Below are positions 1 to 23,826 of a DNA stretch of 23,826 nt, in pieces (positions within the stretch are counted from its first letter, which is position 1; every line of letters starts with the position of its first letter). Location: IMG/VR virus record IMGVR_UViG_3300030116_000783, positions 1 through 23,826 of that record. One strand, 5' to 3'. Position numbers and translations under genes: made by a program. The notes below the pieces were generated by a model. That model searched no databases. It worked only from the letters and a program-made list of their open reading frames with translations, and was not told the DNA's origin. The DNA comes from a virus.

Positions 1-14
1 ATTAAAGAAGTCAT
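1..14 (-). CDS. Start of a further small gene (cut by window edge)
   Basis: Only the first four codons (MTSL) and part of a fifth are inside the window. The ATG at 14-12 overlaps the TGA of the preceding gene as ATGA. A good ribosome binding site, AGGAG, lies 7 nt upstream inside the preceding gene. The same overlap occurs at the two preceding junctions, which is the main reason to call a gene here. Nothing can be said about function. Confidence 0.45.
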
Positions 15-157
15 TCTTCTTCTCCTGATTCAATATCAGCTAGTGAAGAATCTTGTATCAATGCAAGTGTGTCATTAATTGCATCTTCAAATTCTTCTGA
101 GTGGCCTATGTCTAACCCTATGTTGGTTAAGGCATCAAAGTATTCGTAAATAGTCAT
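11..157 (-). CDS. 48-aa acidic hypothetical protein, ATGA-coupled microgene
   Basis: A 48-codon gene starting MTIYEYFDAL and ending in an acidic tail (SGEEE). The ATG at 157-155 overlaps the stop of the upstream gene (ATGA). AAGGAG lies 8 nt before it, so start choice is well supported. It has no membrane segment or cysteine and is strongly acidic (many E and D), as many small early phage inhibitors are. That comparison is only compositional, and I do not recognise the family. Its own stop overlaps the start of the next gene, so translation is probably coupled along the chain. Confidence 0.65.
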   Translation of the reverse strand: MTIYEYFDALTNIGLDIGHSEEFEDAINDTLALIQDSSLADIESGEEE

Positions 158-300
158 GAATCATTCTCCTTAATATCTAGAGCTTTATAAGCCTCTAATA
201 ACTCCTTATTAGTTGCTTCTTGGGCAAACCATATGCGCTCTATTTCTGCACGTTTAGCAGCTTTAAGCTCCTTTTCGTAGTCGTATTTGTTAGAGGTCAT
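154..300 (-). CDS. 48-aa charged helical hypothetical protein, ATGA-coupled microgene
   Basis: A 48-codon gene starting MTSNKYDYEKELKAAKRAEI, rich in alternating lysine, glutamate and alanine, so probably one or two amphipathic helices. The ATG overlaps the upstream stop as ATGA, with GAGG 8 nt before it in the upstream gene. It contains the ribosome binding site (AAGGAG) of the following gene near its own 3' end. The family is not recognised. Overlaps at both ends suggest equimolar expression with its neighbours. Confidence 0.65.
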   Translation of the reverse strand: MTSNKYDYEKELKAAKRAEIERIWFAQEATNKELLEAYKALDIKENDS

Positions 301-467
301 TTTGTAGACCTCATAAATTCAATAGCTCTATCCTCTATAGCTACTGCTACAAAAGGATTTACTTTAATCCAATTACTTAAGTCTTTTAAAGATAAGCCAC
401 TCTCAAGAGAATATTCTTGATAAGCCTTATCCCAGTACTTAGATTTTTCCTTTGATAACCAATTCAT
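297..467 (-). CDS. 56-aa hypothetical protein, first of the microgene chain
   Basis: A 56-codon gene starting MNWLSKEKSKYWDKAYQEYS and ending EFMRSTK. It has aromatic residues in the N-terminal half and a short hydrophobic stretch (VNPFVAVAIE) near residues 36-45, too short and charged to be a membrane helix. No clear Shine-Dalgarno precedes the ATG; the leader is A/T only. Its TGA overlaps the ATG of the next gene. It is separated from the 52-aa gene upstream by a structured 83-bp gap. I do not recognise a family. Confidence 0.6.
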   Translation of the reverse strand: MNWLSKEKSKYWDKAYQEYSLESGLSLKDLSNWIKVNPFVAVAIEDRAIEFMRSTK

Positions 468-514
468 AATTAATAATTGATAACTGGGCAGTTAAGGTTC
501 ACTTGTTAAGAGAA

Positions 515-545
515 CCCTTTAAAACCTCCGCAGAGGCTTTAAGGG
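515..545 (-). terminator. Hairpin between small genes, possible weak terminator or processing site
   Basis: Arms 515-528 and 533-545 pair with one bulge and one mismatch around a four-base loop. The inner core is CCTC/GAGG. Read on the minus strand the core is followed by TTTT, as in a weak intrinsic terminator. Another short palindrome, AACTG-GG-CAGTT, lies at 482-493. The hairpin sits in the only sizeable gap of the small-gene cluster, so it could equally be an RNA-processing or stability element. Confidence 0.4.
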
Positions 546-550
546 ATTGT

Positions 551-709
551 CTAAACGTTTTCTTCAACTATATAATCCATTGCTTTTTGAGCTTTATATA
601 TAGTTGATAATTCAGATTTTGTTTCCTCGGTTGCATCTTCTCTTTCATCTAATAGTCTTTCTCTATCAGCTAAAAGCTCGTTGATGTATTCAGCAATGTT
701 TTTTTTCAT
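551..709 (-). CDS. 52-aa helical, highly charged hypothetical protein
   Basis: The sequence starts MKKNIAEYINELLADRERLL and continues with a run of E, D, K and R, ending DYIVEENV. The heptad-like spacing of I, L and A suggests one long amphipathic or coiled-coil helix over most of the protein. The ATG lies two bases after the stop of the 142-aa gene, so the two are probably cotranscribed and translation may be reinitiated. No clear Shine-Dalgarno is visible. The family is not recognised. Confidence 0.6.
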   Translation of the reverse strand: MKKNIAEYINELLADRERLLDEREDATEETKSELSTIYKAQKAMDYIVEENV

Positions 710-711
710 TG

Positions 712-1140
712 TTATTTGTATTGATGATTTAATATCTGATAACCCATTGAATAGATAGCTTCATATTGAGTATTGCGGATGACATCAAATAAATCATATC
801 TTCCCTCAATCTGAATGTTTATCTCTTGGCAACCTCTAGATAGATCATCATTAACCCATTTAATAAGGTCAGAATTGTAAACGTCTACTAATGAGTCTGT
901 TATCTCATGTAGATAATTTTCAAGGTCTTCCTGGTCGTACTCATTAACAAAGTTCTGTAGTAGATCAGTAATGATTTTGTATCTCCAATTATTAGGAAAT
1001 TCATCATCATGCAACTCTCTTACAAAATCTTGATAAGTTTCCTTTTGATCTTCTTTAAGTTCAATGTGTCCGCTTGGGTCAATAATGAAAGCATCATAAA
1101 ACTTTCTTAATTGTTCCTTTTGGTTTGTTGTAGTAATCAT
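712..1140 (-). CDS. 142-aa acidic hypothetical phage protein, first gene after the non-coding junction
   Basis: A soluble acidic protein without signal or membrane segment. The middle part contains WRYKIITDLLQNF (about residues 52-64), then an acidic helix and a block reading SLVDVYNSDLIKWV (about 83-96). The C-terminus has a GRY...I...GYQIL arrangement. From memory this spacing (WRY, SLVDxYxxDLxxW, then Gly-Arg/Gln-Tyr) is typical of a widespread small phage and plasmid protein family of unknown function; I cannot search to confirm it. It is the first gene downstream of the 529-bp junction and probably the first of an early operon. Its ATG lacks a Shine-Dalgarno, and a dyad lies 23 bp upstream. 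Confidence 0.8.
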   Translation of the reverse strand: MITTTNQKEQLRKFYDAFIIDPSGHIELKEDQKETYQDFVRELHDDEFPNNWRYKIITDLLQNFVNEYDQEDLENYLHEITDSLVDVYNSDLIKWVNDDLSRGCQEINIQIEGRYDLFDVIRNTQYEAIYSMGYQILNHQYK

Positions 1141-1162
1141 TTGATTAATAAGTTCTGGGATT

Positions 1163-1181
1163 AGTACTAGGTTGTAGTACT
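1163..1181. promoter_or_regulatory. Perfect dyad AGTACTA-N5-TAGTACT, possible operator
   Basis: Arms 1163-1169 and 1175-1181 are perfectly complementary around GGTTG. The dyad lies 23 bp upstream of the ATG of the 142-aa gene. A third AGTACTA occurs at 1364-1370. A symmetrical site in this position could bind a dimeric regulator or act as an RNA hairpin in the 5' leader. Confidence 0.4.
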
Positions 1182-1254
1182 GATTGAATTATTACTACAG
1201 GCCGCTATCGATAAAATAAAAACATAGAAAATCTTTACAATCTGTAACAATAGA

Positions 1255-1270
1255 CCCTATATATCCCCCC
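1255..1270 (-). promoter_or_regulatory. GGGGGGATATATAGGG motif, candidate phage promoter
   Basis: The minus strand reads GGGGGGATATATAGGG. The TATAGGG part matches the initiation end of T7-family RNA polymerase promoters. A near copy is at 1630-1647 in the same orientation. No upstream T7-like specificity half is recognised, so the promoter reading is tentative. Confidence 0.3.
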
Positions 1271-1274
1271 ACCC

Positions 1275-1301
1275 TGTCCAATTATTGTCCTTTTACTGTC
1301 C
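1275..1301. repeat. Three TGTCC boxes at exact 11-bp spacing
   Basis: TGTCC occurs at 1275-1279, 1286-1290 and 1297-1301, each one helical turn apart and each followed by A/T-rich sequence. Boxes on one face of the helix are typical of binding sites for a cooperatively bound protein. They lie about 135 bp upstream of the 142-aa gene. The binder is unknown. Confidence 0.5.
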
Positions 1302-1346
1302 AAAACAAGATAAAAACCCTAAGATCCCAGCTATAAGTTAACTTGC

Positions 1347-1369
1347 AGTGCTGTCTCTATGACAGTACT
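1347..1369. other. 9-bp stem-loop in the non-coding region
   Basis: Arms AGTGCTGTC (1347-1355) and GACAGTACT (1361-1369) pair with one G-T wobble around the loop TCTAT. No T-run follows on either strand, so it is not a simple terminator. It may be an RNA-processing hairpin or a protein site. Confidence 0.45.
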
Positions 1370-1382
1370 ACATACAAAAGAC

Positions 1383-1448
1383 TGTATATATAGACTAAAT
1401 TTGCACAAAAAGTTGTATATATGGGGTAAATCTTAGATTTGTATATAT
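1383..1448 (-). promoter_or_regulatory. Three tandem ATATATACA elements, candidate early promoter cluster
   Basis: On the minus strand ATATATACA occurs three times, complement of 1383-1391, 1414-1422 and 1440-1448. TATATA or TATACA are plausible -10 elements reading towards the 142-aa gene. A TTGACG lies upstream, near 1470, but its spacing to the nearest -10 is too long (about 23 bp). I therefore cannot define a canonical sigma-70 promoter. The repetition recalls the tandem early promoters of T7, by analogy only. Confidence 0.3.
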
Positions 1449-1485
1449 GCGTAAGCCTTTCAAATTTTTGCGTCAAAAACATTTT

Positions 1486-1544
1486 ATAAGACCCTTATAG
1501 GACCACCCAGAAGGAAACTACAAGGGTCATTTATAGGGTCTTAT
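1486..1544. repeat. Inverted repeat ATAAGACCCT / AGGGTCTTAT with an alternative inner partner
   Basis: Arm ATAAGACCCT (1486-1495) is perfectly complementary to AGGGTCTTAT (1535-1544), with a 39-base loop. Inside the loop AAGGGTC (1522-1528) can instead pair with GACCCTT (1490-1496), so two mutually exclusive folds are possible. It lies about 125 bp beyond the large terminase stop and could end late transcripts or mark packaging, but no strong T-run follows. Confidence 0.5.
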
Positions 1545-1600
1545 GAGGAGAGAGAACCTATAAGTAAATTATAATGAAGATGCTGATGAAGGTCAAATCT

Positions 1601-1659
1601 ATGATCTATCTATGGATGGAACTTAACGACCCCCCTATAATCCCCCCATGATCTATCTA
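1601..1659. repeat. Direct repeat ATGATCTATCTA
   Basis: The 12-mer ATGATCTATCTA occurs at 1601-1612 and again at 1648-1659, immediately beyond the C6-TATAAT-C6 block. The spacing is 47 bp. It could be a binding site pair near the end of the terminase gene. Confidence 0.45.
1630..1647 (-). promoter_or_regulatory. GGGGGGATTATAGGGGGG motif, candidate phage promoter or packaging signal
   Basis: Six C, TATAAT, six C on the plus strand, so GGGGGGATTATAGGGGGG on the minus strand. Such G-runs are very unusual in this A/T-rich genome. It lies 23 bp beyond the terminase stop and resembles 1255-1270. The two copies bracket most of the non-coding region. Confidence 0.35.
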
Positions 1660-1669
1660 CAAGTGAGCT

Positions 1670-3391
1670 TTAATAAGATTTACTTATAAAGCCATCATCG
1701 GGGGTATTAGAATTTCTTATTTGTCCATGAGACATACCCATAGCAGTTTGAGAGATAGTGTTATTCATAAAAGACCCCCAGTTATCTAGGTGTACTCTAA
1801 GCATTTCATCTTTACGAGAGTTAATATTACGGTCTTCATCCTGGTTCATGTATTCAGTCCAGTAAGCTACAGCACCAGATAGAGCATCAAGGATGTCATC
1901 GTGAACTAAAGAACCTCTATGTCTTGTTATACGAGACATTTGATAGAAGAGTTGAAGTTTAAGTTTTCTTTCTGGAGCTTCATTAGGGTTAGATCTATAG
2001 TCTTTTTCTACTACCTTTCTGTCAATTATGAGTCTATGAGAGTTCATTACAGGTTCTAAGGTATCTATGATGCGTAATTCTTTAGTTTTAGTGTTTCTAA
2101 CGTCTTGTATTTCACAGGGATGATACCTCATAAGGAAAGGTTTCATGAGTTCTGCAAACATACCACCACCCATGTTTGATTCTACAAGGATTGTATTAAC
2201 TTTATTTGTCTTAGCTATCTTGGATAGGGTTGTTAATACAGCGTCACTGTAACCACCGTTAAGACCCCCTGCATCAGGAACGTATAGATTACCATTAAGC
2301 ATCTTCACAACAGCGTAACCAGTGGCATCTCGACCCTTCCCAGAGGGGTCTACGAACATCACAGAGCCTGTATATTCAATCCAATCACCAAATTGTTGAG
2401 CAGGTCGGTAGAAATGATCACCATTAAACCCTACACAAGGTAATTCTTTGATTACATACTCTGGTGATGATGACCATATGATCTTTTCTGGTGCGTGATC
2501 AATGTTAACACTGCTGATAATAAGGTCTGATAGCTTTAGAGGGTATCTATCTTGGTCAGATAGGCTAGTGTCTAGCATAAACTGTAAAGAGAACCCAGAA
2601 CGGCCATAGGAAGCTTCTCGTTCCATCAGATCTATTGATGAGAACCTATCAGGGTCAACAGGCTCTTTAGGCTTTACAAGCTCTTGTACAAGCTTTTCTG
2701 TTAACTTAGGAGCTAATCTGTCTCCATAGTTGTTTTTAAGCTCTGGATAACGTGCAGTCCAGATACGAGTCGTATATCCACGTTCTTCTAGGGTTAGATA
2801 TAGAGATTGTTCTGTTTGTGGTGTACCAAGAAAGGTTATCTTGCCGTTTGGTTTTAAGATTGCATCAAATTCTTTTACAGCTTCCGATAATTTGTCTCTC
2901 ATCGGTTGAGTAAAGCTGTTATTTGGTACTTCTACGTCATCTGCTATGACCTCATCTGCACGACTACCAGCCATTTGCCCTAGAACACCCTGAGACTTTA
3001 CTGAAGGGGCGTGGTCAGCGTGTGCAGGGCCAACATCAAAACTGATCTTACTGTTTCTTTGAGAGTCATCTGGTCGTAATGGAGCAAGTATAGGCATCTC
3101 ATTGATTAATCTCATAGTGAAAGTAGAGAAGTTATCTGCTCTATCCTTACTTGCAGATACAACTAAAAACTTTAATTGTGGATTCATCCGTAGTTTCCAT
3201 ACAACATAGGTAGATGTAATCCAACTCTTACCTACACCTCTAAAGGCTTGTATGATCTTTCTACGAGGACCGTATTGTAAATACTCAGCTATGTCTAATT
3301 GAACTGGCGTGGGGTCAGGTAGGTTAAGATGTCGCCAGGTTATTATTAGAAAGTATCTAAAATCTTGTAGTTTCTCAGGAAGTGGTTGCAT
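1670..3391 (-). CDS. terL: Terminase large subunit (gp19/DNA maturase B type)
   Basis: The packaging motor ATPase and nuclease, which acts at the portal to cut concatemers and pump DNA into proheads. Walker A is at about residues 49-56 (AFRGVGKS) and Walker B at about 146-153 (DEVIADDV). The nuclease part has VDPSGKGRDATG (347-358), ILVESNMGGG (401-410) and HDDILDALSGAVAYW (497-511), supplying the acidic metal ligands. At 573 residues it matches the T7 gp19 type. It begins 17 bp inside the end of the methyltransferase gene, with GAGGG about 13 nt upstream of the ATG. It is the last virion-assembly gene on the strand, followed by the non-coding junction, as in T7. Confidence 0.96.
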   Translation of the reverse strand: MQPLPEKLQDFRYFLIITWRHLNLPDPTPVQLDIAEYLQYGPRRKIIQAFRGVGKSWITSTYVVWKLRMNPQLKFLVVSASKDRADNFSTFTMRLINEMPILAPLRPDDSQRNSKISFDVGPAHADHAPSVKSQGVLGQMAGSRADEVIADDVEVPNNSFTQPMRDKLSEAVKEFDAILKPNGKITFLGTPQTEQSLYLTLEERGYTTRIWTARYPELKNNYGDRLAPKLTEKLVQELVKPKEPVDPDRFSSIDLMEREASYGRSGFSLQFMLDTSLSDQDRYPLKLSDLIISSVNIDHAPEKIIWSSSPEYVIKELPCVGFNGDHFYRPAQQFGDWIEYTGSVMFVDPSGKGRDATGYAVVKMLNGNLYVPDAGGLNGGYSDAVLTTLSKIAKTNKVNTILVESNMGGGMFAELMKPFLMRYHPCEIQDVRNTKTKELRIIDTLEPVMNSHRLIIDRKVVEKDYRSNPNEAPERKLKLQLFYQMSRITRHRGSLVHDDILDALSGAVAYWTEYMNQDEDRNINSRKDEMLRVHLDNWGSFMNNTISQTAMGMSHGQIRNSNTPDDGFISKSY

Positions 3392-4364
3392 AAAGATCTT
3401 TTACCCTCTGCAAAGGAATAGCTGCACATTGAGGTACAACACTATTGCCTAATGATCTAAGTCTGTCCACCCTATTTCGTAACCCATCATCTCCTCTACA
3501 AAGGCTGGGTTCAGAAACATATCTTCTCCAGTCTGGGTCGAGAGTTCTCCTCTCCTTGCTATTAAGGAAAGCATTTGTCCAGATTGGTGATTCCATTCTT
3601 TTGCTGTTGCTTTGTGTTCTAAAGCTGTCGGGGTTGGTAGAACTAAATGTATCTTTCTGCCTAATGTGTCTTGTTTCTTGCAGTTCTTTGTTGAATTGTA
3701 ACAGCCGTCTTTGTGATCTCTTGCTGTCGGAGTCGGTAAACTCTGAAGCTCGTTGAACAACTGTACTGTTTCTGGATTTACTGCTTCTCTCAGATTGGCA
3801 AGTTTGGTTCTGCCCTTTCTGTGTTCTGTCACTTGTTTTACCATTGAATCCACACTTCTCTGTGGAAGGTGATCCATTGTCGTTGGGGTAGGCAATGAGC
3901 CACCACCTGCTTCTCTGATGACAGGCTCCCACAGAACTTGCTGAAATAACTGACCACTCTGCATCATACCCTGCTTCGGAAAGTTCCCTGAGTACAATGT
4001 CCAACCCTCTATTAAGGATCGCTGCCACGTTCTCCAAGACAACGTATTTGGGTCGTACCATGCGTATGACTCGCATGAGTTCGTAAAACAAACCTGATCT
4101 GGTTTCTTTGGTAATACCTTTTTGAAGGCCTGCAACTGATATGTCTTGACAGGGAAATCCTCCTGTAATGACTTGATATTGAAAAGGTTCTGCTGTAAAG
4201 GTTCTGATGTCGTCATGGATAGGAACGTGTGGCCAATGTTTTTTGAGGACTTTTTGACAGAAAGGGTCAATTTCTATAAATTGTGTAGTTTCAAAACCGC
4301 CTATAAGTTTTTCAGCAGCATAACTGAAACCACCTATACCTGCAAAGGTATCTAAAATTTTCAT
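3375..4364 (-). CDS. C5-cytosine DNA methyltransferase (Dcm-like)
   Basis: Transfers a methyl group from S-adenosylmethionine to cytosine C5 in DNA, probably to protect phage DNA from host restriction. Visible motifs: I (DTFAGIGGFSYA, residues 5-16), IV with catalytic Cys72 (GGFPCQDIS), VI (ENV, 111-113), VIII (HQRSRWWLIAY, 149-159) and X (GNSVVP, 306-311). Residues about 165-275, where the target-recognition region should be, are low-complexity and rich in S, K, R, Q and N. That same DNA encodes the conserved-looking part of the overlapping frame. The ATG has GAGAG 7 nt upstream, inside the end of the small terminase gene. It sits between the two terminase genes, which are adjacent or nearly so in most T7-like phages. 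All catalytic motifs are intact, so it is probably active. Confidence 0.95.
   Translation of the reverse strand: MKILDTFAGIGGFSYAAEKLIGGFETTQFIEIDPFCQKVLKKHWPHVPIHDDIRTFTAEPFQYQVITGGFPCQDISVAGLQKGITKETRSGLFYELMRVIRMVRPKYVVLENVAAILNRGLDIVLRELSEAGYDAEWSVISASSVGACHQRSRWWLIAYPNDNGSPSTEKCGFNGKTSDRTQKGQNQTCQSERSSKSRNSTVVQRASEFTDSDSKRSQRRLLQFNKELQETRHIRQKDTFSSTNPDSFRTQSNSKRMESPIWTNAFLNSKERRTLDPDWRRYVSEPSLCRGDDGLRNRVDRLRSLGNSVVPQCAAIPLQRVKDLYATTS
3449..4270 (-). CDS. Overprinted protein inside the methyltransferase gene (PTPT-repeat protein)
   Basis: A same-strand +1 frame stays open for up to 273 codons within the methyltransferase gene. It contains TLSWRTWQRSLIEGW (about residues 76-90), LPTPT at 126-130, 178-182 and 211-215, and a C-terminal LNPAFVEEMMGYEIGWTDL (253-271). 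I recall proteins with WPTPTARD-type repeats and a terminal LNPxFVExxMGxPxGWTD from many phage and bacterial genomes, often beside or overlapping C5 methyltransferases. Function is unknown to me. The bases coding its last block also encode methyltransferase residues SEPSLCRGDDGLRNRVDRL. The longest form starts with TTG (4270); the first ATG is at 4216; neither has a clear ribosome binding site. A frameshift product of the methyltransferase is another possibility. Confidence 0.7.
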   Translation of the reverse strand: MTLSVKKSSKNIGHTFLSMTTSEPLQQNLFNIKSLQEDFPVKTYQLQAFKKVLPKKPDQVCFTNSCESYAWYDPNTLSWRTWQRSLIEGWTLYSGNFPKQGMMQSGQLFQQVLWEPVIREAGGGSLPTPTTMDHLPQRSVDSMVKQVTEHRKGRTKLANLREAVNPETVQLFNELQSLPTPTARDHKDGCYNSTKNCKKQDTLGRKIHLVLPTPTALEHKATAKEWNHQSGQMLSLIARRGELSTQTGEDMFLNPAFVEEMMGYEIGWTDLDH

Positions 4365-4367
4365 AAA

Positions 4368-4595
4368 CTATCTCTCAAGTGCAGGTATTACATCAAGGTC
4401 TGGTAGGTTTGACATAAGATCTTCCATCGGATTCTTCTCTGTTGGTATGCACTCTATGCCATTATCTTTTAGTAATTGTCTAGCTACGTTAAGATCTCCT
4501 GGTTTTGCTTCGCCACATTTTATCTTTCCTAATAGTTCTTGTATCAGAACAGTTTGAAGATTTTCTAATAATTCTAACTTTTTTTCTTTTCCCAT
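4368..4595 (-). CDS. terS: Terminase small subunit (DNA maturase A type)
   Basis: A 75-residue protein starting MGKEKKLELLENLQ. The layout fits small terminase subunits that I recall from marine T7-like phages: an N-terminal helix LELLENLQTVLIQELLGKI, then GEAKPGDLNVARQLLKDNGI, then an acidic proline-containing tail. In T7 the equivalent gp18 recognises DNA and recruits the large subunit. I chose the ATG at 4595; an upstream in-frame start at 4637 would add 14 hydrophobic residues unlike the family. Its 3' end contains the ribosome binding site of the methyltransferase. It starts 45 bp from a divergent gene, so promoters may lie between them, though I see no convincing one. Confidence 0.8.
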   Translation of the reverse strand: MGKEKKLELLENLQTVLIQELLGKIKCGEAKPGDLNVARQLLKDNGIECIPTEKNPMEDLMSNLPDLDVIPALER

Positions 4596-4640
4596 AATTA
4601 GAATTGGTTTTGAAACTAATATACCTTGTTTTATCAAATT

Positions 4641-4862
4641 ATGCCTAATAAGCTAATCGGACAAAGATTCCAAATCAATGATCGTGTATCTAGAAAGAAC
4701 TATTCTGTTATAGCTAATACATATAAGAAAAAGTATGGCAATATTACTGAAACTATAGAAAGAAAAAACTCAGCAGGTACTAGAATGTATTACTACAAGG
4801 TGTTATGGGAAGATAATAGATCATCTGAACACGCCCAACATAGTCTTGATTCTGTTGAGTAA
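4641..4862 (+). CDS. 73-aa basic hypothetical protein, SH3/KOW-like
   Basis: It starts MPNKLIGQRFQINDRV and continues with a YKKKYGNITETI strand, then YYYKVLWEDNRSSEHAQHSL at the C-terminus. Short alternating beta-type segments with VLWEDNRSSEHA resemble small SH3- or chromo-like barrel proteins common in marine phages; this is from memory and pattern, not a search. The ATG at 4641 is preferred over a TTG five codons upstream, although neither has a Shine-Dalgarno. It runs opposite to the terminase genes and its 3' end overlaps the convergent 102-aa gene by 42 bp. Function unknown. Confidence 0.7.
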   Translation: MPNKLIGQRFQINDRVSRKNYSVIANTYKKKYGNITETIERKNSAGTRMYYYKVLWEDNRSSEHAQHSLDSVE

Positions 4863-5129
4863 ACTTTTCTTTTTTGGTTTTAAGTTATTTTTGTAATGAT
4901 GAAGAGCCATTTCAGTTCTTAATAACTTAATTTCTGATTCAGTAATACGTTGCATAGCTGCCATAATAAGTAAATCTTGCATTTTGTTTTCTTTTACCAA
5001 AGCAAAAGCATATGCTTTCATAATACTTTCTGGCAGCTCTTCCACCTCTCTACATTTCATTTCTATTTCTAATTCAACTTCAAGAGGTGGTTCGCCTATG
5101 AGTATTTTAAAAAACTCTTGGCTGTTCAT
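4821..5129 (-). CDS. 102-aa helical hypothetical protein
   Basis: A mostly helical protein. The N-terminus MNSQEFFKILIGEPPLEVEL is followed by a long charged helix, LRTEMALHHYKNNLKPKKKS, and a basic C-terminal tail. There is no signal peptide or membrane helix. It starts directly after the 54-aa gene on the same strand, apparently cotranscribed with it, and converges on the 73-aa + strand gene with a 42-bp overlap. The family is not recognised. No clear ribosome binding site is visible, which is common among the small genes here. Confidence 0.6.
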   Translation of the reverse strand: MNSQEFFKILIGEPPLEVELEIEMKCREVEELPESIMKAYAFALVKENKMQDLLIMAAMQRITESEIKLLRTEMALHHYKNNLKPKKKSLLNRIKTMLGVFR

Positions 5130-5130
5130 G

Positions 5131-5295
5131 TCAGTTCATTTTGGGAAACAACTGTTGCTCTAACATATCAACGGCTCTGTCATCAAGAGTATTCGAGGTC
5201 TGCTTGCAAATTGCACGAAGCAAATCGACTACTAATCTTTTTACAGCAGTTGTGGTAAAGAACTTTAGTAGTATGGGTTTTAAGATTTTCAGCAT
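5131..5295 (-). CDS. 54-aa small hypothetical protein with hydrophobic N-terminus
   Basis: The sequence starts MLKILKPILLKFF, continues TAVKRLVVDLLRAI, then ends with an acidic segment, NTLDDRAVDMLEQQLF. The order, a hydrophobic or amphipathic basic helix, then VDLL, then a D-rich helix, matches a small protein I recall from many marine phages; its role is unknown to me. An upstream TTG (5328) would add 11 residues, but the ATG at 5295 fits that pattern better. It lies between a possible 21-aa gene and the 102-aa gene. The plus-strand frame open across the same bases is taken as a shadow. Confidence 0.6.
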   Translation of the reverse strand: MLKILKPILLKFFTTTAVKRLVVDLLRAICKQTSNTLDDRAVDMLEQQLFPKMN

Positions 5296-5308
5296 AATTA
5301 GTATTGTG

Positions 5309-5374
5309 TTACTTTCCAAACATACCAATATTTGCTAAGTTTGCCATATAGCTGCCTAAATAAGCAGTGGTCAA
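5309..5374 (-). CDS. Possible 21-aa peptide with TTG start and strong ribosome binding site
   Basis: A GAGGAG at 5382-5387 (complement) stands 7 nt before a TTG at 5374-5372, opening a 21-codon frame that ends LANIGMFGK and stops 13 nt before the ATG of the 54-aa gene. It is glycine, alanine and aromatic rich, with AYLGSYMANLANIGMF possibly spanning or inserting in a membrane. The strong Shine-Dalgarno and operon position support it. Length and start codon argue caution: the site may instead serve as a leader for the next gene. Confidence 0.35.
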   Translation of the reverse strand: MTTAYLGSYMANLANIGMFGK

Positions 5375-5407
5375 CAGCTTACTCCTCACACACTAGGCAG
5401 TTTTTTT
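5352..5407 (+). terminator. Hairpin plus T7 tract just upstream of the + strand cassette
   Basis: CTGCCTA (5352-5358) pairs with TAGGCAG (5394-5400), followed directly by seven T (5401-5407). A nested stem TAAGC (5361-5365) / GCTTA (5377-5381) lies in the loop. This has the form of an intrinsic terminator or attenuator on the + strand. It ends 3 bp before the ATG of the first cassette gene, so it would stop read-through from the left or regulate cassette expression. It also overlaps the leader of the minus-strand peptide. Confidence 0.55.
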
Positions 5408-5410
5408 AAT

Positions 5411-5650
5411 ATGGAAGATCAAGAACCAAGTAAAGTCGAAACCATTGTCAAAGTTTGTGTTCTTCTTTGGAGTGCAACGCTATTATCTCTTTCATATTAC
5501 GAACCGCCATCTGGTAAAAAGATTGTAGATTTTGATCCAACTTTCATAGCCTCGATCTTTAGTGCCTCCACTGCCTCACTGGGATTTTCGATAAAAAAGA
5601 AAAAAGATACTATAGTAGATAATAAGAACACTAAAGTAGGCATCAAATGA
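5411..5650 (+). CDS. 79-aa small membrane protein, holin-like
   Basis: Two hydrophobic stretches are visible, VCVLLWSATLLSLSYY (about residues 15-30) and FIASIFSASTASLGFSI (about 45-61), followed by a lysine-rich tail KKKKD. Small size, two membrane segments and a basic tail fit a class II holin-like protein, but no endolysin gene is next to it, so the role is only inferred. The ATG follows a T-run and has no Shine-Dalgarno. The stop overlaps the ATG of the next gene (ATGA). It is the first gene of a four-gene cassette opposite to the structural genes. Confidence 0.65.
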   Translation: MEDQEPSKVETIVKVCVLLWSATLLSLSYYEPPSGKKIVDFDPTFIASIFSASTASLGFSIKKKKDTIVDNKNTKVGIK

Positions 5651-6003
5651 AAAAGCTACTCTTACTAGGTTTATTTATAGCTGCACCTTGTTACGCAAAC
5701 GGAGTACCAACTTGGAGTACAGGCTCTAGTAACCGCACTGAAAATACAACTCAGACTATCACTCGTAGCATTGTGACTGAGAAATATGGATCAGCAGTAA
5801 ACACTTGGGAAGGATCTAATATATCTGTAGCTGCATCTGCTGGTATTGCAGGTGGTGATGCAGTATTTACTGTTGACGATTCATCATTACCTTGGTCGCT
5901 GAATATCACAACAAGATCAGCAGGTCTTATTGAGCAAATAACTCAGAATGACACGATCAACACTACTAGCGTTATTACTAGCTTGTCTGTCTTTAGTCAG
6001 TAA
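5647..6003 (+). CDS. 118-aa secreted hypothetical protein, cassette gene 2
   Basis: A signal peptide is evident, MKKLLLLGLFIAAPCYA, with likely cleavage after residue 17 (CYA|NG). Cys15 is not in a proper lipobox. The mature part is T-, S- and N-rich with a beta-type pattern and ends NTTSVITSLSVFSQ. I recall marine phage proteins with the same T/S-rich body and SLSVFxQ ending next to a second secreted protein like the following gene. It would be exported to the periplasm or outer surface of the infected cell, or be in the virion. Function unknown. It overlaps the next gene by 56 bp in another frame. Confidence 0.75.
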   Translation: MKKLLLLGLFIAAPCYANGVPTWSTGSSNRTENTTQTITRSIVTEKYGSAVNTWEGSNISVAASAGIAGGDAVFTVDDSSLPWSLNITTRSAGLIEQITQNDTINTTSVITSLSVFSQ

Positions 6004-6481
6004 TAAAGCAAGAGCCGAAGGCGATACAAATGTACAGGCTCAACCTAATGCGGTTGGTAACTCTAGTATTATCAACCAGAATATGAATGTTAATAATGGA
6101 ATGACAGGTAAACTACAGTTTGGTAACTTAGTTTGTAGTCAACCCACTATGGCATTTACACCTTTCTATACAGGTAATGATGCACAAGGAGAAGATACAT
6201 ATAATATAAATGAAGGTTGGGGGTTTCAGATGAGTTTTATGATACCGCTAGGAACTAATAATGATACGTGTTCTGAATTAGCAAAAGTAAAGCTAGACCT
6301 AGCCAAAGAAGAATTAGACAAGCAAGTGCATGATAAGCAGCTAGTTCGTATCTTGAAGTGCGGACAGCTTCACGCATCAGGTTATATGATAAACCCTGCT
6401 TCAAAATACGCATACATCTGTAGTGATGTCATCAATATACGAAGTTATGTAAAAGCCAACGCAGAAAAATTTAAACAATAA
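5948..6481 (+). CDS. 177-aa secreted hypothetical protein, cassette gene 3
   Basis: The signal peptide MTRSTLLALLLACLSLVS ends near KARA|EG (residue 23). The mature part has an N/Q-rich region (NSSIINQNMNVNNGMTG), a probable beta-rich core, a coiled-coil stretch KVKLDLAKEELDKQVHD, and a C-terminal CGQLHASGYMINP...YICSDV. The four mature cysteines could form disulfides in the periplasm. From memory, cyanophage secreted proteins end with LKxCG...GxxxxPxSxYxxxCxDV in the same way, so this is likely the same family. It starts inside the previous gene and its last base is the first base of the next ATG. Confidence 0.75.
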   Translation: MTRSTLLALLLACLSLVSNKARAEGDTNVQAQPNAVGNSSIINQNMNVNNGMTGKLQFGNLVCSQPTMAFTPFYTGNDAQGEDTYNINEGWGFQMSFMIPLGTNNDTCSELAKVKLDLAKEELDKQVHDKQLVRILKCGQLHASGYMINPASKYAYICSDVINIRSYVKANAEKFKQ

Positions 6482-6801
6482 TGAAAAAAGTAATACGTAC
6501 TACAAGTCGTTTAAGAACACGTTTTATCGCTGTCTTAGCATTAATTATATCAGGAATTACATTTGGATCTGGTTTTATGGTGTTTTTATATATGAAAAGT
6601 CCAGCTTTTGAAAATCAGTTATTAGGACAAGTTATAAAACATATGGATTGGATTGTTGAAAATGAATTAGAAAAACAACTAAAAAAATTAAAACCAAGAC
6701 CTGTTACAGATGCAAACGATCCAAATAAATGGTTTTGGGATTACATTGAAAAAAGAAATAAAGAATATATAGAATGGGAAACTAAAGGTAAATGGCAATA
6801 A
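6481..6801 (+). CDS. 106-aa single-pass membrane protein, cassette gene 4
   Basis: A basic N-terminus (MKKVIRTTSRLRTRF) precedes one membrane helix at about residues 17-37 (IAVLALIISGITFGSGFMVFL). A helical, highly charged C-terminal domain rich in W, K and E then probably faces the periplasm. It overlaps the previous stop by one base (TAATG). The arrangement is compatible with an anchored partner of the two secreted proteins or an inner-membrane lysis accessory protein, but nothing specific identifies it. Codon use is more A-rich than in neighbouring genes. Confidence 0.7.
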   Translation: MKKVIRTTSRLRTRFIAVLALIISGITFGSGFMVFLYMKSPAFENQLLGQVIKHMDWIVENELEKQLKKLKPRPVTDANDPNKWFWDYIEKRNKEYIEWETKGKWQ

Positions 6802-6806
6802 TTTAA

Positions 6807-6852
6807 GTAGCTAGTTAGACGCCACACGTACAGGTATGTGAACTCTAGCTAC
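6807..6852. terminator. Hairpin between convergent genes, possible bidirectional terminator
   Basis: GTAGCTAG (6807-6814) and CTAGCTAC (6845-6852) are perfect complements with a 30-base loop that contains an inner CACA/TGTG pair. It lies between the end of the cassette and the end of the convergent 166-aa gene, whose TAG stop is in the right arm. Flanking T-runs are weak, so it may instead limit read-through or protect 3' ends. Confidence 0.45.
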
Positions 6853-7345
6853 CTTTATTATTATCTATCTTTTCTTTCACATTTGCGACTTCTTTTTTAA
6901 GAATCTTAGTAAAGATTTTCTTAAATGTTTTCTTGATAAAAGCTAATACTGACTGCATAGCAATCCCCCCTACCACGCTCGCTACTGATGCAGTACCCGC
7001 AGCGATTACAGAAGATGCAATGACTTCTGGTGCAGGTATAGGCATTTCACCATAAAAAGGTATAGTAAAGGTAGCTATAGCTTCTTCACTTGATAAGGTT
7101 TCTTTGGTTTCTGGCAGGTTTTTCGGTATTGATTCTGGTGTTACTTGCAACCCTTCCTCCTTTGCAGATTCTTTTTCTTCTTCGACAGAAGCTTCCTGAC
7201 CTCCCAAACCCGACTCTACCTGTTCCAGACTTGGAAGAAGAACTGGATCTAGATATGGAATCTCTGCCACAGGTGGATAGAATATTGTATTAGGTGGTAC
7301 GAGAATATAATCTGTATCAGGCAGATTAATTTCTGGTATATCCAT
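6845..7345 (-). CDS. 166-aa proline-rich, membrane-anchored structural-type protein
   Basis: The N-terminal 50 residues are rich in P, I and L (MDIPEINLPDTDYILVPPNT), followed by an acidic E/S/P-rich linker. A hydrophobic, alanine-rich segment (about residues 107-134, VIASSVIAAGTASVASVVGG) leads to a very basic tail (IKKTFKKIFTKILKK). I recall cyanophage proteins with the same order, proline-rich start, alanine-rich hydrophobic segment and lysine-rich end, annotated as structural. It is the last gene of the fibre-associated string, three bases after the glycine-rich gene. A role as virion or membrane-interacting protein is inferred. Confidence 0.65.
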   Translation of the reverse strand: MDIPEINLPDTDYILVPPNTIFYPPVAEIPYLDPVLLPSLEQVESGLGGQEASVEEEKESAKEEGLQVTPESIPKNLPETKETLSSEEAIATFTIPFYGEMPIPAPEVIASSVIAAGTASVASVVGGIAMQSVLAFIKKTFKKIFTKILKKEVANVKEKIDNNKGS

Positions 7346-7348
7346 TAT

Positions 7349-8089
7349 TTAGGTATAAGAACCGTGATATGTTCCGCTTGTAGTGCCGTTTGTCCAAGAT
7401 GCACCTCCATTATTAATAGCTTTTCCAGCAGCACCGCCACTTCCGCCACTTCCATAATTTCCATGATGGCTTATGCCATTATTTCCGTTACTTCCATCCA
7501 TACCAAAAAGTCCGCCGTAACCACCAGTACCACCAGACCCAACATTCATATTTCCTTGTGAATTTGGTGATCCAGAAGCTCCGAAAGTTCTAGCTTGATT
7601 ATATCCTTGACCTAATCCGCCAGCACCGCCAGCACCGCCAGCATGAAAGAAAAACCCTGCTTGCCTACGACCTCCTTGGCCGCCACCACCGCCACCACCG
7701 CCACCACCAGAAATACTGCCAGTGTTGTTTATAGTTGCTCCAGATGAAGCAACACTTATTGCATGACCACCATCACCACCATCATCACCAGAATCGGCTG
7801 TGTATTGAACACTTCCAGAACCACCACTTCCAGCAGTTCCATGATGTCCTTGAACTGCTCCAGCAACATTAATTACTAATGTTCCGCCCATACCAGATGA
7901 AACTAATATGGCTGCATTTCCAGCAGTTGCTCCTATAGTTACACCAGATGGAACATTGTATATTTTATCTACAGTAGCAGCCCAATCTGATCCAAAAACA
8001 GTTGCTAAAACAACATTAGTAGTGCTACTTGCATTTACCTCTACAGCAGAAACACCACCAACACCCAACAATATTTGTTGAGTAGCCAT
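7349..8089 (-). CDS. Glycine-rich adhesin-like protein (246 aa)
   Basis: The N-terminal about 110 residues form a beta-type domain (MATQQILLGVGGVSAVEVNA...VNVAG-like strands). From about residue 85 to the end the protein is extremely rich in G, S, N and H, with a run of ten glycines near residue 130 and repeats such as GGAGGAGG, GSGGTGGYGG and GSGGSGGAAG. Such polyglycine domains form the receptor-binding part of some tail-tip adhesins, T4/S16 gp38 being the known example. Here that is an inference from composition. It overlaps the 147-aa gene by one base (TAATG). It is a strong candidate for the host-range determinant. Confidence 0.75.
   Translation of the reverse strand: MATQQILLGVGGVSAVEVNASSTTNVVLATVFGSDWAATVDKIYNVPSGVTIGATAGNAAILVSSGMGGTLVINVAGAVQGHHGTAGSGGSGSVQYTADSGDDGGDGGHAISVASSGATINNTGSISGGGGGGGGGGQGGRRQAGFFFHAGGAGGAGGLGQGYNQARTFGASGSPNSQGNMNVGSGGTGGYGGLFGMDGSNGNNGISHHGNYGSGGSGGAAGKAINNGGASWTNGTTSGTYHGSYT
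7679..7708. repeat. Ten-glycine codon run (GGTGGTGGC units)
   Basis: On the coding strand three GGTGGTGGC units plus GGC encode ten glycines inside the adhesin-like gene. Tandem nonanucleotide units could vary in number by slippage without breaking the frame. Confidence 0.7.
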
Positions 8090-8532
8090 TAGCTTAACCC
8101 TGATCCTGAGATGTACGCAGTAGAAGAATCAACAAAATACATAGTTGCCATTCCTCTACCAGCTAAAGCTCTATTACCTGTAGCAGCATCCGCAGTATTG
8201 TACATGGTTACGTTAGTACCCTGTGTTATAGTTTGACTCGATCCACTATTATTGATAATTGTTATTGCGTCACCAGCAGAAAAAACTGCATTTGGAACAG
8301 TAACACCACCAGTTGAAATATATATAGCTTTCCCTGCATCAGCAGCTACTAAAGTATATGCACTACTTTTACTGCTTATAATTATTTTTCTTATATTGCC
8401 TTTGCTATCTGTGATTGTACCAGTTGCTGTAATTGAACCATTTGTAGAAAAATTACCAGAACTATCTAAAGTAATTCCATCAACACTTGCTCCTGTGTGT
8501 CTAATACTGTTAACAATAACTCTACTACTCAT
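8089..8532 (-). CDS. 147-aa fibre-associated structural protein
   Basis: Starts MSSRVIVNSIRHTGASVDGI, a start I associate with marine phage tail or fibre proteins, followed by TLDSSGNFSTNGSITATGTI, a typical fibre-type turn-rich beta pattern. The C-terminal half (residues about 55-147) looks like a small beta sandwich with AGKAIYISTGGVTVP and ITIINNSGSSQTITQG. No signal or membrane segment. It is cotranscribed with its neighbours, overlapping the adhesin-like gene by one base. Probably part of the tail-fibre complex; exact function not known. Confidence 0.7.
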   Translation of the reverse strand: MSSRVIVNSIRHTGASVDGITLDSSGNFSTNGSITATGTITDSKGNIRKIIISSKSSAYTLVAADAGKAIYISTGGVTVPNAVFSAGDAITIINNSGSSQTITQGTNVTMYNTADAATGNRALAGRGMATMYFVDSSTAYISGSGLS

Positions 8533-8542
8533 AATTTATCTC

Positions 8543-8869
8543 CTATGAAGGTTTTGGGTTAGAATCTTTAACCACTTTAAGGTAATCGTACCAACCTGCA
8601 AATTTAACTTTTAAATCAGCATCAGCATCAATACAATGCCAAAGAGCATCCAATTGATCTCCGACACTAGGATACGTTTCTTTACCATCAGTTGTTCTGT
8701 CAGTTTTGTACTTATTAGCAAGAGCTTCAGCGTTTAAAGCTGTTCTTGCCTCGTCTATTTTAGATTGTTCAAGATGAATCAATTTATTGTCTTTATCAAA
8801 TGCACCAAAACCATCATCAATAGTTACTACATTTGGATATGCTTTTGCTATAGCTTCATGGTCTAACAT
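8543..8869 (-). CDS. 108-aa fibre-associated hypothetical protein
   Basis: An acidic, mostly helical protein with a strongly conserved-looking YPSVGDQLDALWH at about residues 66-78. I recall the YPSIGDQLDAL motif from many marine and other tailed-phage proteins near tail fibres, sometimes associated with fibre assembly. The N-terminus reads MLDHEAIAKAYPNVVTIDDG. It lies in the fibre cluster two bases after the 222-aa gene. A chaperone-like or tail-fibre assembly role is possible but not shown. Confidence 0.65.
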   Translation of the reverse strand: MLDHEAIAKAYPNVVTIDDGFGAFDKDNKLIHLEQSKIDEARTALNAEALANKYKTDRTTDGKETYPSVGDQLDALWHCIDADADLKVKFAGWYDYLKVVKDSNPKPS

Positions 8870-8871
8870 AA

Positions 8872-9540
8872 TTATGCCTCCACCTCATAAAGTGTAATTG
8901 TTCCAGAAGGGGTTACTACTAGGTTACTAGCGTTTGTTCCGTCATAAGGTCTACCTGTGTAAATTGCATATGTATTCCGAGTTGCAATTTGAATACCATA
9001 TGTATGTGTGCCTGCACTTGGGCTATCTTCAAATCCGACAATATGCAAAGCATGAGTACTTTTATTAGTAGATGTATTAGATCCTGCCACTGTTACAGCA
9101 GAAGCTTCGTTTGATGCGTCTGATGAACTCGGATAAGATAAATTTGTTACAGATCCACTTGTAGTTCTTATTCCTCTCATGTAACCAGTGTAACCAGAGG
9201 CTTGCAATCCCATATATACACTCATAAAAACAATAACTTTATTAGAACCTGTAGTTGTAATTTGTAAATTATCCAAACCTGTAACATCATAATATTGATT
9301 AGCTGTTGGGCTAGTTACAGCAAAAGTGTCAAGTTTTGATACGGATTTAACTTGTACAATTTTACCGCCTTGATCTGCACCAAAACTTAAAACACCAGAA
9401 CCATTTGTTTTTAAAACTTGATTAGCACTGCCATCTGCTACAGGTAATTTAAATTCTACGTCAGCATTACTTGAAGCTGGCCCCTCTAGACTTACTGAGC
9501 CACCACCTGATGCTGCGTTTAGTTTAATCTTTCCTGACAT
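8872..9540 (-). CDS. 222-aa fibre-associated structural protein
   Basis: Starts MSGKIKLNAASGGGSVSLEG, followed by a fibre-type linker ADGSANQVLKTNGSGVLSFG that also occurs in the tail fibre itself. The C-terminal 140 residues form a beta-rich domain with many S, T, G and Y, with strands such as KVIVFMSVYMG and HTYGIQIATRNTYAIYTG. This is a typical tail spike or receptor-binding head. It sits between two similar structural genes. Likely a fibre component or alternative receptor-binding tip. Confidence 0.7.
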   Translation of the reverse strand: MSGKIKLNAASGGGSVSLEGPASSNADVEFKLPVADGSANQVLKTNGSGVLSFGADQGGKIVQVKSVSKLDTFAVTSPTANQYYDVTGLDNLQITTTGSNKVIVFMSVYMGLQASGYTGYMRGIRTTSGSVTNLSYPSSSDASNEASAVTVAGSNTSTNKSTHALHIVGFEDSPSAGTHTYGIQIATRNTYAIYTGRPYDGTNASNLVVTPSGTITLYEVEA

Positions 9541-9542
9541 AA

Positions 9543-10205
9543 TTAAGGTGTTCCTATAGCTGTAATTCCTACATATGGTTTTTTTAGTACGTCAGTACCA
9601 GTTGTACCAGAATTACCCCAATATCGTTTAGTATGAAAAAGCAAATGATATGAAGATGAATATCTATTAGCTATTACACTTAATGTTTTGGCAGATGACC
9701 ATCCAGCTCGATCTCCTGTATCGTTATCATCACTTCCAGAACTTTTTATTCTGATAGGAAATTTAACGTTTAGATGACCTAAATATTGAGTTTGTGACAA
9801 GAAAATGTTATCTTTACTTGCTTCTATAGTCGTACCATCTATTTGCACAGCAAAAGTTGATAAAAATCTATCGTTATCATTATTCTCTTGTACAGCCGTC
9901 ATAAATTCATATATAACTTCTGTTGTGCCAGTTGGCGGTTGATAACTAATACTAGAACCATTTAATGTTGCATGTGCATCTGTAGCAGCTTGAGTAGCTG
10001 TAACATTAGTTGTTGTTACTGTTCCATTTGATGTGGTAACTGACCTACCATCTGCTAATAAATAAAACTGCTCTAAGACTACAAGTGAGGATGGATTAAA
10101 AGCAACACCACTAGCTAGATCAGCAGCGGTTACAGAACCGTCAGGCAAACCGCCTACTGCTAATCCAGTAATCGTATTTGAAGATCCGTTAATTGCTATT
10201 GCCAT
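9543..10205 (-). CDS. 220-aa fibre-associated structural protein
   Basis: Starts MAIAINGSSNTITGLAVGGL, with DGSVTAADLASGVAFNP, a short stretch commonly seen in fibre-like phage proteins. The rest is a beta-rich domain with VIYEFMTAVQENNDNDRFLS and a C-terminal GVTAIGTP-type end. Start overlaps the tail-fibre stop by one base (TAATG), so translation is coupled to it. Probably a receptor-binding or fibre-tip component added to the T7-like fibre. Confidence 0.7.
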   Translation of the reverse strand: MAIAINGSSNTITGLAVGGLPDGSVTAADLASGVAFNPSSLVVLEQFYLLADGRSVTTSNGTVTTTNVTATQAATDAHATLNGSSISYQPPTGTTEVIYEFMTAVQENNDNDRFLSTFAVQIDGTTIEASKDNIFLSQTQYLGHLNVKFPIRIKSSGSDDNDTGDRAGWSSAKTLSVIANRYSSSYHLLFHTKRYWGNSGTTGTDVLKKPYVGITAIGTP

Positions 10206-12646
10206 TATGGAATCGTCACAACAGAGTTAGTATTTACTGTTAGTGTAGCATTAATTGTCAGTGGACCTGCAACCAAAGCGTTATGATTTGTTGATATTGT
10301 GTAATCATTATCCATTGTATTTTCACTTTCATAGAATATAGCCTCACCTGACCCACCTTTTGCTCCCGATACCCCTGTTAAGTTTGATCCATCTCCTGTA
10401 AAACTTGTGGCAGCAACAGTACCAGTAACACTTATACCAGTTGGTGTAGTTGCTAATTTTGTAGAAGAAGAAGTACTACCACCAGCGTTTGCTGTTACAT
10501 ATTTAAGCTCAACCTTACCGTGTTGACTTGCACCCAGAACTGATGGAGTAATTCTCATCACTTCGTGTGTTGCACCGTCAGAACTACCAAAAGTTATTTT
10601 TGATCCTGATGACCCTCCTGTAAAGAATAAATCGTAAATTCCACCATCTATTATTAGAGAGTTTTGTTTTACGTGTTGAGTAACACCATTTACAACAGCG
10701 TTTGTTGCTCCTGTTTTTTTAGAAAAACCAACACCTGTACCAAAAGTTATGATATTGCCATTGGTATCCAAGTCACCACCTAACTGTGGTGATGTATCAC
10801 CAACTAAATCTGTAGTTACAGTGCCAAAAGATAATGCACCACTACCATTTGTTTTTAAAAATTGACCATTAGTTCCGTCTTCTGGCAAGGTAAATGCACT
10901 TGTTTTAGTTAAAGTACTTGGAGCAACAAAAGAGATAGTATGTGTATTATTACCATCAGTATCAAAAACTATGTTTTGACTTGTTGAATTAAATAAAATA
11001 CTTGAGCCAATTATTTGCTGGTTTGCTTGAAGATAAGTGTTAGTATCCCAACTAAGGACACCGTTAGTATCTGTTTTTAATCTACCACCATTTTGTACGT
11101 TAACAGGTAAGGTAAGTGAATAGCTTGCACCTGCACTATGGGCTGGTGATTTAATTTTTACACCATGACTGTTTTGTGAGCAGTTAAGTTGTAAAGTTCC
11201 ATCAGCACTACTACCATCACCTTTAATCTCAACAACGCCTGTGCCGTTTGGATTTAATTTAATATTGCCATTAGTTGTACTTGTTGTTATTTCATTTGTT
11301 TGAACATCTAAGTTACCACCTAGCTGTGGTGTGGTGTCATTTACTATATCTGTAGATACATCAACAAACTCAACAGCATTACCACTAGAGTTTACTTTTA
11401 ATGTTTTATTTGCAGCATTACCATAGTTTGAAGGGGTGTCTGTTAAACCTGTAAATGTAGTAGCACCTTGAGATCCACCAGTATCATCAGCAATTATAAA
11501 ACTACTACTTGACGCTTGATATTTAAGAATCTTTCCATCTGCTACACCTGCTGTGTTTACATCAGATAAAGCATTTAAAGAACCTAAATTACTAAGCTTA
11601 GTTTTTTCTGCATCTGTAAAAGCGTTGGTATCTGAATTTGCTTCATATGCTGTCTTTATTTCTGAGTTTGTTTGGTCAGCAGTAGCTCCAGCTTCTATGC
11701 CATTTAATTTAGTATGATCTGCATCTGTAAAGACATTACTATCTGTTGCATTTTCAACAGCAGTTCTTATCTCTGCATCTGTCTGATCTGCGGTAGCTCC
11801 AGTTTCTATACCATTAAGCTTTGTATGGTCTGCGTCTGTAAATACATTGGAGTCAGTAGCAGCTTCAACTAAAGTTCTTATTTCTGCTGCGGTTTGATCT
11901 GCTGTTGCAGCAGTTTCTATACCATCTAATTTTGTACCATCAGCAGCTACATCTCTACCGTCAACAGTTCCAGAAACGCCAATATTCCCTGTTACTGACA
12001 AAGCTCCAGTTGCAGCCGTACCAGTTGTAGATAAGTTTTGACTTCCAAAAGCTGGTGTAACTTTTGTACCAGCTATAGCTGCACTTGCATTTACATCAGC
12101 ATTTACGATAGTTCCATCCTCAATCATTGTTGAGGTGACTGTACCTGTATCTCCTGATGTAATTACAGTTCCTGATCTATCAGGTAAAGTTATTGTTCTA
12201 TCAGCAGTAGGATCTGTTATAGCTAAAGTTGTTTCGTTATTATCATCAGTACTTCCTTCAAATACAAGATTACCAGTTATAGATTGAGTTCCATTTCTTT
12301 TTACATATTCATCTGACAGTTCTTGTAAACCAAACAATAATTGATCGTTTTGTGTATCAAGATCTGATTCTGTAAGAACACTACCATCATTAAAATCTAC
12401 TTTTTTTGCACCTATATTTGTATCTCTTTGAATTTTAATTACAGCACCATTAGCAGGTTCATTACCAGAAGTAAAGGTAATCTGAGTTGCACTTGTAAAT
12501 GTGTAGTGTGTAGTAATGGTTTTTAAAACACCACCAACAAATACGTCAACTTCAGCTTCTGATAAGTAAGAAAAAGAAATACTAAACGGACCAGCAGTAC
12601 CATTGCCTGTGTGGTTTGTAAAAGATGCAGTAGTGTTGGTAGCCAT
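10205..12646 (-). CDS. Tail fibre protein (gp17 type)
   Basis: An 813-residue trimeric fibre. The first about 125 residues match the T7-type tail-attachment domain: NHTGNGTAGPFSISFSYLSE, VFVGGVLKT, VIKIQRDTN and LTESDLDTQNDQLLFG. Residues 240-350 are three 37-residue repeats with GIExxATADQT and SNVFTDADHTK. Then come two DTSPQLGGDLDTNGN-like modules and a beta-rich C-terminus ending in a short T/V-rich tail. There is no Ser-74 autochaperone peptidase motif. It follows the gp16-type gene after a 56-bp gap, as in T7. It determines host binding together with the following genes. Confidence 0.93.
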   Translation of the reverse strand: MATNTTASFTNHTGNGTAGPFSISFSYLSEAEVDVFVGGVLKTITTHYTFTSATQITFTSGNEPANGAVIKIQRDTNIGAKKVDFNDGSVLTESDLDTQNDQLLFGLQELSDEYVKRNGTQSITGNLVFEGSTDDNNETTLAITDPTADRTITLPDRSGTVITSGDTGTVTSTMIEDGTIVNADVNASAAIAGTKVTPAFGSQNLSTTGTAATGALSVTGNIGVSGTVDGRDVAADGTKLDGIETAATADQTAAEIRTLVEAATDSNVFTDADHTKLNGIETGATADQTDAEIRTAVENATDSNVFTDADHTKLNGIEAGATADQTNSEIKTAYEANSDTNAFTDAEKTKLSNLGSLNALSDVNTAGVADGKILKYQASSSSFIIADDTGGSQGATTFTGLTDTPSNYGNAANKTLKVNSSGNAVEFVDVSTDIVNDTTPQLGGNLDVQTNEITTSTTNGNIKLNPNGTGVVEIKGDGSSADGTLQLNCSQNSHGVKIKSPAHSAGASYSLTLPVNVQNGGRLKTDTNGVLSWDTNTYLQANQQIIGSSILFNSTSQNIVFDTDGNNTHTISFVAPSTLTKTSAFTLPEDGTNGQFLKTNGSGALSFGTVTTDLVGDTSPQLGGDLDTNGNIITFGTGVGFSKKTGATNAVVNGVTQHVKQNSLIIDGGIYDLFFTGGSSGSKITFGSSDGATHEVMRITPSVLGASQHGKVELKYVTANAGGSTSSSTKLATTPTGISVTGTVAATSFTGDGSNLTGVSGAKGGSGEAIFYESENTMDNDYTISTNHNALVAGPLTINATLTVNTNSVVTIP
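11597..11929. repeat. Three 111-bp tandem repeats in the tail fibre gene
   Basis: Residues 240-350 of the fibre are three 37-residue units, each starting L(D/N)GIE and ending DADHTK or DAEKTK. Copies 1 and 2 share SNVFTDADHTK; copy 3 is most divergent. Exact multiples of 111 bp allow in-frame copy-number change by recombination. Confidence 0.85.
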
Positions 12647-12657
12647 AATTAATTTAA

Positions 12658-12680
12658 TTAAACACTTTCTAATGTTTTAA
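12658..12680 (-). promoter_or_regulatory. Weak hairpin in the 56-bp gap upstream of the tail fibre gene
   Basis: Between the gp16-type stop and the fibre ATG, TTAAACA (12658-12664) and TGTTTTAA (12673-12680) can pair with one bulge. The remainder is very A/T-rich. In T7 a phage promoter precedes gene 17, so this gap is where one would be expected. I see no recognisable promoter consensus. Confidence 0.25.
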
Positions 12681-12702
12681 GTATATCGTTATAAACATAA
12701 AT

Positions 12703-15700
12703 TTACCTTAAACGATTTAAAAGACTTTCTTTTTGTCTTTTCTTTTCTCTTACATAAGCAGGTAGTAAAGATTTTGCTCCTCCCTTTTCATCTTCTAAAT
12801 TAAATAATTTAAGTTTTGCTGCTGTTATATATGGATTAATTATTTTTCGTAAATTTTTTCTAAGTTCTGATGATGTGTTTGCTCTGTCAATTAATACGGC
12901 TGATTTTTCAAGATTAAACTCTTCATCAACTTCTCCATCATCTATAAAATTTAAAATTTCTAAAACTTTCTTATCTTTTGCGATTGGAAAAAGTCTTTCA
13001 TATACAGTCTTACCATTTTCACTTTCAATACCATTGTCATCTAATTTTGTAGAACCAATAAATTCTTTTAAATTTCTATATTGTATTGAATTTAAAAGAA
13101 TACCTCCATCTGGAGATTTTCTAAATAAATGAGAAGATGGTGGTCCTATTTTTGATCGACTTCTTAACATAAGACTAATAACAGGATCGTTTAAAGATGT
13201 TCCTAAGTAAATGGGATTCATTCCGCTATTTGGTCCAAAATTTTTAGGATACTCTAAGAACTGATTAGTAAGCCAATGACGTTCTGGCTGTATATCTGTA
13301 TTAAATGGAAAACTTGTTTCTATTTCTTTAAACATTTTTAAAGCTACTTTTTTAACAAAAAATTCTAAAGGTAATCCTTCTTTTTGTGTTTTTAATGTTC
13401 CATATAAGGGATGATCTTCTGGTATTAAAGTACCATCATCAAATTTTGTTCTTACCTCTTGTTTTATATAATCACCTTTTTGAATAGATTTATCATGTCT
13501 AAAAAACCCTTTTAATTTTTTACCTGACCTTGGATCAATAATTGTATATTCTTTTTTTGCAATACCTTTTCTTAATGAAGAAAAAGGGATAAGAGCAGAA
13601 TTAAGATAGTTGGCAAAAAAGTTAGATGCAGCATCAGGTCTATTGCGAATAATGTCAAAAAGCGTTTGAATGTTTTCGAGCATTGGAACATTCAAAAGAT
13701 CTCTAGCTAAAGCAATACTCATAACTAAAGCTGCATTTTCTTGGTCTTCATCACTAAGATATTTACTATATGTTCCCCACCAACCTGCTGCTCTAAATAT
13801 TGCACTTACTGGATCAAGTCCAATTCTGCCAACATCAATAAAATTATATTTAGGTTCTCCATCAGGACCAAGCACAGGTTCTTTTGTCTTAGGATCAGTA
13901 ACTAATAGTCTTAAAGCATATCCTATATCACCACTATATTGTCTTATCTTATCTTGAACCCAATTTGGATCATTACCATCAACTAAAGCAACCTTTGCAA
14001 ATTTATTAGCAGCAGCCATACTTAAACCAATAGCAGTAACCCATATACCAGTACCCATTCTAGTTGTACCTCTAGCTCTTGCAGAAACAGAAGGGTTACT
14101 GCTTTGTAATTGTTTTCTATGCGTATCTAACATTCCTTTTAATAAAGCATTATTTGTTAGCCTAGTTGCCAGTGGTGTATTTTTTAATAAGGTCTGTTGC
14201 AAATTAAGAGGTGTATTCATAAAAGGTATTAAAGGTTTCCATGCAGGATGTTTAAATGCGTTAACAAATTTATTATCAATTCTGGTAGTAAATGTACGAT
14301 CAGCAGCATAATCAAGAGCATCTCTTATTTTTAAAAACAAATCTTCTCCTATTGCAACTGCTTCTCCATCTGACCCAATAAAAGCTTGAGATTCAGAAAT
14401 ACCTTTAAGAGCAAGGTCTAGCTCTTCTCCTTTTTTAGCAATCCAACTTGTACCAAGTTCAAAACTTGTATCAACATAGTCATCTAAAGCCTTACCATCT
14501 AAACCTCTTCTTAAACCATCTTCAACTAATGATCCCTTTAAAAACATTCTAAAAGATAATTGTTTATTGTATTCGTCTTCTGCTAATAAAGCTCTTGTAG
14601 GACTTGTATTTATAGTTCTAAAAGTATTAACAAGATCAGGTACAAGACCTTTCCTAACATATTGTGCTATGTTCATTTCACCGCTTCTTACTTTCTGAAG
14701 ACCATCTCCATCATAAGTTCCACCTTGCATACCTATAGCAAATCTTTGTGTAGGGTCATTACCAGAATCAACAATCATTCTAGATTTATCTAAAATATTT
14801 CTTTCATCTTTAAAAGCTTGCCCTGCTAGTCTTAAAGCATCACTTTGAGCTTGTTGAAACATAGCAAACTCGGCCATTGCTCTTCTAAATAAAATAGGAT
14901 CTAAACCTTCTTTTGATATTGAACCTGCCAACAAGTCGGCTGGCCCTTTAATTACATTAAGCATAGTGCCAATAGTATTTCTTGCATGAGTAGCAGGGTT
15001 AGAAAGAATACCATTAATAAACACCTCGTTGCCAACTTTCAAGGCTTTCTTTGCAAAACCTTCTTTTACAAATTTTTGTAAAACAAACGGATCTCCATGA
15101 GCAGCAGCTAGTTTACTAGCAAAATCAGCAAACCCTTCAAAATTATCTTCTTCTAAAGCCTTAAGTAAATCATCCTGAGTAAAACCTAAATTTTGAAACG
15201 TATCATCTATGTCTTTAGCTACATCTCTAATAACTTCTGACCCACCACCTTTAAGCTCTTCTGCTCTTTTTACTTGTATATTACTTGCTGTTACTTGACT
15301 TGGTGTTTGACCTGTTACTGGATTAGGTAATTTTGCTAGTTGTCTTGCCCTTAAAGCCCTAGCTACAACAGTACCAGCCCTACTATCACCAGTTATTAAT
15401 CTATAAAAGTTTACTGTTTGTATCGCAAGTTTTCTTTTTAAAATTTTTGCTTCTTCTGACCTAGTAGGTAATGTTTTTAATAATTTAGCACCATCACTTA
15501 AATTTTCAGCAAGACCAGTAATACGTCTAACAGAAGCAGCCATCAAGACAGGTAATTTTAAACCATATTTATCTGAAAACTCTTTTAATTCTTGTATTAC
15601 TTCTTGTTCTAAAAAGTCATCTGCATCTTCAATCAACATATCATCAGTAACTATATTTTTATATTTTGGATAAAATTCATTTAATTCTTGGTTGTAAGCA

Positions 15701-16806
15701 GCTTTTATTTTTGAAACTTCTTTAGGATCATCACTAAACAGATTCATATTTCTGCCTTCAAAACCTACAGGTGTATCAGTTGTTTGAAACTTTTGCTTAC
15801 CTTTTTTACTTCTTATCTTTTTTCTAGGAGTTATAACTATATCGTCTGTTTTTGTTACTACATCATCTGTTATTGGTGCTACATCTACTAAATCATCACC
15901 ATTTCTAAGGACTTCATCCATAGAATTATATTTTCTTATATTAGAAAACTTATTAAATTTTGATTGTTGTAAATTAAAAATTAATCTTTTTGTAGCTTGT
16001 GGTGATTTTTTAAAAAAATCAACAACATTTATAAAAGCATCTGCAACTTTTTTAGGATTTAAAACTGCGTCAAAAGTTTTATTTGCTATCTTTGCAGTTA
16101 CACCACCTTCAATAAATTTCTTTATACTTTCTTTCGCTACGTTAGATTCTTCTTCTGATTCTGCTGCAAGTAACTTTGCTACTGGTCCAACCAAAGGAGT
16201 ATCGACTAAATAATTAGAAAGATTTTTATCAAAGGTATCAAAAAAAACTGATGCAGTAGTACCACCTGCCAACACATCTTTCCAAACAAAATTTGATAAA
16301 CCTATAGAACCTAATAATTTAAAGGCTGCTGTATATGGTATTCCATATTGCACTCCTAATTTTGTTAAGTTGTAACTAAAACTATTTTCATCTTCTTCTG
16401 GTATATATACACCTAACTTTTCATTATCAAAAAAGTCTTTAGCTGTATATTTGTTACCACTTAAACCACCGATTGCACGACCTGCAAAATTGATAGCATT
16501 TTCAGTTAAATCAAAACCAGCAGCTAGACTAGCCCTTACAGTTTGTTCATCTTCCTTTCTAAGAAGCGGTACATTATCTACGCCTTCTTGAAAATTTGTA
16601 ACTGTTTGCTCTGTAATCTGGCTTGGCATAACAATACCGCCTGATTGTTTTGTAAGAGCATTAATCAGCATATTTGGTATGTCTTGTATGCCTGTAGTTC
16701 TTAGTTCTTCATTCCTTGTAAAGTCATCAGTTTTTTTAGATCCAATTCCAAAAGCACCTTCTGGTACTGTATTCTCATCTTCTTTGATTAAATTTGAATC
16801 AGTCAT
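12703..16806 (-). CDS. Large internal virion protein (gp16 type)
   Basis: At 1367 residues it is close to T7 gp16 (1318), which is ejected with the DNA and forms the channel through the cell envelope. It starts MTDSNLIKEDENTVPEGAFG. Hydrophobic helices near residues 150-200 and about 915-935 (WVTAIGLSMAAANKFAKVAL) could insert in the inner membrane. A segment with FIPFMNTPLNLQQTLLKNTP resembles gp16-type proteins I recall from cyanophages. No lytic transglycosylase motif is seen at the N-terminus, where T7 carries it; that domain appears on the preceding gp15-type gene instead. It lies one base after that gene's stop. Confidence 0.85.
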   Translation of the reverse strand: MTDSNLIKEDENTVPEGAFGIGSKKTDDFTRNEELRTTGIQDIPNMLINALTKQSGGIVMPSQITEQTVTNFQEGVDNVPLLRKEDEQTVRASLAAGFDLTENAINFAGRAIGGLSGNKYTAKDFFDNEKLGVYIPEEDENSFSYNLTKLGVQYGIPYTAAFKLLGSIGLSNFVWKDVLAGGTTASVFFDTFDKNLSNYLVDTPLVGPVAKLLAAESEEESNVAKESIKKFIEGGVTAKIANKTFDAVLNPKKVADAFINVVDFFKKSPQATKRLIFNLQQSKFNKFSNIRKYNSMDEVLRNGDDLVDVAPITDDVVTKTDDIVITPRKKIRSKKGKQKFQTTDTPVGFEGRNMNLFSDDPKEVSKIKAAYNQELNEFYPKYKNIVTDDMLIEDADDFLEQEVIQELKEFSDKYGLKLPVLMAASVRRITGLAENLSDGAKLLKTLPTRSEEAKILKRKLAIQTVNFYRLITGDSRAGTVVARALRARQLAKLPNPVTGQTPSQVTASNIQVKRAEELKGGGSEVIRDVAKDIDDTFQNLGFTQDDLLKALEEDNFEGFADFASKLAAAHGDPFVLQKFVKEGFAKKALKVGNEVFINGILSNPATHARNTIGTMLNVIKGPADLLAGSISKEGLDPILFRRAMAEFAMFQQAQSDALRLAGQAFKDERNILDKSRMIVDSGNDPTQRFAIGMQGGTYDGDGLQKVRSGEMNIAQYVRKGLVPDLVNTFRTINTSPTRALLAEDEYNKQLSFRMFLKGSLVEDGLRRGLDGKALDDYVDTSFELGTSWIAKKGEELDLALKGISESQAFIGSDGEAVAIGEDLFLKIRDALDYAADRTFTTRIDNKFVNAFKHPAWKPLIPFMNTPLNLQQTLLKNTPLATRLTNNALLKGMLDTHRKQLQSSNPSVSARARGTTRMGTGIWVTAIGLSMAAANKFAKVALVDGNDPNWVQDKIRQYSGDIGYALRLLVTDPKTKEPVLGPDGEPKYNFIDVGRIGLDPVSAIFRAAGWWGTYSKYLSDEDQENAALVMSIALARDLLNVPMLENIQTLFDIIRNRPDAASNFFANYLNSALIPFSSLRKGIAKKEYTIIDPRSGKKLKGFFRHDKSIQKGDYIKQEVRTKFDDGTLIPEDHPLYGTLKTQKEGLPLEFFVKKVALKMFKEIETSFPFNTDIQPERHWLTNQFLEYPKNFGPNSGMNPIYLGTSLNDPVISLMLRSRSKIGPPSSHLFRKSPDGGILLNSIQYRNLKEFIGSTKLDDNGIESENGKTVYERLFPIAKDKKVLEILNFIDDGEVDEEFNLEKSAVLIDRANTSSELRKNLRKIINPYITAAKLKLFNLEDEKGGAKSLLPAYVREKKRQKESLLNRLR

Positions 16807-16807
16807 A

Positions 16808-19189
16808 CTACCTGTTCATTAAAAGGTTACGAGCATTAATTAAAGTCTGCTTAACTGCCATTGCATCTATTGTGGCATAGTTTCCAGCGTTGTCATTATC
16901 ATACATACCTTTACCATCTGGTCCTTGTATTGCAGCAAATTCTAATGCTAAATCTTCATGTGCTGCATTAAGATCATCACTTTGACCTGTAAGGTACGCA
17001 GCTAAAGAAGGTCGTTTTCTACCACTTAGTAACATACCCCAGAATAATCTATCTTGATTTTCTGGTGTCATAATATCATCTTTGCTAAGACCAGAATAAA
17101 CTCTAGCTTCTGTTAAAACATTAGGTGTAAATTGATAAGCTCCTACTGCAAAGACTTTACCATCAGCTTGCATTTGCTCCATCTCACCTATAGTTTTACT
17201 TGTTATATCCATTTCCCCTGCGGAATCAGTTGTACCACCGTTATATGCGTTATACAGACCACTACCCTCTGACTCACCACTTCTTACTAACTCTGCTAAA
17301 CCACCAAAATCAGGGAAGTTTTCTTGATTTAAAAGTTCTTGTAAATTAAATTCTACTGGCATACCACCGCCATAACCTGCACCTCTTCTGTTTTCAAAAT
17401 TCATTACATTATCTACTTCAAATTTTTGATTACCAAAAGCAGGTGTTTCGTTTGAATTTATAGGTTTTGGTTTTGGTTTTGGTTTTGGTGTATCATCTAT
17501 CTTAAAAATATCTTTTTCTACTCTTTCTCTTTCTTGTTTGATATATTCCTCAAAATCGCTTTGTGATGGTCCTCCTAAAAAATTATCTTTTTTTAGATAA
17601 TAATTTTCATTAATCCATTTTTCAAAATTTCTATCTAATTCTTGTTCATTTTTGTATTTTTCAATAAATGTATCATTATCAAGCCCTCCAACATTTACTG
17701 TCATACCATTACCCAAAGATATTCCACCAAATGTTCCATTATTACTTGCTTTAGATCTGTAAAAATTATCCATATCTGTTAATAATGGTTGTATTAAAGT
17801 ATCAAATTTTTTATATATAGATTTATATTCTTTAGATATACCTATTGCTTGCTCTAAATCTGTTATCAACGAATTGTCGGTAATACCTAAATCAACCATC
17901 TTATTTTTAATAATTGCTAAATCTTTTTGAGGTGTTTCATTATCTTTATAATTTTGAAATTTCATATTACTTCTTATATTTAATATTTCAGCCGTAAAAT
18001 TTTCTATGTAAGCATAATTATTACTTTTAAAAATCTCATGCAAATCACTATATTCCCTGTTGTTTTTTAATTTAGTAATTTCTTCTTTATATATTAATCG
18101 GTCTTCTTCAGTTTCTATTGGAAGAGAATTTATTTTATCCAATTCTTTTTCTAATCTTATTGTTCTTAATGCTTTCTGGATCTTTGGTCCTTGTGTAAGT
18201 TCTTCATTTAATTCATCTTCTATTTTTTCTAAAACAGGTGCTATTTTTCCTTTCCAATCTGGATGATCTACAAGAGTCCCATTGTTATTTCCGTATGGTA
18301 TTGATTGTCCAAGAGTTTCTAAAGAATCATCTAGGTCATCTAAATCATTAACATCAGCAGTAGTAGCTAAATACTCACCAATATCTGCAATACTATCTAT
18401 CATTGTTCCATAAATTTCTGAAGCATCAGAACCTGTTAATCCTAATTTTCTTGTGTCATTTATAAAATTTGTAATATCTATTTTTGCTGATTCTTTATCT
18501 CCGTCTAATATATTTTCTACCGCTTTATTTAGATAATCATTACTTAATGATTTAACTTGTTCTACATTAAAATTATTATGAGTTTCGGTAGCAAGAGTAT
18601 CTAATTCTAAAACTGAATTAGTTAAATTGTTAATAAAATTTTTTGAATTAATTTCACCACCTAAATCAATAACTTTTTGCGTTTGTTCTGCAAAATAATT
18701 TTTTCTCCAATTAATATATTCTTCATCACTTGTTGAAAATTCTTTAAGAGGTTTTTGTATTAAATTACCTTTATCATCAGTAATATCTACAACAGCATTT
18801 TTGTATGCTTCTTTTGCTTTTGGTAAAAGTTGTGAACCGTATAACTCACCTACATATTGTTTATAAAATCTTTTAACAAAAAAACTCCCACCGATAGTTT
18901 GTTTTGCTGCTTCATCTCCGTCTTCTTTTCTTATCTTGTTTATTGCCTTACCAACAGTACCATCAGCCAAGACAGTATCAGCAGCTAATTTTAAAGCTGT
19001 ACTTTTGTCTTCTTTAATTTTATCTTCTATTCTTTGTCCAATAAATTTTTGTAATGCTGGATTAACTGCTTCTAGTATCTCAGCTAATTCCTCTGCACCA
19101 CTTTTAGGTTGTACAGTTACAGGTTGCACAAAAGTATCTATAGGGCTTGTAGCAGATTGAAAAGCTGTACTTTGAAAACTGTTAGTCAT
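16808..19189 (-). CDS. Internal virion protein (gp15 type) with C-terminal lysozyme-like domain
   Basis: The first about 560 residues are long, charged helices (K/E/N-rich), like T7 gp15. A PKPKPKPKP hinge at about 567-576 leads to a globular C-terminal domain (about 625-793). It contains ELVRSGESEGSGLYNAYNGG, VGAYQFTPNVLTEA and a late helix VKQTLINARNLL. This fits lysozyme or lytic-transglycosylase folds: catalytic Glu in SGESEG, then G-A-Y-Q-F-x-P. It probably cuts peptidoglycan during DNA ejection. In T7 that activity is at the N-terminus of gp16. Start overlaps the gp14-type stop by one base (TAATG). Length of 793 is close to T7 gp15 (747). Confidence 0.85.
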   Translation of the reverse strand: MTNSFQSTAFQSATSPIDTFVQPVTVQPKSGAEELAEILEAVNPALQKFIGQRIEDKIKEDKSTALKLAADTVLADGTVGKAINKIRKEDGDEAAKQTIGGSFFVKRFYKQYVGELYGSQLLPKAKEAYKNAVVDITDDKGNLIQKPLKEFSTSDEEYINWRKNYFAEQTQKVIDLGGEINSKNFINNLTNSVLELDTLATETHNNFNVEQVKSLSNDYLNKAVENILDGDKESAKIDITNFINDTRKLGLTGSDASEIYGTMIDSIADIGEYLATTADVNDLDDLDDSLETLGQSIPYGNNNGTLVDHPDWKGKIAPVLEKIEDELNEELTQGPKIQKALRTIRLEKELDKINSLPIETEEDRLIYKEEITKLKNNREYSDLHEIFKSNNYAYIENFTAEILNIRSNMKFQNYKDNETPQKDLAIIKNKMVDLGITDNSLITDLEQAIGISKEYKSIYKKFDTLIQPLLTDMDNFYRSKASNNGTFGGISLGNGMTVNVGGLDNDTFIEKYKNEQELDRNFEKWINENYYLKKDNFLGGPSQSDFEEYIKQERERVEKDIFKIDDTPKPKPKPKPINSNETPAFGNQKFEVDNVMNFENRRGAGYGGGMPVEFNLQELLNQENFPDFGGLAELVRSGESEGSGLYNAYNGGTTDSAGEMDITSKTIGEMEQMQADGKVFAVGAYQFTPNVLTEARVYSGLSKDDIMTPENQDRLFWGMLLSGRKRPSLAAYLTGQSDDLNAAHEDLALEFAAIQGPDGKGMYDNDNAGNYATIDAMAVKQTLINARNLLMNR
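17463..17488. repeat. Tandem hexamer repeat encoding Pro-Lys hinge
   Basis: GG(TTTTGG)x4 on the plus strand; the coding strand reads CCAAAA units giving alternating P and K. The hinge separates the helical body from the lysozyme-like domain, and hexamer slippage would change its length in frame. Confidence 0.8.
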
Positions 19190-19731
19190 TAGCTAAATTT
19201 TGGATTACCATAAACTGATCCAAAGGTAGAAAGTCCTTGGGAAGCTGCTCCCAAGATAACTGAACTTAAAGAAGGTATCTGATTATATGCTTGATTTATC
19301 TGACTTTGTATTTGATTACGTCTACTGTCTCGTTGTGCCACAAGACCTTGTACATTTCTTCTGTACTGACGAGTTGCCGATTCTAAGGTTTGATTTATAG
19401 CTTCTCTTGCATTAGCTGTTTGTCTTTCTGAATCCGCTAATATCAATCTAGCAGTTATACCTGTTATACCACTTGTTCTTGCAGTTCCTCTTGCTTGTAA
19501 TCCTTGTATTGTTTTTGCTAATTTTTGTTGTGCTGCTATTGCTTGATTTTCTCTTTGTCTAAATCCTAAAGCTGATTGTTGATTACCAAATGAATCTTCT
19601 GCTGATTGGTTTGCTCGTAATCCCATTTTATATGTTTGTCTAGCATTTTCTTTGGCAGCACCACGCATAGCAAGACCCGAAAACAGGTTTAACCCTGCTG
19701 AACCTACTACCATAGCTGGTACTGAACACAT
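19189..19731 (-). CDS. Internal virion protein (gp14 type)
   Basis: A 180-residue protein starting MCSVPAMVVGSAGLNLFSG, with an N-terminal hydrophobic, glycine- and alanine-rich segment followed by long Q/A/R-rich helices (NQQSALGFRQRENQAIAAQ) and an S/G-rich C-terminus. Cys2 near the start and the helical Q-rich body resemble T7 gp14, an internal core protein ejected into the outer membrane of the cell to form the pore. Its position between gp13- and gp15-type genes fixes the identification. The ATG directly follows the previous stop. Confidence 0.85.
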   Translation of the reverse strand: MCSVPAMVVGSAGLNLFSGLAMRGAAKENARQTYKMGLRANQSAEDSFGNQQSALGFRQRENQAIAAQQKLAKTIQGLQARGTARTSGITGITARLILADSERQTANAREAINQTLESATRQYRRNVQGLVAQRDSRRNQIQSQINQAYNQIPSLSSVILGAASQGLSTFGSVYGNPKFS

Positions 19732-20184
19732 TTAGGCTATCCTCAGAAATTCATAAAAGGGTTTTTCTTGCTCTCCATATTTTTCGTGATAGTTAACAAA
19801 TGTAAACCCAAGAGCTTTTAACCACTTAATAGCAGAATCGTTCTCTGCATATACAAAATTATATAGGATTTTGTAATTTTTCAATAGGCTATCTACCCAT
19901 TTTCTACCTTTTCTTACAAGTTGTATTTTATATTTTTTATTAGTAAATAATTCATCAGTACATATCATCCATATACAACCATCTCTAATAACTCCACATA
20001 AGCCCATAGGTTGATCGTCATCACCAGCTATTGTTAAAACCTGTTCCCCTGCTAGATATGTAAGACGTAAGGCATCTGCTGGTTCTTGTCCTGTTTGATA
20101 TACAGCTTCAAGACGATCCATTTCTCTCATGTTTTCACATACATAATTAAGATCTTTTAAATTAGCTTTTCTTAAATAACCCAT
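19732..20184 (-). CDS. Internal virion protein (gp13 type), GNAT-like fold
   Basis: A 150-residue protein starting MGYLRKANLKDLNYVCENMR, the usual start of GNAT acetyltransferase-like domains. It contains GLCGVIRDGCIWMICTDELF and a C-terminal ENDSAIKWLKALGFTFVNYH, the motif B type NxxAixxLxxxGF. The acetyl-CoA binding loop (Q/R-x-x-G-x-G/A) is not clear; the nearest is QLVRKGRKWVD. T7 gp13 has the same outline (internal virion protein A, needed for assembly) and sits in the same place. It is probably a non-catalytic structural relative. Start overlaps the gp12-type stop by one base. Confidence 0.85.
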   Translation of the reverse strand: MGYLRKANLKDLNYVCENMREMDRLEAVYQTGQEPADALRLTYLAGEQVLTIAGDDDQPMGLCGVIRDGCIWMICTDELFTNKKYKIQLVRKGRKWVDSLLKNYKILYNFVYAENDSAIKWLKALGFTFVNYHEKYGEQEKPFYEFLRIA

Positions 20185-22859
20185 TAACTACGTCTAGATC
20201 TTAAATGAAACATAGCTTCATATTCAGCACTTGCCAGTTGTGTAGGTAAGAATGTGTCATTCTTTACATCTATATCTACTCTATCTGCTCTTGACATTAT
20301 TGGCACTTTAAATGTACCTGACTCTAAAGTTATGTTTCCTAATGTAGAAGAAGTTAAACCAAGAAAACGACCAGTAAATTTATGTGTAGATGTACTTCTA
20401 TTTTCTGGAGTGACTTCTACTTTAAAAAACCCTGTATCTTCAAACTTTATATAAAAATGATGTAGTTGCAATCTACCACTTAAAATTTCATCCCTGCCTT
20501 GTCCTCCTTGACTCAATCTCCTTTGACTAAACCTATAGTGCATTTCGTATGGTTCACCAATAATAAATTTACTATTTCTAAAATCACCACTAGCTGTAAT
20601 AGTAGATGTTGATCCATCAGTAGAATTTGACGTAGGGATAAGCCTACCTGGTTTTAAAGTTTTGGTATTACCTTGCGTATCAACAAATGTACTTGTTTCC
20701 CCGCTGGCTAAATATCTACCAACTACATTCATATTTGCTCTTAATCTATAAGGAACAGTAAACGTAGAAACATCAGTAGTAGCGTTGTAAGCTACTGATA
20801 CGCCTGTAGTGGCTTCAGTAACTTTATGATCTAGGCAGAATTTAAAAGTTGCATTAGCTTCTTTTACATCTGCTTCAAATGGTATCTTTTCAATAGTTGT
20901 ACCATTAGCTTCTTGTATTACTAAAAATAAATCAGTACCAATAAAATCTGCATTAAGTATGGTTCTATTTGAATTAATTGTGTAAGTAGACCAAGAGTTA
21001 AGAATTTTTGTTCCTTGAGGACCAAACAACCATCTGTTAACAAATAATTGATTAGGATTATCAGTTCCTAGACAAAGTAAAACATCTTCACTTGTTGAGA
21101 TAGCTAACTTAAATATATTTACTGGAATTAATCTTGGAACATGAACAGTTATATTAGCTGCTTCTCTTATTGTTAAATCTTCTTGTGTAATATATTCTCT
21201 TACACCAGCAAAAGTTCCTTTCTTAGTTAGATAATAAATACTATTACCAGAAGCTACAGGTGCTGCTGCATCACTACTTTCAAATTCTGTTGCAACTACA
21301 ACCGTAGCCGTTTTAGGTGTAAGAGTAAGAACAGATGATGATGTAAGAACAAATTGTGTCTGGTCAGAAAATAATATTAATTGTTCTGCCATTGGTACAG
21401 CGTGTTTTAATATTGATACTTTTGTATGTGAAGCTGATACATCTATAGGATCGCTATCAACAATAGTTAAAACTGTTTCTCTAAAGAATTGAAAGAACTC
21501 AGATACTGTTGTAAGTATGACATTATCATCAGCTAATACTCCTAGTCTGCTTCTATAAAAAAATACATTATTTATAGTCTTACCAATAAATGAAGGATCA
21601 GGTGCAGAAACAATATCACCTACAGTTCTTTCTCCCCATTTAGGTAAGGTTGAATTGTTTACTTTACCAAAGGCTACATTACCAGTTGTTGTTAAAGAAC
21701 CTGCTGCTGTAAACGTAAACGTATTTGTATTTGTGACCGTTACTGTAAAAGTACCATCAACAGCGTTGCCAGAAACGAAATCAAATTGTACCGAATCATT
21801 ACTTGATAATCCATGATTAGCAGAAGTTACAGTAACAGTAGTTCCTGATTGACTGTAAGTTCCAGCAGTACTTAGATCTGTATATGTATCACCATCAACT
21901 CTTGCAAATCTAAAATCACCATCACTTTGCCTTATAAGAATATGTGGCATTGTGTCGTAATTAAATTTAAAAGGAATACCTGATTCAGCACATTCTTCCC
22001 AATGCCCTTCTTCTAAAGTACCTGTAGTGGTGCTGTTGTTAGCAACAAACTTAACGTAATAATTATCAAAATCTGTTGTATCATCTCCATTTATCTCTAC
22101 TACATAACCATGAGGTGAAACTGTTGGTAAGTCAGAGAATCTTTGAATACTATTTTTTACTATTACTAAATCTTGATTACCCTGTGTGTCATTTCCATCT
22201 ATAGAAAAATCAGATCCATCTGTTTTTTTTACATGAACAACAGGACCATTTTGTTGAAATGTAAATCCTGTTAAACCAGCAGCTAAACCTGTTCTTAAAT
22301 CAGTTGCAACTTGTGTAGTGCTTAAAGTTGAATCTGAAGAAGTGTCGTCAGAAACTGTTACTCCATCAATCGTGACTGAATATGTCGTGCTATTTGATAC
22401 TTGACTTACAAAAATTATAGCTTGCGTAATATTCCCACTGGTTAAAGTGGTGGTATCCATTGCTGTTACTTTGGTTTTATTAACAACAAAAGTAAAGTCT
22501 GCAATAGTAACAGTTTTTATATCATCTCTAGGATTTGTTGTATTTAAATATGTTGTGCCATCAGGTTTTTGTACCGTTCTTTCTGTTCCATCTAACTCAA
22601 AAACTCTTACATTTCCATTACTAAAAACAGAAATAAATCTTCTGTTTACATCTCTGTTAATAGTATGAATATGTACATTACCTAAAGTTGTATTAGAAAT
22701 AGTTGATACATATTCAAGACCTGACCTTTTTGTAAGACCTAAGACAGGATTGCTATCAGCATTGTCTTGCAAATCAGCATGGTCATCTTGCTTAGTTGCA
22801 TCTGAAGCTTGTGATATACCCCTTAGTAAAGTTGGTATAGCTCTTGAGATTAAACCCAT
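20184..22859 (-). CDS. Tail tubular protein B (gp12 type, nozzle)
   Basis: An 891-residue protein forming the tail nozzle to which fibres attach. The start reads MGLISRAIPTLLRGISQASDATKQDDHADLQDN, as in gp12 proteins, where a GxSQ(A/Q)xxxxR/K-type signature is followed by a conserved N and KRSG. Long beta-rich regions with many N, T and V follow, with several VSVTV- and TVTVTNTNTFTF-type repeats. It lies two bases after gp11-type and overlaps gp13-type by one base. Length is above T7 gp12 (794), mostly from extra T/N-rich beta modules. Confidence 0.92.
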   Translation of the reverse strand: MGLISRAIPTLLRGISQASDATKQDDHADLQDNADSNPVLGLTKRSGLEYVSTISNTTLGNVHIHTINRDVNRRFISVFSNGNVRVFELDGTERTVQKPDGTTYLNTTNPRDDIKTVTIADFTFVVNKTKVTAMDTTTLTSGNITQAIIFVSQVSNSTTYSVTIDGVTVSDDTSSDSTLSTTQVATDLRTGLAAGLTGFTFQQNGPVVHVKKTDGSDFSIDGNDTQGNQDLVIVKNSIQRFSDLPTVSPHGYVVEINGDDTTDFDNYYVKFVANNSTTTGTLEEGHWEECAESGIPFKFNYDTMPHILIRQSDGDFRFARVDGDTYTDLSTAGTYSQSGTTVTVTSANHGLSSNDSVQFDFVSGNAVDGTFTVTVTNTNTFTFTAAGSLTTTGNVAFGKVNNSTLPKWGERTVGDIVSAPDPSFIGKTINNVFFYRSRLGVLADDNVILTTVSEFFQFFRETVLTIVDSDPIDVSASHTKVSILKHAVPMAEQLILFSDQTQFVLTSSSVLTLTPKTATVVVATEFESSDAAAPVASGNSIYYLTKKGTFAGVREYITQEDLTIREAANITVHVPRLIPVNIFKLAISTSEDVLLCLGTDNPNQLFVNRWLFGPQGTKILNSWSTYTINSNRTILNADFIGTDLFLVIQEANGTTIEKIPFEADVKEANATFKFCLDHKVTEATTGVSVAYNATTDVSTFTVPYRLRANMNVVGRYLASGETSTFVDTQGNTKTLKPGRLIPTSNSTDGSTSTITASGDFRNSKFIIGEPYEMHYRFSQRRLSQGGQGRDEILSGRLQLHHFYIKFEDTGFFKVEVTPENRSTSTHKFTGRFLGLTSSTLGNITLESGTFKVPIMSRADRVDIDVKNDTFLPTQLASAEYEAMFHLRSRRS

Positions 22860-22861
22860 TG

Positions 22862-23470
22862 TTACCTAATCAAAGCACTAGAAGGTGAATAAGTATCAAA
22901 GACACTTGTTAAAGAAGGATCTCCTCTTAGAACATTATGATCTCCATTAGCTAAGTCTGTCTCCATCAAGATAGCTCTTGCTCTAGTTTCATCTTGCTGT
23001 GTATAAGTTCTTAATCCATCATCACTAACTAATCTATCAACAAAAATACGAGCAGCTTTTATTGTTATATATCGTCTAGCAGGTTCTGTAATCTCATTAA
23101 AATCTCTAAAGTAAACAATAGTACAAATAAGATCTTCATCAAATTCATATTTATTGTTTAACCTGTCATACAGTTTTAAAGATCTTTGTATCGCATCTAT
23201 TGTAGGGTGTTGATGAATATTAGGATCAACTCTTAAAACACTTGTTGAAAGAGATATGTGATTAGATACATCTCTAGTAAGAGTTACATCTATTTCAGTA
23301 TTAAAAGACCACCCTTCCGATTGAACTTCTTTACTTACTTCTGTAAGGGTTGATTGTGCTAGTCGAGCATCAACAGGAAGAGTACCTGTAAGACTGTTAA
23401 TAGGAGCTTCGCCTATAGCAGCCAACATAATGTTAATGCTTTCTAATTCTGTTGTTGCAGCTACAGCCAT
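22862..23470 (-). CDS. Tail tubular protein A (gp11 type, adaptor)
   Basis: A 202-residue protein starting MAVAATTELESINIMLAAIGEAP. The N-terminal segment ESINIMLAAIGEAPINSL is the recognised start of the gp11 family, whose 12-mer ring connects portal and nozzle. Conserved-looking EGWSFNTEIDVTL and ARRYITIKAARIFVDRL follow. Length matches T7 gp11 (196). A good Shine-Dalgarno, AAGAGG, precedes the ATG. It follows two tiny basic genes and precedes the gp12-type gene, exactly as in T7. Confidence 0.95.
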   Translation of the reverse strand: MAVAATTELESINIMLAAIGEAPINSLTGTLPVDARLAQSTLTEVSKEVQSEGWSFNTEIDVTLTRDVSNHISLSTSVLRVDPNIHQHPTIDAIQRSLKLYDRLNNKYEFDEDLICTIVYFRDFNEITEPARRYITIKAARIFVDRLVSDDGLRTYTQQDETRARAILMETDLANGDHNVLRGDPSLTSVFDTYSPSSALIR

Positions 23471-23483
23471 AAGTACCTCTTAA

Positions 23484-23666
23484 TTAATACTGGTTTAATT
23501 GTTTATAGGCATCTTCTCTAGCTTTTCTACCTTTAGAGATGATACCAAATTTGCTAACTTCTTTAGGATTGTCATACTTCTTTTTTAATTGTTTTACAAA
23601 CCATGAGCTAGGAGTCTGTTTATTTTTTGATGCTTTAATTTGTAAAGACTTTCTTCCTTCTTCCAT
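23484..23666 (-). CDS. 60-aa basic hypothetical protein
   Basis: Starts MEEGRKSLQIKASKNKQTPS and is strongly lysine-rich throughout (KQLKKKYDNPKEVSKFG), helical, without signal or membrane segment. AAGGA stands 8 nt upstream of the ATG, inside the end of the preceding gene. It could be a small head- or DNA-associated protein, as the position between capsid and tail adaptor suggests, but no family is recognised. It is two bases after the 26-aa gene. Confidence 0.7.
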   Translation of the reverse strand: MEEGRKSLQIKASKNKQTPSSWFVKQLKKKYDNPKEVSKFGIISKGRKAREDAYKQLNQY

Positions 23667-23668
23667 CT

Positions 23669-23749
23669 TTAATATCCTTTCTTTTTCATTTTAAGGGAGT
23701 CTCTTCCACCTTTCATTTTCTTCTTTTTTTTCTTTGTTGAATGATACAT
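23669..23749 (-). CDS. 26-aa lysine-rich microprotein after the capsid terminator
   Basis: A 26-codon gene starting MYHSTKKKKKKMKGG and ending MKKKGY; half the residues are lysine. It starts seven bases after the T-tract of the capsid terminator and lacks its own Shine-Dalgarno, but its 3' end contains the AAAGGA that serves the next gene. Similar tiny poly-lysine proteins after the capsid gene are something I recall from marine podoviruses. They might bind DNA, RNA or the capsid; unproven. Confidence 0.55.
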   Translation of the reverse strand: MYHSTKKKKKKMKGGRDSLKMKKKGY

Positions 23750-23755
23750 GGGTAT

Positions 23756-23786
23756 AAAAAAAGGGTATCTAATAATAAGATACCCT
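23756..23786 (-). terminator. Intrinsic terminator downstream of the capsid gene
   Basis: On the minus strand a 9-bp stem (AGGGTATCT / AGATACCCT, 23786-23778 with 23770-23762) has a 7-base loop and is followed by TTTTTTT. It is 11 bp after the capsid stop, the same place as T-phi of T7 between genes 10 and 11, and probably lowers expression of tail genes relative to capsid. Confidence 0.85.
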
Positions 23787-23797
23787 ATAAATTGAAA

Positions 23798-23826
23798 TTA
23801 AGAAGCAGCAAGTTTAATTGTTGCAG
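23798..23826 (-). CDS. Major capsid protein, C-terminal end only (gp10 type)
   Basis: Only the last eight codons, ATIKLAAS and a TAA stop, are in the window. The assignment rests on context: the gene lies immediately before a strong terminator and upstream of gp11- and gp12-type genes, where T7-like phages carry the major capsid gene. Ending with a short A/S-rich tail fits. No further statement is possible from this fragment. Confidence 0.6.

Follow-up and report, generated by a model that had tools for sequence, protein, structure and literature searches.

Four cyanophage genes, here called P, A, B, and C, constitute, judged from comparison of their sequences and genome contexts, a conserved and horizontally shared module of predicted envelope proteins in marine cyanophages, and the explanation that we tentatively consider best is that this module acts late in infection in host lysis or envelope disruption. 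The stretch of DNA analysed (the window) is a 24-kb virus record of 23,826 nt of the T7-like MPP-C cyanopodovirus type. It has DNA in common with P-SCSP1 and P-SCSP2, contains genes for TerL, the tail tube, and internal virion proteins, and encodes a tail adaptor whose nearest PDB chain is that of P-SCSP1u. A previous sequence-only reading of the window had pointed to four overlapping plus-strand genes at 5411–6801 in an otherwise minus-strand late region, and these ORFs are real; all have ATG starts, and successive genes overlap by 4 nt (A/B), 56 nt (B/C), and 1 nt (C/D). The features of this region are as follows.

5131–5328, minus strand: phrog_2738 protein, amphipathic, 54 aa from the ATG at 5295; a conserved neighbour
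5350–5403, plus strand: RNA element with a Yfr1/Yfr10 motif (exact 13-mer, fold, compensatory changes)
5411–5650, plus strand: gene A, DUF6450, predicted small two-helix membrane protein of 79 aa with holin-like topology (PF20048, phrog_21865, hydropathy)
5647–6003, plus strand: gene B, predicted secreted beta protein of 118 aa (phrog_650, structure model)
5948–6481, plus strand: gene C, predicted secreted protein of 177 aa with conserved cysteines, its start nested in B (phrog_1755/848)
6481–6801, plus strand: gene D, 106 aa with a single N-terminal helix, an accessory insertion found in this species only
6807–6852, no strand assigned: 8-bp inverted repeat between D and P (6807–6814/6845–6852) with a 30-nt loop, read from the sequence
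6845–7345, minus strand: gene P, Pro-rich, with one C-terminal hydrophobic segment and a basic tail (phrog_9426; T4-GC 234-like), the fourth conserved member of the module

Relatives were fetched with three gene C seeds and their genes assigned by iterative profile search, which gave 258 loci that are related to one another and seeded on gene C, so that counts among them are not independent and the presence of C in every locus results from selection. In MPP-C podoviruses (78 loci including the window), the arrangement is A+B+C+ convergent with P−, and in MPP-B (77 loci) it is P+A+B+C+, collinear with the structural genes. T4-like cyanophages (50 complete loci and further partial ones) have X+B+C+ convergent with P− and a distant A−, where X is a paralogue of B that weakly matches DUF6322. 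The siphoviruses MED4-117 and MED4-184 have A+X+B+C+, and the MED4-184 locus also includes genes for a tape measure and a major tail protein. The side-by-side occurrence of the two secreted proteins in cyanophages, already mentioned in the sequence-only reading, is borne out, as 245 of the 258 loci have B immediately before C on the same strand. Nearly every MPP-B and MPP-C locus examined has A and B along with C, and isolates with A and B beside C are P-SSP7, NATL1A-7, S-RIP1, P-SCSP1b, P-SCSP2, and P-RSP2. Among the phages checked, the sole absences were in the MPP-A phages Syn5 and P60, where A, B, C, and P had no profile match. The A proteins of MED4-117 and MED4-184 are 95–96% identical to that of the window, and the promoter-like sequence upstream of them is shared with other MPP-C phages, which together indicate a recent exchange between phage types infecting the same host.

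This distribution changes how the cassette should be viewed. It had been described as behaving like a moron, a description that does not hold for A-B-C, since the podovirus loci of MPP-B and MPP-C that were examined retain these genes, which also recur in T4-like and siphovirus cyanophages. The conserved unit is P-A-B-C and not A-B-C-D; D alone may fit a moron, being an extra unit absent from close relatives at that site. Nor were homologues confined to virion proteins standing outside the cassette order. The reverse-strand setting is true of the window, but such an inversion characterises the MPP-C clade, as the MPP-B genes run collinear with the structural genes. In P-SCSP1b and some of its relatives TerL is also inverted and runs with A-B-C, which implies more than one inversion at this end of MPP-C genomes.

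Part of the module has been noticed before in T4-like phages, where T4-GCs 218, 219, 234, 235, and 237 were described as a mobile hypothetical cluster in 15 of 16 cyanomyoviruses (Sullivan et al. 2010, PMC3037559). The T4-like A, P, C, and X belong to these clusters, and the notes of the Syn33 record assign GC 218, 234, 235, and 237, GC 236 (which is B), and in addition GC 414 (plasmid stability). That description concerned T4-like phages only and gave no function (PMC3037559); added here are the occurrence of the module in podoviruses and siphoviruses, the nesting of the start of C in B, the late motifs, the argument from genome slot, and the RNA element.

Gene A belongs to phrog_21865 (E 2e-39) and to Pfam DUF6450 (PF20048, 63.8 bits vs a gathering cut-off of 25). 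Its description as a two-helix membrane protein agrees with the two hydrophobic segments in the family-averaged hydropathy, the second of them weak, and with the P-SSP7 orthologue, which is annotated with two TMHMM helices; class II holins are small late proteins with two transmembrane helices, and A may be one. Signal peptides and helices in the other products were judged by simple hydropathy scripts and not by SignalP, and on this basis B and C each begin with a sequence resembling a signal peptide, and D, an anchored single-pass protein in the sequence-only reading, has one predicted helix at its N-terminus.

Gene B falls in phrog_650 (E 5e-17). A Pfam search of the window's B gave no match to DUF6322 (PF19847) at E 0.1; its T4-like and siphovirus relatives match this family at 141, 118, and 54 bits, the T4-like phrog_650 members being DUF6322 proteins, and they are tied to the window's B through phrog_650 and the alignment, which also shows an invariant S..S.F.Q at the C-terminus. 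The AlphaFold2 model of B (pLDDT 89) has two strands of about 24 residues. We considered B as a pore-former and rejected it, as the stems of beta-pore proteins retrieved by Foldseek and VIA-align reflect a long-hairpin resemblance only (VIA Z ≤4.5, TM about 0.2), and a membrane barrel or pore is also disfavoured by strands that are too little amphipathic and have no hydrophobic face. Gene C belongs to phrog_1755 (E 5e-27) and phrog_848, and its cysteines are conserved in the alignment, in keeping with export. Its AlphaFold2 model (pLDDT 60) has no significant fold match, and neither the B nor the C model gave a convincing PDB match. A host origin of C was also considered, but its matches in a genome collection, including Prochlorococcus single-cell assemblies, have the phage module around them, and therefore no cellular homologue was found.

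Gene D matched no family, and tblastn against 50,697 phage records gave no match to it. It occurs only in four loci of this species, inserted in the gap between C and P (363 nt here vs a median of 35 nt). A weak profile similarity to T4-GC 414 (E 0.62, hhalign probability 64%) makes it possible that D is an analogue of that protein. T4-GC 414, annotated as ‘plasmid stability’ in cyanophages, is a small protein with a single hydrophobic segment at the N-terminus and a tail rich in Pro, for which reason its name is probably wrong. On the other side of the cassette, the phrog_2738 protein of the window is homologous to Syn5 gp48, which stands directly before TerS in Syn5.

The start of C lies within B in another frame, and over 5948–6003 the 3' end of B also encodes the start and the signal-peptide core of C. 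This nesting recurs at different distances: 71 of 79 MPP-C loci have an ATG at −55, roughly two thirds of MPP-B loci have an ATG, GTG, or TTG at −111, and 64 of 76 T4-like loci have an ATG at −165; only three loci are without a start for C. Some eight codons before the T4-like start of C, the conservation of synonymous codons in B increases from about 0.1 to 0.4, and in MPP-C it is raised only over the last 16 codons or so. Such constraint near the start of C supports translation and selection of both frames. A programmed frameshift from B into C was considered since T4-like C has no start codon near its hydrophobic segment, and was set aside because an upstream in-frame start of C roughly coincides with the onset of synonymous constraint in B.

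With regard to timing, the motif [AC]TAAATA occurs within 60 nt upstream of X in 58 of 69 T4-like loci and of A in 48 of 56, and upstream of P in 2 of 68, in loci that were fetched by homology and are hence related sequences. As a control, TAAATA was found in 2.6% of random 60-mers and upstream of 33 of 291 other ORFs. Both T4-like operons, the one with X-B-C and the one with A, thus have a late-promoter-like motif, although their neighbours are replication genes such as regA, gp62, and gp43. These motifs suggest late expression of the T4-like module.

A further argument is the genome slot. In T7 the order of genes is holin 17.5, TerS 18, Rz 18.5/18.7, and TerL 19, and in MPP-B the module fills the gap between the tail fibres and TerS/TerL. 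In P60, a sister phage without A-B-C, this place is taken by an endolysin gene (phrog_181, E 2.8e-31), and the protein encoded next to it has, by eye, one N-terminal hydrophobic segment and a charged, heptad-like remainder. Further, the complete MPP-C isolate P-SCSP1b (40 genes) has hardly any predicted membrane or exported proteins besides A, B, C, and P, and neither its annotation nor a scan of a set of its genes revealed an endolysin, holin, or spanin. Cyanophages are among the phages listed as spanin-less: 20 of the 91 phages listed without spanins infect Prochlorococcus or Synechococcus, and P-SSP7, Syn5, P60, Syn9, S-PM2, P-HM1/2, Syn33, and others in this list cover all three phage types (PMC6139136).

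From slot, timing, and elimination, and not from homology, we infer that the module serves in lysis or envelope disruption, and we propose how its members might share this work. In this explanation, A with its two helices, perhaps together with P and the amphipathic phrog_2738 protein, would serve as a holin or anchor at the inner membrane, and B and C would be exported and take over the work of spanins in the periplasm or at the outer membrane, C probably being stabilised by disulphides. The presence of the same module in three phage types speaks for it, as does the B/C overlap, which is under selection and formally resembles that of Rz/Rz1. The likeness to the T7 lysis region (17.5, 18.5/18.7) and to two-component spanins extends to the genome slot, the small two-helix protein, and the overlapping exported genes; the module differs in having no sequence relation to that system, no lipoprotein signal, and no endolysin, and B is beta-rich and not a coiled coil. 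Read by eye, the aligned N-termini of B and C contain no consistent lipobox ([LVI][ASTVI][GAS]C), the mark of the o-spanin lipoprotein in two-component spanins. Also against a lysis role are the lack of any match of A, B, C, P, or D to a lysis family in PHROG or Pfam and of a convincing PDB match for B and C, the lysis of hosts by MPP-A phages Syn5 and P60 without the module, and S-PM2, which was reported to be without the T4-like cluster (PMC3037559). With no endolysin in the module, lysis would also need one encoded elsewhere. The broader claim that the products modify the envelope of the infected cell stands in that all are membrane or exported proteins by sequence and likely envelope-directed, though the moron framing attached to it fails. 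A concrete four-gene candidate common to podo-, myo-, and siphoviruses gives a testable starting point for the question of how cyanophages get through the outer membrane of Prochlorococcus and Synechococcus.

A further feature lies directly upstream of A. Hairpins had been reported on both sides of the cassette; the upstream one is real and shows compensatory changes, and the one downstream, recognised by eye alone, is an inverted repeat of 8 bp. Neither was called in a scan for terminator patterns, because both loops exceed the size that the scan allows. Instead of a plain terminator, the upstream hairpin is an RNA element (5350–5403) consisting of an outer stem, GCTGCCTA/TAGGCAGT, an inner hairpin, and a single-stranded ACTCCTCACACAC at 5381–5393, and a tract of seven T ends about 5 nt before the ATG of A. 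ACTCCTCACACAC is the exact 13-nt Yfr1/Yfr10 core and the sole site in the window at up to two mismatches; this core has been described for Yfr1 and its relatives in Prochlorococcus (PMC2518516). The predicted fold (MFE −14.9 kcal/mol, z −2.24) leaves the motif unpaired inside the outer stem, whose seven pairs are kept in 20 of 20 distinct variants, with compensatory changes from G-C to A-U and from C-G to U-A (two positions) and G-U intermediates. These G-U pairs exist on the plus strand only.

The motif is present in 11 of 80 MPP-C loci that were not chosen for it, in every case a short way upstream of A; scanning 2.9 million viral contigs for the pattern yielded some 35 more elements at the same place, these being chosen by the motif. 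In 77 loci the sequence extends far enough upstream to be classified. By loose patterns chosen after the sequences were seen, 51 of these carry a −10-like sequence of the TAGTAT type in place of the element, and 21 carry the element itself or a terminator-like hairpin resembling it. P-SCSP1b has the element, and P-SCSP2 has a promoter-like sequence instead; as P-SCSP1 and P-SCSP2 both infect MED4, they offer a natural comparison. The element scores below gathering for Rfam Yfr1 (RF01116, 12.7 vs 38 bits). An Rfam Cyano-1 match on the minus strand (20.3 of 41 bits) was treated as the complement of the Yfr1 core, because the G-U pairs and the T tract favour the plus strand. The element shares with Yfr1 and Yfr10 of Prochlorococcus the identical 13-nt ACUCCUCACACAC core and the T tract (PMC2518516, PMC6778093), and with Yfr10 a motif that is single-stranded in a loop closed by a stem (PMC6778093), as the exact ACUCCUCACACAC and the predicted fold indicate. 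It differs in being encoded by a phage, in its position immediately 5' of gene A, and in a score under the Rfam cut-off for Yfr1. We found no report of a phage copy of Yfr1 in the published open-access full-text papers on Yfr1 and cyanophages, and a phage RNA with the exact Yfr1/Yfr10 core would, on the literature searched, be the first relative of this cyanobacterial sRNA circuit to come from a virus.

The element may be transcribed as an sRNA, or it may be part of a leader through which expression of the cassette is attenuated. In a more elaborate form of the lysis explanation, which we regard as speculative and doubtful, P-A-B-C would work independently of spanins, and some MPP-C phages would have captured a Yfr10-type RNA upstream of it, as a mimic that titrates Yfr2 and hits Yfr1/Yfr10 targets, as a terminator-attenuator opened by Yfr2, or as both. 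If this were true, the lysis genes would respond to the light or nitrogen state of the host.

The element also bears on a different, rather unlikely explanation, namely superinfection exclusion or remodelling of receptors or porins, the kind of role favoured in the sequence-only reading, in which A would sit in the inner membrane and B and C would coat or alter the periplasm and outer membrane and so block a second phage. All products are membrane or secreted proteins, as this would require, and the module is common to phages of the same hosts, with recent exchange between podovirus and siphovirus (A 95–96% identical). PMM1119 and PMM1121 presumably encode porins. Yfr1 has been shown to bind their mRNAs (PMC6778093), and an RNA with the Yfr1/Yfr10 core adjoins the module in some MPP-C phages, both of which count in favour of such remodelling. 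However, the late-promoter-like motifs in T4-like relatives speak against early blocking, and the near-universal presence in MPP-B and MPP-C would be unusual, as exclusion genes are typically patchy.

Late expression would suit a virion protein equally, and B and C could be exported or membrane-passing components of a fibre or injection apparatus. Tail fibre genes adjoin the module in podoviruses, and B is all-beta with very long strands. Nonetheless, we consider a virion or assembly role decidedly unlikely, since proteins of virions that assemble in the cytoplasm do not usually have conserved cysteines and N-termini resembling signal peptides, and the genes are conserved between podo-, myo-, and siphoviruses with unrelated tails. 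In addition, neither B nor C has a match among the chains of solved PDB entries, some of which are virion chains from the MPP-C phage P-SCSP1u, and these T4-GCs were called hypothetical, not structural (Sullivan 2010, PMC3037559).

Finally, secreted surface fibres or adhesins similar to the curli (type VIII) modules of pelagiphages are highly improbable, as Pfam gave no match to CsgA, CsgF, CsgG, or curlin repeats and the module has no CsgG-like pore gene, even though X and B are Thr/Ser-rich secreted beta paralogues that recall CsgA/CsgB and pelagiphages do carry curli operons (PMC7029224, PMC9599517). The CsgGF modules of pelagiphages and Melnitz, proposed to time lysis, resemble P-A-B-C as a phage-borne secreted or outer membrane set common to phage families (PMC9004378), but they are made of different proteins.

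Elsewhere in the window, a C5 cytosine DNA methyltransferase (PF00145, 151.6 bits) is encoded on the minus strand at 3375–4364, between TerL and the cassette; few related loci have one. Besides, residues 633–759 of a large late protein (16808–19189, minus strand) weakly match the endolysin-class phrog_90 (E 4e-7), and this region is possibly a virion-borne wall-degrading domain.
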